A DNA stretch of 64,000 nt, taken from contig NC_009523.1 of NCBI RefSeq assembly GCF_000016665.1, forward strand, positions 4,153,501 to 4,217,500, in the 5' to 3' direction. The translations under genes were made by a program, and so were the position numbers. How positions within the stretch are numbered: position 1 is the first letter of the stretch; each line of letters begins with the position of its first letter. This document shows, one piece after another, positions 1-64,000 of this stretch. This DNA comes from Roseiflexus sp. RS-1 (lineage in GTDB: Bacteria > Chloroflexota > Chloroflexia > Chloroflexales > Roseiflexaceae). A model generated the notes under the pieces. It was not told the origin of the DNA. It did no database searches and was given only the letters and a program-made list of their open reading frames with translations.

Positions 1-2
1 CA

Positions 3-596
3 CAGGCTGCCGTCGCACCCCAACCAGAGGTCGCCGCCGCGCCGACGCTCATTCCGTGCCCCGACTGTCAGGGCACGGGCGGTATTCACTGCACACGCTG
101 CGATGGCGTCAGTCGCCTGATCGTTCACAAAACTTTCCACTGGCTACGCCGGGCGACTCTCCTGACCGCGCACGACGATCTGCCCGGCATCGATGAACAG
201 TGGCTGCAACGCAACTGCCGCAAGCGCGAGGTCTATCGTGAGCAGGCGAGCGAAGGATTTCGCCCCGAATGGCGACTGGTCGCAGAAGTGGATCGTCTGA
301 TCAAACAGGCGGAAGAACGCCTGAATTCCGACACGCGCATTATTCTGAGCGAACTGGCGATCAGTTTTATTCCCGTCACCGAAATCGTCTTCGACCTTGA
401 CGAATGGACGAAGCCAAAACAGCGCGGGCGCACTGCACAAAAGTGCGAACCGGTACTCTACCGCTGGTATATCTACGGCTTCGAGCGTCTCCTCCCCGAT
501 GATCGGCGCTTCCTGAACTGGGATCGGATCGCCGCGCTGACGGCGACCGGACTGACCATCGTACTGGCAGTCGCACTGGCGCTGCTTATGATGTGA
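3..596 (+). CDS. Zinc-ribbon protein with C-terminal membrane anchor (5' end outside window)
   Basis: The reading frame is open from the window edge to a TGA at 594-596, so the start lies upstream. Near the visible N-terminus is a DnaJ-type zinc motif, CPDCQGTGG followed by CTRCDG (two CxxC pairs). A charged region without obvious catalytic motifs follows, including an aromatic stretch YRWYIYGFERLLP. The last 20 or so residues are hydrophobic (LTIVLAVALALLMM), which suggests a C-terminal tail anchor with the zinc-binding part in the cytoplasm. Family not recognised with confidence; the function could be protein binding through the zinc ribbon. The codon use matches the neighbours and the stop is clean. 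Confidence 0.75.
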   Translation, partial: QAAVAPQPEVAAAPTLIPCPDCQGTGGIHCTRCDGVSRLIVHKTFHWLRRATLLTAHDDLPGIDEQWLQRNCRKREVYREQASEGFRPEWRLVAEVDRLIKQAEERLNSDTRIILSELAISFIPVTEIVFDLDEWTKPKQRGRTAQKCEPVLYRWYIYGFERLLPDDRRFLNWDRIAALTATGLTIVLAVALALLMM

Positions 597-598
597 TA

Positions 599-627
599 GT
601 GACAGCCAACGCATTTGCTGCTATACT
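599..627 (+). promoter_or_regulatory. Sigma-70-like promoter for the DUF4139 gene
   Basis: GTGACA at 599-604 and TATACT at 622-627 are separated by exactly 17 bp. They lie just after the stop of the preceding gene and 57 bp before the ATG at 684. The match is five of six at both boxes. This suggests separate transcription of the downstream gene. Confidence 0.5.
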
Positions 628-683
628 CACCCTGGCGCGATGCCTCGCGCCGAGGCGCCAATGTTCCGGAAAGCGAGAAAACC

Positions 684-2702
684 ATGTCCGATCTCCCCAT
701 TCGCCGGATGCTGGTCTACCGGCACGGTGTCGGCTATTTTGAACGACGCGGTTCGGTCACCGGCGCCGAACTGCGCCTGACCTTCCCGCGCGCCGCGATG
801 GACGATATTCTCAAAAGCCTGATTGTGCTCGATCTCGGCGCGGGGTATGTGCGCGGCATCGATTTCGAGACGCCGGAAGACCGCGAAGCGCAGATCAAAC
901 GCGGTTCGATCCACCTTTCCGACACGCGCAGCCTGCTCGATCTGTTGCGCGACCTGCGCGGGCGACAGGTGCGTTTCTGGATCGACCCTGAGCGCCGCCA
1001 CGAAGCGCAGGGCGAGGAAACCGTCGAAGGGGCGGTGATCGGCATCGACGTCGATGAGGACGAACCGCTCGACCGCCCGCTGGTCTCGCTGTACATGGCG
1101 GAGCAGCGCGAAGTGCGCAGTATACCGGTGAAGCGCATCGCGCGCATGGTGATCCTGGATGATCGCGCTGCGTCGGATATGACCTACTTTCTGCGCGCGG
1201 CGCAGAGCGAGGAAGACCGCCGGGCAGCGATTGTGCGCCTCTCTGAGGGTGAGCACGACCTCCTGATCGGATACATCGCGCCTGCACCCGCCTGGCGCGT
1301 CAGTTACCGCCTGCTGGCGGAGCCGAAGACTGCTGATGGCGATCCGTCGAACGGGGACGGGCAGAGTGCGGGCGGGCGGGTAACGGTGCTATTGCAGGGG
1401 TGGGGAATGTTCGACAATCAACTCGATGAAGACCTGGAGGATGTTGAACTGACCCTGGTGGCAGGCATGCCGGTCTCGTTCCGCTATCGTTTGTACGAAC
1501 CGCGCACCCCTGAACGCCCACTGGTGCAGGACGATGAGCGCACCGTCGCCGCGCCAATCGAGTTTGCGGCGCAGAGCGCACCGCCCGCCCCCGGCGCCAT
1601 CAGGGAAAGATTGCGCAGCACGGCATTTCCCGGCGCAGCGGAAAGCAATGTCAGGTCACACTATTCCCTGGACGATCTCGGTCTCAGTCTTGATGAAGTC
1701 GAACATTCGGCGCCGTCGGTCGGCATTGGCGAAGAGCGCGGCGCGTTGTTCCAGTACCGCGTGGCGCATCCGATCAGCGTGGCACGCGGACGTTCGGCAA
1801 TGGCGCCGATTGTCAACCGACGCCTGGACGGGCGCAAGGAACTGCTCTACAACGGTCGCAAACAGCCGCATCACCCCGTCGCCAGTCTGCGGATGTTGAA
1901 CGAAACCGGACTGACCCTGGAACGCGGTCCAGTGACGGTCGTCGAGCGGGGGGACTACGCTGGCGAAGCGGTACTGCCGTTCACGCGCGCAGGCGCCGAA
2001 ATGATCGTTGCCTACGCGGTCGAACTCGGCATCAGGATCAGCGAGGAATACCGCACCGAACGCCAGATGGCGGGATTGAGCCTGCATCAGGAGTACCTGC
2101 TGTTCGAGGAATGGGACATCCGACGGACGCTGTACCGGGTGACCAGCAGCCTGCCCGATGCCGTCGATATTGTGATCGAACACGACATGCTTCCTGGCTA
2201 CGACCTGTTCGATACGCCGTCGCCGACGGAACAGGCGCACAACGTCGCGCGCTGGACCGTCCGCTGCCCGCCGGGAGTCGAAACGACCTTTACGGTCAAC
2301 CAGCGCCACAGGGTGTCGCGCTATGAAGAGGTGCGCAAACTCTCGCAGCGCCAGATTCAGCAATTCTTCGAGGAGACGCACCTGGACAAACAGACCTTCG
2401 CGGTGCTTAACCGGTTATTGTCGCTCTACGAGCAGATCGAACGTCACGAAGATGCGCTGAAGGAGATCGAAGCGGAGCGGCAGAAGATCTACGAGCGCCA
2501 GAAGCAGACGCAGGCGAACCTGACGCCGCTGGGGCGTGAGGGCAACGAGATGAAACTGCGGCAACGCTACGTGACGCTGCTCAACGAACTGGAAGACCGC
2601 CTGAATGAACTGCTCGCCGCCGAAAAGACGGCCAATGATGCGATCAGGCGCCTGCGGAAGGAAATCGAGCAGACGATTGCCGCTGCGTCGGAAAAGAATT
2701 AA
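684..2702 (+). CDS. DUF4139-domain protein with C-terminal coiled coil
   Basis: A 672-residue protein starting at ATG 684, preceded by GGAAAGCG; an in-frame extension to 615 is possible but has no ribosome site. The N-terminal half has the beta-rich pattern RRMLVYRHGVGYFERRG. The central part carries the DUF4139-style segment AWRVSYRLL then GWGMFDNQLDEDLEDVELTL, as in MuiA-like proteins that lack a known enzymatic role. The last 120 residues are highly charged and predicted to form a coiled coil (EQIERHEDALKEIEAERQKI). There is no signal peptide. The stop codon TAA falls exactly at the start of a dispersed repeat (see 2696-3035). Function unknown; a structural or scaffold role is only a guess. 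Confidence 0.85.
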   Translation: MSDLPIRRMLVYRHGVGYFERRGSVTGAELRLTFPRAAMDDILKSLIVLDLGAGYVRGIDFETPEDREAQIKRGSIHLSDTRSLLDLLRDLRGRQVRFWIDPERRHEAQGEETVEGAVIGIDVDEDEPLDRPLVSLYMAEQREVRSIPVKRIARMVILDDRAASDMTYFLRAAQSEEDRRAAIVRLSEGEHDLLIGYIAPAPAWRVSYRLLAEPKTADGDPSNGDGQSAGGRVTVLLQGWGMFDNQLDEDLEDVELTLVAGMPVSFRYRLYEPRTPERPLVQDDERTVAAPIEFAAQSAPPAPGAIRERLRSTAFPGAAESNVRSHYSLDDLGLSLDEVEHSAPSVGIGEERGALFQYRVAHPISVARGRSAMAPIVNRRLDGRKELLYNGRKQPHHPVASLRMLNETGLTLERGPVTVVERGDYAGEAVLPFTRAGAEMIVAYAVELGIRISEEYRTERQMAGLSLHQEYLLFEEWDIRRTLYRVTSSLPDAVDIVIEHDMLPGYDLFDTPSPTEQAHNVARWTVRCPPGVETTFTVNQRHRVSRYEEVRKLSQRQIQQFFEETHLDKQTFAVLNRLLSLYEQIERHEDALKEIEAERQKIYERQKQTQANLTPLGREGNEMKLRQRYVTLLNELEDRLNELLAAEKTANDAIRRLRKEIEQTIAAASEKN

Positions 2703-3035
2703 CCACGGATGGACACGGATGCTACGGATGATCACGGATGAATTAGATAATTATCCGTGTCGATCCGTTATATCCGTACCAATCCGTGTTCTATTCCTCA
2801 TCCATCCTGGGTGCGCGGGCGTCCCCGCCCGCATGCGGCGACTGCACTGCTCCGCGTCCTCCCCATCTCCGCGTGCATCCGAGCGGCTCACGCGGAGGCG
2901 CGGCGCTGAGGAGCGCAGCGGACGCAAGCGCCTTGTGCGACACGGCAAATCCGAACAAGGGTCAACGTATCTGAGAACTGCTATAAAGAATTAACCACGG
3001 ATTTGCACGGATGCTATTGATAATCACGGATAAAA
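2696..3035. repeat. Dispersed 'CACGGAT' intergenic repeats
   Basis: Two related units, near 2696-2742 and 2988-3035, both begin AATTAACCACGGAT and contain several CACGGAT words and ATCACGGAT. Between them is GC-rich repeat DNA with a GCGCGGGCGTCC-type palindrome and a CTCCGCGTG / CACGCGGAG pair. Related units recur at 4797-4980 and 8893-9415. No gene is seen between them. The first copy supplies the stop of the DUF4139 gene, the second cuts off the mazF-like reading frame. Confidence 0.8.
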
Positions 3036-3170
3036 TAAAGCCAGCCCAACTTTTTCGTTATACGACTTCGGCGACAAGACCAGAGCAGGTCTATGTCCCG
3101 CCTGTTCATGCCCTGCCTGGGGGTTGAACGTAATCCACACAATATCACCGCTATCGGGAACGTATGACAT
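3024..3170 (-). pseudogene. Truncated MazF-type toxin
   Basis: Four bases after the mazE-like stop, an ATG at 3170 opens a frame of 48 residues ending at TGA 3024-3026. It reads MSYVPDSGDIVWITFNP and later GHEQAGHRPALVLSPKSYN, the typical start of MazF/PemK toxins (GDIVW, the Q-A-G-R-P-A-L-V-L-S-P strand). Full MazF proteins are about 105-115 residues. Here homology stops after GLALF, and the last two residues and the stop come from the CACGGAT repeat. The toxin should be inactive because the C-terminal half is missing. Too short for usual gene finding. Confidence 0.8.
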
Positions 3171-3173
3171 GGG

Positions 3174-3416
3174 TCACCAGATTTCATTGCCTGTCGCCCG
3201 ACCTGTCTCGATTTCCGTGTAAAGATTCTCCTGGGTGATCCCTGCCAGCAGTTCCTCCAGTGTCCAATCGGTTGTTGAAACCGGCGTAATGATCATCTGG
3301 CTTTTGATAAGGCTTATCTCAACAGACGAGTTGTCTTCCAGACGCATTGCGGCGGCGACGGTTGCTGGTATTCGCAGAGCAAGACTGTCGCCCCATTTTT
3401 GAACTTTGGTGAGCAT
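3174..3416 (-). CDS. mazE: MazE/AbrB-type antitoxin
   Basis: An 80-residue protein with the SpoVT/AbrB swapped-hairpin pattern VQKWGDSLALRIPATVAAAM at residues 4-24, the DNA-binding part of MazE antitoxins, followed by an acidic C-terminal tail (TLEELLAGITQENLYTEIETG) of the type that wraps the toxin. AGGAGG lies 9 bases before the ATG at 3416. It is directly followed by the broken mazF frame with a 4-bp spacer, the classic antitoxin-toxin order. With the toxin destroyed, this is probably an orphan antitoxin that may still autoregulate or neutralise a toxin encoded elsewhere. Confidence 0.85.
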   Translation of the reverse strand: MLTKVQKWGDSLALRIPATVAAAMRLEDNSSVEISLIKSQMIITPVSTTDWTLEELLAGITQENLYTEIETGRATGNEIW

Positions 3417-3658
3417 CGAGTCGCCTCCTGGATAGCTGCCTGGCGTTCAGCGATTGAAATCGCCTCTGGAAGGCTTTTCGCCGGGCGTCCACCTGCGTGG
3501 ACGCTGCCACGGCGACCGCCTATGCGGTCGCCCGGCGCGAAGCGTCCTCTTCGGCGCGGTCTCTCAGATACGTTGACCCCCGTCTGTGCCTGCCGCGTCG
3601 CGCGAGACGACCACTTCCGCTGCGCTCCCCATCTCCGCGCCTTTGCGCCTAGTATAAT
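3417..3658. repeat. Palindromic intergenic repeat cluster left of the IS element
   Basis: No gene is seen here. Two strong hairpins stand side by side: GCGTCCAC-CTGC-GTGGACGC at 3485-3504 and GGCGACCGC-CTAT-GCGGTCGCC at 3511-3532. The stretch is of the REP-like kind common between genes in this window. A TATAAT at 3652-3657, pointing toward the transposase, lies at its right edge. Confidence 0.55.
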
Positions 3659-4797
3659 CTAACGGGACACGGTATACCGTTCTGCGCCAGGTTCACGAGA
3701 TCGCCGCGGAGTGTTGGGTAGCCGTGTCCTTCAACGCGACCAAGCCGAACAGTTATCTGGGCCCTCAAACCCGCATATGCTAGCAAGGCTGGCGCCGTTT
3801 TCCTCAGGAGGTTCTGTGTATGGCTTCCCGTGAGTCGCTCTTTATCGGCATTGATGTCTCCAAACAGACGCTGGATGTGGCGTTTGGCGCCGACCCGCAC
3901 GCGCCACGCGAGACGATACCGTCTACCGACGAAGGTGTCCAGCTCCTGGTCACGCGACTCCAGCGCCTGCAGCCGACCCTGATTGTGCTGGAGGCGACCG
4001 GCGGGCTGGAGCGCATGGTGTTCGCCCAACTGCTCCAGGCTGGCGTGCCGACGGCGCGGGTGCAGCCACGCCGCGTGCGCGCCCTGGCGCACGCGGAAGG
4101 ACGCCAGGCGAAGACCGACCGCCTGGATGCCCGGTTGCTCGCCCGCTTTGCCGAACGGGTGCGCCCGCCGCACCACCAAGCGACGGACGAGCAGCGCGCA
4201 TCCTTGCGCGACCTGCTGGTCCGGCGGGAGCAGGTGATTCAGATGCGGACGGCTGAGATCAATCGGTTGACGGCTGCCGCGCCGAACCTCCGCCCGGGCA
4301 TCCAGCAGCATATTGATTGGCTGGATCAGGAGATCCGTGCGCTTGAGCAGGAACGCGACAACGAGGCGGAGCGCACCGACGAGGTGCGCCGGAAACGGGA
4401 GCTGCGCGAAAGCGTGCCCGGCATCGGCGCGATCACCGCACGGAACCTGCTGCTCCGCCTGCCCGAACTGGGGACCATCAATCGCAAGGAAGCGGCGGCC
4501 GTTGTGGGCGTTGCGCCGTATGCCAATCAGAGCGGCGCACAGCACAAACCCCGGCATAGCTCCGGCGGCAGGAGGGATGTGCGCAGCGTGTTGTACATGG
4601 CGACCCTGGCGGCCACGCGGCGCCGTCTGGTCAGGCGCGCCTTCGATCAGCGCCTGTGTCAAGCTGGCAAGCCGCGCAAGGTCGCCATCGTCGCTGCGAT
4701 GCGCAAGCTGCTGACTATTCTCGGCGCAATATTGCGTCAGCAAAAGCCCTGGGATCCGGCTGTGCATACGAGCGCCCCTTGACAAGCAACACAGTTA
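3659..4797 (+). mobile_element. IS110-family insertion sequence (ends approximate)
   Basis: A single transposase gene flanked by about 160 bp on the left and very little on the right, lying between two blocks of intergenic repeat DNA. IS110 elements usually have no terminal inverted repeats and no target duplication, and none is visible, so the borders are estimates. The right flank resumes in CTCCGCGTGAGCC repeat sequence, which suggests insertion into pre-existing repeat DNA rather than into a gene. The left leader between 3659 and 3819 has no coding signal. Confidence 0.6.
3820..4782 (+). CDS. IS110-family DEDD transposase
   Basis: A 320-residue protein, normal length for the family. The N-terminal RuvC-like DEDD domain shows IGIDVSKQTLDV (first Asp), IVLEATGGLE (Glu) and KTDRLDARLLARF (two Asp). 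The C-terminal transposase_20 region has VPGIGAITARNLL, a helix-hairpin-helix type motif, and the serine-containing SSGGRRDVRSVLYMA typical of the family. AGGAGG precedes the ATG at 3820 by 8-9 bases. The gene looks intact and could be active. IS110 enzymes act on double-stranded circles without DDE chemistry, and some use a bridge RNA from the noncoding end. Confidence 0.93.
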   Translation: MASRESLFIGIDVSKQTLDVAFGADPHAPRETIPSTDEGVQLLVTRLQRLQPTLIVLEATGGLERMVFAQLLQAGVPTARVQPRRVRALAHAEGRQAKTDRLDARLLARFAERVRPPHHQATDEQRASLRDLLVRREQVIQMRTAEINRLTAAAPNLRPGIQQHIDWLDQEIRALEQERDNEAERTDEVRRKRELRESVPGIGAITARNLLLRLPELGTINRKEAAAVVGVAPYANQSGAQHKPRHSSGGRRDVRSVLYMATLAATRRRLVRRAFDQRLCQAGKPRKVAIVAAMRKLLTILGAILRQQKPWDPAVHTSAP

Positions 4798-4980
4798 CTC
4801 CGCGTGAGCCGGTCTGATGCACGCGGAGACGCGGAGAACGCGGAGAGATGTCGCACGGCGATGGCGCGTTCAACTCTGTCCAACAAGACCAATCTTTGTG
4901 AGAACCGCTATAATCCGCGCCGATCCGTCACATCCGCACTCATCCGCGTGCTATTCCCAATCTGTCCCAATCCGTATCAC
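4797..4980. repeat. Dispersed intergenic repeat entering the GH13 gene 3' end
   Basis: The block has CACGCGGAGACGCGGAGAACGCGG, then GAACCGCTATAATCCGC and a run of 'ATCCG' words, related to the blocks at 2696-3035 and 8893-9415. Its right part overlaps the last codons and the stop of the minus-strand glucosidase gene. A TATAAT near 4909 reads toward that gene in antisense. No separate gene is seen. Confidence 0.7.
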
Positions 4981-6678
4981 CTCGCCGATGTATGCCTCGA
5001 ACGGCGCCAGGGTCAGGCGCTCCGGATGTTCGTCGCGGGTCGGGCGGGGGTGGCTTGAAAAGAGTGTGCGCAAACGGGCGCCGTTCAGATCGAAGCCGGT
5101 TGTGACCGGCTCCGGCGAGAAGTTGAGCACAACCAGGCAGCGCTGATCCGGCGTTGTGCGTAGAAACGCCAGATAGCGATCCTCGTCAGGATGGAGCGGC
5201 GCATAGTCGCCCGCCAGCAATGCCGGTATCGCCTGGCGCGCACCGATCAGGCGGCGGTAGTAGTTGAGCAGCGAATCCGGGTTCTGTTCCTGATCGGCAA
5301 CATTCACGCCCTGCGCGTAGTTGGGGTTGACCGGCAACCAGGTTGCCACGCCCGGCGGACTGAATCCAGCATTCGGCGCATTCGCCCACTGGAACGGCGT
5401 GCGACAGCGGTCACGGCTGATCGCTGCTGCCATCTTCATTGCCTCAGCGGGATCGATGCCATCGCCGACCGCCAGGTGATACAGATTGACCGCCTGATTG
5501 TCGCGCAACTGTTCAAACCGTTCGAGCAACAGATCGGTCATGCCGATCTCTTCGCCGTTGTAGAGCACCGGCGTGCCCTTCAGCGTCAGCAGCATCGCCG
5601 CGTGCAGACGGGCAAGCGCCGCATCGTTCACCCCATCGCCGTATGACGTCCACATGCGCCCGACATCGTGATTCCCCAATGTGTTGCAGGGCCAGGCGCC
5701 GGGGGGCAACGCTGCCAGACGTTCCGCCTGATTGGCACGCACCCATGCTGGCGTCAACCGATTGGTGCGCATAAGCGGAAAATTGAACACCAGGTGCAGT
5801 TCATCACTGCCGTTGCCGTAGTATGCAATGTCGTCCCCTTCGCCGATCAGCACCCGATTTCCTGGATATTCGTCCACCAATGCGCGCAATTCTTTCATCA
5901 ACTCGTGCAACCCTGGTTGCTGCACCTGATACCGAAACATCAGCGCAAACTGCTCCCAGAGTTCTTTCGTCTCTTCCGGCGGACGGTTTTCGCGCCAGAT
6001 GCGCAGCATCTCAACCTGCGACAACCGCGATTCGTGCGGGGTGAGCGCGGGGTCCTCAAAGATGGTGTCGATCGCATCGAGACGAAAACCGTCCACTCCC
6101 ATATCGAGCCAGAAACGAATCGCCTGCCACATCGCCCGCTTCACATCCGGGTTGCGCCAGTTCAGGTCGGGTTGTTCCTTGAAGAAAAAGTGGTAGTAGT
6201 ACTGTCCGGTCGTCTCATCGAATGTCCAGGCAGAACCGCCGAACGCCGAATACCAGTTATTCGGCGGACCGCCGTCAGGTGCAGGGTCGCGCCAGATATA
6301 CCAGTCGCGCTTCGGGTTATCCCGGCTCGACCGCGACTCCCTGAACCAGGGATGCTCCACGGACGTATGGTTGAGCACCAGATCGAGCAGCACCCGCATA
6401 CCGCGCGCGTGGGCGCCGTCGAGAAAACGCCGGAAATCATCAAGCGTTCCGTATTCAGGCGCGACGCCGGTATAGTCCGAGATGTCGTAGCCACAGTCCG
6501 CATTCGGGGAAGGATAGTGCGGCGAGAGCCAGAGCGCCCCGACCCCCAGATCGCGCAGGTAGTCGAGTCTGTCGATCATGCCCGCAAAGTCGCCGATGCC
6601 GTCGCCATTACCGTCGGCGAAACTGCGCGGATAGATCTGGTAGAACACTGCCGTCTGCCACCATGTGAGCGATTGCAT
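4951..6678 (-). CDS. GH13 alpha-glucosidase (oligo-1,6-glucosidase type)
   Basis: A 575-residue glycoside hydrolase of family 13, usual length for the alpha-glucosidase/trehalose-related subgroup. It opens WWQTAVFYQIYPRSFADGNGDG. The conserved regions are DLVLNHTS (residues 99-106), GFRLDAID with the nucleophile Asp201, LIGEGDD with acid/base Glu280, and LGNHDVGR with Asp338. There is no signal peptide, so it should act in the cytoplasm on short malto- or isomalto-oligosaccharides. GGAGGAAA precedes ATG 6678. It follows the HD gene by 30 bp and is probably co-transcribed with it. The last nine codons (VIRIGTDWE and stop) lie in repeat DNA. Exact substrate cannot be told from motifs alone. Confidence 0.93.
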   Translation of the reverse strand: MQSLTWWQTAVFYQIYPRSFADGNGDGIGDFAGMIDRLDYLRDLGVGALWLSPHYPSPNADCGYDISDYTGVAPEYGTLDDFRRFLDGAHARGMRVLLDLVLNHTSVEHPWFRESRSSRDNPKRDWYIWRDPAPDGGPPNNWYSAFGGSAWTFDETTGQYYYHFFFKEQPDLNWRNPDVKRAMWQAIRFWLDMGVDGFRLDAIDTIFEDPALTPHESRLSQVEMLRIWRENRPPEETKELWEQFALMFRYQVQQPGLHELMKELRALVDEYPGNRVLIGEGDDIAYYGNGSDELHLVFNFPLMRTNRLTPAWVRANQAERLAALPPGAWPCNTLGNHDVGRMWTSYGDGVNDAALARLHAAMLLTLKGTPVLYNGEEIGMTDLLLERFEQLRDNQAVNLYHLAVGDGIDPAEAMKMAAAISRDRCRTPFQWANAPNAGFSPPGVATWLPVNPNYAQGVNVADQEQNPDSLLNYYRRLIGARQAIPALLAGDYAPLHPDEDRYLAFLRTTPDQRCLVVLNFSPEPVTTGFDLNGARLRTLFSSHPRPTRDEHPERLTLAPFEAYIGEVIRIGTDWE

Positions 6679-6708
6679 AAACGTTTCCTCCGTTGGTTCC
6701 CGGAACGT

Positions 6709-7269
6709 TCAACCGTTGCGCTGCGCCGCGAGCCGGTCGACGAATGCCATCAGGACGGGAAATTCTTCCAGCCCTGCCGTGGCATCGATCCAGAACTCGT
6801 CCAGCAGACGATTGCCAGCGCGTTCGTATGCCAGCGCCTGCACCAGCGTCTCGACGCGATCCAGCGCTTTGACCAGGCGCGCCTCGCGGGTTGCGCCGGC
6901 GGCGTACTCCTCCCACAGCCGGATCAGGTGATCGCCGCCGGGGATCGGGGTGCATAGTTCGACCAGCGCGCGGCGCTCGGCGTCACGCTTCACCGCCTCG
7001 CCAATCAGACGACGCGCCGAAAACGGCAGATCGCCGATCAGCGCCTCAGCAATGTCGTGCACGAGCGCCATCGCCAGCACCCGTTCGCGATCCACCGAGT
7101 CGTCCGCAGCAGTGAATATCAGCGCCAGCGCCGCCAGCCCGAAACTATGCTCCGCGACGCTCTCGGCATTGGCTATGCCGCGCTGAAGCCATCCAACGCG
7201 CGGCAGCAACTTGAGCGCCACAATCTGTTCAGCCAGTCGGGCGTATGCCAGAATGTTCCGGTCGGTCAT
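6709..7269 (-). CDS. HD-domain hydrolase (YfbR/HDDC2-like nucleotidase)
   Basis: A 186-residue protein starting at ATG 7269 after AAAGGCGTGATGAG; a longer upstream frame lacks a ribosome site. Metal-binding HD residues are seen in SVAEHSFGLAALAL (His) and MALVHDIAEALIGDLP (His-Asp), followed by a distal KALDRVETLVQAL Asp. This arrangement fits the YfbR/HDDC2 group of 5'-deoxynucleotidases, which hydrolyse dNMPs in the cytoplasm. It is the first gene of a two-gene unit with the GH13 enzyme. The nucleotide substrate is inferred from the family only. Confidence 0.85.
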   Translation of the reverse strand: MTDRNILAYARLAEQIVALKLLPRVGWLQRGIANAESVAEHSFGLAALALIFTAADDSVDRERVLAMALVHDIAEALIGDLPFSARRLIGEAVKRDAERRALVELCTPIPGGDHLIRLWEEYAAGATREARLVKALDRVETLVQALAYERAGNRLLDEFWIDATAGLEEFPVLMAFVDRLAAQRNG

Positions 7270-7342
7270 CTCATCACGCCTTTCGTTGCAGAGCGTCCCA
7301 TTATGGCGCGATACGCCGGATGCGTCAACCCATAACGCTAAC

Positions 7343-7370
7343 TTGACAATTTCGAGATGTTGGCTACAAT
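7343..7370 (+). promoter_or_regulatory. Sigma-70-like promoter
   Basis: A perfect TTGACA at 7343-7348 and TACAAT at 7365-7370 are spaced by 16 bp. They point to the secreted-protein gene starting at 7543, which leaves a 5' leader of about 165 bases with no clear structure. It lies back to back with the start of the minus-strand HD gene. Confidence 0.65.
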
Positions 7371-7542
7371 CGCGCCCTATATCGTGTCGTGAACGGCACG
7401 CCACACGTTCTCGTGAACGAATTCGTATCGTGCCAGGCTTTGCGCTGCACCTGCACTCATCTGGAGTGACAGGCTGGCTGTCGCTGTGTCTTTGCGCAGC
7501 CACTTTCAACAGTGCAGAGCCGTTTGAACAACAGGAGCACAG

Positions 7543-8880
7543 ATGGTATCAGCACAACGCCTGGCGATTATTGCGGCGCTTGTAGCGATCTTCACCCCGT
7601 TCTTGACTACCACTCAGGCGTATGCTGAAGAGGCGCCGTCGCCTTCCCCTCCAGATGCGCTCAGCGTCACCTCGCCCATCGCACCGACCTACCGCATCTT
7701 CGCCACACGTCAGGGGCGCGTTGGTCGTCGCACTGCGAATGGGCACATCATCAAACCACGTGACCGATTCGTTGCGCTACCATCGTGGGGGGTCCTTTCG
7801 AGTCGCAACGGTTATGAGTATCAGGTGCGCGTGACCTACCGTGATCGGAGTGTCGTGCTGCCGGTGTGGGATGTGGGACCCTGGAATACGCACGATGATT
7901 ACTGGTCGCCGGATCGACGCTACAGCGACCTTCCGCCGGGGCTGCCGATGGCGCAGGCGGCCCGTCAGCAGGGGTACAACAATGGACGCGATGAGTTCGG
8001 GCGTCGCATTCGCCAGCCGACCGGCATCGACATCGCCGATGGCGCGTTTTGGGACGATCTCGGCATGACCGACAGCGATTGGGTTGAAGTAACGTTCTTG
8101 TGGCTGGGCGCCGACCCGTTTGTTGCGACCGGCGATCGGACGGCTGCTGATCGTGCCGTCATCGAGCCGGACGCAATCGTGGTTGACGATGCTGCCGAGG
8201 GGTACGTCGCAGTCGATGGTCGAAACTGGCAAAGCGCCGATTGTGGCATTGGCGGCAGTCATGCCTGGAGCTACGATACGCCGGGCGCCACGGCGCGTTC
8301 GCGACATCGCGCCGTCTGGACGCCTCCGCTTCCAGGCGAAGGTTTCTATGAGGCGCTGGCGTTCATTCCGGCATGCGGTCCCACACCAACCGAACAGGCA
8401 CGCTACACCGTCACACACAACGGCGCAGTGTCGGAAGTTGTCATCAATCAGGCGGCTGCGTCCGGCGGGTGGGTTTCACTCGGGGTTTTCCACATGGGAC
8501 CGGGCAGTTCGGTGATGTTGACGAATCAGACCGAAAGTGACGGACGCGCAGTGCACTTCGACGCAATCAAATGGCGCCCGCGCAACGATGTGCACCCTCC
8601 AGAGGCTGCGGTTGTCGAGGCGGCGTCGCTCCCCGAGGGCGGCATCCGGGTGCGCTGGGACGGTGAGGACGACGTCAGCGGCATTGCATCGTTCGATGTG
8701 CAGGTGCGACGTCTGCCGGATGGCGACTGGATCGACTGGCTCGTTCAGACGACGGAGCACGAAGCGGTGTTTGTTCCGCCCGAACGGGGCGTGTACGCCT
8801 TCCGCGCCCGCGCCCGCGACTGGACCGGCAAAGAGTCGCCCTGGCCCGATCTGGATGATCTTCAGATCACAATGCCGTAG
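7543..8880 (+). CDS. Secreted protein with golvesin C-terminal-like and fibronectin-type domains
   Basis: A 445-residue protein with a Sec signal peptide (hydrophobic residues 8-24, cleavage probably after TQAYA). Residues 50-195 hold a DPBB/RlpA-like region (VLPVWDVGPWNTHDDYW). Residues 205-350 match the golvesin/xanthan-lyase type domain (DDAAEGY, AWSYDTPGATARSRHRAVW, VHFDAIKW). The last 90 residues look like a fibronectin type III fold (IRVRWDGEDDVSG). AGGAGCAC precedes ATG 7543. It is likely exported and bound to cell-surface or extracellular polysaccharide. No catalytic residues can be assigned. Confidence 0.82.
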   Translation: MVSAQRLAIIAALVAIFTPFLTTTQAYAEEAPSPSPPDALSVTSPIAPTYRIFATRQGRVGRRTANGHIIKPRDRFVALPSWGVLSSRNGYEYQVRVTYRDRSVVLPVWDVGPWNTHDDYWSPDRRYSDLPPGLPMAQAARQQGYNNGRDEFGRRIRQPTGIDIADGAFWDDLGMTDSDWVEVTFLWLGADPFVATGDRTAADRAVIEPDAIVVDDAAEGYVAVDGRNWQSADCGIGGSHAWSYDTPGATARSRHRAVWTPPLPGEGFYEALAFIPACGPTPTEQARYTVTHNGAVSEVVINQAAASGGWVSLGVFHMGPGSSVMLTNQTESDGRAVHFDAIKWRPRNDVHPPEAAVVEAASLPEGGIRVRWDGEDDVSGIASFDVQVRRLPDGDWIDWLVQTTEHEAVFVPPERGVYAFRARARDWTGKESPWPDLDDLQITMP

Positions 8881-8892
8881 GCGCCGCATCAT

Positions 8893-9415
8893 AGCATACG
8901 GATTGGCACGGATGGGGAAGAGAACACGGATCGGCACGGATAAGCACGGATATGACGGATCAGCACGGATTAATTTATTATAATCTTATAGCGGTTCTCA
9001 CAAAGTTTGAACCTGTTGGACGAGGTTGAACACTCCCGGTAATTGCACACCACACGCGGTGACCGAAATAAATTTCGGTCTACACTCCGCCGGATGCGGG
9101 CGCCTCGCGCGACACGGCGGATAGGAACAGGGGAAGAGAATACGGATCGGCACGAATAAGCACGGATATGACGGATCAGCACGGATAATTTATTATAATC
9201 TTATAGCGGTTCTCACAAAGTTTGAACCTGTTGGACGAGGTTGAACACTCCCGGTAATTGCACACCACACGCGGTGACCGAAATAAATTTCGGTCTACAC
9301 TCCGCCGGATGCGGGCGCCTCGCGCGACACGGCGGATAGGAACAAAGGTCAATGTGTTTGAAAACTGCTATAATCCGTGGTTATCCGTAGCATCCGTGTT
9401 TATCCGTGGTTAACT
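8893..9415. repeat. 216-bp tandem duplication in the CACGGAT repeat family
   Basis: Two near-identical copies run from 8914 to 9129 and 9130 to 9344; the second lacks one base in the TTAATTTATT run and has a few substitutions near its start. Each copy has CACGGAT words, the segment ATAGCGGTTCTCACAAAG, and a perfect palindrome GACCGAAAT-AA-ATTTCGGTC. The block continues to 9415 with another CTGCTATAATCCGTGG (TATAAT 9369-9374) and CCGTGGTTAA. No coding potential. The remaining stretch to 9503 is unremarkable. Confidence 0.9.
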
Positions 9416-9503
9416 CAAAGAGCCATCCGTGGTTCATTTCAAAGCAGCAGACACAGAGAGCGATAGATGAACAAAGCTGCGCGCCCGTTGCCTCAGGCGC
9501 GCC

Positions 9504-10517
9504 TCATCTCTCCTGCCTGATACGCACGTCCCCGCTGGTCGTGGTGATATTCACCGCATGCGCTCCATCACCCAGAGTGGCGCTCCATTCGCTCCGCACC
9601 CCTCCGCCACGCAACCCTGGCGCATCAATATCGCCGCTGATTGTCTGAATGGATAACCGGAAGCCAGTATCAGCCGGAAGGTCCAGTTGCACATCGCCCG
9701 ACACACTGGACAGATTCAGATCGACGGAAAGAGCGCCAGCGCCGCTGATCCGCCCGCTGGTGGTGTTCACGTTAACCGGACCCTCAACAACGTCGCGGAT
9801 ACTGATGTCGCCAGAAATGCTTGTTGCCTCCAGCGGACCTCTGACGCCGCTCAGGTTCACGTCACCGCTGGTCGTCGCAACTCTGGCGCGCGGAACCCGC
9901 CCGTTGCGCAGGGTTACATCGCCACTGACAGTTTTGACCGCCAACGCCCCGCCAATAGCATCAAGACGCACATCGCCGCTGGTCGTTTCAATCGTCACAT
10001 CGCCGTCAATCGCCTCGATCTGCACATCGCCGCTCGCCGTGGTCACGCGAATGTCCGCCGTGGTCGGCGCCGTGATCTGGTAGCGCAACCCGCCGCAAAA
10101 GAACAGGCAACTGGTACGGTGCGCCACACGCACCGTTTCGTCATCGACGCGTACCGACACATCGATAGCGCCGGTTGACCAACCCACCCGCTCCGCCTGA
10201 ACGCGAAACTCTGGTCGATCCCAGCGTAGAATGGTCACATCGGCGCTGACGGCATCGATCTCGATCCGGCGTCCGCCGACCGTCTGATCGACCAGAAGCG
10301 CACCACCGGGCGTCACCGGTATCAGATCACCGGCAAATCGCACCAGCAGCCAGGCTATTCCGAGCGTCAGCAGTACCAGACCAACAAGCGACGCACTGCG
10401 ACGCTGCGACGAAGCAGGTTGTCGATCATAGATCTCACCAGGCAGACGCGACGAAGGGGTATCTCTTGACGACGGGAGAGGTTCCGTTGTATAACGCTCA
10501 CGGTTCTGCTCTTCCAT
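9504..10517 (-). CDS. DUF4097-family beta-helix protein with membrane anchor
   Basis: A 337-residue protein. Residues 1-40 are polar and probably cytoplasmic, residues 43-62 form one transmembrane helix (SLVGLVLLTLGIAWLLVRFA), and the rest is a repeated strand pattern with SGDV/SGDI about every 18-20 residues (ATTSGDVNLSGVRG, TSISGDISIRDVVEG). This is the DUF4097 'putative adhesin' beta-solenoid, presumably outside the membrane. A CC pair (TSCLFFCGG) near residue 135 may form a disulfide. In other bacteria such proteins sit near stress or sigma-factor genes, which is not the case here. Role unknown. The gene converges on the duplicated repeat block. Confidence 0.88.
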   Translation of the reverse strand: MEEQNRERYTTEPLPSSRDTPSSRLPGEIYDRQPASSQRRSASLVGLVLLTLGIAWLLVRFAGDLIPVTPGGALLVDQTVGGRRIEIDAVSADVTILRWDRPEFRVQAERVGWSTGAIDVSVRVDDETVRVAHRTSCLFFCGGLRYQITAPTTADIRVTTASGDVQIEAIDGDVTIETTSGDVRLDAIGGALAVKTVSGDVTLRNGRVPRARVATTSGDVNLSGVRGPLEATSISGDISIRDVVEGPVNVNTTSGRISGAGALSVDLNLSSVSGDVQLDLPADTGFRLSIQTISGDIDAPGLRGGGVRSEWSATLGDGAHAVNITTTSGDVRIRQER

Positions 10518-10603
10518 AATCTATCCTCCAGGTTTGTCAGTGCTCATGTGCTACGACGCCCCTGGAGACAGCCAGGTTGCAGAACCCATTCGCGAGGTCT
10601 GCC

Positions 10604-11101
10604 GTGCCGCTGCTGATCGATGGACACAACCTGATTGCGCAGATGCCGGGACTACGCCTGTCCGACATTGACGATGAAGCGCAACTGGTCATGCTGCTGC
10701 GACGCTACGCTGCAGCACGACGAGGAAGGAGCATCACCGTTGTGTTCGACCACGGCGTCTACGGTCACTCGCAACGCCTCGACGGATATGGCGTCACCTG
10801 CTCTTTTGCGCGGTCACCGCACGACGCGGACACGCAACTGATCCGCCGGATCACAACCATTGCACGCCCGCATGAGTGGACGGTCGTCACCTCGGATCGT
10901 CAGGTGGCGCAGGCGGCGGCAGCGCGCGGCATCAAGGTGATCGATTCGCGCACCTTCGCTCAAACCTTGCAGCAACTGACAACCCCCGCCCCTCGTCAAT
11001 CATCGGCGGGCGCCGACAAGCCGGAGCGCCTGCCGGATCAGTCGGAAGTTGATGAATGGTTGCGTCTATTCGGAGAAGAGGAACAGGATAACCCCGCATA
11101 A
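10604..11101 (+). CDS. NYN-domain (YacP-like) ribonuclease-family protein
   Basis: A protein of 165 residues from GTG 10604, preceded by GAGGT; a TTG start at 10577 would add nine residues. It begins MPLLIDGHNLI, with the first acidic active-site residue of PIN/NYN nucleases, followed by VVFDHG, ARSPHDADTQLIRRI and VVTSDRQVAQAA, which carry the other conserved Asp residues. YacP/Rae1-type proteins cut RNA, in some cases on the ribosome. The C-terminus is a charged tail (VDEWLRLFGEEE). It stands alone between the DUF4097 gene and a lipoprotein gene. RNase activity is inferred from the family. Confidence 0.85.
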   Translation: MPLLIDGHNLIAQMPGLRLSDIDDEAQLVMLLRRYAAARRGRSITVVFDHGVYGHSQRLDGYGVTCSFARSPHDADTQLIRRITTIARPHEWTVVTSDRQVAQAAAARGIKVIDSRTFAQTLQQLTTPAPRQSSAGADKPERLPDQSEVDEWLRLFGEEEQDNPA

Positions 11102-11151
11102 GCGAGCGGAAGGCGGCGCACCTGCATCTGCGCCACCCTGCGCTCTACCAT

Positions 11152-11628
11152 CTATGGCTCACAGCGAACAACTGTTTGCTTCGTATCCGTATGGTAGGTG
11201 TAAAGATCGCTCCCAACAATGAGCGTCACCCGGTACCCCGGCGTCATAACCTGGGGATATGTCATGCCGGGCTGTGGACAACCCAGACTGGTATCGCTCC
11301 AGTATGTCGGATCGGCACTCACTACCTGGATCTGATCCACCCCGATTTCCAGTTCTTCAGCCAGTTTTTGACGCGCCAGCTCACTCATTGCCTTCATCGT
11401 CGCTTCATTGATCTCACTCGTCGGCTCAGGAGTCGGTTGTCCTGGCGCCGGATACGAGCTGTTCGGTGCAGGATACGGCGTAGTGACAGGTGCCGTCGGC
11501 ATTTCAATCACTGCAACCGTCGGTTCAATGGTCGGCAGCGCTGTTGGTTGCGTCACCGTCGGCGCGGGACCGCATGCCGCCAGCGCCAGTACTGCGCCAA
11601 AACCCAGCGATCTGATCAACTTGCGCAT
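11152..11628 (-). CDS. Small Thr/Pro-rich lipoprotein
   Basis: A 158-residue protein from ATG 11628 with AGGGAGGA as ribosome site. The N-terminus MRKLIRSLGFGAVLALAAC has a clear lipobox (LAAC, Cys19). Residues 20-75 are a Pro/Thr/Ala-rich linker. The C-terminal 80 residues hold a compact domain with ISVVSADPTYWSDTSLGCP-like features (LGCPQPGMTYPQVMTPGYRV and YTYHTDTKQTVVRCE), known as a recurrent Chloroflexi extracellular domain but without known function. Two cysteines may form a disulfide. Confidence 0.82.
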   Translation of the reverse strand: MRKLIRSLGFGAVLALAACGPAPTVTQPTALPTIEPTVAVIEMPTAPVTTPYPAPNSSYPAPGQPTPEPTSEINEATMKAMSELARQKLAEELEIGVDQIQVVSADPTYWSDTSLGCPQPGMTYPQVMTPGYRVTLIVGSDLYTYHTDTKQTVVRCEP

Positions 11629-11781
11629 TGGTTCCTCCCTGGTACAATGACAACGACAGGTGTTCCTGAATAATTCGCTCCCGTTGCGCGTATGGATACG
11701 ATCCCTGTGCCGTAGAATAGACGCTGCTTCCAGGACGACAGTTCCATTCGCGCAATGCTGATATTCTACTCGACAAAGCCT

Positions 11782-12543
11782 ATGCTTTCTTTTGCTATCG
11801 AAACCGCCCGTCGCGCTGGCGCGCTGCTCATGGCAGGGCTTGAGCGGCGCCGCTCGCTGGAGTTGAAAAGCGCATATGAAGTCGTGACCGAAGTGGATCG
11901 GGAAAGTGAGGCATTGATCGTCTCTGCCATTCGACATGCGTTTCCCGACCACGCCATTCTTGCTGAAGAAGGCGGCGGCATTGAACGCACGTCACCCTTC
12001 CTGTGGCTGATCGATCCGCTGGATGGTACAAACAATTACGCTCATGGCTTTCCATTCTTTGCGGTGTCGATCGCGCTGATGGAAGACGGCGAACTGCGCC
12101 TGGGCGTCGTATTCGATCCGCTGCGCGACGAACTGTTCTCGGCGGAACGCGGCGCAGGGGCATGGCGCAACGATCAGCGGTTGCGTGTTTCGGATACGCC
12201 TGCTCTCGCCGCTTCGCTGGTATCGACCGGTTTTCCCTACGATTTCGCAACGACAACAGACAACAACACCCGCCAGTTTACCCGGATTCAGGCGCGCACG
12301 CAGGGAGTGCGCCGCGCCGGTTCTGCCGCGCTCGACCTGGCGTATGTGGCGTCGGGTCGGCTCGATGCGCACTGGGAATTGCGTCTGAAACCGTGGGATA
12401 CCGCCGCCGGCGCGTTGCTCGTGCTCGAAGCAGGCGGTCGCCTGTCTGACTGGCGCGGTCAACCCTGGAACCCGTGGAACGACCGATTGGTGGCGTCAAA
12501 CGGTCGCATCCACGATGAGTTGATCGCAGCGCTCGCCGAATAG
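11782..12543 (+). CDS. Inositol monophosphatase family phosphatase
   Basis: About 253 residues from ATG 11782; an in-frame ATG at 11755 would add nine residues. The metal-binding motifs of the family are intact: LAEEGGG (Glu near residue 63), WLIDPLDGTNNYAHG (DPLDGT), and the C-terminal WDTAAGALLVLEAGG (WDxAAG). The enzyme would remove phosphate from inositol-1-phosphate or a related sugar phosphate with Mg2+ and Li+ sensitivity. It is followed 10 bp later by the radical SAM gene and is probably co-transcribed with it. Closest substrate class not resolvable; histidinol phosphatase is an alternative. Confidence 0.92.
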   Translation: MLSFAIETARRAGALLMAGLERRRSLELKSAYEVVTEVDRESEALIVSAIRHAFPDHAILAEEGGGIERTSPFLWLIDPLDGTNNYAHGFPFFAVSIALMEDGELRLGVVFDPLRDELFSAERGAGAWRNDQRLRVSDTPALAASLVSTGFPYDFATTTDNNTRQFTRIQARTQGVRRAGSAALDLAYVASGRLDAHWELRLKPWDTAAGALLVLEAGGRLSDWRGQPWNPWNDRLVASNGRIHDELIAALAE

Positions 12544-12553
12544 CAGACGTCAT

Positions 12554-13621
12554 ATGGCGTACTACATCGAGGATTATCTTTCCGGCGCCGCCATCGGTCC
12601 ACGACGCCCGATCATCAACGAGTATTTTTTGTCGTCGTACACCATGGCGATCTACACCGGGTGCGAATTCGGTTGTCCGTACTGCGACAGTTGGGCGGTT
12701 CAGCAACGTCCGCTGAACGAGATGGTGCGCGTCCCCATCGACCTGCCGGAACGGGTCCGGCAAGAACTCGAGGGTGTGAGCCGTGGCGATCTGGTTGGAA
12801 TCACTGCCCTGAGTGATCCTTATCAACCCGCCGAACTCACCTACCGTCTGACGCGCCAGACGCTGCGTGTCTTCGCAGAGCGTGGTCAACCGCTCCTGAT
12901 CCTCACCAAAAGCCCGATGGTCATCGAGGATCTGACGCTGCTGGAGCGCATCCATGCTGCCAGCCTGGCAATCGTGATGTTCACCCTGCTCACGATTGAC
13001 CCGCATCTCGCGGAGAAACTCGAAGACCATGCCCCTGCACCGGCGCTGCGCCTGGACGCGATTGCCACCCTTAAACGCGCCGGTATTCCGGTCGGCGTGG
13101 CAATGATGCCCATCCTGCCGTATGTTAACGATACGGACCTGATCATCAATGCAACGCTCGGCGCCGTTGTCGAAGCTGGGGCCGATTTTGTCGTCTGGGA
13201 TTATCTCCTGATCCCGGACGAACGGCATCGCGGGCGGATCAACGATATGCTGGCGCGCATCGGTCGCTACCCGCCGGCGTACTATCGCGATCTCTACCGC
13301 GGTCGCGCCCTCCCCGACCTGACCTACCGTAATGAACGTGATCGGGCGTTGCTGGAGCGGTGCGATGCGCTCAACCTTCCGGTGCGTGCGCCCCACCACC
13401 TGTATGCCGGTCGGTTGCATCCGCGGAATGAGGCGTCACTGCTGCTCCGTCATACGGCGTTTCGGGATAGCGTTCAGGGACGTACCAGCCTGGCGCGTCA
13501 GGGGCGTGAACTTGCCGATCTGGTGTACCACGGCAAAGCGACCGATATTCAGTTGCGCGCCAGCCCGCTGTACGCAACGTTGAACGCTATTTTGCAACGC
13601 GAGTACACTGGCGACGCCTGA
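12554..13621 (+). CDS. Radical SAM protein (SPL/Rv2578c-like)
   Basis: A 355-residue protein with the [4Fe-4S]-binding motif CEFGCPYCDS (CxxxCxxC) at residues 37-46, preceded by YTMAIYTG. ALSDPYQPAE and TKSPMVIEDL fit the spore-photoproduct-lyase-like branch (SplB/COG1533) rather than biotin-synthase-like enzymes. No second cluster-binding cysteine set is seen at the C-terminus. The gene lies right after the IMPase gene and before a small gene of unknown role. DNA repair is possible by family but the substrate is unknown. Confidence 0.88.
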   Translation: MAYYIEDYLSGAAIGPRRPIINEYFLSSYTMAIYTGCEFGCPYCDSWAVQQRPLNEMVRVPIDLPERVRQELEGVSRGDLVGITALSDPYQPAELTYRLTRQTLRVFAERGQPLLILTKSPMVIEDLTLLERIHAASLAIVMFTLLTIDPHLAEKLEDHAPAPALRLDAIATLKRAGIPVGVAMMPILPYVNDTDLIINATLGAVVEAGADFVVWDYLLIPDERHRGRINDMLARIGRYPPAYYRDLYRGRALPDLTYRNERDRALLERCDALNLPVRAPHHLYAGRLHPRNEASLLLRHTAFRDSVQGRTSLARQGRELADLVYHGKATDIQLRASPLYATLNAILQREYTGDA

Positions 13622-13662
13622 TTGTGCTACAATGCGGCGCAAGCAGAAGGGGGGAACCTGTG

Positions 13663-13878
13663 GTGACCGTTGAACAGATCCTGGAGTATCTGGAACGCCG
13701 AATCGCCGAGCATCACCTCGCCGGTGATCGGCTGGCGTTGAAGCGCGATCAGGACGTTGCGGGATTCCTGATGGCGGCGGTGCGCGATCTGGGCGACAAA
13801 CACCTTGCGCTACGCTTTCAGGTCCTTGCAGCCCGCGCCGCCGATATGCGCGAGCAACTGGAAAAGAACGCAGAATAG
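13663..13878 (+). CDS. Small helical protein of unknown function
   Basis: About 71-72 residues starting at one of two adjacent GTG codons (13660 or 13663), preceded by AAGGGGGGAA. The sequence is mostly helical and charged (TVEQILEYLERRIAEHHLAGD, RDLGDKHLALRFQVLAARAADM). No motif is recognised. It sits in a same-strand run between the radical SAM gene and threonine deaminase, with 41 and 45 bp gaps, so it may belong to the same transcript. Confidence 0.6.
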   Translation: MTVEQILEYLERRIAEHHLAGDRLALKRDQDVAGFLMAAVRDLGDKHLALRFQVLAARAADMREQLEKNAE

Positions 13879-13923
13879 CCGGACGACGACCGCCGTTCAA
13901 CGACGAACGCGAGGTACGCAACC

Positions 13924-15156
13924 ATGCCGATCACCATCGACGACATTCGCACTGCCCGCGCGCTGTTGCGCGGCATTATCATCGACACACCGCTTCTCCC
14001 GGACGAACGCCTCTCGCAGGAACTCAACGCATCTGTCTGGATCAAAGCCGAATGCACCCAACGGAGCGGCTCGTTCAAGATCCGCGGCGCGTACACCATG
14101 ATACGCCGCCTGCCCCCGGAGGCGCGCAAACGCGGGGTCATTGCGCCATCCGCAGGAAACCACGCGCAGGGCGTCGCGCTGGCGGCACGCCTGACAGGGT
14201 TACCCGCGACGATTGTCATGCCCGAACGCGCACCATTAACGAAGATTATGGCAACTCAGCGTCTCGGCGCAGACGTCATTCTGCACGGCGCGACGTTCGA
14301 TGATGCGCAGCAGTATGCGCGCCGCCTGGAAGCGGAACGTGGCATGGTCTACGTGCCAGCGTTCGATCACGAAGACGTGATTACCGGTCAGGGGACGCTG
14401 GGGCTGGAAATTGCCGAATCGCTGCCCGATCTCGGTCTGGTGATTGTGCCGATTGGCGGCGGGGGGTTGATCAGCGGCATTGCGCTGGCAGTCAAGGCGC
14501 TGTTGCCGCGCGCACGGATCGTTGGCGTTCAGGCGGCAGGCTGCGCACCGGTGCCACGATCACTCGCCGCCGGTCATCCCGTCGCCGTTGCCCACGCACA
14601 CACCATCGCCGATGGCATTGCTGTCAAGCGCCCCGGTGAACTCACGTTGTCCATCATTCGCCAGCTGGTCGATGATGTGGTCACGGTCGATGATGACGCC
14701 ATTGCGCGTGCAATCGCGCATGCCGTACAGTACGACCATCTGGTGGTCGAAGGCGCTGGCGCTGCCGGTCTGGCGGCACTGCTCAGCGGGCAGGTGACGC
14801 CGCGCCCCGGCGAAACGGTCTGCGTGCCGTTGTGCGGCGGCAATATCGACAGCAACCTGCTGACGCGCGTGCTCGAACAGGTAGCCGTGCGTCAGGGACG
14901 GTACCTGCTCCTCAAATCGACCCTCGAAGATCGCCCCGGCAATCTGGCGCCGCTGCTGACGCGCGTCGCCGAGTCGGGCGCAAATGTTATCGACATTTTT
15001 CATCGTCGCGCCGTCTGGCTGGCGCCACTCGACCGCGTCGGCATTGAACTGGTGCTCGAAGTGCGCGACGAGCAGCACGGGCAACAGGTCGTGCAACATC
15101 TCCTCGATTGCGGCTATCATGTGGAGCGTGAGGGGGTCGGCAGCTGGCCCGAATAG
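13924..15156 (+). CDS. ilvA: Threonine ammonia-lyase (threonine deaminase) with ACT domain
   Basis: A 410-residue PLP enzyme that converts threonine to 2-oxobutanoate and ammonia, the entry to isoleucine synthesis. The PLP lysine lies in RSGSFKIRGA (about residue 51), SAGNHAQG holds the substrate-binding loop, and the glycine loop is PIGGGGLISG. Residues 325-410 form one ACT domain (RPGNLAPLLTRVAESGANVIDI). The length and single ACT domain fit the short, TdcB/IlvA-2-like form rather than the 500-residue E. coli IlvA, so the type of allosteric control is uncertain. A biosynthetic role is assumed. Confidence 0.93.
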   Translation: MPITIDDIRTARALLRGIIIDTPLLPDERLSQELNASVWIKAECTQRSGSFKIRGAYTMIRRLPPEARKRGVIAPSAGNHAQGVALAARLTGLPATIVMPERAPLTKIMATQRLGADVILHGATFDDAQQYARRLEAERGMVYVPAFDHEDVITGQGTLGLEIAESLPDLGLVIVPIGGGGLISGIALAVKALLPRARIVGVQAAGCAPVPRSLAAGHPVAVAHAHTIADGIAVKRPGELTLSIIRQLVDDVVTVDDDAIARAIAHAVQYDHLVVEGAGAAGLAALLSGQVTPRPGETVCVPLCGGNIDSNLLTRVLEQVAVRQGRYLLLKSTLEDRPGNLAPLLTRVAESGANVIDIFHRRAVWLAPLDRVGIELVLEVRDEQHGQQVVQHLLDCGYHVEREGVGSWPE

Positions 15157-15174
15157 CGGAAAGGACAACGGACC

Positions 15175-15396
15175 ATGATCATGTCCGGCAAGAAAGATGC
15201 CGTTCTGCACCAGGTCAACCTTATCGACATCCACGGAACCCGCTTCTACGACATCATTTTCAGCCACACGGACACGCCCAATCAACTGCGTCGCGCGCGG
15301 ATCGGCGTGGAGGACGCCTACCCCGACCCACGACCCGGCGATGCCATCAGCGTCACCTATCTGATGAATGTGGTGACCGGCATTGCGCAACGGTAA
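15175..15396 (+). CDS. Small conserved-looking hypothetical protein
   Basis: A 73-residue protein starting at ATG 15175 (or ATG 15181), with GGAAAGGAC upstream. It has a beta-rich pattern (AVLHQVNLIDIHGTRFYDIIF) and a motif DPRPGDAISVTYLMNVVTG. It is 18 bp after the threonine deaminase gene. No family recognised and no signal peptide. Confidence 0.6.
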   Translation: MIMSGKKDAVLHQVNLIDIHGTRFYDIIFSHTDTPNQLRRARIGVEDAYPDPRPGDAISVTYLMNVVTGIAQR

Positions 15397-15488
15397 TAAA
15401 ACGGTAATGAAACTTCGCTAGACTCTTCTTATCAAACCGACGCTCTACACCGTCGCACCGAGGGCGATGCGCCGAGGAGGATACAGGG

Positions 15489-15707
15489 ATGAGTCAGCGA
15501 CGTACAGAGGCATTTCTGCTCCGTCTGGTTCTGGAAGACGAATCATGGGATCCCGAACAATGGCATGGGCGGGTTCAGCATGTGGCGAGTGGCGATGAAC
15601 AGATGTTTCGCACCCTGCAAGAGGCGCTGACCTTTATTCGCTACCGATGCGCGCAATCAAAAGAGCGCAACACTGCGCTGGACGACCTGCCGCCGCCGTT
15701 TCCATGA
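15489..15707 (+). CDS. Small hypothetical protein
   Basis: A 72-residue protein with GAGGAGGAT before ATG 15489. It has an RLVLEDESWDPEQWHGRVQHVASG strand pair and a short helix FRTLQEALTFIRYR, which gives the look of a small regulatory or adaptor domain. Similar short 'LVLE...W.GRVQHV' proteins occur in Chloroflexi as far as I recall, but the role is unknown. It converges on the large regulator gene, with 76 bp between the stops. Confidence 0.65.
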   Translation: MSQRRTEAFLLRLVLEDESWDPEQWHGRVQHVASGDEQMFRTLQEALTFIRYRCAQSKERNTALDDLPPPFP

Positions 15708-15783
15708 TCGAGCGTAAGTTCTATCTCCGATGGATGACTTCCGCAGACGAACGGGCGTCTGCGGAAGCCTGTTTCAGCGTGGC

Positions 15784-18700
15784 TCAGCGCAAATCGCGCA
15801 GTGCGTGGTACAGCGCAGTCGTCTCGGGCAGCGGAGCGATCCCCAGTTCATTCTGCAATACGTCAACGCAGCGCGCATACAGGCGCAACGCTGTGCTTCG
15901 TTCGCCAAGCGCGGCATGGGCGCGCATCAACAAACGGTACGCCTCTTCCTGGGTCTGATCAATCTCGACTACTCGCCATCCCAGACCGATTGCTTCGTGC
16001 ACAGCGCCTTCTTCGAGGAGCAGCGTTCCCAGGCGGAGTGCACTCTCGACGAACATTAACGCCAGGCGTTCACGTTCGACGACCGTCCAGTCTTCGTACA
16101 TATTGTCGGGCAGGTACGGACCGCCATACAACTGAACGGCGCGTCGGTAGGCGGCGATCACTGCGGTGCGTTGACCGCGCTGATCGGCGCGCTGCCCCTC
16201 GGCAACCGCATCGGTGAACTCAACCACATCAATGTGATGGTCGCTGGCGGTATTGAACGCATACGTCTCACCCTGCTGGATCAGGTAGGCGGACGGCGCT
16301 CCTTCAGGGCGGTCCGGTTCGAGCGCCTTACTCAACCGATTGATCGTGACCCGCAAATTATTGGTTGCCGCCTCGATCTCCATATCGGGCCAGAGCGCCT
16401 CGACCACCCGTTCGCGTGGAAGGGCGCGTCCGCGTTCGGTGAGCAACAGTTGAAGCAATTGACGGGCTTTACTGCTGCGCCACTCGCGATCACGGATCTC
16501 GTGATCGCCGCGCCAGACGGTAAAGGCGCCGAGCATCCGAATGCGCAACGGATACGGCGGACGATAGACCAGACGATTGAGCGACTCCTCGGCAGCCTGA
16601 CGCACGGCAGGGTTGCGGTCCTTCAACAGCAAACGCAGCGCCGGATAGGCGGCAGCTGCGCCAACCTCTCCCAGCAGTCGCACCACATGGGCCCGCACCG
16701 ATGGGTCTGGATCGTTCAGCGCGTCCTGCAATAGTTCGACCGCTTCATCCCCGACATGGTGCGGCAAAATGCGACCAACCGCATCGGGCGCGATCCCGGT
16801 GCGCAATGCAGCGATCGCCACATCTTTCAACGCAGAAACGGGCATCATTGGCAGGAAACGACTCCGATCATCGGCGGCAATCGTCCAACCGGTGCGCAGC
16901 CATGCATCACGCAACGCTCCCTCACCGCACACGCCGGCGAGCGCTGCCCCGTAGAGACAGGCGGACGCCAGAAACAGACGATAGCCACGGTGCTGCATCT
17001 GCTGCACCGTCGTCTGCAACAGGTCGAGCGCCTGGCGATGCTCACCCGCTTCACCGAGCACAATCGCCAGTAACAGGCGCAGGCGCAGATCGGGCGCAAC
17101 GCCTTCCACCTCATCGAGACGGCGCACGAATGCGCTGGCCGCCGCCGCCGCGCGCGCCGCCTGCCCGCGCCCCCGCATGTTGTACAGTTCGATAACCTGC
17201 AATGACGCAAGCGGCGCAAGTGCACCAAGGTCGTGGAAGGCGGCGCGCGCCTGGGCAATGTAGAACGCCGACTCATCGAAGCGCCCCTGCAACGAAAGGA
17301 GCAGCGCAAGTTGCGCGGCGCTGACGCCAGCCGTACCGTCGCGATAATAATCGAGCAGATAGCGATGAACATCGAGCGCCAGGGTGATTGCCTCAGCAGG
17401 CTGTCCGATCTGGTACAGCGCCATCGCACGTTGACGCAACAAATTCTGTCGCATGCGGTCATTGCTGTCGATCTGGCTCGACTGCAGGGCTTCATCGACG
17501 ACTGCCAGCGCATCATCCGGGCGACCGAGCTGGTTATGGATCGACGTGACGATCATCGCAAGCAACCAGTGCCAGGCTGGATTCAGCGGATGCGCAGCCG
17601 CGTGACGGGCAACGCGCAGCGCAGCGGAGAGGCGACCGCGGATCGCCAGCATGGCGGCGACACAGGTCAGCGCAGCGCCCCGCGACCAGGCATCGCGCGC
17701 CAGGTTGGCCGCGCGAATAGCACGCACACAGACAGCGGCGAAATCGGCGGGACGCGCCTGCCAGAAGAGCAGCGTTGCGAGATCGGAGTAGGCGCGCAAT
17801 TCGCGCGCATGCGCGCCTGAACGCCGGAACAATTCGGCGGCATGCTCGATAATCTGCGCCGCCCGCGACGGATCGGAAACGATCTGGCTGTATCCCCACA
17901 TGTACAAAAGTTCGGGATTGGCGTCACGGCGCTCAACCGGGATCTGTTCAATCCAGCGTCGCACTGTATCGCGCCGCGGCGAGTTGAGGAGGGGCCACGC
18001 CCGTTCGAGCAACGCCCGTTCGAGATTATCAACACTGCCCGCGTGCGCATAATGCTCGAGCGCTTCTTCGAGTTCGCCCCGCATCTCGAATTGACGACCG
18101 AAACGACGGTGAAACGCCGCCAGCGTCTCATCGTCGACGAACTCATCGATGCCGCGCAACAACAGTTCACGCCACAGCGGATGAAAGCGCAGTCGTTCTC
18201 CCTGATCATCGAGCGGAGTGAGCGGCAAACCAAGGGTGCGGACACGGCGCAACAGGTAGGGAACATCGTCCCGCAACAGAACCGCCGTCAACAGATCGGC
18301 GTCGAAGTGTGGCGGAAGGGCGGCGAGGCGGAGAAATTCCAGAACATCGGAAGGCAGATCGGCGAGCACCTCGTCTGCCAGATAGGAGAGCAGCTGCTCA
18401 CTCCCGCCGCCCAATGCCTCGACGAAGGCGCTGCGCCGTTCGGCGGGGAGTTCAGCAAGCGCGCGGGCAGCCAGTTGCAGGCTCAACGCCCACCCCTCGG
18501 TGCGCGCGAGGAGTGTTGTCAGTTCCTCATCAGAGAGCGCCACGCCTTGAATGGTGAGCAACTGCCGCGCCTGTTCCGGCGTCAGGTGCAGATCAGCCTG
18601 ACGCACCTCGACAAGACGACCTTCCGTGCGCAAACGCGATAATGGTGGGATATGCACTTCGCGCCGCGAGGCGACTACAACGTGCAACGTCGGTGGTGCA

Positions 18701-19176
18701 GCGCGCAACAGATAGCCCAGAATCTGCCCGATGACCGCCGAATCGATCACCTGATGCAGATCGTCCAGAAAGAGAAAGGCTGCCGACAGCACCTGACGTT
18801 GCAGATCGCTGCACAGCGCCCCGGCGACCAGGGGCCAATCGCGTTCGAGACTCGCAGCGCTCGACAGCACCCGGCTTGCATCGCGCCCCAACGCGGGGAA
18901 TGCCATTTGAAAGGCGCGAATGAGATACGCCAGAAACAACGCCGGATCACGGTCGCCGACATCGAGCGTCAACCAGGAGACCGGTGCACCGGTACGCCCC
19001 AACTCCTGCGCCCATTGCGCCAGCAGGGTGGTCTTCCCATACCCGGCCGGCGCCGTCACAACGGTCAGGGGATGCAGACGCACCTCGGCCAGCAATGCCT
19101 GGAGATCGGGGCGAAGCAACACGCCCTCACGCAACGGCGGAGGAACAAGTTTCAGCGGCAGCAACGTTTGCGCCAT
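15784..19176 (-). CDS. Large ATP-dependent MalT-like regulator with SARP/BTAD output
   Basis: A 1130-residue protein from ATG 19176; the frame runs further upstream to overlap the tRNA, so that extension is rejected. Residues 42-50 hold a Walker A (APAGYGKTT), the Walker B-like FLFLDDLHQV is near 125, and the STAND/MalT ATPase and winged-helix part ends near 380. TPR-like helices span 400-790, and a HEAT-like pair (DPDPSVRAHVVRLLGEVG) is near 805. The last 250 residues start RIRMLGAFTVWRGD and form the OmpR-like DNA-binding plus bacterial transcriptional activator (BTAD) module of SARPs. It is likely to activate transcription after ligand or ATP-driven oligomerisation; target genes unknown. 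Confidence 0.9.
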   Translation of the reverse strand: MAQTLLPLKLVPPPLREGVLLRPDLQALLAEVRLHPLTVVTAPAGYGKTTLLAQWAQELGRTGAPVSWLTLDVGDRDPALFLAYLIRAFQMAFPALGRDASRVLSSAASLERDWPLVAGALCSDLQRQVLSAAFLFLDDLHQVIDSAVIGQILGYLLRAAPPTLHVVVASRREVHIPPLSRLRTEGRLVEVRQADLHLTPEQARQLLTIQGVALSDEELTTLLARTEGWALSLQLAARALAELPAERRSAFVEALGGGSEQLLSYLADEVLADLPSDVLEFLRLAALPPHFDADLLTAVLLRDDVPYLLRRVRTLGLPLTPLDDQGERLRFHPLWRELLLRGIDEFVDDETLAAFHRRFGRQFEMRGELEEALEHYAHAGSVDNLERALLERAWPLLNSPRRDTVRRWIEQIPVERRDANPELLYMWGYSQIVSDPSRAAQIIEHAAELFRRSGAHARELRAYSDLATLLFWQARPADFAAVCVRAIRAANLARDAWSRGAALTCVAAMLAIRGRLSAALRVARHAAAHPLNPAWHWLLAMIVTSIHNQLGRPDDALAVVDEALQSSQIDSNDRMRQNLLRQRAMALYQIGQPAEAITLALDVHRYLLDYYRDGTAGVSAAQLALLLSLQGRFDESAFYIAQARAAFHDLGALAPLASLQVIELYNMRGRGQAARAAAAASAFVRRLDEVEGVAPDLRLRLLLAIVLGEAGEHRQALDLLQTTVQQMQHRGYRLFLASACLYGAALAGVCGEGALRDAWLRTGWTIAADDRSRFLPMMPVSALKDVAIAALRTGIAPDAVGRILPHHVGDEAVELLQDALNDPDPSVRAHVVRLLGEVGAAAAYPALRLLLKDRNPAVRQAAEESLNRLVYRPPYPLRIRMLGAFTVWRGDHEIRDREWRSSKARQLLQLLLTERGRALPRERVVEALWPDMEIEAATNNLRVTINRLSKALEPDRPEGAPSAYLIQQGETYAFNTASDHHIDVVEFTDAVAEGQRADQRGQRTAVIAAYRRAVQLYGGPYLPDNMYEDWTVVERERLALMFVESALRLGTLLLEEGAVHEAIGLGWRVVEIDQTQEEAYRLLMRAHAALGERSTALRLYARCVDVLQNELGIAPLPETTALYHALRDLR

Positions 19177-19415
19177 ACGATTGCGATGAGCGGATTCGAT
19201 GCGGTCATCAGGCACGGGTGTATCGGAAGAGCGATGGTGACTCCCGGCATGCTTCTCCTGTCTGTACTGACGATGATCGGCAAAGTGGGACGTCAGCGCA
19301 GACACATCTGGTTTTGCCGAGACCCGCGCAACACTGCGCTCGAACACGGGCAGCGCTCGATAGTGCGCACCCGCGACCTGAATATATTGTACACGCATCG
19401 TCAACTCACGTCTAC

Positions 19416-19447
19416 GAGGGCAAGATGCCCTCGCTCCAGGGAGCAAT
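19416..19447. repeat. Isolated copy of the GAGGGCAAGATGCCCTC repeat
   Basis: The palindromic core GAGGGCA-AGA-TGCCCTC followed by GCTCCAGGGAGCA lies between the large regulator gene and the tRNA promoter. The same core is tandemly repeated at 63361-63475, so this is a dispersed intergenic element. Confidence 0.7.
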
Positions 19448-19473
19448 GTGAACACATACCTCCTGAAACCGGT

Positions 19474-19502
19474 TTGACACACGCCCAGGGCTGTCGTATA
19501 AT
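19474..19502 (+). promoter_or_regulatory. Consensus sigma-70 promoter of the tRNA-tuf unit
   Basis: TTGACA at 19474-19479 and TATAAT at 19497-19502 with exactly 17 bp between them: a perfect match to the housekeeping consensus. It lies 36 bp before tRNA-Tyr. The strength fits a transcript that leads into tuf. Confidence 0.9.
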
Positions 19503-19538
19503 GCATATCCGCTACGGTATGTGGCGCGTCGTCGTATC

Positions 19539-19625
19539 GGGTCGGTACCGAAGTGGCCAACCGGGGCAGACTGTAAATCTGCTGGCTTAACGCCTTCGCT
19601 GGTTCGAATCCAGCCCGGCCCACCA
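19539..19625 (+). tRNA. tRNA-Tyr (GTA)
   Basis: Acceptor stem GGGTCGG pairs with CCGGCCC, with CCA encoded (19623-19625). The anticodon GTA is at 19573-19575 in the loop CTGTAAA. A long variable arm (class II) and the T arm GGTTCGAATCC complete a normal tRNA-Tyr. Confidence 0.95.
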
Positions 19626-19632
19626 GTTCGAC

Positions 19633-19685
19633 TGAGAATGTAGAGTTGAGACAGCACCAGACCGGTCCTCAATTCTACATTCTCA
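19633..19685 (+). other. Long hairpin between the two tRNAs
   Basis: An 18-bp inverted repeat (TGAGAATGTAGAGTTGAG at 19633-19650 with its complement at 19668-19685, one G-T pair) encloses a 17-base loop. It is not followed by a T run, so it is more likely a processing or stability element in the tRNA-Tyr/tRNA-Thr transcript than a simple terminator. Confidence 0.8.
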
Positions 19686-19700
19686 TTCTTGTGTTCATAC

Positions 19701-19776
19701 GCCCATGTAGCTCAGCAGGTAGAGCACGTCTTTGGTAAAGACGAGGTCACGGGTTCGAGTCCCGTCATGGGCTCCA
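19701..19776 (+). tRNA. tRNA-Thr (GGT)
   Basis: Acceptor stem GCCCATG pairs with CATGGGC, discriminator T and encoded CCA at 19774-19776. The anticodon stem CGTCT/AGACG frames the loop TTGGTAA with anticodon GGT at 19734-19736. The D-loop and T arm (GGGTTCGAGTCCC) are normal. It sits 55 bp before tuf, the same order as in many bacteria. Confidence 0.96.
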
Positions 19777-19831
19777 GCAGGAAAGCGGCGGTCAGTGCCG
19801 CGCCTGACAGTGCAAGGAGCAGCAAACAGCA

Positions 19832-21037
19832 ATGGCAAAGCAGAAGTTTGAGCGCACCAAGCCGCACGTCAACGTCGGCACCATCGGCCACGTCGACCAC
19901 GGCAAAACCACGCTGACCGCAGCGATTACCAAGGTCCTCGCCCTCCAGGGCGCGGCGCAGTTCGTCTCTTACGACCAGATCGACAATGCGCCCGAAGAGC
20001 GCGCGCGCGGCATCACCATCGCCATTCGCCACGTCGAGTATCAGACCGCCAGGCGCCACTACGCCCACGTCGACTGCCCGGGCCACGCCGACTATATCAA
20101 GAATATGATCACCGGCGCCGCGCAGATGGACGGCGCCATCCTGGTCGTCTCGGCCCCCGACGGTCCGATGCCGCAGACCCGCGAGCACGTCCTGCTTGCG
20201 CGTCAGGTGCAGGTCCCGGCGATGGTCGTGTTCCTCAACAAGGTCGATATGATGGACGACGAGGAACTGCTCGAACTCGTCGAACTCGAACTGCGCGAAC
20301 TGCTCAGCAATCACGGCTTCCCCGGCGATGAGGTGCCGATTGTGCGCGGCAGCGCGCTCGCGGCGCTCTCCAGCGCGTCGACCGACATCAACGCGCCGGA
20401 GTATAAGTGCATCCTCGACCTGATGAACGCGGTCGATGAGTACATTCCGACGCCGGTGCGCGAAATCGATAAGCCGTTCCTGATGCCGATCGAAGACGTG
20501 TTCGGCATCAAAGGACGCGGCACGGTGGTCACCGGGCGCATCGAGCGCGGCAAGGTCAAGATGGGGGATACGGTCGAGATTATCGGGATGACCCACGAGG
20601 CGCCGCGCCGGACGGTGGTGACCGGGGTGGAGATGTTCCAGAAGACGCTCGACGAAGGGATCGCCGGGGACAACGTGGGAGTGCTGCTGCGCGGGATTGA
20701 GCGCACCGAGGTGGAGCGCGGGCAGGTGCTGGCGGCGCCGGGGTCGATCAAGCCGCACGCGACGTTCAAGGCGAACGTGTACGTGCTGAAGAAGGAGGAG
20801 GGCGGACGGCATACGCCGTTCTTCTCCGGGTATCGGCCGCAGTTCTACATCCGCACGACGGACGTGACCGGGGCGATCCATCTGCCGGAAGGGGTGGAGA
20901 TGGTGATGCCGGGCGACAACATTGAGATGACGGTGGAGTTGATCGTGCCGGTGGCGATTGAAGAAGGGTTGCGCTTTGCCATCCGCGAGGGCGGACGCAC
21001 CGTCGGCGCAGGCGTCGTCTCGGCGATTGTCGATTAA
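19832..21037 (+). CDS. tuf: Elongation factor Tu
   Basis: A 401-residue EF-Tu, the GTPase that delivers aminoacyl-tRNA to the ribosome. It has P-loop GHVDHGKTT, switch [14 protein letters not shown] and SAL guanine-specificity motifs, and the domain 2/3 segments [13 protein letters not shown] and [15 protein letters not shown]. Switch I reads [12 protein letters not shown] rather than the common GITINTAHVEY, which I associate with Chloroflexi. CAAGGAGCAG is the ribosome site. Codon choice changes inside the gene: the first 240 codons prefer C in third position, while from about 20560 G-ending codons (GTG, GAG, GGG, CCG) dominate. The domain order and length are normal. Confidence 0.98.
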
Positions 21038-21133
21038 CGACGTGTCCATCAATCCAGGCGTCTGCTGCGGCCTGACCTTTTCCGGGCCCGGATAGGCGCC
21101 TGATTTATGTCTCGCCGATAGAAAGTATCATCA

Positions 21134-21388
21134 ATGACGGTCGTTAAAGACAAAGAAAAAGAGTCGCAGAATGCGCTTGTGCGCGCATTTCAACAGGGTA
21201 TTGTGCAACCGCTGCGCGAGTCGCGCGCAGAGATGCGCAAAGTCGTCTGGCCCACGCGCGAAGAGACGATACGCCTGACAGTCGTCGTTATTCTGCTGTC
21301 GGCGATTATGAGTGCTATCCTGTTTGCAGCAGACGCTCTCTTCTCATGGCTGCTGCTCCTGCTGCAGAATGCGGTTGCAAATCTATAA
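21134..21388 (+). CDS. secE: Preprotein translocase subunit SecE
   Basis: An 84-residue SecE, the short one-helix form. The cytoplasmic amphipathic part has LRESRAEMRKVVWPTREETIRLTVVV, the family signature, followed by one transmembrane helix (residues 52-80). It forms the SecYEG channel. It lies between tuf and nusG in the conserved order; rpmG, which often lies here, is missing. The 96 bp before it contain only a weak CAGGCG/CGCCTG inverted pair. Confidence 0.95.
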   Translation: MTVVKDKEKESQNALVRAFQQGIVQPLRESRAEMRKVVWPTREETIRLTVVVILLSAIMSAILFAADALFSWLLLLLQNAVANL

Positions 21389-21411
21389 CGTCGTCGTAGG
21401 CGAGGAAAGCC

Positions 21412-21996
21412 GTGACAGAAGAGAAGAAAAACCAGGAAACGTCGACCGAGTCGGAGATACGTGATGATGACCGCCGATGGTACGTCATTCACACCTACTC
21501 CGGCTACGAGAACAAAGTAAAACAGAATTTGCTCCATCGCATCGAAACGATGGAGATGCGCGATCAGATTTTCAATGTGATCGTGCCAACTGAAGAAGAG
21601 ATTGAAATCAAAAATGGTCAGCGCCGCACCGTCCAGAAAAAAGTCTTCCCCGGATATGTGCTGGTGCAGATGAAAATGAACGACAACTCATGGTATGTCG
21701 TTCGCAACACCCCTGGCGTGACCAGTTTCGTCGGGCATGGGAATAAGCCGACGCCGCTCGAGGAGAGCGAAGTCAAGGCTATCCTGCGCCAGATGGAGCA
21801 GGAAGCGCCCAAAGTGAAGGTGAGTTATCAGGTCGGTCAGGCGGTCAAGATTACGGACGGTCCGTTCACCGACTTCGAGGGAGTCGTGGATGCCATCGAC
21901 CACGAGCGTGGCCGGGTGCGTGTGCTGGTCTCGTTCTTCGGTCGCGAGGCGCCGGTGGAACTGGACTTCCTCCAGGTGACGCGCCTGGTCGAGTAG
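21412..21996 (+). CDS. nusG: Transcription termination/antitermination factor NusG
   Basis: A 194-residue NusG starting at GTG 21412 after GGCGAGGAAAG. The N-terminal NGN domain begins [20 protein letters not shown] and carries [12 protein letters not shown]; the C-terminal KOW domain has [17 protein letters not shown] and [17 protein letters not shown]. It binds RNA polymerase and couples it to Rho or ribosomal S10. Length and domain structure are standard. Confidence 0.97.
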
Positions 21997-22021
21997 TTGT
22001 ACGTCTACGAAGGAGCGCTCT

Positions 22022-22447
22022 GTGGCCAAAAAGGTTACCGGGGTTGTTAAGCTGCAACTGCCCGCCGGAAAAGCGACGCCGGCGCCGCCGGTCGGTCCTG
22101 CATTGGGTGGTTACGGCATCAATATCATGGCGTTTGTGAAGGAGTATAACGAAAAGACCGCGTCACAGGCAGGAAGCGTCGTTCCGGTCGAGGTGACGGT
22201 CTATTCGGATCGCTCGTTCACCATCACGCTGAAAACGCCGCCAGCCGCCGATCTGCTGCGCAAGGTCGCCGGTATTGAAAAAGGTTCCGGCACGCCCAAT
22301 CGCAAGATTGCCGGAACGATCACGAAGAAGCAGTTGCGCCAGGTTGCCGAGCAAAAAATGGCGGATTTGAATGCGTTCGACATCGAAGCCGCCGAAAAAA
22401 TCATCGCTGGTACTGCGCGCAGCATGGGGATCAAAATCGTCGATTAA
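22022..22447 (+). CDS. rplK: 50S ribosomal protein L11
   Basis: A 141-residue L11 from GTG 22022 (GAAGGAG upstream). The N-terminal part has [26 protein letters not shown], the thiostrepton-region signature; the C-terminal rRNA-binding part has [19 protein letters not shown]. It forms the GTPase-associated stalk base with 23S rRNA and L10. Directly upstream of rplA. Confidence 0.98.
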
Positions 22448-22500
22448 TACGCCGATGTGGGAGGGGTTCCCCCCGATAGCACCACAAGGAGTTCTGTTGT

Positions 22501-23223
22501 ATGCCACGCCGACATGGTAAAAAGTATCTCGAGGCGCTCAAAAAGATTGACCGGCAGCGCCTCTATACGCCGGAAGAAGCGATCAAACTGCTGAAGGAAA
22601 CGTCGTTTACAACGTTCGACCCAACGGTCGAGGTTCATCTGCGGCTCGGCATCGATCCGCGCCACGCCGATCAGACGATCCGTTCGACGGTTTCGTTGCC
22701 GCATGGCACCGGTAAGACGGTTCGCGTGCTGGTGTTCGCTCAGGGTGAGGCGGCTCAGGCCGCGCGTGAAGCTGGCGCGGATTTCGTCGGCGCTGATGAT
22801 CTGATCGCCCGAATCGATAAGGAGAACTTCTTCGATTTCGATATCGCGATCGCCACTCCCGACATGATGGGGAAGGTGGGGCGCCTGGGACGTAAACTCG
22901 GTCCACGCGGGTTGATGCCAAACCCGAAGAGTGGGACGGTCGTGCAGCCAGATGATCTTCCGCGCACGATCCGCGAGGTGCGGGGTGGACGTGTCGAGTT
23001 TCGCAATGATAAGACCGGTCTGCTGCACGTGGCAGTGGGTAAGTTGAGTTTCAATGAGCAGCAGATCTACGAGAATATCGCTGCGCTGATGGAAGCGGTG
23101 AAGGCTGCCCGTCCGTCTGCTGCCAAGGGGACGTATATCAAGAGTGTCACCTTCACCAGCACGATGAGTCCGGGCATCCGGGTCGATCCTTCAGCAGCGC
23201 AGGCGATGAGTCCAGCAGCCTGA
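22501..23223 (+). CDS. rplA: 50S ribosomal protein L1
   Basis: A 240-residue L1 with the family motifs [15 protein letters not shown] and [21 protein letters not shown] and the C-terminal [29 protein letters not shown] precedes the ATG. The 53-base gap to rplK contains GGGAGGGGTTCCCCCC, which could form the L1-binding autoregulatory stem, but this is not certain. Confidence 0.98.
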
Positions 23224-23454
23224 GGTCGGTTCTGTCTAGCGTTTTCTGAGAGGGAGGCGCTATCGCGCATTGGAACGCCGGGTTCCGGCGTAACAGATAT
23301 ATATGCTAAGCGCCGCAGACAGCGGGTGCGTTTGCTTAATGGCTGCGTGCCGCCCGCCGAGGCAGCTTCCCAGGTCGATGCGACTGTAAGTTCGCGGGTT
23401 GCTGCGTCTGTGCGCGGCAACCCGCGTTTTTATCTTCCAGAAAGGGGGTGAACC
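23224..23454 (+). promoter_or_regulatory. L10 leader and attenuator of rplJL
   Basis: This gap has the hallmarks of the ribosomal protein L10 leader: CCGCAGACAGCGGGTGCG near 23312, a GCTTAATGGCTGCGTGCC segment and CCCGCCGAGGCAGC near 23353, followed by a perfect 10-bp terminator stem CGCGGGTTGC/GCAACCCGCG at 23393-23426 and TTTTT (23427-23431). An extra hairpin ACGCCGG-GTT-CCGGCGT is at 23275-23291. In other bacteria L10(L12)4 binds the leader and favours termination, which balances L10/L12 output. AAAGGGGGT precedes the rplJ ATG. Confidence 0.88.
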
Positions 23455-24015
23455 ATGCCAACTCAGCGCAAAATAGAAACCGTTGCCGATCTGAAGCAGC
23501 GTCTCAAACGGATGCAGGTGACCGTTGTGGCCGATTATCGCGGGCTTTCGGTTGCGGATATGACCGAACTGCGCAAGAAGTTGCGCGAGAGCGGCGCCGA
23601 ATTTGTCGTCGCAAAGAATACGTTGACGCTGATCGCGGCGCGCGAAACGGGTCATGAGGCGATCGAGCCGTTGCTGGCGGGACCAACGGCGCTGGCGTTC
23701 GCATATGACGATGTGCCAAAGTTCGTCAAAGCGATCAATGAGTTCAACCGCGGTCCCAAGAAGATCATTGTGCGCGGTGGATTGGTCGGTACGATGCTTC
23801 TCAACGAGAATGTGCTCGACACCGTCGCCAGTCTGCCGACCAAAGAAGAGGTGCGCGCACAGGTGCTCGGCGGGCTTGCTGCACCGGTCACCGGTCTGGC
23901 AGGCATTATCGCCGCGCCGGTCAATGATATTGTCAATCTGCTCGATGCAACGTCGAAGAGCATTCTGTATGCGCTTCAGGCGCGGATCGATCAGTTGCAG
24001 CCGTCCGCGTCGTAG
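23455..24015 (+). CDS. rplJ: 50S ribosomal protein L10
   Basis: A 186-residue L10. The N-terminal domain has LKQRLKRMQVTVVADYRGLSVADMTELRKKLRESGAEF and VVAKNTLTLIAA, which bind rRNA at the stalk base; the C-terminal helix for L12 dimers is LDATSKSILYALQARIDQL. It anchors the L12 stalk and likely represses its own operon through the leader. GTGAAC follows AAAGGGGG as ribosome site. Confidence 0.97.
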   Translation: MPTQRKIETVADLKQRLKRMQVTVVADYRGLSVADMTELRKKLRESGAEFVVAKNTLTLIAARETGHEAIEPLLAGPTALAFAYDDVPKFVKAINEFNRGPKKIIVRGGLVGTMLLNENVLDTVASLPTKEEVRAQVLGGLAAPVTGLAGIIAAPVNDIVNLLDATSKSILYALQARIDQLQPSAS

Positions 24016-24097
24016 TCCATTCTCTCCTGCGCCACGCAGTGAGAGGAAGATGAGTCTGAATACCAGGTTTACAAGCAGATAAGGAGTACTACTACCT

Positions 24098-24520
24098 ATG
24101 GCAAGCGCAAAGGTCGAAGCAGTCATTGCCAGTATCGAGGCGCTGAACGTCCTTGAACTGGTCGAGTTGAAGAAGGAACTGGAGTCGCGCTGGGGCGTCA
24201 CTGCGGCCGCTCCGGTGATGCCGATGGGCGGAATGGTGATGCCAGCGGCTGCGGCGGCGCCCGCCGGTGGTGACGGTGCGGCTGCGGCAGCGCCCGCCGT
24301 CGAGGAGAAGACCGAGTTCGACGTTATTCTGTCAGCGATCGGTCCGAATAAGATCCAGGTCATTAAGGCAGTGCGCGAACTGACGAACCTGGGTCTGAAA
24401 GAGGCGAAGGACCTGGTCGAAGGCGCGCCCAAGCCGGTGAAGGAAGGGGTGAGCAAGGAAGAGGCGGAAGCCGCAAAGGCGAAACTGGTCGAGGCTGGGG
24501 CCACCGTCGAGATCAAGTAG
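24098..24520 (+). CDS. rplL: 50S ribosomal protein L7/L12
   Basis: A 140-residue stalk protein, slightly longer than the common 120-130 because of a long Ala/Pro/Met hinge ([21 protein letters not shown]). The N-terminal dimerisation helices ([19 protein letters not shown]) and the C-terminal factor-binding domain ([40 protein letters not shown]) are intact. AAGGAG precedes ATG. It ends the operon; rpoB is not next to it, unlike in many bacteria. Confidence 0.97.
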
Positions 24521-24537
24521 TCTTTTCTCTATCACGT

Positions 24538-24575
24538 ACACACGGCGTCGCTGCATTCCCGGCGACGCCGTGTGT
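24538..24575 (+). terminator. Strong hairpin after rplL
   Basis: A 14-bp perfect stem ACACACGGCGTCGC / GCGACGCCGTGTGT with a 10-base loop lies 18 bp after the rplL stop. There is no T tract, so termination may rely on the stem or on a factor. It also lies next to the end of the minus-strand gene fragment, and so may serve both strands. Confidence 0.7.
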
Positions 24576-24576
24576 G

Positions 24577-24869
24577 CTACGGAATGTCACAGCGACACCC
24601 GCAGTTCAGCATAAGCGCCGCAGGCGTCACCAGCGTCTGGACGCCGGTGAGCGTGTAGTGGGTGACGCACTGAGCATAGGGATCGACGACGACGACATCA
24701 CGCAATCCGTGACCGAGATAAAACGGCGGGTTGAGAACAATGTCTTTTGATGACGCGAGCCGGGCTGCGCTTTCCAGGCAGGAATGCCAGCGGTGCGCTC
24801 AGGTTTGATCACACCAATGCGTAGCAATGCCTCCAGGTCATCGTTGTCGGGCGCATATGGGTTGGACAC
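24577..24869 (-). pseudogene. Frameshifted small gene, Uma2/DUF820-like C-terminal segment
   Basis: GTG 24869 has a good ribosome site (GGAGGT) and starts MSNPYAPDNDDLEALLRIG, but after ERTAG (about 24786) the sense moves to another frame reading HSCLESAARLASSKDIVLN, PPFYLGHGLRDVVVVDP and finally LNCGCRCDIP to a TAG at 24577-24579. The joined product of about 97 residues resembles the short Chloroflexi proteins related to Uma2/DUF820. The total length, 293 bp, is not a multiple of three. It follows the cysS stop by 14 bp. Family link is from memory of sequence style, so moderate confidence; the frameshift is clear if the protein reading is right. Confidence 0.6.
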
Positions 24870-24883
24870 GCCGCCACCTCCGG

Positions 24884-26089
24884 TCACGCCGCCGCCCAGA
24901 AACCGAAAACGTTCGCCATATCACGGAGCGCGGATTGGGCATCACTCACATCATATCCTGATGAAGCCGCTTCAAGGATGGCGCCGCTCAGAACGCTGAT
25001 CTGCGCCAGCGCCTTCGGCGTATCGAGATCATCATCGAGCGCGGCGAAGTATGCCTGGCGGAACGGTTCGGGGTTCAGCCGCTCGCCTCTGGGATCGCCC
25101 TGCGCTGCCAGCGCCGCTTTGAGTTGTCCAACCTTCTGTTCCGCCTGCGGTACGTCGGAGCGCACATACTCAAAATCGTCGCGGTAGGGGAACGAAAGCA
25201 GGTACCAGCGGAGCGCATCGGCGCTGTGCTGCCTGAGCGCATCCTTGATAAACACCAGATTTCCGAGCGACTTGCTCATCTTCTGACCATCAAGCCATGC
25301 CAGCCCTCCGTGAACCCAGAAGTGAACAAAGGGGCGTTTGCCGGTATACGGTTCGGTCTGCACAATTTCGGAAGGATGGTGCGGGAAGATCAGATCACGC
25401 CCGCCGCCATGGATATCGAGTTGCGGACCGAGGTAGCGGGTTGCCATTGCCGTGCATTCGATATGCCATCCGGGGCGTCCCCTTCCCCACGGGCTGGGCC
25501 AGGTCGGTTCGCCGGGACGACTGCGCTGCCAGAGCACGAAATCGAGCGGATCGTCTTTGAGCGGGTCGTTCGGATTGTTGCCGCGTTCGTTCGCCAGCGC
25601 GAGCAGTTCCTCATACCCGCTCACCCGCGCCATTGCGCCATAGGTCGGTTCGGTTGAGACGTCGTAATAGACATTGCCATTTCGCACGTAGGCATGCCCC
25701 AATTCGATCAACCGTTCGATGATCGGGATCATCGCGGCAATCTCTTCCGAAGCCTTTGGAAAGAAATCGGGAGGGATCAGATTGAGCGCGCGACAGTCTT
25801 TGACGAACTGTTCCGTTTCACGACGCGCCAGTTCGTCCCACGGGATGCCATCACGTGCGGCGCGCTCGAACAATGGATCATCGACGTCGGTGGTATTCTG
25901 ACAGTAGCGAACCGTACCGCCGCAGTGACGAATATAGCGGATGAGCACATCGAAGATCAGAAACGTATGGGCGTGACCAACGTGCGTGGTATCGTAGGGA
26001 GTGACGCCGCAGACATAGAGCGTGAGCGGGCGGTCGCGCGGGATGAGCAACTCGGCTTTCTGTCCGCGCAGGGTGTCGAATAACCACAT
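24884..26089 (-). CDS. cysS: Cysteinyl-tRNA synthetase-like ligase with MshC-type features
   Basis: A 401-residue class I ligase starting at ATG 26089 (AGGAGGATACG upstream). It has the HIGH-like THVGHAHT, KMSKS, and zinc ligands in LYVCGVTPYD, WHIECTAMA and FPHHPSE. Ordinary CysRS is about 460 residues, with YDYIHIGNAR and TDIDDKI; here CGVTPYDTTHVGHA, TDVDDPLFERAARDG and RPGEPTWPSPWGRGRPGW look like MshC, the mycothiol cysteine ligase, which also has 400-410 residues and lacks the CysRS anticodon-binding tail. It may serve as the cell's only CysRS or as a cysteine:amine ligase. An extended -10 promoter precedes it. Confidence 0.85.
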   Translation of the reverse strand: MWLFDTLRGQKAELLIPRDRPLTLYVCGVTPYDTTHVGHAHTFLIFDVLIRYIRHCGGTVRYCQNTTDVDDPLFERAARDGIPWDELARRETEQFVKDCRALNLIPPDFFPKASEEIAAMIPIIERLIELGHAYVRNGNVYYDVSTEPTYGAMARVSGYEELLALANERGNNPNDPLKDDPLDFVLWQRSRPGEPTWPSPWGRGRPGWHIECTAMATRYLGPQLDIHGGGRDLIFPHHPSEIVQTEPYTGKRPFVHFWVHGGLAWLDGQKMSKSLGNLVFIKDALRQHSADALRWYLLSFPYRDDFEYVRSDVPQAEQKVGQLKAALAAQGDPRGERLNPEPFRQAYFAALDDDLDTPKALAQISVLSGAILEAASSGYDVSDAQSALRDMANVFGFWAAA

Positions 26090-26159
26090 GATTAAACGTA
26101 TCCTCCTGAACTGGGACGAGGGATGCGATAGAACCGGGTGTGGAAGCGGCACTGGTTGT

Positions 26160-26168
26160 ATTATAGCA
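26160..26168 (-). promoter_or_regulatory. Extended -10 promoter for cysS
   Basis: On the minus strand the sequence reads TGCTATAAT, an extended -10 (TGn-TATAAT), 70 bp before the cysS ATG. No good -35 is seen at the right distance. The same word occurs before three other features of this window. Confidence 0.55.
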
Positions 26169-26230
26169 CAGGGGCGCGTGCGTTTCAGGGAGGCGCAGGC
26201 GCCCTGCACGCAATCACATCGAGCAACTCA

Positions 26231-27343
26231 ATGCATACAGGCATCGATATCAGCCGCATAGCAACAACGGCGCGCACCGGTACGGAGCAGTACACCTGCG
26301 AAGTGCTGGCGGCGATTGCGCGGCTTGACACGACCAATACCTACACGTTGTACTGTCAGCGCCTGCCGACGACATTGCCGCCGCTCGGCGCGAATATGCG
26401 TATGCGTTGCATCCCGCTGCCGCGCCTCTGGACGCACGTGCGTCTCTCGGTCGAGGTGCTGCGTCACGCGCCCGATGTGCTGTTCATCCCGGCGCATGTG
26501 CTGCCGCTCGGCGCACCCCTGGTTCGCCGGATGCGCACCGTGGTGACAATCCACGACCTGGGGTATCTCCGGTATCCCGAAGCGCATACCACCGCGCAAC
26601 GGCTCTACCTGCGCCTCTCGACGGTCTGGAGCGCGCGCGCTGCCAGCCATCTCATCGCGGTCTCGGAGGCGACACGCAACGATCTTGTGCGTCTGGCAAA
26701 GGTATCGCCCGCCAGAGTGACCGTTGTGCATCACGGTGTAGCAGATCGCTTTCGCCAGCCAGTTGTCGATCTGGGACGCGCCAGGAAGATCGCTGGCGGG
26801 AATGAACCGTACTTTCTGTATGTCGGAACAGTGCAACCGCGCAAGAACCTGGAACGGGTCATTGAGGCGTTCGCCGATGCAAGCGCACAACTGACCGACC
26901 AGGGGCGAACGCCAGTGCTGGTGATTGCTGGCAAGCGCGGCTGGTTGAGCGAACGGATCGCACAACGCGCCGCTGCGCTGGGGATCGCGGATCGCGTGCG
27001 GTTTGTCGGATATGTGGCGGATGAAGACCTGCCGGCGCTCTATCGCGCATCGCTGGCGTTCGTCTTTCCGTCGCTGTACGAGGGGTTTGGCATGCCAGTG
27101 CTCGAAGCGATGGCGTGCGGCGCACCGGTGCTGACCTCGAACAGTTCGTCGCTGCCCGAAGTCGCCGGGGATGCGGCGCTGCTGGTCGATCCGCACGACA
27201 CCGGAGCGATTGCGGCAGGAATGGTTCGTCTGGCTCGTGATGAAGCGTTGCGCGAGGAGTTGCAGCAGCACGGTTATCGGCGCGCAGCGCAGTTCACATG
27301 GGATCGCTGCGCTGAAGAGACATTGCGCGTTTTGTATGGTTAG
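26231..27343 (+). CDS. Glycosyltransferase family 4
   Basis: A 370-residue GT-B enzyme from ATG 26231. The N-terminal domain starts MHTGIDISRIATTARTGTEQY and holds VVTIHDLGYLRYPEAH; the C-terminal GT4 nucleotide-sugar domain has FLYVGTVQPRKNLERVIEAF, RFVGYVADEDLPALYRASLAF and FPSLYEGFGMPVLEAMACG with the E-x7-E pair. Cytoplasmic, likely to move a sugar to a lipid or glycan acceptor in envelope synthesis. It is followed 11 bp later by an MFS gene. Donor and acceptor unknown. Confidence 0.92.
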   Translation: MHTGIDISRIATTARTGTEQYTCEVLAAIARLDTTNTYTLYCQRLPTTLPPLGANMRMRCIPLPRLWTHVRLSVEVLRHAPDVLFIPAHVLPLGAPLVRRMRTVVTIHDLGYLRYPEAHTTAQRLYLRLSTVWSARAASHLIAVSEATRNDLVRLAKVSPARVTVVHHGVADRFRQPVVDLGRARKIAGGNEPYFLYVGTVQPRKNLERVIEAFADASAQLTDQGRTPVLVIAGKRGWLSERIAQRAAALGIADRVRFVGYVADEDLPALYRASLAFVFPSLYEGFGMPVLEAMACGAPVLTSNSSSLPEVAGDAALLVDPHDTGAIAAGMVRLARDEALREELQQHGYRRAAQFTWDRCAEETLRVLYG

Positions 27344-27354
27344 AAGGAGGATGT

Positions 27355-28575
27355 GTGTTTTCGTTTGCCGCCCGCGCGCGCGCGACGATTGCGCGGATTT
27401 CGCCACAGGTGTGGCGCGTGCTGACGCACAGTTTGCTCTTCGGGCTGGCTGGCAGTATTGCCGATCTGCTCTTCAACTTCTATCTGGTAAGCCTGGGGTA
27501 TGGCGCCGACACCGCCGGATTGATGGCGACCGTCTATCGCGGCGCAGGGGCGCTGCTCGGTCTGCCGCTCGGCATCCTGATCGACCGGTTTGGTGCACGA
27601 GCGTTGCTGGTGGTGGGCGCTATCGGTTTTGGTATCGCGTATGCGCTGGTGTTGATGGTATCGCAACTCTGGGCGCTGATCCTGTTCGTCTTCCTGGCTG
27701 GTGCGGCAAATGTGCTGACGCTCACGGCGGTTGTGCCGCTGCTCACCGGGATCACCGACGAGGAGGAACGGGCTGCGGTGTTTGGCATGAATGCGTCAGC
27801 CGGACTGATCATTGGTCTGGTCGGGAGCGGTGTGGGCGGGTTGCTTCCCGGAACGGCAGCACTCTTCCTGGGAGTGGCGACGAATGATACTGCCGCCTAC
27901 CGGATGGCGCTGTCAATCGTGGTTGTGCTGGGTTGTCTCTCAGCGCTGCCGGTGCTGATCGGATTCCGCGCCAGGCAACCGGTGTTCTCACCGGCGCCTC
28001 TTGTGGCAGCACCCCAACGACACATGCCGCCAATGCGCCTGGTGCGCTTTGCACTTCCCTCGCTCCTGCTCGGCATCGGCGGTGGGTTGTTCCTGCCATT
28101 TCAGAACCTCTTCTTTCGCACTGTCTTCGGACTGAACGACGCGGTCGTCGGTGTGATGCTGGCGATGGGCGCGCTGGGTATGGGGCTTGGCGCGCTGATG
28201 GGTGCGCCAGTAGCCGCCCGTCTGGGGTTGCGCCGGGCTGCCAGCTCCCTGCGCTTCGGGGCGGTATTCGCCGTGACACTGATGTTCGCGCCAGTTTTGC
28301 CGGTGGTGGTTGTGGGATACATGTTGCGCGGCGCTTTTGTTGCAGCCAGTTATCCGTTGAATGATGCGCTGGTGATGCAGTTGACCCCGTTACGACAACG
28401 CGGGATCGCAATCAGTCTCATGAGTGTCCTCTGGTCGCTCGGCTGGTCGGCAGCGGCGTGGATCAGCGGACACATTCAGGTGCACTACGGCTTTACCCCG
28501 GTGCTCGCCGCATCGCTCGTGGCGTATGCGCTCTCAGCGTGGGCGATCTGGACGTTGCGGGAGGAGGGGCGGTGA
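27355..28575 (+). CDS. MFS transporter
   Basis: A 406-residue membrane protein with about 12 hydrophobic helices, starting at GTG 27355 (GAAGGAGGAT upstream). It has the loop 2-3 style motif GLPLGILIDRFGARALL, like the MFS signature, and a central polar loop near residue 205 (RARQPVFSPAPL). It lies right after the glycosyltransferase gene and may export a product or drug, but no substrate can be read. The C-terminus (TLREEGR) ends in repeat DNA. Confidence 0.88.
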   Translation: MFSFAARARATIARISPQVWRVLTHSLLFGLAGSIADLLFNFYLVSLGYGADTAGLMATVYRGAGALLGLPLGILIDRFGARALLVVGAIGFGIAYALVLMVSQLWALILFVFLAGAANVLTLTAVVPLLTGITDEEERAAVFGMNASAGLIIGLVGSGVGGLLPGTAALFLGVATNDTAAYRMALSIVVVLGCLSALPVLIGFRARQPVFSPAPLVAAPQRHMPPMRLVRFALPSLLLGIGGGLFLPFQNLFFRTVFGLNDAVVGVMLAMGALGMGLGALMGAPVAARLGLRRAASSLRFGAVFAVTLMFAPVLPVVVVGYMLRGAFVAASYPLNDALVMQLTPLRQRGIAISLMSVLWSLGWSAAAWISGHIQVHYGFTPVLAASLVAYALSAWAIWTLREEGR

Positions 28576-28690
28576 GAGTTGAAGGTTAAAGGTTGAAGGT
28601 TGAACGTTGGGGCGTTGAACGTGGAACGTGGGAACGTTGGGGCGTGGAAGGTTGAAGGTTGAAGGTTGAAGGTTGGAATGTTGAACGTAC
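28576..28690. repeat. GGTTGAACGTT minisatellite
   Basis: Short imperfect units around GTTGAAGGTTGAACGTTGG and GAACGTGGGAACGTTGG fill the gap after the MFS gene. No coding frame with support. Related arrays occur at 29092-29160, 34308-34570, 44398-44560 and 59788-59892. Confidence 0.8.
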
Positions 28691-28815
28691 CGTTCGCTTA
28701 TTTTTTTGACGGATGGCTTCCTGATGCGATCTGCGACTTGACAAATAACAACCTGGCTGCGAGGACGCTCCCGTTTTATGGCATCAGGAAGCCTTGCATG
28801 AAAACAAGCGAACCG
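28690..28815. repeat. Imperfect long inverted repeat (MITE-like)
   Basis: The left arm CGTTCGCTTATTTT...GGCTTCCTGATGC (28690-28727) is repeated as its complement at 28781-28815 (GCATCAGGAAGCC ... AAGCGAACCG). The inner 13 bp of the arms are perfect and the outer part is nearly so; the central 53 bp are unique. This would fold as one hairpin or be a small nonautonomous element, sitting inside the minisatellite. Confidence 0.7.
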
Positions 28816-29160
28816 AGGGTTGAACGTTGAAGGTTTGGCGTTGAACGTTGAACGTTGATGGTCTTTGAGGAAATAATCCGCCATAGCCCGCACAGGCGGG
28901 CTTTGCATTCCATAGCCGAGGGCTTATGGACTTTGAAGAAATAATCCGGTATAGCCCGCGCAGGCGGGCTTTGCCCTGGTTAGCCGAGGGCTTCAGCCCC
29001 ACGGCTAGCGCAGTATAGCGGATTTAATTTTCAATCTCCATCAGCCCCACGGCAAGAGCGCATACCGGATGTATTTCTCAATCTCCATAAACGTTGGAAC
29101 GTGGAACGTGGAACGTTGGAACGTTGAAACGTTGAAACGTTGGAACGTGGAACGTTAAGC
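28816..29160. repeat. Palindromic 65-bp repeats and minisatellite
   Basis: Two units of GAAATAATCCG...TATAGCCCGC.CAGGCGGGCTTTG...TAGCCGAGGGCTT (near 28868 and 28936) each hold a GCCCGC/GCGGGC hairpin. The related tail CAGCCCCACGGC...AATCTCCAT occurs twice after them, and a GGAACGTGGAACGTTGG array ends the region at 29160, touching the miaA stop. No gene seen. Confidence 0.7.
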
Positions 29161-30072
29161 ATCGATCCATTGACGGACAATCGTGGCTGCCTGTTGCTGG
29201 AGATCGGAAGCATCGGCAGGGAGGGTCAACACGTTGGGCAATCGACGGAACCAGGCGGGTTGACGCCGGGCGAAAGCGTGGGTGTCGTACTTGAGGCGGG
29301 CAATGGCTTCGTCGAGTGTGATGCGCCCCTCGAAGTATGGACGAAATTCGCGGTACCCCAGTCCCGACATTGAGGGCAGGTCCCAGTGATAGCCACGTTC
29401 CAGCAGTCGGTGCACCTCGTCGAGCAAACCGGCGGCGATCATTGCCTCCACGCGCGCGTCGATCCGGGCGTACAAGGCAGGCGTGGGCAGGGTGAGCCAG
29501 ATCGTTACGGTGTGGTAGGGCGGCGGTTGAACGGAACGCTGCTCCGAAATTGGTTTACCGGTGGCTTCGTATACTTCGAGCGCGCGGATAATGCGGCGAA
29601 TGTTGTTGGGAGGAATGCTGGCGGCGGCAGCCGGATCGATCTCCGCCAGACGTGCGTACAACGCTGCTGCGCCGAGTTCTGCCGCCTGACGCTCGAGCGC
29701 GGCGCGAATATCGGGTCGGGGCGCCACACGCGGCAATTGCCAGCCCTGAAGAACCGCTGCCAGGTACTGACCGGTTCCGCCGACGAGGAATGGCAACCGT
29801 CCCCGCGCTGCGATGTCGGCGATGGCGGCAGTGGCAAGGTCCTGGTAGACCGCCAGCGAGAATGCTTCATCCGGATCGACGATGTCGATCAGATGATGAG
29901 GCACGGCGGCGCGCTCGGCGGGGGTGGGCTTGGCGGTGCCGATGTCCATCCCCCGATACACCTGGCGCGAGTCCACCGACACAATCTCGCCGTTGAACTG
30001 CTGCGCCAGGCGGATGCTGAGCGCCGTTTTGCCAACCGCAGTAGGACCGACGATGGCGATGAGTGGGATCAT
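29155..30072 (-). CDS. miaA: tRNA dimethylallyltransferase
   Basis: A 305-residue MiaA, starting at ATG 30072. It has GPTAVGKTALS (P-loop), EIVSVDSRQVYRGMDIGTAKP (the Asp that acts as general base and the DSRQVY signature), HLIDIVDPDE, and the RRIIRALEVYEATGKP helix. It adds the dimethylallyl group to N6 of A37 in tRNAs reading UNN codons. The stop overlaps the minisatellite. The PHP gene lies upstream on the same strand with a hairpin between. Confidence 0.96.
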   Translation of the reverse strand: MIPLIAIVGPTAVGKTALSIRLAQQFNGEIVSVDSRQVYRGMDIGTAKPTPAERAAVPHHLIDIVDPDEAFSLAVYQDLATAAIADIAARGRLPFLVGGTGQYLAAVLQGWQLPRVAPRPDIRAALERQAAELGAAALYARLAEIDPAAAASIPPNNIRRIIRALEVYEATGKPISEQRSVQPPPYHTVTIWLTLPTPALYARIDARVEAMIAAGLLDEVHRLLERGYHWDLPSMSGLGYREFRPYFEGRITLDEAIARLKYDTHAFARRQPAWFRRLPNVLTLPADASDLQQQAATIVRQWIDA

Positions 30073-30091
30073 CGTATAAGCCTCTATGGGC

Positions 30092-30120
30092 GCAGGGGCG
30101 CAGCGCCGCTGCGCCCCTGC
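30092..30120 (-). terminator. Perfect 14-bp hairpin between the PHP gene and miaA
   Basis: GCAGGGGCGCAGCG at 30092-30105 is repeated as its complement at 30107-30120. It is 20 bp after the stop of the minus-strand PHP gene. There is no T tract in that direction, so it may be only a weak terminator or a stability element. Confidence 0.5.
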
Positions 30121-30140
30121 TACGGCGCCCCTAATTTTTG

Positions 30141-31043
30141 TCAACCCACCCAGATCGGGTTGGTCCACGCTTTTCTCCCGGCGTCATCGACGACTGTGAC
30201 TCGGATGTATGGCACTTCTCCGATCCAGGGCACGGAGAGAGTGCACGAGGTGATCGCCTGACCCAACTGCCGTTGCGCGCGCTCGTCGGGACCGACGACG
30301 AAGACGGCGCACGCCGGTGAACAGCGCACTGCCAGGCTTCGTTCTGCGATGTCGATGTCTTCAATCCGCGGTCCCTGAGTCGAGTAGAAAGCGCCCTGTT
30401 TCAATGCATCCAGGATCGCTTCAGGAGACAGTTCTTCGGCGCGAACCTCCACCCAACCGACAAACGTATCAGGACGAATGGAGAAGTGCGCATCATCGGC
30501 GGCGTATGCCAGTAACCGCCTTCCCCGCGCCAGCAACATATCGCAGAAATACCATCCGTCACCCCGGTCGTTGTCCCATACGGAGGTTGCATTGAATACT
30601 TCGACGGCATGCGCAGCCTCAAGAGACAGCCCATCGTCAAGGGTCAGGGTGTACCAGGCGGGATGCGCAATTCCGACGAATGCTCCGGCTGCGGCGGCGC
30701 GCGCAGCGAGCGCCGGTCCTGTCTCATCGGGCGTTGGCGGCGCAAAGTCGTGTGGCAGACCAACCGCGATAATGTGCCACAATCGACCGGCAGATGTCTG
30801 CGGGGCGTGCAGTTCTGCGCCGGGCAGGGTGGTGAAACGCGCATCGCGGAACGCACGGGTATCGGTGATCGGAAAGTTGTACTGGGGAAGAAAATGGTCG
30901 GTCAGCGCCAGAAAGTCGTACCCCTGCGCGCGATAGGCAGCGATCACCTCCTCTGGCGGCAGTTCGCCGTCGGAACGGTTGGAATGGGTGTGCAGGTTGC
31001 CCCGGTAGAAGCGTCCCGGCTTGCGAAACGGCAGATTGTTCAT
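30141..31043 (-). CDS. PHP-domain phosphoesterase
   Basis: A 300-residue protein from ATG 31043 (GGAGGG upstream). It has PHP metal motifs YRGNLHTHSNRSDGELPPEE (HxH...D), DFLALTDHF (DH), GIAHPAWY (H), EVFNA and YAADDAHF (D-H). The C-terminal 80 residues form a beta-rich domain (CTLSVPWIGEVPYIRVTVVDD). PHP proteins hydrolyse phosphoesters with a trinuclear metal centre. Substrate unknown; it might be a nuclease or sugar phosphatase. Separated by 98 bp from the sulfate-activation gene, so possibly its own unit. Confidence 0.88.
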   Translation of the reverse strand: MNNLPFRKPGRFYRGNLHTHSNRSDGELPPEEVIAAYRAQGYDFLALTDHFLPQYNFPITDTRAFRDARFTTLPGAELHAPQTSAGRLWHIIAVGLPHDFAPPTPDETGPALAARAAAAGAFVGIAHPAWYTLTLDDGLSLEAAHAVEVFNATSVWDNDRGDGWYFCDMLLARGRRLLAYAADDAHFSIRPDTFVGWVEVRAEELSPEAILDALKQGAFYSTQGPRIEDIDIAERSLAVRCSPACAVFVVGPDERAQRQLGQAITSCTLSVPWIGEVPYIRVTVVDDAGRKAWTNPIWVG

Positions 31044-31141
31044 CGAAACCCTCCTTCCTCTCCTTTGCTCAAACGTTGTAGCGGACGTATTGTAACTCAG
31101 GCGAGGAAGGCGGGGTGTCGATGGTTGCCGATTGGAACACG

Positions 31142-34298
<3,157 letters not shown>

Positions 34299-34307
34299 TG
34301 TATGTGA

Positions 34308-34570
34308 GGATCAAGAACCAGGAACCAGGAACCAGGAACCAAGAACTGAGAACCAGGAACCAGGAACCAGGAACCAGGAACCAGGAACCGAGAACTGAGA
34401 ACTGATGCCGACGGGACAGCGCAGCACAGAGTCATAGGGCAAGACCTCACGGGTTGGGGACATCCTGTGCCCCCGCCCACGGGCAACGTTCAACATTTAA
34501 CCTGCAACTCTCACGCCTCTCGCCTCGTGCTTCACGCCTCTCACCTCTTGCCTCACGCCTCTTGCCTCTG
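34308..34570. repeat. GAACCAG heptamer array and (CT)-rich minisatellite
   Basis: Two arrays fill the gap between lgt and the phosphodiesterase gene: about a dozen 7-bp units GAACCAG with variants (34315-34405), and CGCCTCTCxCCTCTTGCCTC units (34510-34570). Between them are 100 bp including GGTTGGGGACATCCTGTGCCC with no coding sign. The second array runs into the lgt 3' end. Confidence 0.85.
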
Positions 34571-35383
34571 ACCATGCCTTCGGTAGAGCAGCGCAGCCGC
34601 ACCGACGATAGCGGCGAACGAAAGAACATGCACGACGTTGAACGGCGTTCCGGGGAAAAACCACGAATCGGTACGCAGGAACTCAATGAAGAATCGCCCC
34701 AGCGGATACCAGATCAGGTACATGAGCAGTACATCGCCATCGCGCAGGCGGCCGCCGTAGCGACGCCAGATGGAAAAGATCACCGCAAAGCCGATCAGGT
34801 TCCAGAGCGATTCGTACAGAAAAAGCGGGTGGAAGCGGGTCGTTTCCGGGAACGCTGCAAGATCGCGGTACGGACCGATGCGATGTTCGGCGTCGATGCG
34901 CAACCCCCACGGCAGGGTCGTCGGCGGACCGTAGAGTTCCTGGTTGATGAAGTTTGCCCACCGACCAATCGCCTGTCCCAGCGGCAGACCGAGCGCAATC
35001 GCGTCGGCATACACCAGGAGCGGCGCCTTCCGCATACGTGCAAACGCCCATAATCCAAGCGCGCCAAAGATGAACCCGCCAAAGATGTGCAACCCCCCTT
35101 CCCATACCGCGAGAATGCTCGCCGGATTGCTCAGAAAGCGCCCCAACCCTTCCGGTCCGCGCGGCGACTGGATGAACACATAGTAGAGGCGCGCACCGAT
35201 CAACCCCGGAATCAACACCCAGAGCAACAGGTCCCACACCGAGTCGCGGTCGAACCCACGTCGCTCAATATGGCGGGAACCGACCCACGCTGCCAGCATC
35301 ACGCCTGTCATGATCAGCACGCCGTACCAGCGCAGCGTCAGCGGACCGAGTTGAATAATGACCGGATCAACAGGAGGATACAT
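34553..35383 (-). CDS. lgt: Prolipoprotein diacylglyceryl transferase
   Basis: A 276-residue integral membrane enzyme with about seven helices, which moves diacylglycerol from phosphatidylglycerol to the lipobox cysteine. The Lgt signature reads GRWANFINQELYG (usual G-R-x-G-N-F-I-N-x-E), preceded by EGGLHIFGGFIFG and followed by RFHPLFLYESLWNLIGF. It would act on lipoproteins such as the one at 11152-11628. The last residues (RQEA and stop) lie in the CCTCTTGCC minisatellite. The gene follows the sulfatase-like gene by 3 bp. Confidence 0.95.
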   Translation of the reverse strand: MYPPVDPVIIQLGPLTLRWYGVLIMTGVMLAAWVGSRHIERRGFDRDSVWDLLLWVLIPGLIGARLYYVFIQSPRGPEGLGRFLSNPASILAVWEGGLHIFGGFIFGALGLWAFARMRKAPLLVYADAIALGLPLGQAIGRWANFINQELYGPPTTLPWGLRIDAEHRIGPYRDLAAFPETTRFHPLFLYESLWNLIGFAVIFSIWRRYGGRLRDGDVLLMYLIWYPLGRFFIEFLRTDSWFFPGTPFNVVHVLSFAAIVGAAALLYRRHGQRQEA

Positions 35384-35386
35384 AGG

Positions 35387-36925
35387 TTATTCAAGATACC
35401 CCAGTTCTCGCAAACGCCGCTGCACGGTCGGATCATCCACGCCCTCAGCGCGTCGGATGAGCGGCGCTGTTGCATCGGCGCGGCGCACAAAGGCGCTGAG
35501 ACGCGCCTGAAGTTCTTCGACTCGTTCCGGCAACATTGCCGCCAGGTCAACTGTTTCGCGGGGATCAGCATCGAGATCGTACAACTCAACCTGGTCTTCC
35601 CCGGTCTGGATCAGTTTGTGCGAACCGTTGATCACCGCGCGGCGCGGTTGATCGAAGCGGCGCGCACGCGCACGATCGGGCTGGCGTCGCAGCATGATCC
35701 CCAGAACGTTTTGCAGCGGTTCTGCCTCACTGAAGACCGTGCCGCCATCGGGATCGGCAGCTGGCGATTGTGCCAGCGAGCGATCACGCTCGACGCCGCT
35801 GGCGAGCCTGGCGGCGCTCAGCAGGGTGTGGAAAACCCGTCGCAACGACACCGGATGATCGACCACCGCACCTCGTGGAAAGTCACCATCCGGATCGCGC
35901 ACCATCAGCGGCACATGGATCAGTTCGTTGTAGACCGATACCGTGTGCCCGACGAGACCTTTTTCGCCCAGGTGATCACCATGGTCGGCGCATACCAGCA
36001 GCAGGGTGCGGTCGAGCGCGCCGCTCTCGCGCATCCGGCGCAGGAACACGCCAAGATGCGCATCCTGCGTGGCGACCTCGGCGTCGTACACATCGCTGAG
36101 CACGTGGTGATACCGTTCGTCAATACTGGAGAATGGCGCAAGCCAGCCGAACACATCGCCGTTGAAGCGACGCACATAGCGCGCTGCTTCCCGGTCACGG
36201 ATCACGTCCGGCGCGAACCGTTCGAGCATCCGCCGATCCGGATGGTACGGCGTATGAACGCCCATCAGGTTGATGAAGGCAAAAATGGGCTGATTCGGCT
36301 CAACGCCGCGCCGTTCGATCAGCAAACGCGCAGCATCGCTGAGCGATTTGGGCGTATTCCCCTTGAAACTGAGCGCCGTCTGCCAGATTGGCACCATCAA
36401 TGGCGTAAACGCGAATTCCAGCATGAATTCAGAACGCGCGAATGAGTTCTGAATGCGATTGAGCGTTGCCGCCAGACGACCCTTGAACCACTGACGATAA
36501 CGACTGATCAGTCCCGGATGCGCGCCTGCCTGATTCGGGCGCGAGGTCAGCAGACCGCTGTAATTCAGAAAACTCTCAAAACCGCGCCGCAACCCGTTGT
36601 TGACGACGCCCACCAGCGGGTTGTTGCAGAACGCCGCCGTCATATATCCGCCTTCACGCAGGCGTTCCGCCAGCGTCGGAATGCCGGAGGGGAGCGCCGC
36701 CGACGATTGGTTGGTCGCATGCTCCGATGGATAGAGACCGGTAAACATCGAAGCGTGTGATGGGATCGTCCACTGCGCAGTGGCAAAGACGCGACGGAAA
36801 AGGGTCGCTTCAGCCGCAAGCTCATCGAGGCAGGGCGAGGTTGGTCGAGAATAGCCGTAGCACGAAAGTCTATCGCAACGCTGGGTATCCAGCACGAGCA
36901 ACACAATATCGGGGCGCCGACTCAC
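35387..36925 (-). CDS. Sulfatase-superfamily protein with Thr in the nucleophile position
   Basis: A 512-residue protein from GTG 36925, with GGAGGAGGAG as ribosome site. The N-terminus DIVLLVLDTQRCDRLSCYG, the segment WTIPSHASMFTGLYPSEH, INLMGVHTPYHPD, CADHGDHLGEKGLVGHT and a C-terminal VELYDLDADPRETVDLA are all sulfatase-like. However, the formylglycine motif C/S-x-P-S/C-R reads T-I-P-S-H, so it cannot be a formylglycine enzyme. Thr at this position is used by LtaS/OpgE-type and some phosphodiesterases. No signal peptide or TM is clear. It is the first gene of a unit with lgt (3-bp gap). Confidence 0.85.
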   Translation of the reverse strand: MSRRPDIVLLVLDTQRCDRLSCYGYSRPTSPCLDELAAEATLFRRVFATAQWTIPSHASMFTGLYPSEHATNQSSAALPSGIPTLAERLREGGYMTAAFCNNPLVGVVNNGLRRGFESFLNYSGLLTSRPNQAGAHPGLISRYRQWFKGRLAATLNRIQNSFARSEFMLEFAFTPLMVPIWQTALSFKGNTPKSLSDAARLLIERRGVEPNQPIFAFINLMGVHTPYHPDRRMLERFAPDVIRDREAARYVRRFNGDVFGWLAPFSSIDERYHHVLSDVYDAEVATQDAHLGVFLRRMRESGALDRTLLLVCADHGDHLGEKGLVGHTVSVYNELIHVPLMVRDPDGDFPRGAVVDHPVSLRRVFHTLLSAARLASGVERDRSLAQSPAADPDGGTVFSEAEPLQNVLGIMLRRQPDRARARRFDQPRRAVINGSHKLIQTGEDQVELYDLDADPRETVDLAAMLPERVEELQARLSAFVRRADATAPLIRRAEGVDDPTVQRRLRELGYLE

Positions 36926-37126
36926 AAATGCTCCTCCTCCAGGAACTGCTGGTTCGGGTTGCTTTAGTATACCACGTCGAGCGCCTGCATATGGAAGAAC
37001 GTGGAGCATAATACGGGGGCGCCGTGTGCTGGAGACGCACGCCCGTAACGCAGCGCGTGACCAGGAGTGCGTTGAAATTGTGTTACCATAGCAGTGTGGA
37101 CATCCCCAAAGGAGAGGAGGAAGCCA

Positions 37127-38581
37127 ATGTCCGAAGCATTCCGCATCGAGAAGGACTCGCTCGGCGAAGTGAGGGTGCCAGCGAACGCACTCTATGGAGC
37201 ACAAACGCAACGCGCCGTGATGAACTTTCCGGTCAGTGGCATGCGTCCATACCCGGCATTCGTCTGGGCGCAGGCGATGATCAAGCGCGCTGCGGCGGAA
37301 GTCAACCGCGACCTGGGACTGTTCAACGACGTCACGATTGGCGACCGCACCATCAGCGGGCGACAGATCGCCGATGCGATCATCCAGGCGGCGGACGAAG
37401 TGCTCGATGGGCAGCATGCCGACCAATTCGTCGTTGACCCCTTCCAGGCTGGCGCAGGCACCAGCCATAACATGAACCTTAACGAGGTGATTGCCAATCG
37501 CGCGAACCAGATCCTGGGCTTTGCGCTCGACGATCCGAAGAAGCCGGTCAGCCCGAACGACCACGTCAACATGGCGCAGAGCACCAACGACACTATTCCA
37601 ACCGCTATCCGCCTTGGCTGCCTCTGGCGTCTCGACGAACTGCTTGCCGCTATTGATCGGCTTGCTGATGCGCTCGAAGCCAAGGCGCAGGAGTTCGATC
37701 CGATCGTCAAATCGGGACGTACCCACTTGCAGGATGCCGTACCGGTGCGATTGGGGCAGGAGTTTGGCGCGTATGCGCTGGCGGTGCGCAATGATCGTGA
37801 GCGGATCGAGAGCGCTGCCGACCGGTTGCGCCGGTTGGGTATTGGCGGCACAGCCGTGGGTAGTGGGTTGAATGCGCATCCCGAATACCACGGGCGAATG
37901 GTCAAACGCCTGTCGGAGTTGACCGGTCAGGAACTGCGCTCGGCGGGCAATCTGTTCGAGGCGATGCAGAGTATGGCGGATCCGGCGGATTTCTCAGCGT
38001 CATTGCGCACGCTGTGCATTACGCTGACCCGTATCGCCAATGATCTCCGTCTGCTTGCATCAGGACCAACGACCGGTCTGGATGAGATCCGACTGCCGGC
38101 GGTTCAACCCGGTTCGAGCATTATGCCCGGTAAAGTCAATCCGGTACTGGCGGAAATGCTGAACATGGCGTGCTTCCATGTGCAGGGATGCGATCTGACC
38201 GTTTCGCTTGCGGCGCAAGCCGGGCAACTCGAATTGAATGTGATGATGCCGATCATCGCCCACAACCTGTTCGAGATGATGCACGTCCTCATTGGCGCTA
38301 TCAATGCCTTCACCGAGAAGTGCGTGGTTGGCATTACCGCCAACCCCGAAAAGGCGACCGGATGGCTGGCAAAGAATCCGATCCTGGTGACGGCGTTGAA
38401 TCCGGTGATCGGATACCTCAACGGCGCTGCAGTCGCCAAAGAAGCGCTGGCAAGCGGCAAGACGATCAAGGAGGTGGTGGTCGAGAAGGGTCTCCTCTCA
38501 CCGGAACAGGTCGATGAACTGCTCGATGTACGCGCCATGACCGAAGGCGGCATTATGGGCATCGGCGGCGGCGGCGGGTAA
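37127..38581 (+). CDS. Class II fumarase / aspartate ammonia-lyase family enzyme
   Basis: A 484-residue protein from ATG 37127 (GGAGAGGAGG upstream). It carries the superfamily signature GSSIMPGKVNP, with NDHVNMAQSTNDTIPTA, AGTSHNMNLNEVIANRAN and GGTAVGSGLNAHPEY. It removes ammonia from aspartate or water from malate to give fumarate. SxxMPGKVNP with NDHVNM and LNAHPEY points slightly to fumarase, while the lack of FumC's TGWKVV-type segment leaves aspartase open. Both fit a Chloroflexi cell. The C-terminus has an unusual poly-Gly end (GGIMGIGGGGG). Confidence 0.88.
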   Translation: MSEAFRIEKDSLGEVRVPANALYGAQTQRAVMNFPVSGMRPYPAFVWAQAMIKRAAAEVNRDLGLFNDVTIGDRTISGRQIADAIIQAADEVLDGQHADQFVVDPFQAGAGTSHNMNLNEVIANRANQILGFALDDPKKPVSPNDHVNMAQSTNDTIPTAIRLGCLWRLDELLAAIDRLADALEAKAQEFDPIVKSGRTHLQDAVPVRLGQEFGAYALAVRNDRERIESAADRLRRLGIGGTAVGSGLNAHPEYHGRMVKRLSELTGQELRSAGNLFEAMQSMADPADFSASLRTLCITLTRIANDLRLLASGPTTGLDEIRLPAVQPGSSIMPGKVNPVLAEMLNMACFHVQGCDLTVSLAAQAGQLELNVMMPIIAHNLFEMMHVLIGAINAFTEKCVVGITANPEKATGWLAKNPILVTALNPVIGYLNGAAVAKEALASGKTIKEVVVEKGLLSPEQVDELLDVRAMTEGGIMGIGGGGG

Positions 38582-38658
38582 GCGCTGACGCATACGTGGA
38601 TTGCAACGGGCGTATCTCCGCCACGCCTGTTGCCTGTAGGTACGAAGGACGTTCAACC

Positions 38659-39765
38659 GTGGCAAACATCCTGGTGTACACCGGTTCTCCTGGGATTGGC
38701 ATCAGTGTGGCTGCGGCTGCAGAGGCGGCACGCGCCGCCGATGCTGGAAAGCGCACGCTGCTGTTTGCGTACCGGTCAACGGTGGGGCTGAGCGCGCTCC
38801 TCGGCGTTCCCGTCAGCAGCACACCAACCGACGTTGCGCCGCGTCTCGAGGCGATGGCGCTCGATACCCGCAGCGAACTTGCCGCTGCCTGGAATGAGAC
38901 GCGCGCGACGTTGCCCCCGCCCTTCAGCGCCCTTGCCGGTGATGAATTGCCGCAACCGCCCGCCTCCGACGCTGCGTTCGCGCTGCTGCGCCTCCGTGAA
39001 CTCGCTCCCAAATATGAGCGCATCGTTGTGGACGCAGGACCGCACCATGCTCTGATCGAGGCGCTCGGCGTTCCCGATAATCTGCGCTGGATTGCAAAGT
39101 GGCTCATCGGTCTCGATGGTCAACCGGCGCAGGGACCGTTGCTGCCGGGCATGCTGCTGCCGCCGGAGTTCACCAGCAATATGCGCCGTGTGCTCAACGA
39201 AGCGCAACGATTGCGCAGTCTGCTCGATGCGCCCGCAAGCAGCGTCTGTTACGTGTTACGCCCTGATGCCGCCGCGCTGGCAGAAGCGCGACTGGCAATC
39301 CCCGCCATTCAACTCCACGGCCTGGCAATCGGCGCCCTGGTCGTTGGTCCGCTGCTGCCAACCAACCCGGACGACGCGCGCCTGGCGCCGCTCGAACGGT
39401 TGCAGGCGGCGCTGGTTGACGAAGCCGCAGCGCTCTGGAGGACACGACCGCTGCTCAAACTCGACATCGGGGCGACCACCGGCGGTCATATGCCGTTGCT
39501 GCTTGCCGGACGGGCGATGGGGGATGCTGGCGCGGCAAACGTGCGCGCGCCAATCGGTAACGATTATCGCGGCGAAGCAGCGCTGACCGTTGAACTGCCC
39601 GGTCTGCCGCAGGGCGCGATTGGGTTGACGCTGAGCGGGGATGACCTGATTGTGCGGATCGGACCGTACCGGCGGTGTGTGCCGCTGCCGACCCGCCTGC
39701 GTGGAACCAGCGCGATCCGCGCTACCCGTGAGGGCGATCTGCTTATCGTGCGGCGACGAACGTAG
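38659..39765 (+). CDS. ArsA-like ATPase-family protein with degenerate P-loop
   Basis: A 368-residue protein from GTG 38659 (GAAGGAC upstream). It resembles ArsA/Get3-type proteins fused to a small HSP20-like C-terminal domain (VELPGLPQGAIGLTLSGDDLIVRIG ... TREGDLLIVRR). The deviant Walker A would be YTGSPGIGIS, where the family has GKGGVGKT: no lysine is in place. RIVVDAGPHHALIEALG matches the switch II/Walker B region (VVDTAPTGHTLRLL in ArsA). It probably does not hydrolyse ATP and may have a structural or chaperone role. Stands 77 bp after the fumarase gene, possibly co-transcribed. Confidence 0.78.
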   Translation: MANILVYTGSPGIGISVAAAAEAARAADAGKRTLLFAYRSTVGLSALLGVPVSSTPTDVAPRLEAMALDTRSELAAAWNETRATLPPPFSALAGDELPQPPASDAAFALLRLRELAPKYERIVVDAGPHHALIEALGVPDNLRWIAKWLIGLDGQPAQGPLLPGMLLPPEFTSNMRRVLNEAQRLRSLLDAPASSVCYVLRPDAAALAEARLAIPAIQLHGLAIGALVVGPLLPTNPDDARLAPLERLQAALVDEAAALWRTRPLLKLDIGATTGGHMPLLLAGRAMGDAGAANVRAPIGNDYRGEAALTVELPGLPQGAIGLTLSGDDLIVRIGPYRRCVPLPTRLRGTSAIRATREGDLLIVRRRT

Positions 39766-39778
39766 TCGCCTGGTGAGA

Positions 39779-40504
39779 TCATCGCACACCGGCGCGCCGC
39801 ATGTACTCCAGCACACCCGCCGGACCGATCTGCGCTTCGAGCGCCAGCATGCGTTCGAGCAATGGACGGTAGGGGTGGTTCGACTCGCGCATGGCGGCGG
39901 CGGCTTTGTGGCTGCCCAGGTAGCCGAGGTGATGGTACGCCACCCATTCGGCAAATCCTTCGATCAGATCATGGTCGTTCAGGAGCGGGCAATTTTCACC
40001 CTGCCATGCGTGAGCGTATTCGTGCGCCACGACGGTGCGGAAGAGGAGTTTGGGCAAGCCGTAGAGCATATAGATGACCCGCAACCGACCGTGACGCTGG
40101 TACAGCCCCAGCGCTGGCGCTTCGCCTGGTTGCGGCGGCTTATCCTGCGCCCGCACTGCTGCCAGCGTCGGCGCATCTACCAACCGAAAGTCGACCCCAA
40201 CCCGCAACGCCATCCCCAATTGCGCGACGATTGCCGCCACGGTTTCATTGAACAATTGTTGTGCAACCGACGGGTCGTAAATTGCCGTCGCGTGGCATGT
40301 TTCACACAACCGGCGACCATCGTGCAGCGTCCAATAGCGGTCGCCCAGCGGAGCGGAACAGACATCGCAGCGATCGCGCTCGCGAATGCAGCGCGCACAG
40401 TAGCGTTCACGTCGCCCGTGGATGAAGTAGTATCCGTCGATCAGCAGCGCCCCGCACGCTGCACAACGGAGCGCATCTGGAATATTGATCGAATGAGTCG
40501 TCAC
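39779..40504 (-). CDS. DA1-like peptidase with LIM-type zinc fingers
   Basis: About 241 residues from GTG 40504; the frame is open to GTG 40564, which is within an inverted repeat, so the shorter start is preferred. Residues near 10-75 have LIM-like cysteine pairs (LRCAACGAL, YCARCIRERDRCDVCSAPLG, RRLCETCHA). The C-terminal half has VVAHEYAHAWQGE (HExxH zinc peptidase) with a downstream Glu in IEGFAEWVAYHHL. This is the architecture of plant DA1 and its bacterial relatives, rare in bacteria. Likely a zinc metalloprotease in the cytoplasm. Divergent from the sirtuin gene. Confidence 0.8.
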   Translation of the reverse strand: MTTHSINIPDALRCAACGALLIDGYYFIHGRRERYCARCIRERDRCDVCSAPLGDRYWTLHDGRRLCETCHATAIYDPSVAQQLFNETVAAIVAQLGMALRVGVDFRLVDAPTLAAVRAQDKPPQPGEAPALGLYQRHGRLRVIYMLYGLPKLLFRTVVAHEYAHAWQGENCPLLNDHDLIEGFAEWVAYHHLGYLGSHKAAAAMRESNHPYRPLLERMLALEAQIGPAGVLEYMRRAGVR

Positions 40505-40558
40505 CTTCTGTGCCCCGGTATGCTCGTTCACACGTCTGACATCGTTCACCTGAAAGCG

Positions 40559-40583
40559 TACCACATGTTGCGAATATGTGGTA
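40559..40583. promoter_or_regulatory. Inverted repeat in the DA1-like / sirtuin divergent gap
   Basis: TACCACAT at 40559-40566 is mirrored by ATGTGGTA at 40576-40583 around a 9-bp spacer (GTTGCGAAT). The symmetry and position between two divergent genes suggest an operator. A TATCAT follows at 40582-40587. Confidence 0.5.
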
Positions 40584-40706
40584 TCATGATGGGTGAAACG
40601 TTATTCGTCTCTATCCTACCACTCGGGCATAACGCCAGACAACCAGCCAGCGCCTGATCATGCTGCCGGAGATGGCTGGCGTGTCTACATCGATGGTGTG
40701 CAGCGT

Positions 40707-41492
40707 ATGGTGGAAACAGGTATAGATCAGGCAGCGATCAGGCACGCCGCCGATCTCCTCGGTCGTGCGCACAGCGCCGTTGCCATCACCGGCGCGGGCA
40801 TCAGCACTCCCTCCGGCATCCCCGATTTTCGCGGTCCCGACGGCGCATGGAAGCATGTCGATCCGTCAGAAGTCGCGTCGTTGCACAACTTTCTGCGCAA
40901 TCCGCGTGCATTTTACGACTGGTTCCGACCTTTGCTCGATCGTGTGCTGGCGGCTGCACCCAATGCGGCGCATTACGCCCTGGCAGCGCTCGAACAGCAC
41001 CGGACGCTCAGAGCCATCATTACGCAGAACTTCGACGGGTTGCATCAGCGCGCCGGGTCGCGTGAAGTCTATGAACTGCACGGGCATCTGCGCACCGCCA
41101 CATGCCTGGAGTGTGAGCGACAGATTCCGACCCAGGCGTTGTTGCCCAGGATCCGTCGTGGGGAACCGCCGCGTTGCTCCTGCGGTCATCCGCTCAAACC
41201 CGATGTGGTACTGTTCGACGAGATGCTGCCGCGTGGATTGTACTGGCTGGCGCGGCGCGCCGTCGAGCATGCCGATGTTATCATCGTCGCCGGAACATCG
41301 CTCGAGGTGTTCCCCGTCAACGACCTGCCCGCGCTGGGCTTGCGCCACGGTGCAAAATTGATTATCATCAACAATGGACCAACATATCTGGATGGGCGCG
41401 CCGAGGCGGTCATTCGCGGCGATGTGGCGATTGCGCTGCCAGAACTGGTGAGACAGACCACCGGTGCGCACCTTCTCGAACGATCACGATAA
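40707..41492 (+). CDS. cobB: NAD-dependent protein deacylase (sirtuin)
   Basis: About 261 residues from ATG 40707; the frame is open to GTG 40593 but the extension is not conserved. Sir2 motifs are clear: AVAITGAGISTPSGIPDFRG (NAD loop), ITQNFDGLHQRAGS (QN and active-site region), the catalytic YELHGHLR His, four zinc cysteines in ATCLECE and PRCSCG, VVLFDEMLP, AGTSLEVFPV and IINNGPTYLD. It removes acetyl or other acyl groups from lysines with NAD+. It is 14 bp before prfB, so both may share a transcript. Confidence 0.93.
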   Translation: MVETGIDQAAIRHAADLLGRAHSAVAITGAGISTPSGIPDFRGPDGAWKHVDPSEVASLHNFLRNPRAFYDWFRPLLDRVLAAAPNAAHYALAALEQHRTLRAIITQNFDGLHQRAGSREVYELHGHLRTATCLECERQIPTQALLPRIRRGEPPRCSCGHPLKPDVVLFDEMLPRGLYWLARRAVEHADVIIVAGTSLEVFPVNDLPALGLRHGAKLIIINNGPTYLDGRAEAVIRGDVAIALPELVRQTTGAHLLERSR

Positions 41493-41506
41493 GTAAGGAG
41501 TGTTGT

Positions 41507-42614
41507 GTGACAACCACGGATCTGGAGGTCCTGCGGACGCGCTTCGACAGCGTTCGCGGGCGTCTTTGACCTGCCGACGAAACAACGTGAGATTGCCGCG
41601 CTCGAAGAGCGCGCTGCCGATCCTGATCTCTGGAACGATCCCCGCGAGGCGCAGACGATCATGCAGCGCCTGACCCGCCTGAAGGAAGAAGTTGAGCGCA
41701 TCGAAGCGATTGATCGTCAATTGACGGCGCTTGCCGATCTGATCGAGCTCGCCGCAGCCGAAGACGACGACTCGCTTCAGGCGGACATCGCCGCCGAACT
41801 CAAGCGCACCGGCGAAGCCATCGAAGCCCTTGAGATCGAGGTGTTGCTCAACGGTCCCTACGACGACCGTGACGCATTCCTCTCGATCAAAGCCGGCACC
41901 GGCGGAACCGATGCGCAGGATTGGGCGGAAATGCTGCTGCGCATGTATATGCGCTGGGGCGAACGTCGCGGCTTTCAGGTGGCGCTGATCGATAAGAGCG
42001 AAGGGGAAGAAGCCGGGATCAAGAGCGCCACGATTGAACTGCGCGGTCCGTATGCCTACGGTAGCGCAAAAGCGGAAGCGGGCGTCCATCGCCTGATCCG
42101 CCTGTCACCGTTCAATGCAGGTAATACACGCCAGACGTCGTTCGCCATGGTCGAGGTGCTCCCCGAAGTGGACGATGCGCCGGAAGTCGTCATTCGACCG
42201 GAAGATATCCGCATCGATGTGTTTCGCTCGTCCGGTCATGGCGGGCAGGGGGTCAACACAACCGACTCGGCGGTGCGCATTACGTACAAGCCAGGAACGC
42301 CAGAGCAGATTGTGGTGACCTGTCAGAACGAACGCTCGCAGTTGCAGAACCGTGAAACTGCCATGCGCGTCCTGCGCGGTCGCCTGCTCGAACGCGAATT
42401 GCAGCGCAAACGCGAAGAGCGCGCCCGTCTGCGCGGCGAGTATCGCCAGGCGGACTTCGGCAACCAGATGCGCACCTATTACCTTCACCCCTACACACTG
42501 GTGAAGGATCATCGCACCGACCACGAGACCAGTGATGTGCATGCGGTGCTCGATGGCGATATCGACCCGTTCATCGAAGCGTATCTGCGCTGGAATGTCG
42601 GGCGTGACGCCTGA
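41507..42614 (+). CDS. prfB: Peptide chain release factor 2 with programmed +1 frameshift
   Basis: Starts at GTG 41507 (AAGGAG 7 bp upstream), reads MTTTDLEVLRTRFDSVRGRL and meets TGA at 41567-41569 in the context CTT-TGA-C, the RF2 autoregulatory slip site. After a +1 shift at CTT, Asp (GAC 41568-41570) begins the long frame to 42614, for a 368-residue RF2. Domain motifs are intact: GGTDAQDWAEML, the SPF tripeptide for UGA/UAA recognition in RLSPFNAGNTRQT, and GGQ in HGGQGVNTTDSAVRI. Low RF2 lets the ribosome pause and shift. The usual upstream Shine-Dalgarno-like booster is weak here (CGGGCG). Confidence 0.96.
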
Positions 42615-42632
42615 TGATAACAGGAAGCGCCT

Positions 42633-42669
42633 CAGCAACAGGGACGGAATGCGACCGTCCCTGTTGCTG
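42633..42669. terminator. Bidirectional hairpin between convergent prfB and tadG
   Basis: A 15-bp perfect stem CAGCAACAGGGACGG / CCGTCCCTGTTGCTG with a 7-base loop lies in the 69-bp gap between the prfB stop and the end of the tad operon. There is no T tract. Position and symmetry suggest a shared terminator. Confidence 0.75.
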
Positions 42670-42683
42670 GTGCGGTAGATGCG

Positions 42684-43862
42684 CTACTCGCGCACCAGGT
42701 TGACGACGCACACCTCGCAGGGAGCGCCGCGTTCGACGTTGTTGTTGCTCCCCATCAACCCGCCGTTCGTCAGGTAGCGCGGGAGATAATCAACGGTGAT
42801 CGTGCCACTGGCATAGTCGATGTCGGTCAGGCGGAGCGCCATAAAATATTCGATCACGTAAACCGGGCTCGCTCCTGACCACTGATCCGAGTCGGACGCT
42901 TCCGCCAGCACCGGCACAATGATCACTTGATTGAGGCGTGCATCGAGAAAACCGCCGCTCAGCAGCGTCGCGTTCAGCGAACTGGCGTATGGCTCGACGC
43001 CGATCAGATCCATCGCCAGCGCCACCTGATCGCCATCGCCGGCGATACGGGTGTTCACCTGCCGGTGCGCGCCAAAACACCACCACGATTTCAGTGTATC
43101 GGCTGGCGTTGCAGGGCAACTCGCCCCTGGACCCAATGACGGTGGCGTTGCTGAACCCATGCGCAGCGCAACAGCGCGCACCTGCCATCGTTTCACAAAG
43201 GTATCTGGATCGACCCAGTCGGGATGGTCTTCAGGCCGTTCCAGATACGGATACATGCCGTTCAAGAAATCGGTCCGGATCTGATCGTTCCGTTCTTCGA
43301 GAAAACCGCTCAGATCGACCAGCGCGCTGGTCGGGTTGCTGCGAAAGAACTCCGCCGCTTCCGGCAGCAACCCCATCGGCGCAATCAAGTCGCCGATCAG
43401 CATGCCGCCATTGCCGAAGCGCGCCGCTGAGACGCCACGCACAGTCAACGTTGGTTGCCCCAGAATGCCCATCAGATAGGTGTCGAATGTGTGTCGCACG
43501 ACAATGCCGATGCCGCGTGCGTTGACTGGCGCCGGACTGCTGTCGACCGTTCCCATAGACTGACCGGCGCCGTTGACGTAGGTCAGTTCAAAGTCGGGAT
43601 TATCGACGCCCAATTCGGCTTGCAGATAGGTGCGCACCGCATTGGTGATGGCAATGCCATTGACGCTCCCGCGATCAACGATCAGGGCGCGGGTGGCGAT
43701 CAGCGCAGCGCCATCGGCGCTGTTCATCACATTGCGCCGCCAGGCGAACGCCAGCGCGCCATCGATCGCCAGCCCCGCAAATGCGATCAGCAAGAGGAGC
43801 GTCAGCGCCAGAACCGGGATCGCCTGCCCTGGCTGGAACTCCGTCCTTCGCAATCGTCTCAC
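42684..43862 (-). CDS. TadG-like pilus assembly protein
   Basis: About 392 residues from GTG 43862, which overlaps the upstream TadE stop by 4 bp (GTGA); a TTG at 43868 is the alternative. The N-terminus has GQAIPVLALTLLLLIAFAGLAIDGALA, the TadE/TadG-type transmembrane pseudopilin helix, followed by AWRRNVMNSADGAALIATRAL. The outer part is beta-rich with several cysteines (CPATPADTLKSWWCFGA, CEVCVVNLVRE). It would be exported by the Tad system and lie at the cell surface. Last gene of the operon. Confidence 0.82.
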   Translation of the reverse strand: MRRLRRTEFQPGQAIPVLALTLLLLIAFAGLAIDGALAFAWRRNVMNSADGAALIATRALIVDRGSVNGIAITNAVRTYLQAELGVDNPDFELTYVNGAGQSMGTVDSSPAPVNARGIGIVVRHTFDTYLMGILGQPTLTVRGVSAARFGNGGMLIGDLIAPMGLLPEAAEFFRSNPTSALVDLSGFLEERNDQIRTDFLNGMYPYLERPEDHPDWVDPDTFVKRWQVRAVALRMGSATPPSLGPGASCPATPADTLKSWWCFGAHRQVNTRIAGDGDQVALAMDLIGVEPYASSLNATLLSGGFLDARLNQVIIVPVLAEASDSDQWSGASPVYVIEYFMALRLTDIDYASGTITVDYLPRYLTNGGLMGSNNNVERGAPCEVCVVNLVRE

Positions 43863-44257
43863 GAGCAACTCCCAAACTGTGGCACAGTTGTTCCGCTCCG
43901 CAGCGTGATCTGCGCCGCCGGAAGCACCGACGAGAACCAGAACTCATGGCGATACATCGCTTCCACGGTCGTATCCTGGCGTCCTGCAACGCATGCAGAG
44001 GTGGTAAAGGCGACAATCAGTCGTCCCGGTTCGCCAGCGCCGGGGAGCGCCTGCAAGCGCTCACGGATGTGGCGCTCCGCCATCGCTTCGTTCCCCGGAT
44101 GCTGGGCGATAACGTATCCTCCCTCGGCGACAGCGCTGCGAAGCGCCATCTGGTTGCTGAACGCCAGCGCAAAATCGACCGTTCCGAGCAGCATGATGAT
44201 CAGGATCGGGGCAATCACTGCAAATTCGATAATCGATTGCCCGGGTGTGCGTTTCAT
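43859..44257 (-). CDS. TadE-like pseudopilin
   Basis: A 132-residue protein from ATG 44257 (an in-frame ATG at 44281 is possible). It opens MKRTPGQSIIEFAVIAPILIIMLLGTVDFALAF, the TadE signature with the Glu at the membrane edge and a single transmembrane helix. Its periplasmic or outer domain is short with two cysteines. TadE-like proteins are processed by a prepilin peptidase and are needed for pilus assembly. It overlaps tadG and is separated from the upstream TadE-repeat gene by 303 bp of minisatellite. Confidence 0.82.
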   Translation of the reverse strand: MKRTPGQSIIEFAVIAPILIIMLLGTVDFALAFSNQMALRSAVAEGGYVIAQHPGNEAMAERHIRERLQALPGAGEPGRLIVAFTTSACVAGRQDTTVEAMYRHEFWFSSVLPAAQITLRSGTTVPQFGSCS

Positions 44258-44397
44258 GGCGATCAGTCTCTCTTTCTCCATCCCGATGACCTCATTGGAA
44301 CTCGTTGCGTGGAGACACCCACGGGGGTGCGCCCCGACCCTGAAACCCGTTGCGCGGGGACGCCCAGGCAATGAACATCACCTTCTCCCGCTCATGG

Positions 44398-44560
44398 TCA
44401 ATATTCAACGTTTAACGCTCCCACCTTCTCACCTTCAACCTGCAACCTCTCTCACCTTCTCACCTTCAACCTGCAACTTCTCTCACCTTCAACCTGCAAC
44501 CTCTCTCACCTTCTCACCTTCAACCTGCAACTTCTCTCACCTCTCGCCTCTCGCCCCGTT
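44398..44560. repeat. CACCTTCAACCTGCAACTTCTCT minisatellite inside the tad operon
   Basis: Units of about 30 bp, CACCTTCTCACCTTCAACCTGCAAC(T/C)TCTCT, repeat about four times between two tadE-like genes, with a further ATATTCAACGTTTAACG word at the left. They resemble the complement of the GGTTGAACGT arrays elsewhere. The rest of the gap (44258-44397) includes two copies of a CGTTGCGYGGGGACGCCCA motif. Confidence 0.8.
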
Positions 44561-46165
44561 TCACGAACCACACGTCACCGCACCGTTCTGAACCGTGACT
44601 CGGCGACCATCCAGCCCCGGGTCAGGATATTCAGGACTGGTGACATCCGTTGTGACATCAAGGTTGTCGCGCGCTCGATAGGTATTGGCGATACAAATGA
44701 CAATCACGCCATTGCTGTCACTGACACCGGTCCATGAGGTAACCGGTGATGCGCCAGACACCGTGATGTTGAAACTTACCCCCGGAACAGGTTGCCCCTG
44801 ACTGTTGCGCACAATGATACGAATGCGCAGGTCTGCCAGTTCACCAGGCGGAGCATCAGGATCGATTCGTTTGGAACCAACGACCGAGTAGGTAATCGGC
44901 TGTGGCGTCGGGGTCACCGACGGCGACGGCGTGTTCGACGGCGTCGGTGTGTTCGTCGGCGTATTCGTGTGCGTTGGCGTATTCGTGCGTGTCGGCGTGT
45001 TCGACGGCGTTGGTGTGTTTGTGCGCGTCGGCGTATTCGTGCGCGTCGGCGTATTCGACGGCGTTGGTGTGTTTGTGCGCGTCGGCGTATTCGTGCGCGT
45101 CGGCGTGTTCGACGGCGTTGGTGTGTTTGTGCGCGTCGGCGTATTCGTGCGCGTCGGCGTATTCGTGCGCGTCGGCGTATTCGTGCGCGTCGGCGTGGGC
45201 GTGCGTGTTGGGCTGGGTGTCCGCGTATTGGACGGCGTCGGCGTGTTCGACGGCGTCAGGGTATTCGAGGGCGTCGGCGTGTTCGACGGCGTCAGGGTAT
45301 TCGTCGGCGTGTTCGTGCGTGTCGGCGTATTCGTGCGCGTCGGCGTGTTCGTGCGCGTCGGGGTGTTCGACGGCGTCGGTGTATTCGTGCGTGTCGGCGT
45401 GTTTGTCGGTGTGTTCGACGGCGTCGGCGTATTTGTCGATGTCGGCGTATTCGAGGGCGTGGGCGTGCTCGACGGCGTCGGCGTATTTGTGCGTGTCGGT
45501 GTGCTCGACGGCGTCGGCGTATTCGTGGGGGTGCTCGTCATCGTTGGCGTATTTGTGCGCGTCGGTGTGTTCGTCGGCGTTGGCGTATTTGTCCGCGTCG
45601 GCGTGTTCGTCGGTGTGGACGTATTTGTCGGTGTTGCGGTATCCGTTGGGGTCGGCGTGTTCGAGGGCGTTGGCGTATCGGTTGGTGTGGGCGTAGGTGT
45701 CGGTGTTGCCCGCACGATCGATGCGATATCGCAGTCGGTGGTGATCGACCGTGAGGCAACAGCATCGATCTCAATCTGTGGAATGAATGCGCCAACGATC
45801 GGGTCGAGCGGTTCCAGCGCGTACTTCAGGGAAACGGTGACCGGATCGGTGTAGCGCCAGCGGAGATTTCCGTTCGCATCGGCGCTCCAGCTGATGCTGG
45901 GGGTGATGACGCTGGTATCGACAAATGCCACAATGCGCCCGCGCGTATCGGCAATGATGCGATCAATGTCGTTCTGGTTCGGGCAGGGACGCACAGCGGC
46001 GCTCCGGGCGCCTTCGCTGGCTGCGTTGTGCAACTGAACGTAGACGAACAGCATGTAGCCAAGTTCGATCACGCCCAGAATGAGGAGCAGGAGCAGCGGC
46101 AGAATGATCGAAAACTCCACCACGCTCTGCGCCTGTCGTCGTCCGGTTGTCCCTCGAAGTGGCAT
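44561..46165 (-). CDS. TadE-like protein with long Thr-Pro stalk and Ig-like C-terminal domain
   Basis: A 534-residue protein from ATG 46165 (TGAGGAC upstream). Residues 12-40 are a TadE helix ([19 protein letters not shown]), followed by a domain to about 150 ([24 protein letters not shown]). Residues 152-421 consist of [17 protein letters not shown] units, over 260 residues. Residues 422-534 are beta-rich and like a bacterial Ig (Big-1) domain: [21 protein letters not shown]. It would put the Ig domain far from the membrane on an extended, possibly glycosylated stalk. The repeat suggests length variation by slippage. Confidence 0.82.
44900..45708 (-). repeat. Coding microsatellite of the Thr-Pro stalk
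   Basis: Imperfect 12- and 24-bp units, such as GCGTCGGCGTATTCGTG on the plus strand, repeat for about 810 bp. The units keep the frame. Because the array has no stops in several frames, long false reading frames exist on the opposite strand (VRVGVFV, etc.). Confidence 0.92.
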
Positions 46166-46266
46166 GATGTCCTCATTACAAAGTCTTATCTTCGTTCGTC
46201 GGGATACCGCGCCCCCGTTTGAGCGGTTACGCACGGACGCCGGGCATAGAACGGGCGTCCGCCGTT

Positions 46267-47556
46267 TCACGGCGCTACGTCATCACCCGCGATGATGCTG
46301 GCGCGCAACGCCCCCTGTTCATCACGCAGTTCGACAAATGTGGTGTGTCCACTTTCAACAAAGACTGTCTCAAAGGTTATCGCAGCATCACCGCTGATTT
46401 CAACACGATAGGCGCCGGGTGGCAGGGTAACCGTGTTCCCGATCCGTCCCTGGTAGACCTGGTTTCCCTGACTGTCGATCACACGGTAAGTCAGCGCAAC
46501 CGCCTGTTCGAGGGCATCGGCGAGTTGCACGGCATTCGCAGCATCGAAGTACGCCCCTCCGCCATACGCGGCTATTCCTTCCAGGCGCCGGCGCCACTCT
46601 TCCTGTTCGATATTGAACCCAATCACACTCACCCGCAAACGGGGATTGGCGGTGTGCAGCGCTGCCGCCGTTGCAACCGGGTCGCCGCCACAGGTTTCAT
46701 CACCGTCGCTGACCAGCACGATCAGCACCTCGCCATCGACGCCAGCCAGGTCTCGCGCCATATCTTCCAGCGACTGCGCTATAGGAGTGCGTCCACCGTT
46801 GACCGGTCGAATAGCGTTGATGCGGTTGATCAGATCGGCGCGCTGGATGGGGGCAGGCGCCTGAACGAGTTCGGTATCGCTGCAATCGTCGGCGCGCCGA
46901 TGACCGTAGGTGCGCAATGCAACATTCGTGGTTGCCGGCAGACGTTCAACCAGCGCAATCAGCGCCTGGCGAGCGATCACCGTCTTGGGCGCACCATCGA
47001 TGCGCGCCAGCATACTGCCGGAAGCGTCCAGAATGATTGCCAGGTTTCGGGTGGCGCCGGGTAATCGCTCTCCCGACGCCATGCGCACTCCCAGCGTTCC
47101 AGGCAGGACCACAGATGCCGCTGGCGTTGCAGTTGGGCGCACCGGGATTGGCGTGGCGGTCGGCGCAGGGGTCGGCGTTCTGGTAGGGGCAATGGTTGGA
47201 AAGCCGATGCTGAGCATGATCGGTTGCGCCGCACTGCCGACGCTCGATGGGTCGATTCGACCGATCAGCGCGATAATGACCGCCGCAACGATCAATGTCA
47301 GCGCGGTCAACCCGCCGATCAGCGCTGCACGCGGCGGATGTGGACGTGGCGGCGCCAATGCTGGAGGTACGCCCACCTGCTCGATCTCCAGTTTCAACTG
47401 CGCATCGGCGATAAGCGCATCAACATCCGGGTAGGCGCGCGACAGCGCGCGCACCTGCGATAGAGCGGCGATTGCCTCTTCCCAGCGCGCTTCGCGCATC
47501 CACGCCATACCCTGTTCATACAACCGATCGGTTTCCGGTGTTCGTTCTGTGTTCAT
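46267..47556 (-). CDS. VWA-domain membrane protein with TPR-like N-terminus
   Basis: A 429-residue protein. Residues 8-65 look like a tetratricopeptide helix pair ([25 protein letters not shown]), residues 77-99 a transmembrane helix ([22 protein letters not shown]), then a Thr/Pro linker, and residues 165-350 a von Willebrand A domain with intact MIDAS (DASGSM, then TPIAQS and [10 protein letters not shown]). A C-terminal beta domain follows. VWA proteins often assist secreted assemblies by binding metal-dependent partners. It overlaps tadC by 4 bp (ATGA), showing tight coupling in the tad operon. Confidence 0.88.
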
Positions 47557-48482
47557 ACGCCACCAAATGCTTCCAGCAGTTGCGGCACTGCCGGACCCAA
47601 TAGCACGGCAAAAATTGCCGGAAAGATGAGAAAGACGAGCGGAAACATCATCTTGACCGGCGCCTGATTGGCGCGTTCCTGGGCGCGCTGCCGCCGACGC
47701 GTGCGCATCTCGTCAGCCTGCACTGTCAGGACGCGACCAATGCTGATACCGAGCGCCTCCGCCTGCTTGACCGCCGAGACGAAACTGGCAATGTCCGACA
47801 CGCCAGTTCGTTCCGCCATATCGGTCAACGCCTGACGACGCGGCACCCCCATCGACATATCCCGCAACACCCGACTGAACTCCCGCGCCAGTTCGTTCGT
47901 CCATTTGGACGTAATCTCCTGCATTGCGCTCTCGAAACTGAGACCGGCGGCAGAGGCGATCGCCAGCAGATCAAGCGCATCGGGCAGCGCATTGAGCAAC
48001 TCGGTCTGGCGCTGCCGGATCCTGCGCGATAGCCAGACATCGGGGAGAAAGAAGGCGCAGAACCCGATCCCGCCGAGCAGGAGCAGGTTGAAGAATGTCG
48101 GCGCTGCGCCAGCCATCCAACCGAAAGCGCCCGCAACCAGTGTGACCAGCACCAGGACGATCCCTTTCGCGCCAACAAAATCGGCGGCAGTGACGCCCCA
48201 CGGGTACCCCGCCATTGCCAGACGCAACCGCAACGCTTCGTAGCGATTCTGCGGCAAGAGCCATGCAAATGCGCGTGCAGCCCGTTTCAGCAGCGGAATG
48301 ACCACACGCTCGGCAAACGGCTTCGTTGCCTCCAGCGATGGTGTGGGATTCATCTTCTCGACCGTCGGGCTGAGGTAGGCGTCGAGGCGTTCGCCAACGG
48401 TCACATCGCGACGCACAGTCGTCAGACCTGCAACCACCAGAAGAATGGCAAGCGCGGTTATGATGCCAGGGATAAGCAACAT
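47553..48482 (-). CDS. tadC: Tad secretion inner-membrane platform protein TadC
   Basis: A 309-residue type II secretion F-domain protein. It starts with a transmembrane helix (IPGIITALAILLVVAGL), two helices follow near 100-150, the GspF domain reads ELLNALPDALDLLAIASAAGLSFESAMQEI and FVSAVKQAEALGISIGRVLTVQADEMR, and a helix (MFPLVFLIFPAIFAVLLGP) ends it. It forms the inner-membrane platform with TadB. It overlaps tadB by 1 bp (TGATG). Confidence 0.92.
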   Translation of the reverse strand: MLLIPGIITALAILLVVAGLTTVRRDVTVGERLDAYLSPTVEKMNPTPSLEATKPFAERVVIPLLKRAARAFAWLLPQNRYEALRLRLAMAGYPWGVTAADFVGAKGIVLVLVTLVAGAFGWMAGAAPTFFNLLLLGGIGFCAFFLPDVWLSRRIRQRQTELLNALPDALDLLAIASAAGLSFESAMQEITSKWTNELAREFSRVLRDMSMGVPRRQALTDMAERTGVSDIASFVSAVKQAEALGISIGRVLTVQADEMRTRRRQRAQERANQAPVKMMFPLVFLIFPAIFAVLLGPAVPQLLEAFGGV

Positions 48483-49453
48483 CAGATCCTCACATCAACA
48501 ATCTTCCGAATGATGAGGAAACCGACGACCGACGAGATGAACGCGCCGATCGGAATGCAGAGGATCAATCCCGGTTGAAACAGGCGCATCATGTACGTCG
48601 GGTTGATGGTGAAGATGATCAGCGCCAGCGCGAAAGGCAACGCACCGATGACGTAACTCGAAATGCGTTGCATCGACGTAATCACGCGCACTTCACGTCG
48701 CAGTTTGGCGCGCTCGCGCATGGTCGTGCTGATATTCTCAAGAATCTGCCCCAGATTGCCGCCAACGCGGGCATGAATCTTGATCGCCGTCACCACCAGA
48801 TCGAGGTCGGCGCTCTCCATCCGCTGCACCAGATTATCGAGCGCCTGGGTGACGCTGAGACCCAGTTGCACTTCTTGAAACACCCGCCGCAGTTCTGTGC
48901 GGGTCGGTTCCTGCACATCGCTGGCGACGCTGGCGAGCGATTGGACCAGACTGAAGCCGCCGCGCATCGACGCCGTGATCAGGTCGAGCGTTTCGGGCAG
49001 CTGGTCGTTGAACTCCTGTTTGCGACGCTGGCGCCGCATCCGCATCCAGAACGAACATCCCAGATGTCCGGCAATCAGCGCCGCCGGGACGACGATCACC
49101 TGACGCCAGATCAGCAGCGCCAGCGCCGTGATGATCAGCGGAACAGCAATGCGCATCAGCATATATTCCGGCACTGTCAGCGGTAGACTGGCGGCGGCGA
49201 GATCGTGCTCAATCCTGGCGGCAAAACTCTGCCGTTTGATGACGTCGTTGAGTCGCTCGGCAATGCGCTGATCGTTCAGGGTTGCACCGCGTGCGACGTC
49301 GTCTCCGCCCAGGTAGGCGCTGATCCGGCTATCGACGCCGGTATCGCGCGTTGCCAGGCTGCGCGCTGCGAACAGCAGCGTCAGGCTCGCCAGGCTCGCC
49401 AGCAGCGCGGCGCCGATGGGCAGCGCAAATTCGAGCGATACAGGCACATCCAT
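48482..49453 (-). CDS. tadB: Tad secretion inner-membrane platform protein TadB
   Basis: A 323-residue T2SS F-domain protein from ATG 49453 (GAGGGAA upstream). It has an N-terminal helix, two central helices (LMRIAVPLIITALALLIW), the cytoplasmic domain QLPETLDLITASMRGGFSLVQSLASVA and AIKIHARVGGNLGQILENISTTMRERAKLRREV, and two C-terminal helices. It works with TadC and the CpaF ATPase. 13 bp after cpaF. Confidence 0.92.
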   Translation of the reverse strand: MDVPVSLEFALPIGAALLASLASLTLLFAARSLATRDTGVDSRISAYLGGDDVARGATLNDQRIAERLNDVIKRQSFAARIEHDLAAASLPLTVPEYMLMRIAVPLIITALALLIWRQVIVVPAALIAGHLGCSFWMRMRRQRRKQEFNDQLPETLDLITASMRGGFSLVQSLASVASDVQEPTRTELRRVFQEVQLGLSVTQALDNLVQRMESADLDLVVTAIKIHARVGGNLGQILENISTTMRERAKLRREVRVITSMQRISSYVIGALPFALALIIFTINPTYMMRLFQPGLILCIPIGAFISSVVGFLIIRKIVDVRI

Positions 49454-49466
49454 CGTTCCATTCCCT

Positions 49467-50882
49467 CTAGCGAACGCCTGGAATAACATTGCCAAACACC
49501 TGGGGCGACAACGTGATGTTCATCTGCTGCAACTTCTCGAGGAAGCGCGGGCGAATACCTGTCGGCACGATTCGACCGACGACCCTGCCGTCACGCACGC
49601 CCTGTTGCTGGAACACGAACAGATCGGAGAGCGAGACGACATCATTCTCCATGCCAGTCACTTCACAGACCTGCACGATCTTGCGTGAGCCGTCCTGGAG
49701 ACGTTCAAGTTGAATGATGATATTGATCGCCGAAGCGATCTGTTCGCGGATCGCGCGCAGCGGCAGGTCCATCCCCGCCATCATGACCATCGTCTCCATG
49801 CGGCGCAGCGCATCACGCGGACTGTTGGCGTGCAGCGTCGTCATCGAACCGTCGTGACCGGTGTTCATTGCCTGAAGCATATCGAGCGCCTCACCCGCGC
49901 GACACTCGCCGACGATAATCCGATCCGGGCGCATACGCAGGGCATTCACGACCAGATCACGCAGCGTCACCTCGCCGCGCCCTTCGATATTGGCGGGACG
50001 TGACTCGAGCGTCACGACATGACGCTGTTGTAGTTGCAGTTCGGCAGCGTTTTCGATGGTGATGATGCGCTCATCGTCGGGGATGAACGATGAGAGCACA
50101 TTGAGCATGGTGGTCTTGCCGGTGCCGGTGCCGCCGGAAATGATGCAGTTGAGCCGTCCCAGCACACATGCTCGCAGCAGGTCCATCAACTCTGGCGACG
50201 CAGCGCCACGCGCCACCAGATCGGCAGCGGTGAGCGGAACACGCGAGAACTTGCGGATCGTGATCGTGCTGCCATTGAGCGCCAGCGGCGGAATGATGGC
50301 GTTGACGCGCGACCCGTCCGGCAGACGCGCGTCGACCATCGGCGTCGTCTCATCGCACCGACGACCGAGCGGTGAGATAATGCGATCAATGATGCGCCGC
50401 ACATGGTCTTCGTCGATAAAACGGGCGTCGGTTTCCTGCAATTTGCCGTTGCGCTCGACCCAGATCTGGTATGGACCGTTGACCATGATCTCGCTAATCG
50501 TATCGTCGGCGAGCAACGGTTCGAGTGGACCGAGTCCAAGCAGTTCGGACTGCGCCAGGCGGATCAGACGCATGCGTTCCCGTTCGGAAACTACGCGACC
50601 GCTCCTGTCGAGGTGCTCGGTCACCAGTTCCGCGATACGGCGCGCGTAGTACTCCGGTTCACGGCGCCCGCTCGTATCAGTCTCATCGATCAACTTTGAC
50701 TGAACCACTTCGATCAGATCGCGTTCATCGCGATCGGCATCGTGTGCGGTCGGAGGAACCGACGACCGCGCTACGACCGGTCGCACCGGCTCAATCGGCG
50801 GGCGCGGTTCATCGACGGGGGTGGCGTTGGGCGCCTGGTGTGCATTGCTGGCGCCGCTTCGCGAGAAACGAAACCGGTTCAT
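49467..50882 (-). CDS. cpaF: Tad/CpaF secretion ATPase
   Basis: A 471-residue GspE/VirB11-type ATPase. After a polar leader (1-60), the N-terminal domain has [21 protein letters not shown]; the ATPase core has [13 protein letters not shown] (Walker A), [57 protein letters not shown] (Asp and His boxes) and [17 protein letters not shown]. It drives pilus extension, and in some systems also retraction. It precedes tadB by 13 bp. Confidence 0.95.
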
Positions 50883-50896
50883 AGCAGAGCGTTCCT

Positions 50897-52156
50897 CTAT
50901 GTTTCACGTCGCGCAAAACCAAACAAACCACGGCGTTCGATCAGCGCCGCCAACCCTTTCGAGCGCGACCGGGACGGCGCAAGCGTCAGCGTGGCAACCT
51001 GCTCGCCGGCGACGTGCGCCGCGAGTTTCAGCAGGCTTTGCCCGATCCAACTCTCCGGGTGCGACAGAACGATCGGAATGCCCCGGTTGACACTATGCGT
51101 CACCAGGCGCCCTTCGCTGGGGATATTGGCGCTGATGGGATAGCGGAGATGCTGTTTGACATCGTCGAGTGCGATGCCGTCGACGCTGGGGAAGCGATTG
51201 ATCACCAGCGTTATCTTGCCGCGCGTCAGACCCTCGCGCTGGATGAACTCCAGGAACCGCTTGACATTCTTGAGCGATGGCACTTCCGGCGTCGTCACCA
51301 CCAGCGTTTCGTCTGCCTTGCCGACCAGCGTCGCGGTCACGTCGTCGAGGAATGACCATGTATCGGCAACCACGTACTCGTAGCGATCGAGCAACGCATC
51401 GATCAGGCGACCGATCTGCCCGCCGCCGATATCGCCAGCCGCGTCAGGCGTATTGGGCGCCAGCAATACATGCGTACCGGACGTATGTTGCTGGACGACC
51501 GAACCGATCATTGCGTCATCGATGTCGTCGAGATGATCGATCAGATCGACCAGCGTATGCCGCGACCAGAGGTTCAAATGAACGCCAGCATCGCCAAACT
51601 GAAGGCAGCAATCGGCGAGCAACACCCGACCGGCGCTCACCTGGCGTAATCCGACCGCCAGGTTGGCGGCAATCATCGTCGTGCCAGAACCGCCCTTGGG
51701 TGAAATAACCACCACCAGTTTTCCGCGCACCTGCGGACGATTGCTGTCGAGCGTCGCCAGTACGCGCGTGCGGCGGTCGGCTTCGGTTTCGAGCAATGCG
51801 CGGATACTCTGAATGAGTTCCGCATACTGCAACGGGCGCCCCAGCACATCCCGCGCACCAACCGCCACGAGCCGCCGCAGTGTTGCCGTATCGACACGCG
51901 CAACCACCGCGATACAGATCGTCGTGGGCAGGGTGGTGAACACATGGCGCACCAACTGTTCCGCCTGATCGAGATCACGATCGACAATGACCAGATCGGG
52001 GCGCGTTTGCCGGATCAACTCGAACCCGGCGGTCGTCGCCGCAACCCGATCAACGCGCGCGATCTGCGGTTCGGCAGCCAGACGACCGATCCATTCCTGA
52101 TCCAGTCGCTCTGGAACGGTGACGACAATGACATTGATGCGGACGTTGTTTGCCAC
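50897..52156 (-). CDS. cpaE: CpaE/TadZ-like localisation ATPase
   Basis: A 419-residue protein from GTG 52156 (AAGGAAC upstream). Residues 5-125 form a receiver-like domain (PDLVIVDRDLDQAEQL with the Asp) and the rest is a MinD/ParA-type ATPase with KGGSGTTMIAANLAVGL (deviant Walker A with Thr instead of Lys-Thr pair but Lys near the start), DAGVHLNLWSRH and VVADTWSFLDDVT. TadZ/CpaE places the Tad machine in the cell. Fourteen bp before cpaF. Confidence 0.9.
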   Translation of the reverse strand: MANNVRINVIVVTVPERLDQEWIGRLAAEPQIARVDRVAATTAGFELIRQTRPDLVIVDRDLDQAEQLVRHVFTTLPTTICIAVVARVDTATLRRLVAVGARDVLGRPLQYAELIQSIRALLETEADRRTRVLATLDSNRPQVRGKLVVVISPKGGSGTTMIAANLAVGLRQVSAGRVLLADCCLQFGDAGVHLNLWSRHTLVDLIDHLDDIDDAMIGSVVQQHTSGTHVLLAPNTPDAAGDIGGGQIGRLIDALLDRYEYVVADTWSFLDDVTATLVGKADETLVVTTPEVPSLKNVKRFLEFIQREGLTRGKITLVINRFPSVDGIALDDVKQHLRYPISANIPSEGRLVTHSVNRGIPIVLSHPESWIGQSLLKLAAHVAGEQVATLTLAPSRSRSKGLAALIERRGLFGFARRET

Positions 52157-52193
52157 AGGTGTTGTTCCTTGTTATGCATGACGAGCATGGCGG

Positions 52194-52976
52194 TTACCGC
52201 ATATAGCGCTGGATCAACTCCGGCAGATTGAGCGGTTCGGTGGTAAACGGCTCTGTATCCAGCGGCGAGCGCAGCGCAAAATCGATCGTGCCGCCGGTGT
52301 CCTTGATATGTTTCAGGATGATCGCGTCTTCAGGGCGCATTGCGCAGAGGAGAGCGGTAGCTGGCGTTTTGGTCTCACCCTCGCGCGGCGCCTGGCGCAG
52401 CACTTTGAGCACCTGCACATTCTGCAGGGTGAGAGCGGTCGTCGGCGCTGTCGCCTGATCGGGCGCGGGCGCAGCCGACGCATCGAGCGGCGTGTTCAAC
52501 GTCAGGTACAGGTCGATGCGATCACCATCCTCGATCAGGTTGCTCTGACCGAGCAGATCAACGATGGGAAACGCAAAGAGCACATAGCCAGGAGGAATCT
52601 CCTGACTGACCGACTCGCCGCGCTCACCGACGAACATGCTCCGCTGAAATGGGTCCCCCTGACCAACCGCACGCGCCAGAACGCGACTCTCGATCTGAGT
52701 TGTTTCGGTCAGCGCATTGACCGGGACGAGATCGACGGGAAAATCCTTCAGAAGGATGTCGTCGGGTCCGATGGCATTGCCAGGAGTAAGCGAGCGGGCC
52801 GCCACCGGCAGTTTGATCGTCGGGACCTGCGGCGCCTGCTGCGCCAGCACCTCGCGCCGCGCCTGTTCTGCGGCTGCAACCGATTGCTGCTGCAGAACAA
52901 CGTAGACCAGCGCTCCGGCCCCGATTGCAAGCAGCACTCCCAGGGTGAGCAATATCCAACCACTGCGGCGTGTCAC
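52194..52976 (-). CDS. cpaB: CpaB/RcpC-type pilus assembly protein
   Basis: A 260-residue protein from GTG 52976 (GGAGGCTTGCA upstream). It has a signal-anchor helix (WILLTLGVLLAIGAGALVYVVL), then the SAF-like domain KLPVAARSLTPGNAIGPDDILLKDFP, which is typical for CpaB/RcpC and FlgA, and a second beta domain with DGDRIDLYLTLNTPLD. It probably lies outside the membrane, linked to cell-wall positioning of the pilus. First gene of the tad operon. Confidence 0.9.
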   Translation of the reverse strand: MTRRSGWILLTLGVLLAIGAGALVYVVLQQQSVAAAEQARREVLAQQAPQVPTIKLPVAARSLTPGNAIGPDDILLKDFPVDLVPVNALTETTQIESRVLARAVGQGDPFQRSMFVGERGESVSQEIPPGYVLFAFPIVDLLGQSNLIEDGDRIDLYLTLNTPLDASAAPAPDQATAPTTALTLQNVQVLKVLRQAPREGETKTPATALLCAMRPEDAIILKHIKDTGGTIDFALRSPLDTEPFTTEPLNLPELIQRYMR

Positions 52977-53509
52977 TGCAAGCCTCCTTCACAAGATTGA
53001 ATCATTTGAGCATATTCTGGTGAATATATCGCCGTAGCGCCTGAAAGGTTATGGAAATGCGTTGACATCCTGTTAAGACGCCTGAAAAGGGGTTATGGCG
53101 CGCAGAAGACGCCTCATTTCGAGGGAGAAACTGAGGAAACCGGCTTCTAAGAAGGTATCAGCGACTGCCGGATATGTACAGATATTCACAAAAACGAGCG
53201 GATAGAGCGTCAGGGGGATGATTTTTTGATCAGTTCAACGTCAAAAACGAGGTATCATCGTAGACAAAGATCTTTCCTGAAGTCTGTAGTACGAAAAAGA
53301 CATTCTATCGTACTATTATTGGTCAAAAGTGCCATTGTAGTAATCAAAGCCATTTCCAGCGTTTGGGACGGCTTCAGCGCTTCTGGCGTATCGGTCCCAA
53401 ACGTGCTTGAGATAATAAAGAACAACGAACTGCGGCATAGAGAGCAATGAGCAGCGGAAGAATGAGGTTCAACTCAGGAACGACACGTTCCCGCCCACCC
53501 ACTGAGTCA
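52977..53509. other. AT-richer intergenic stretch upstream of the tad operon
   Basis: The tad promoter should be here, but no convincing -35/-10 is seen on the minus strand. On the plus strand there is a 74-codon frame at 53226-53450 (TTG start; Arg/Lys-rich head and one hydrophobic stretch IVLLLVKSAIVVIKAI), which has no ribosome site and does not look like a Flp pilin, so no gene is called. The base composition is clearly lower in GC than the neighbours. Confidence 0.4.
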
Positions 53510-53878
53510 TCAATTCAGCATCGTCTGGATCAGGCCCAGCACCTGCTCGATATCGAACGGCTTCTGAATGATGACGGCGCCTTCGGCTTCGAGGTCGGCA
53601 AACCAGGGTTTCCGATTCAGGGCGGTTATAATAAAAATCGGGATGCCATCCTCCTGGAGTTGATCCTTCATGCGCTGGAAGGCTTCGACGCCATCCATCT
53701 GCGGCATCATAATGTCACAGATTACCAGGTTCGGGCGCAGGGACACAAGTTTTGCGACCCCCTCCTGACCATCGCTGGCGACTTCGACACGATACCCTGC
53801 CTCACGCAACGCAATCTCCAGTACGGTTTGCATCGCCGGATCATCGTCAATAACCAGAATGGTGGGCTGTTCATCCAT
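53510..53878 (-). CDS. Single-domain response regulator (CheY-like)
   Basis: A 122-residue receiver from ATG 53878 (an ATG six bases upstream has poorer ribosome spacing). It has the acidic pocket VIDDDPAM, phosphoacceptor NLVICDIMMPQMDG, the conserved Thr in FIITALN and Lys in IIQKPFD. There is no output domain. It diverges from the kai-linked histidine kinase; the two start regions are 190 bp apart with back-to-back extended -10 promoters. It may pass phosphate between the kinase and another partner. Confidence 0.92.
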   Translation of the reverse strand: MDEQPTILVIDDDPAMQTVLEIALREAGYRVEVASDGQEGVAKLVSLRPNLVICDIMMPQMDGVEAFQRMKDQLQEDGIPIFIITALNRKPWFADLEAEGAVIIQKPFDIEQVLGLIQTMLN

Positions 53879-53979
53879 GAGCATTTCCTGCTGATCGTGC
53901 TGAGCAAAGGAACGACTCCGGTCAGGCGGCGTGGGAGTGAAGGTACGACGAAGCGACCAACCCGACGACAGGCGCGCCT

Positions 53980-53988
53980 ATTATAGCA
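53980..53988 (-). promoter_or_regulatory. Extended -10 promoter for the receiver gene
   Basis: TGCTATAAT on the minus strand, about 100 bp from the receiver ATG. No -35 match at 17 bp. It stands 31 bp from the divergent extended -10 at 54016-54024, which serves the kinase. Confidence 0.6.
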
Positions 53989-54015
53989 CGAAGCGCAGCG
54001 CCGTCTGGTAGATGT

Positions 54016-54024
54016 TGGTATAAT
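54016..54024 (+). promoter_or_regulatory. Extended -10 promoter for the histidine kinase/kai unit
   Basis: TGGTATAAT (TGn-TATAAT) lies 44 bp before the kinase ATG at 54069. The region at -35 (CAGCGC) does not match the consensus, as is usual for extended -10 promoters. Because downstream genes have small gaps, it may drive kinase and regulator together. Confidence 0.6.
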
Positions 54025-54068
54025 AGAGCAGTCGTGCACGCGCCCATCTACCCACATAGAGTTGACCC

Positions 54069-55274
<1,206 letters not shown>

Positions 55275-55285
55275 CGTCCGGTTGC

Positions 55286-56161
55286 GTGAGCATCGTCGGG
55301 GTTGGAGATATGCGCACAGGAACCGATACACCGCTAGAAGTCCTGCTGGTCGAGGACAACCCCGGCGACGCGCGACTGGCTGCCGAGGCGTTCGCTTCGG
55401 CGCGGATCGGCACGTTCACGCTCACCCGTGCCGAACGGTTGACAGAAGCGCTCGAACTCTTGCAGCAACGCTCGTTCGACGCAATCGTGCTCGATCTTTC
55501 GTTGCCAGACAGCAGCGGGCTGGATACCCTACAGCGCGTCCTGCACCACGCCCCTGATATACCGGTCGTCGTGTTGACCATGCTGAGCGACGAATTGCTG
55601 GGGGTTCAGGCGGTGAATGCTGGCGCGCAGGACTACCTGCAGAAGGATGGGTGCGTGCATGAATCACTGGCGCGCTCGGTGCGCTACGCTGTCGAGCGTC
55701 AGCGCTTGCTGCGCGAACTCCAGCACGCCCGTCAGCAAGAACAACTGGCGCGCAACGCGCATGAGATTGCCGCCGTCGAACAACTGTCGCACGATACGCG
55801 CACCTCGGTGACGGCGCAACTGTACAGCGCGCTGCCACTGCGCGACGCGCAACCGGATCTGTTCTCAGAATTGGTGGCGCAGTACGGGCACATCCTTGAT
55901 CAGCGCCTGGAACAGCGCGCCTACAAAATCGAGACGAACACATCCGATACCCTGCGCGAGATTGCGAATCAACTCGGCTTTCTTCGCGCCGGTCCGCGCG
56001 ATGTGGTTGATGTCCACACGCACGCCATTCGCCAGCGGGTGCGGGGTGCAAGTGTGATGCGCATGCAGGCGTATGTCGAGGAGGGACGACTGCTCGTGCT
56101 CGAATTGATGGGATACCTGGTATCGTACTATCGCGCCTATGCGCTTGGCGGTATCCATTGA
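55286..56161 (+). CDS. Response regulator with C-terminal KaiA/RsbU-like helical domain
   Basis: 291 residues from GTG 55286 (ATG 55310 is the alternative). Residues 18-135 are a full receiver: VLLVEDNPGD (E24, D25), AIVLDLSLPD (D70), VVLTMLS (T98) and DYLQKDG (K120). A helical linker (135-180) follows. Residues 185-283 read LFSELVAQYGHILDQRL, then IANQLGFLRAGPRDVVDVHTHAIRQ and YVEEGRLLVLELMGYLVSYYR. This pattern of helices with P-x-x-V-V-x-x-H and E-x-R-L-x-x-x-x-x-x-x-x-x-x-Y-R is that of the KaiC-binding domain of KaiA and of the related RsbU N-terminal domain. Upstream of kaiB by 234 bp. Confidence 0.8.
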   Translation: MSIVGVGDMRTGTDTPLEVLLVEDNPGDARLAAEAFASARIGTFTLTRAERLTEALELLQQRSFDAIVLDLSLPDSSGLDTLQRVLHHAPDIPVVVLTMLSDELLGVQAVNAGAQDYLQKDGCVHESLARSVRYAVERQRLLRELQHARQQEQLARNAHEIAAVEQLSHDTRTSVTAQLYSALPLRDAQPDLFSELVAQYGHILDQRLEQRAYKIETNTSDTLREIANQLGFLRAGPRDVVDVHTHAIRQRVRGASVMRMQAYVEEGRLLVLELMGYLVSYYRAYALGGIH

Positions 56162-56395
56162 TCGATCTATGACTTCACTGCAAAAACGCACCGCCGAGAC
56201 GCCGGGCGCGCAGAGAACTTCAAACATATGCGCAGCGAAGCGTGAGGCGTTAGAGCGACTCGCTCTGGCATCGTCCGCTGCGAACGCTGCGCCGCTGCGG
56301 TGACCTGCCCTTTTTGCAGTGGACTTACCTATGATACCATATTATAGCTGTGGCGGCAGATGTACATCAGGACCGTTCAAAGGGGAAGCGAACCG

Positions 56396-56701
56396 ATGAC
56401 GAGTAAATTTGTCCTCAAGCTCTACGTCACCGGTCAGACGCCGCGCACCGAGCGGGCGATCCAGAACCTGCGACGAATCTGCGAGCAGAATCTTGGCAGT
56501 CAGTATCAGTTGTTCGTGATTGACGTGCTGGAACAACCGCACCTCGCCGAGCAAGAGCGGATCCTGGCGACGCCGACGCTGATCAAGGAACTGCCGCCGC
56601 CAGTCCGGCGCATTATTGGTGATCTTTCCGATACGCTCAAAGTGCTGCAAGGTTTGGATCTGCCAGTCCATCCCTCGAGCACAGGAGGAACGCAGGAGTG
56701 A
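56396..56701 (+). CDS. kaiB: Circadian clock protein KaiB
   Basis: A 101-residue KaiB, the normal length, from ATG 56396 (AGGGGAAG upstream). It has [69 protein letters not shown], the thioredoxin-like fold with the family's KLYV.G and ATPTL.K..P.P..R..GD signatures. KaiB binds the CI ring of KaiC and, in cyanobacteria, switches fold to sequester KaiA. An AT-rich TATGATACCATATTATAG stretch about 55 bp upstream may be its own promoter. It overlaps kaiC by 4 bp. Confidence 0.96.
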
Positions 56702-58230
56702 GTCTAAATCTGCGCCAACCAGCCATCGAAAAACTGCCAACCGGCATCAGTGGCTTCGACCTGATCGCCAACGGCGGGATTCCCGCCGGTCGAACCACGC
56801 TCGTCTCCGGTACCGCTGGCAGTGCCAAAACGGTCTTTGCCGCCCAGTTTCTCGCCGAAGGCATTCGCAAATATGGCGAGCACGGGGTGTTTGTCACCTT
56901 CGAAGAACCACCCTCGGATATCCGCCGCAACATGGAATCCCTCGGATGGGATATTGCAACGTGGGAGAGCGAGGGGAAGTGGGCATTTGTGGACGCATCG
57001 CCCCAACCCGGCGAGGAAATGCTCTTCGCCGGCAACTATGATCTCGGCGCGCTGCTGGCGCGGATCGAAAATGCGGTTCGTCGCATCGGCGCCAGACGCC
57101 TGTCGATGGACTCGCTCGGCGCAATTTTCACGCAATTCGCCGATAGCGCCGTTGTGCGTCGTGAACTGTTCCGCGTCGTCTCGGCGCTGAAGCGCCTGGG
57201 GGTCACCGCTATCATGACCGGTGAACGCACTCAGGAGTATGGCGATATTGCGCGCTACGGCGTCGAAGAGTTCGTGGCGGATAATGTCATTATTCTGCGC
57301 AACGTGCTGGAGGACGAAAAGCGCCGCCGCACTATCGAGATACTGAAGTTTCGCGGTACGTCGCACCAGAAAGGGGAGTTCCCATTCACAATCATCTCTG
57401 GTGAAGGGATGGTGGTGATACCGCTCTCCGCGATCGAACTCAAACAGCGCTCGTCCGATATTCGCGTGACCTCCGGCAACCCCGAACTCGACCGCATGTG
57501 CGGTGGAGGTTTCTTCCGTGACTCGATCCTGCTCGTGTCGGGTGCGACGGGCACCGGCAAGACGCTGATGACCACCGAGTTCATGGCAGGCGGGGTCAGG
57601 CGGGGTGAGCGCTGCCTGTTGTTTGCGTTCGAGGAGAGTCGCGAGCAGTTGTTCCGCAACGCCACTGGCTGGGGCATCGATTTCGAGCAGATGGAACGGG
57701 ATGGGTTGCTGCGCGTCGTCTGTGAGTATCCCGAAACTGCCGGGCTTGAGGATCATCTGATCGCAATGAAAAAGTTGATCCAGGAGTTCCGCCCCAATCG
57801 CGTGGCGGTCGATAGTCTCTCCGCACTCGAACGCGTCTCGACCATCCGTGGCTTCCGTGAGTTTGTGATCAGTCTCACGTCGTTTATCAAGCATCAGGAA
57901 ATTGCCGGTCTGTTTACGGCAACCACCCCTAGTTTGATGGGGGGAGAGTCGGTGACGGAGACCCATATCTCAACGTTGACCGACTCGATCATCCTGCTGC
58001 GCTATGTCGAGATGTTCGGCGAGATGCGCCGCGGGTTGACGGTGCTGAAGATGCGCGGCTCGATGCACGATAAGGATATTCGCGAGTTTACCATCGATAA
58101 CCGGGGCATGCACATCGGTCGCCCGTTCCGCCAGGTGACCGGCATTCTGTCTGGCAATCCGATCCATATCGCGCCTGGCGAGATCGACCGGATGAACCAG
58201 TTGTTCAATGATGACGAGCCGCAGACGTGA
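56698..58230 (+). CDS. kaiC: Circadian clock ATPase/kinase KaiC
   Basis: A 510-residue double-RecA protein from GTG 56698, overlapping the kaiB stop (GTGA). [11 protein letters not shown] (residues 37-45) and VTFEEPP (E69, E70). [11 protein letters not shown] (282-289), FAFEES (E312, E313). Phosphosites Ser425 and Thr426 in [17 protein letters not shown] are conserved, as in S431/T432 of Synechococcus KaiC. The C-terminal tail ([18 protein letters not shown]) keeps the A-loop region that KaiA binds. It should form a hexamer with slow ATPase, autokinase and phosphatase activities. All residues for a working timer are present. Confidence 0.97.
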
Positions 58231-58306
58231 GATGGGCAGTCAACGATATTCGTAACCCTGCAAGCCTGACGGTGGGACAGCCCCTGCGCATACCACGGAG
58301 ATTGCC

Positions 58307-59788
58307 ATGAATCGCACCGATGTGTTGACCGACCTGCGACGTGTCGTTGGACCGCGCGCCGTCATCGATGACGCTGCCACGCTGCTGACCTATGAGGCGG
58401 ATGGGTGTGTACTGGATACGCATCCGCCCAACGTTGTCGTGCTGCCGGCAACAACCGAGGAAACTGCGGCAGTCGTGCAGATCGCCAACCGCGCCGGGAT
58501 GCCGATCGTACCGCGCGGTGCAGGCACCGGTCTGTCTGGCGGCGCGACGCCGATCCACGGCGGGATTGTGATCTCGACGGCGCGGATGGAACGGGTGCTG
58601 GAAGTGGATGTGCGCAATCGACGGGCACGGGTGCAACCGGGGGTGATCAACTGGGAACTGTCGCAGTACCTGGGACAGTACGGGTATGCGTTCATGCCCG
58701 ACCCATCCTCCCAGAAGGCGTGCACCATCGGCGGCAACATTGCCAACAATAGTGGCGGACCACACTGCCTCAAGTATGGACTGACGACCAACCACGTCCT
58801 GGCGCTGCGCGTGGTGCTGCCCGATGGCAGTGTGATCTGGACGGGTGACGGGCGGCAGGATGGCATCGGCTATGACCTGGCAGGTGTGTTGACCGGCAGC
58901 GAGGGAACGTGCGGCATCATTACCGAGGCATGGGTGCGAATGACGCGCCTGCCGGAAGCGTTGCGCGTGGTGCTGGCGCTGTTCCCGGACATTCCATCGG
59001 CGTCACAGACGGTTTCGACGGTTATTGCGCGCGGGTTTCTGCCAGCTGCGCTGGAAATGATGGATCACCTGGCGATCCGCGCTGTGAACGGCATGTATCG
59101 CCTGGGATTGCCTGAGAGCGCCGGAGCGGCGCTGCTGATCGAACTTGACGGCGTCAACGATGGGCTGGACGACCTGCTCGCCGAAATTACCGGCATCTGC
59201 CGCGATCTCGGCGCGATGGAGGTGCGTCCGGCGAAAACCGCTGCTGAACAGGCGCAGGTCTGGGCTGCGCGCAAAAATGCATTTGGCGCTATGGGACGCC
59301 TGGCACCAACGTACTACCTGGTCGATACGGTTGTGCCGCGCACGCGCCTGCCGGCGACGCTGGCACGCGTCGGTGAGGTGTCGCGCGATTACCGCCTGCC
59401 GATTGCGAATGTCTTTCATGCGGGCGATGGCAACCTGCATCCGCTCATTCTGTTCGACCGACGCGACAAGGGGCAACTCGAACGTGCGCTTCTTGCCGCT
59501 ACCGACATTCTGCGCGAGTCGATCAATCAGGGCGGAGTGATCAGCGGCGAGCACGGGATTGGCGTCGAAAAGCGCGATTACATGGATCTGCTGTTTACCA
59601 CCGACGATCTGGCAGCGATGGCCGGTCTGAAGCGCAGTTTCGATCCGCGTGAAATCTTCAATCCCGGCAAGATTTTCCCGAAAGGGGTCGGATGCGGCGA
59701 ACTGGCTGCACTGCGCCGACGTGGCTTGCCAGCCGCTGAACTGATCGGCGCAGACACGGGCAGCGTGTCGTCAGGAACGTGGTTGTGA
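58307..59788 (+). CDS. glcD: FAD-linked oxidase, glycolate oxidase subunit GlcD-like
   Basis: A 493-residue FAD-binding oxidase. Residues 40-220 form the PCMH-type FAD domain (PRGAGTGLSGGATPIHGGIVIS, PDPSSQKACTIGGNIANNSGGPHCLKYG, GSEGTCGIITEAWV) and the rest the vanillyl-alcohol-oxidase C domain with NVFHAGDGNLHPLILFD and SGEHGIGVEKRDYM. It oxidises glycolate or D-lactate. In phototrophs glycolate from phosphoglycolate is the likely substrate. ATG 58307 with CACGGAG upstream. Separated from glcE by 577 bp of repeat and remnant DNA; no glcF is in the window. Confidence 0.93.
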   Translation: MNRTDVLTDLRRVVGPRAVIDDAATLLTYEADGCVLDTHPPNVVVLPATTEETAAVVQIANRAGMPIVPRGAGTGLSGGATPIHGGIVISTARMERVLEVDVRNRRARVQPGVINWELSQYLGQYGYAFMPDPSSQKACTIGGNIANNSGGPHCLKYGLTTNHVLALRVVLPDGSVIWTGDGRQDGIGYDLAGVLTGSEGTCGIITEAWVRMTRLPEALRVVLALFPDIPSASQTVSTVIARGFLPAALEMMDHLAIRAVNGMYRLGLPESAGAALLIELDGVNDGLDDLLAEITGICRDLGAMEVRPAKTAAEQAQVWAARKNAFGAMGRLAPTYYLVDTVVPRTRLPATLARVGEVSRDYRLPIANVFHAGDGNLHPLILFDRRDKGQLERALLAATDILRESINQGGVISGEHGIGVEKRDYMDLLFTTDDLAAMAGLKRSFDPREIFNPGKIFPKGVGCGELAALRRRGLPAAELIGADTGSVSSGTWL

Positions 59789-59895
59789 GAGGTGAGGTTG
59801 AACGTTGCAGGTTGAACGTGGCAGGTTGAACGTGGCAGGTTGAACGTGGCAGGTTGAACGTGGCAGGTTGAACGTGGCAGGTTGAACGTTCGGGG
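59788..59895. repeat. GGCAGGTTGAACGT 14-bp tandem array
   Basis: About six units of GTGGCAGGTTGAACGT-type (14 bp) run right after the glcD stop. It is the same minisatellite family as at 28576, 29092 and 44398. The following 120 bp (59896-60015) have no clear features. Confidence 0.9.
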
Positions 59896-60015
59896 GTGCG
59901 AATTCAGGTTGACAGTGGGAACGTGCAAAGGTACGTAGAGGCGTTGCACGGCAACATCTGCGCGGTACCGGATATGCAATGGCGCAACGATAAGGTTTGA
60001 AGATCGAGGCGATGA

Positions 60016-60369
60016 CCGGATATTCTTTTCATTGCCCACGAACGGGTTCACCTGATCCAACCGACATTCCTCGACGGCGCGGCAGACCTGGTGGTGGAAA
60101 TTATTTCACCGGAGAGTGATGAACGCGACCGTGGCGAGAAGTTTATCGAATATGAAGCGGCAGGCGTGCGTGAGTACTGGCTCATCGATCCGCTCCGTGA
60201 GGAGGCGATGTTTTACCAGTTAACGCCCCAGGGTCGCTATCGCCTGGTCGTTCCATCACCGGATGGCGTGTACCACTCTGCCGTTATCGCCGGGCTATGG
60301 TTGCGCGTCGAATGGCTCTGGCAGCGACCGCCGGTGTTGCGTATCCTGAAAGAACTGGGCGTCCTATGA
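60016..60369 (+). pseudogene. N-terminally truncated Uma2/DUF820 protein
   Basis: The frame after TGA 60013-60015 reads PDILFIAHERVHLIQPTFLDGAADLVVEIISPESDERDRG..., then VREYWLIDPLREEAMFYQ and WLRVEWLWQRPPVLRIL to TGA 60367-60369. Uma2 (restriction-endonuclease-like DUF820) proteins have about 190-210 residues; the first 80 or so, including the N-terminal helices, are missing. The catalytic-like VVEIISPES and EYEAAGVREYW are there. A start at GTG 60088 or nearby would give a shorter product. The stop overlaps the glcE ATG (ATGA). Probably a remnant, but the coupling means it may still be translated. Confidence 0.75.
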
Positions 60370-61649
60370 ATCTGAACGAGGCACTCCGCACTGCTCTCCC
60401 TCCTGATACAGTCCAGGATGATGCCCCAACGCTGGAAGCATTCAGCGTGCAGGGGGTGCGCCCCCTGTGCGTCGTTACGCCTGGCAACGTCGAGGAACTC
60501 CAGGCAACGCTGCGCATCGCCGCAGAGCGCCGCGCAGCGCTGGCGGCGTGGGGCGGCGGAACGCAACAACTGATTGGCGCGCCGCCAACCCGCCTCGACC
60601 TGGTGGTGCGCACGACACGGCTTAACCGGGTGCTGGCGCACACTCCCGATGACCTGACGATTTCCGTTGAGGCAGGGATGACGTTTGGCGCACTCCGCAC
60701 CTATCTGGCGCAGCACGGTCAAATGCTGGCGCTTGACCCGCCGTTGCCGGATCGGGCGACGATTGGCGGGTTGATCGCCACGGCAACCGACGGACCGCGA
60801 CGGTTGGGGTACGGCACGCTGCGCGATGTGCTGATCGGGATTGCAGTGGTTGAAGTCGGCGGGCGACTCTCACGCGGCGGCGGCATGGTGGTCAAGAACG
60901 TCAGCGGCTTCGACATGATGAAACTCTACCTGGGAAGTTTCGGCACGCTGGCGGTCATTGCCAGCGCAAATTTCAAACTGTTGCCGCAACCGCGCGCGGC
61001 AGGAACAATCCTGTGCCGATTCAACGACCCCAAACCGGCGTTTGCCGCGCTCGACGAACTCGATGGCACCCAACTGGCGCCAGTCGCTGCTGAATACCTG
61101 AACCGCAGTGCGCTCGCTGCCGTGGGACAATCCGGCGTCTGTGCGCTGGCGTTGATGGCGGAAGGCCTGCCGCAGGCGGTTGAACGTCAGATGAACGATA
61201 TGAGCGCCATCATGCGACGCCACGGCGCGCAATCAGTTGAGCGGCTGCACGGTGGCGAGGCGGAGGCGCTCTGGTCAGCCATTGCCGACCTGCCGCAGAC
61301 TGCAACACTCGCCGCAGATGAAGCTGTAGTGAAACTGTCGGTATTGCCGACCGATGTGGCATCCGCCATCGCACAGTGTGAAGCGTCCGCCGCCCGTGTC
61401 GGCTCATCGGTCGCCATCAATGCGCGGGCGCTCAGTGGTGTGCTGTACGCCAGAGTACGATCGGTCACCGCTGCTGCACTCACAACCCTGACAGCCGAAC
61501 TGCCGGGTCTTCAGTGGGTGGCGACGACGCTGCCCGATACGCCGCGCTGGGGGGCGCCGCCGCAGGGTCTCGATGTAATGCGGCGCATCCGCGACGAATT
61601 CGATCCGCTCCACCTATTGAATCCCGGACGATTTGTGCCAGGACTGTGA
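60366..61649 (+). CDS. glcE: FAD-binding protein, glycolate oxidase subunit GlcE-like
   Basis: A 427-residue protein from ATG 60366. It has the FAD-PCMH core PLCVVTPGNVEELQATLRIAAERRAALAAWGGGTQQLIGAP, AQHGQMLALDPPLPDRATIGGLIATATDGPRRLGYG and NVSGFDMMKLYLGSFGTLAV, and a short C-terminal end DEFDPLHLLNPGRFVPGL. It matches GlcE, the second flavin subunit, which lacks the full C domain of GlcD. Overlaps the Uma2 stop; likely still in one unit with glcD. Activity would need GlcF or another electron acceptor. Confidence 0.92.
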   Translation: MNLNEALRTALPPDTVQDDAPTLEAFSVQGVRPLCVVTPGNVEELQATLRIAAERRAALAAWGGGTQQLIGAPPTRLDLVVRTTRLNRVLAHTPDDLTISVEAGMTFGALRTYLAQHGQMLALDPPLPDRATIGGLIATATDGPRRLGYGTLRDVLIGIAVVEVGGRLSRGGGMVVKNVSGFDMMKLYLGSFGTLAVIASANFKLLPQPRAAGTILCRFNDPKPAFAALDELDGTQLAPVAAEYLNRSALAAVGQSGVCALALMAEGLPQAVERQMNDMSAIMRRHGAQSVERLHGGEAEALWSAIADLPQTATLAADEAVVKLSVLPTDVASAIAQCEASAARVGSSVAINARALSGVLYARVRSVTAAALTTLTAELPGLQWVATTLPDTPRWGAPPQGLDVMRRIRDEFDPLHLLNPGRFVPGL

Positions 61650-61679
61650 GGCTCAAGGTTCCACGGCGAATCTTGCCCG

Positions 61680-62402
61680 ATGACGATGGAGTCGATCATG
61701 ACAGCGAGTGAATGGACCGGACTGGGCATTTCGTATGCTTACGCTATCGGATTGCTGCTGACCGGCGAGGCATTGCATCGTTTTGCCGGCTTGCCCGCCG
61801 ACCTGACGCGCAAGATTATCCACATCGGCGCAGGGATGTGGGTCTTCGGTATTCTGACGCTCTTTGATCGTTGGGAAATCGGGATTATTCCCTTTGCGAC
61901 CTTCATCTTCGTCAACTTCATCCTCTACCGGTACCGGATTGTACGCGCAATGGATCGGGAGGACAGTTCGCCCGGCACGATCTACTTTGCCCTTGCGATC
62001 ACCACGATCTATGCGTTGTTGTGGCGACCGCAGGGTCCGGTTGATCGCGGAGTGGCAGCGACGGCTGGTGTGATGGCAATGACGTGGGGTGACGCGCTGG
62101 CAGCGCTTGTGGGTCAGCGCATCGGTCGGCACAGGTACACTATCGGTCAGAGTAGCCGGACGCTGGAAGGGTCTGCGGTTATGTTTGCGGTCAGCGCGAT
62201 AGCGATGCTGCTCACGGTGCTGTTTCTTCCAGGCTCAGCGCTGGCGCCATTTGCCCCGACCGTCGCGCCAGCGCGCGCCGTTCTGGCTGCTCTGCTCGGC
62301 GCTATCGTCGCTACCGTGGTCGAGGCGGTATCGCCGCATGGAACCGACAATCTGAGCGTTCCTGTCGCCGCGGCAGCCGTTGCGTTTCTGGCGGGAATCT
62401 GA
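61680..62402 (+). CDS. Phytol/dolichol-kinase-like membrane protein
   Basis: A 240-residue integral membrane protein with about six or seven helices. The motif RKIIHIGAGMWVFGILTLF and the CDP-alcohol/phytol kinase region MTWGDALAALVGQRIGRHRYTIGQSSRTLEGSAVMF, with VSPHGTDNLSVP near the end, match the DUF56/VTE5-type phytol and farnesol kinases. A chlorophyll-using phototroph could use it to reuse phytol or geranylgeraniol chains. An ATG at 61680 is used, but ATG 61689 or 61698 are possible. 30 bp after glcE. Confidence 0.83.
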   Translation: MTMESIMTASEWTGLGISYAYAIGLLLTGEALHRFAGLPADLTRKIIHIGAGMWVFGILTLFDRWEIGIIPFATFIFVNFILYRYRIVRAMDREDSSPGTIYFALAITTIYALLWRPQGPVDRGVAATAGVMAMTWGDALAALVGQRIGRHRYTIGQSSRTLEGSAVMFAVSAIAMLLTVLFLPGSALAPFAPTVAPARAVLAALLGAIVATVVEAVSPHGTDNLSVPVAAAAVAFLAGI

Positions 62403-62403
62403 T

Positions 62404-62964
62404 TCAGCGCTTCGATTTGATGCGTTCGGAGAATTGTTTTCGCGCTTTCATCACCTTTGGCGCGACGACTGCCATACAGTACCCCTGGTACGGATTCTTT
62501 GCAAAATATTCCTGGTGGTACTCTTCCGCCATCCAGAACTCTGTAAACGGCTTCACTTCGGTTACGATCGGCGCGCTCCAGATTTTTGCGGCGTTCAATG
62601 CAGCGATGGTTTCTTCGGCAATCCGGCGCTGATCTTCGTTGTGATACAGAATGATCGAACGGTACTGCGGACCGACGTCGGCGCCCTGACGGTTGGGCGT
62701 GGTCGGGTCGTGAATGCTGAAAAAGATGTCCAGCAGGTCGCGAAACGTGATGACCTGCGGATCGAACGTGATCTGCACAACTTCGGCGTGACCGGTTCTG
62801 CCGGTGCAGACCTCCTCGTATGTCGGGTTGGGCTTGTGCCCGCCAGCATACCCCGATTCGACGCTGATGACCCCTTCGATCTCGTCGTACACGGCTTCGA
62901 GACACCAGAAACACCCGCCGCCCAGCGTGGCGACGTCGCGTTTGGGAACGATTGTATCAGTCAT
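62404..62964 (-). CDS. msrA: Peptide-methionine (S)-S-oxide reductase
   Basis: A 186-residue MsrA from ATG 62964 (AGGAGCTCTT upstream). It has the catalytic GGGCFWCLEAVYDEIEGV, SGYAGGHKPNPTYEEVCTGRTGHAEVV, and DVGPQYRSIILYHNEDQ. Resolving cysteine may be in QGYCMAVV near residue 165. It repairs oxidised methionine residues with thioredoxin. It converges with the phytol-kinase-like gene (1-bp gap), so the two 3' ends abut. Confidence 0.96.
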   Translation of the reverse strand: MTDTIVPKRDVATLGGGCFWCLEAVYDEIEGVISVESGYAGGHKPNPTYEEVCTGRTGHAEVVQITFDPQVITFRDLLDIFFSIHDPTTPNRQGADVGPQYRSIILYHNEDQRRIAEETIAALNAAKIWSAPIVTEVKPFTEFWMAEEYHQEYFAKNPYQGYCMAVVAPKVMKARKQFSERIKSKR

Positions 62965-63095
62965 AAGAGCTCCTGAGTGCCGGGATATCTGTTCGTACGC
63001 AATAGTATACGTCACCTGCAGCAGATGGATGTCGCCGCACGCAACGTGCGCCTTCAACTGTCAGGAGGGGCGCAACCCGCGCTTGCACCCTCGCT

Positions 63096-63475
63096 GGTAC
63101 CTGTTCACACCTGGGGTCATCCACAAACCTGGGAGCGCGGGCGTCCCGCCCGCACTGCGTCTCCAAGAGCAAGATGCCCAGGAGACATCATCGGGTACCT
63201 GTTCACACCTGGGGTCATCCACAAACCTGGGAGCGCGGGCGTCCCGCCCGCACCGCGTCTCCGAGGGCAAGATGCCCAGGAGACATCATCGGGTACCTGT
63301 TCACACCTGGGGTCATCCACAAACCTGGGAGCGCGGGCGTCCCGCCCGCACCGCGTCTCCAAGAGCAAGATGCCCTCGCTCCAGGAGACATCATCTCTCC
63401 GAGGGCAAGATGCCCTCGCTCCAGGAGACATCATCTCTCCGAGGGCAAGATGCCCTCGCTCCAGGAGACATGGAA
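63096..63475. repeat. Two adjacent tandem arrays: 98 bp x 3 and 40 bp x 3
   Basis: A 98-bp unit starting GGTACCTGTTCACACCTGGG repeats three times from 63096, 63194 and 63292, each with a GCGGGCG-TCC-CGCCCGC palindrome and AGATGCCCAGGAGACATCAT. Then the 40-bp unit GAGGGCAAGATGCCCTCGCTCCAGGAGACATCATCTCTCC repeats at 63361 (with AAGAGC), 63401 and 63441. The second array is related to the end of the first. No spacer diversity, so not CRISPR. The flank 62965-63095 holds nothing else. Confidence 0.92.
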
Positions 63476-63511
63476 CACGTACCCCCGCCGCTGCGTCTCC
63501 ACCTGGCAGTA

Positions 63512-63520
63512 TGCTATAAT
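63512..63520 (+). promoter_or_regulatory. Extended -10 promoter
   Basis: TGCTATAAT lies 42 bp before the ATG at 63563, without a -35 match. It follows the tandem repeats directly. Confidence 0.55.
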
Positions 63521-63562
63521 GCGCCGTCTGAACGAGTGCGAAGCCAGACACCGGAACGGGAT

Positions 63563-64000
63563 ATGAAACGAACGTGGCATGCGGGCATTGTTGGAGCAGT
63601 CGCGCTTGGACTTATTCTGATGAGCACCGTATTCGTCGCAGTGCAGGAGCGGATGGGGCGGTGTGCAGCAGTGCCATTGATCGCTGACGATCTGCTGGGC
63701 GCGCCTGATTTTTCCAACCTGGCGCCCGGTACGCCGACCGGCGTTCTGTTGCCGGTCGGCTGGAGCGCAGCCGCAAGCGGCGTACAGGTTGGCGACTTTA
63801 CCGTTTCCGGTTCAGGGCGCTCGTTCCAACTCCTCGGCATCGCCAACCACCTCCGCACCCCGTCGGTCGCCGTGCGACCTGGCGTGTCGTACTGCGCCAC
63901 TGCGCAGGCGCTCGCCGACTCGTCTTCGGCGACTCGGGTGCGCCTCGGATTTCACTGGCTCGACGCCAGCGGCGACATCCTGCGCGTCGACTGGAGCGGG
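63563..64000 (+). CDS. Membrane-anchored extracellular protein (3' end outside window)
   Basis: The frame from ATG 63563 is open to the window end (146 codons). Residues 9-28 form a signal anchor or signal peptide (IVGAVALGLILMSTVFVAV). The exported part starts with APDFSNLAPGTPTGVLLPVGWSAAASGVQVGDFTVSGSG and continues FQLLGIANHLRTPSVAVRPGVSYCATAQALADSSSATRVRLGFHWLDASG, like carbohydrate-binding (CBM-like) jelly-roll domains. A full function cannot be given. Ribosome site CCGGAACGGG is only moderate. Confidence 0.7.
   Translation, partial: MKRTWHAGIVGAVALGLILMSTVFVAVQERMGRCAAVPLIADDLLGAPDFSNLAPGTPTGVLLPVGWSAAASGVQVGDFTVSGSGRSFQLLGIANHLRTPSVAVRPGVSYCATAQALADSSSATRVRLGFHWLDASGDILRVDWSG

Follow-up and report, generated by a model that had tools for sequence, protein, structure and literature searches.

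A KaiA3-type protein with a complete receiver, encoded between a sensor kinase and kaiB-kaiC in Roseiflexus sp. RS-1

Does a protein that joins a response-regulator receiver to a KaiA-like domain serve a KaiC clock in a photosynthetic member of the Chloroflexota, which are unrelated to cyanobacteria, and does the histidine kinase encoded next to it supply its phosphate? The question is raised by an open reading frame in a 64,000-nucleotide window, the whole stretch of DNA analysed, of the Roseiflexus sp. RS-1 genome (5.80 Mb, one contig). Our reading, to which we give a probability of roughly 0.7, is that the gene encodes a KaiA3-type clock activator within a kinase-kaiA3-kaiB3-kaiC3 cluster, and that the kinase at 54069 phosphorylates KaiA3 and in doing so gates the phosphorylation of KaiC. 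The features concerned are, by window position:

53510..53884, minus strand: stand-alone receiver (Pfam Response_reg 1.5e-23), divergent; possible second partner of the kinase
54069..55274, plus strand: sensor histidine kinase (PAS_4, HisKA, HATPase_c); candidate phosphodonor of KaiA3
54120..54464, plus strand (genome 4207620-4207964): sensor PAS domain of that kinase; it and the KaiA-fused PAS of Chloroflexaceae are reciprocal best matches
55286..56161, plus strand: kaiA3 reading frame, probably starting at ATG 55310; encodes a receiver joined to a KaiA-like C-terminal domain
55340..55648, plus strand: receiver domain of KaiA3, from Pfam Response_reg (residues 19-121) and active-site alignment
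55820..56158, plus strand: KaiA-like four-helix C-terminal domain, from AlphaFold2, Foldseek, VIA and hhalign
56360..56701, plus strand: kaiB (Pfam KaiB 6.8e-30; NCBIfam KaiB); ATG 56396 is the likelier start
56698..58230, plus strand: kaiC of the KaiC3 type, with the S425/T426 phospho-pair and a C-terminal tail; 4-bp overlap with kaiB

Roseiflexus is among the genera in which Köbler et al. (2024) reported KaiA3 together with kaiA3B3C3 synteny (PMC11372060), and the receiver-KaiA described here is that known KaiA3, not a new occurrence; the same authors state that the cognate histidine kinase of KaiA3 is not yet identified. In Synechocystis, phosphorylation of KaiC3 is promoted by KaiA3, a binding partner of KaiC3, and counteracted by KaiB3; the three proteins together oscillate in vitro (PMC11372060). 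Schmelling et al. (2017) detected no KaiA outside the cyanobacteria; Dvornyk and Mei (2021) listed REC, AtoC and other N-terminal domains of KaiA and a few non-cyanobacterial KaiA proteins, and no PAS.

The receiver and the C-terminal domain of KaiA3

Counted from GTG 55286, the reading frame has 291 residues, and all KaiA3 residue numbers follow this count; the true start is probably ATG 55310, because the matching frame of a 94% identical relative (G001) contains an in-frame stop and the aligned ATG is where homologues start. Pfam assigned Response_reg to residues 19-121 (E 1.5e-19), and translation and alignment revealed a complete phospho-pocket composed of E23, D24 (followed by N25), D70, T98 and K120. 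These residues are consistent with the intact phospho-site that the first-pass annotation had proposed for a KaiA-type protein; it had numbered D70, T98 and K120 correctly, and had placed the acidic pair one position too high, at E24 and D25. Canonical cyanobacterial KaiA (PF07688) likewise carries a four-helix, KaiC-activating C-terminal fold and lies upstream of kaiBC, but its pseudo-receiver is without the aspartate, whereas Roseiflexus KaiA3 possesses D70 and is not matched by PF07688. Separately, the phospho-accepting aspartate is replaced by serine, glycine or asparagine in some cyanobacterial KaiA3 copies (loci L056-L062, L064, L066, L073 and L077).

Beyond the receiver, KaiA3 gave no significant Pfam match, neither the KaiA nor the RsbU_N model being recovered; nor did searches of Pfam and of PDB sequences recover KaiA, whether the query was the C-terminal domain by itself or its profile, and the top sequence matches, SHERP and OprN, were dropped as weak helical matches. 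PF07688 matched nothing in the host genome, and nothing over cut-off in 60 genomes comprising the organism's own and its relatives. An AlphaFold2 model of the full-length protein (pLDDT 89.9) retrieved only receiver-led matches in a fold search (Z up to about 20), and the C-terminal domain was therefore modelled alone; with 43 relatives, AlphaFold2 returned a confident four-helix fold (pLDDT 93.4). When this model was compared with the PDB by Foldseek, each of the ten best matches was a KaiA C-terminal domain (probability 0.98-1.00, TM 0.60-0.68), with weak E-values of 0.06-0.5. VIA-align placed seven KaiA entries at Z 10.5-11.7, ahead of the next fold, the N-terminus of RsbR, at Z 8.8; Z values of this size are insufficient alone for helical bundles, though the KaiA rows stand apart. 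Finally, hhalign aligned the domain profile with eight cyanobacterial KaiA sequences at E 1.6e-5 (probability 79), with 19% identity across 90 columns.

By predicted structure, the C-terminal half is a KaiA fold, and by profile-profile comparison it is a relative of KaiA. The likeness suggested at first sight therefore held in the fold prediction, where a clearly different fold was looked for and not found; among the profile searches it was recovered by the comparison with cyanobacterial KaiA and not by the Pfam KaiA and RsbU_N models. According to published work, the N-terminal domain of RsbU (RsbU_N, PF08673) shares the KaiA-like fold, a related helical dimer (PMC11372060). Unlike Roseiflexus KaiA3, RsbU is fused to a PP2C phosphatase, belongs to a stress-sigma pathway and has no KaiC context; it was absent from the structures listed in both fold searches (Foldseek and VIA), an absence that excludes nothing.

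The kai cluster and the spread of KaiA-type genes

The gene order is kinase, kaiA3, kaiB, kaiC. The presence of kaiB and kaiC directly downstream of kaiA3, which the text of the first-pass annotation did not mention, is the strongest functional evidence in the locus. Roseiflexus KaiC is 73%, 56% and 38% identical to the three KaiC proteins of Synechocystis salina, of which the first is not encoded beside kaiA and the second belongs to the kaiA1 cluster. In a tree of 71 KaiC sequences it grouped with cyanobacterial proteins of the KaiC3 type, split from KaiC1 by a branch with support 100/95; it retains both phospho-residues, S425 and T426, and a C-terminal tail alignable with those of KaiC1 and KaiC3. 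Because kaiB and kaiC follow directly and the KaiC is of the KaiC3 type, we regard the locus as a KaiA3-KaiB3-KaiC3 operon, and the earlier suggestion of a KaiA3-type chimera outside the cyanobacteria is borne out by fold, profile, synteny and KaiC type. As in Synechocystis KaiA3 (Sll0485) and its orthologues, a receiver with a phospho-accepting aspartate is joined to a KaiA-like C-terminal domain, and kaiB3 and kaiC3 lie downstream; in contrast to Synechocystis, the Roseiflexus cluster itself includes kaiC3, and directly upstream there is a gene for a sensor kinase.

A scan of 53900-56450 for sigma-70-like promoters found nothing. Between kaiA3 and kaiB lies a MITE-like element of about 146 bp (56176-56321), with inverted ends CACTGCAAAAA/TTTTTGCAGTG and 45 matches in the genome; in other Roseiflexus loci, kaiA3 and kaiB are about 78 bp apart.

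GTDB genomes were scanned with the domain profile, without the use of kaiB or kaiC, and the best 80 of 106 loci were retained; these span about 15 phyla by organism labels, and, many of the records being metagenome-assembled genomes, the result is to be read as a sample. Together with the Chloroflexales loci, the domain set comprised 94 proteins in 60 clusters at 75% identity. A kaiB or kaiC gene adjoined 31 of 39 receiver-KaiA clusters and all 14 PAS-KaiA clusters, so that nearly all relatives have a context linked to KaiC; conservation in 94 proteins, nearly always beside kaiB or kaiC, argues that the C-terminal domain is not a product of chance. In strain XS-1 (L086), which has been described as having kaiBC-based systems (PMC10278575), receiver-KaiA genes directly precede two kaiBC pairs. 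Two tandem kaiABC sets, one of them divergent, were seen in a Nitrospirota (L086) and a Calditrichota (L082) genome.

The upstream kinase and the exchange of sensors

The gene directly upstream, which ends 35 bases before ATG 55310 of kaiA3, encodes a histidine kinase with HATPase_c (6.2e-27), HisKA (5.1e-15) and PAS_4 (4.6e-9) domains, in agreement with the initial view that KaiA3 lies next to its own kinase. To be counted as adjacent, a kinase gene had to neighbour the KaiA-type gene directly or across one single-receiver gene; this was the case for 19 of 39 receiver-KaiA clusters against 1 of 14 PAS-KaiA clusters (Fisher p 0.0087, a test that takes related clusters as independent, their relatedness being removed only in part). 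About half of the receiver-KaiA clusters are without an adjacent kinase, all cyanobacterial ones among them.

A search with the core of the Roseiflexus kinase covered 12 genomes from other lineages and gave 30-100 kinase matches per genome; a kinase of the kai locus ranked first in 7 of them and second in 3. In the kinase tree, 13 of the 19 upstream kinases fell into one subfamily (92/88), that of the Roseiflexus kinase itself, together with cyanobacterial phytochromes, and the Chloroflexaceae kinases formed a distant family. A single co-inherited kinase lineage was rejected: the tree requires 11 label changes, and the subfamily includes the cyanobacterial phytochromes. Since the kinases beside receiver-KaiA do not form one clade, the recurrent pairing of kinase and receiver-KaiA probably arose more than once. 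The Roseiflexus kinase core belongs to the same subfamily as Cph1-type phytochrome kinases but, unlike these, is preceded by a single PAS domain and no phytochrome photosensory module. For cyanobacteria, a phytochrome as the kinase of KaiA3 is speculation only.

In Chloroflexaceae, the gene that precedes kaiB and kaiC encodes a PAS-PAS-KaiA protein; it has the same KaiA-like domain in the same place as Roseiflexus KaiA3, but two PAS domains stand in for the receiver and no kinase gene lies next to it. The receiver-KaiA gene of this family is located away from kaiBC, where it abuts or overlaps a PAS kinase gene. When the PAS of the Roseiflexus kinase was searched against five Chloroflexaceae genomes, the best match in all five was the second PAS of PAS-PAS-KaiA; in the reverse search, the sole match of the Chloroflexus PAS in each of five Roseiflexaceae genomes was the PAS of the kinase beside KaiA3. 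These reciprocal matches point to a natural swap: one sensor, which works by way of a kinase in Roseiflexaceae, is attached directly to KaiA in the sister family Chloroflexaceae.

Three Chloroflexaceae proteins have the architecture receiver-PAS-PAS-KaiA, none with a complete phospho-pocket. The two KaiC proteins of these loci that could be placed in the KaiC tree were sister to the KaiC of the PAS-PAS-KaiA group, a position that an intermediate would be expected to take; in the KaiA-domain tree, which is poorly resolved, the three proteins were not placed next to PAS-PAS-KaiA. Directly after kaiC in Chloroflexaceae lies a gene for a PAS-PAS-GGDEF-EAL protein (L115:9288-11813 and equivalents), the PAS of which was the next match to the kinase PAS in 3 of the 5 genomes; the protein may be a c-di-GMP output.

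As far as the literature could be searched, the pairing with a kinase and the apparent exchange of the sensor are undescribed; no other paper on PAS-KaiA or on a KaiA3 kinase was found, subscription journals lying mostly outside the scope of the search.

A proposed input pathway and its alternatives

We propose that kinase 54069 would sense a stimulus with its PAS domain, adjust its autophosphorylation accordingly and then transfer the phosphate to D70 of the KaiA3 receiver. Phosphorylation of D70 may in turn alter, whether upward or downward, the binding of the dimeric KaiA-like domain to the C-terminal tail of KaiC; when bound to that tail, the domain would drive autophosphorylation at S425/T426, and KaiB would oppose this action of KaiA3. 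A rhythm may exist in Roseiflexus as well. Light or redox, put forward in the first-pass annotation, is a guess at the signal of the kinase.

The best-surviving alternative, which we consider unlikely, is that KaiA3 does activate KaiC, but that its receiver is independent of kinase 54069, being a structural or ligand-binding module or the target of another donor, and that the partner of the kinase is the receiver at 53510. This stand-alone receiver is kept beside the kinase in Roseiflexus (L048-L053), and in several other phyla such a gene separates the kinase from receiver-KaiA; cyanobacterial KaiA3, moreover, lacks an adjacent kinase, and some copies have lost the aspartate. However, the presence of an adjacent kinase tracks with the receiver rather than with the KaiA domain, the PAS swap places the same sensor directly on KaiA, and two receivers can be served by one kinase.

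Known clock operons recruit kinases for output, and PAS kinases also sit after kaiC in other phyla, from which it could be argued that kinase 54069 is an output component, SasA- or CikA-like, that reads KaiC or KaiB and signals to the divergent receiver, its adjacency to KaiA3 reflecting shared regulation only. We think this improbable: the sensor of the kinase is of the PAS_4 type and a KaiB-like SasA domain is lacking, and an output role beside kaiBC leaves unexplained the kinase and receiver-KaiA pair located away from kaiBC in Chloroflexaceae. That the C-terminal domain is instead an RsbU-type partner-binding domain with a switch kinase or an anti-sigma factor, rather than KaiC, as its target is very hard to credit, for although RsbU_N has the same fold, 2 of 14 domain members matched its model weakly (best E 0.06) and the RsbR N-terminus was the next fold, KaiA structures came first by a clear margin in Foldseek and VIA, nearly every copy of the domain adjoins kaiB or kaiC, and RsbU_N matched neither KaiA3 nor any protein in the 40 related genomes.

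Under our reading of a kinase-gated KaiA3, kinase 54069 is a concrete candidate for the KaiA3 kinase that Köbler et al. described as not yet identified, and this candidate and the sensor swap make the KaiA3-type clock input directly testable with purified proteins. The odds seem to us about even that KaiA is a modular input of KaiBC clocks far beyond the cyanobacteria, its KaiC-activating domain being addressed either through the receiver by a dedicated kinase (Roseiflexus, Planctomycetota, Magnetococcales and others) or through fusion to the same PAS (Chloroflexaceae), and that many kaiBC clusters described as 'KaiA-less' carry such a KaiA. KaiA has been regarded as a cyanobacterial protein, and kaiBC systems elsewhere as simpler timers, a view to which the wide occurrence of KaiA-type genes next to kaiBC is relevant; an example is strain XS-1 (PMC10278575), described as kaiBC-based, which carries receiver-KaiA genes.

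Genes for GlcD-like (58307-59788) and GlcE-like (60297-61649) FAD oxidases, both below NCBIfam cut-offs, lie directly downstream of kaiC. Tandem repeats occupy 59795-59889 (14 bp), 63096-63375 (98 bp) and 63356-63471 (40 bp), and a TadA/VirB11-like ATPase encoded at 49467-50882 on the minus strand, flanked by membrane proteins, probably belongs to a Tad pilus cluster.
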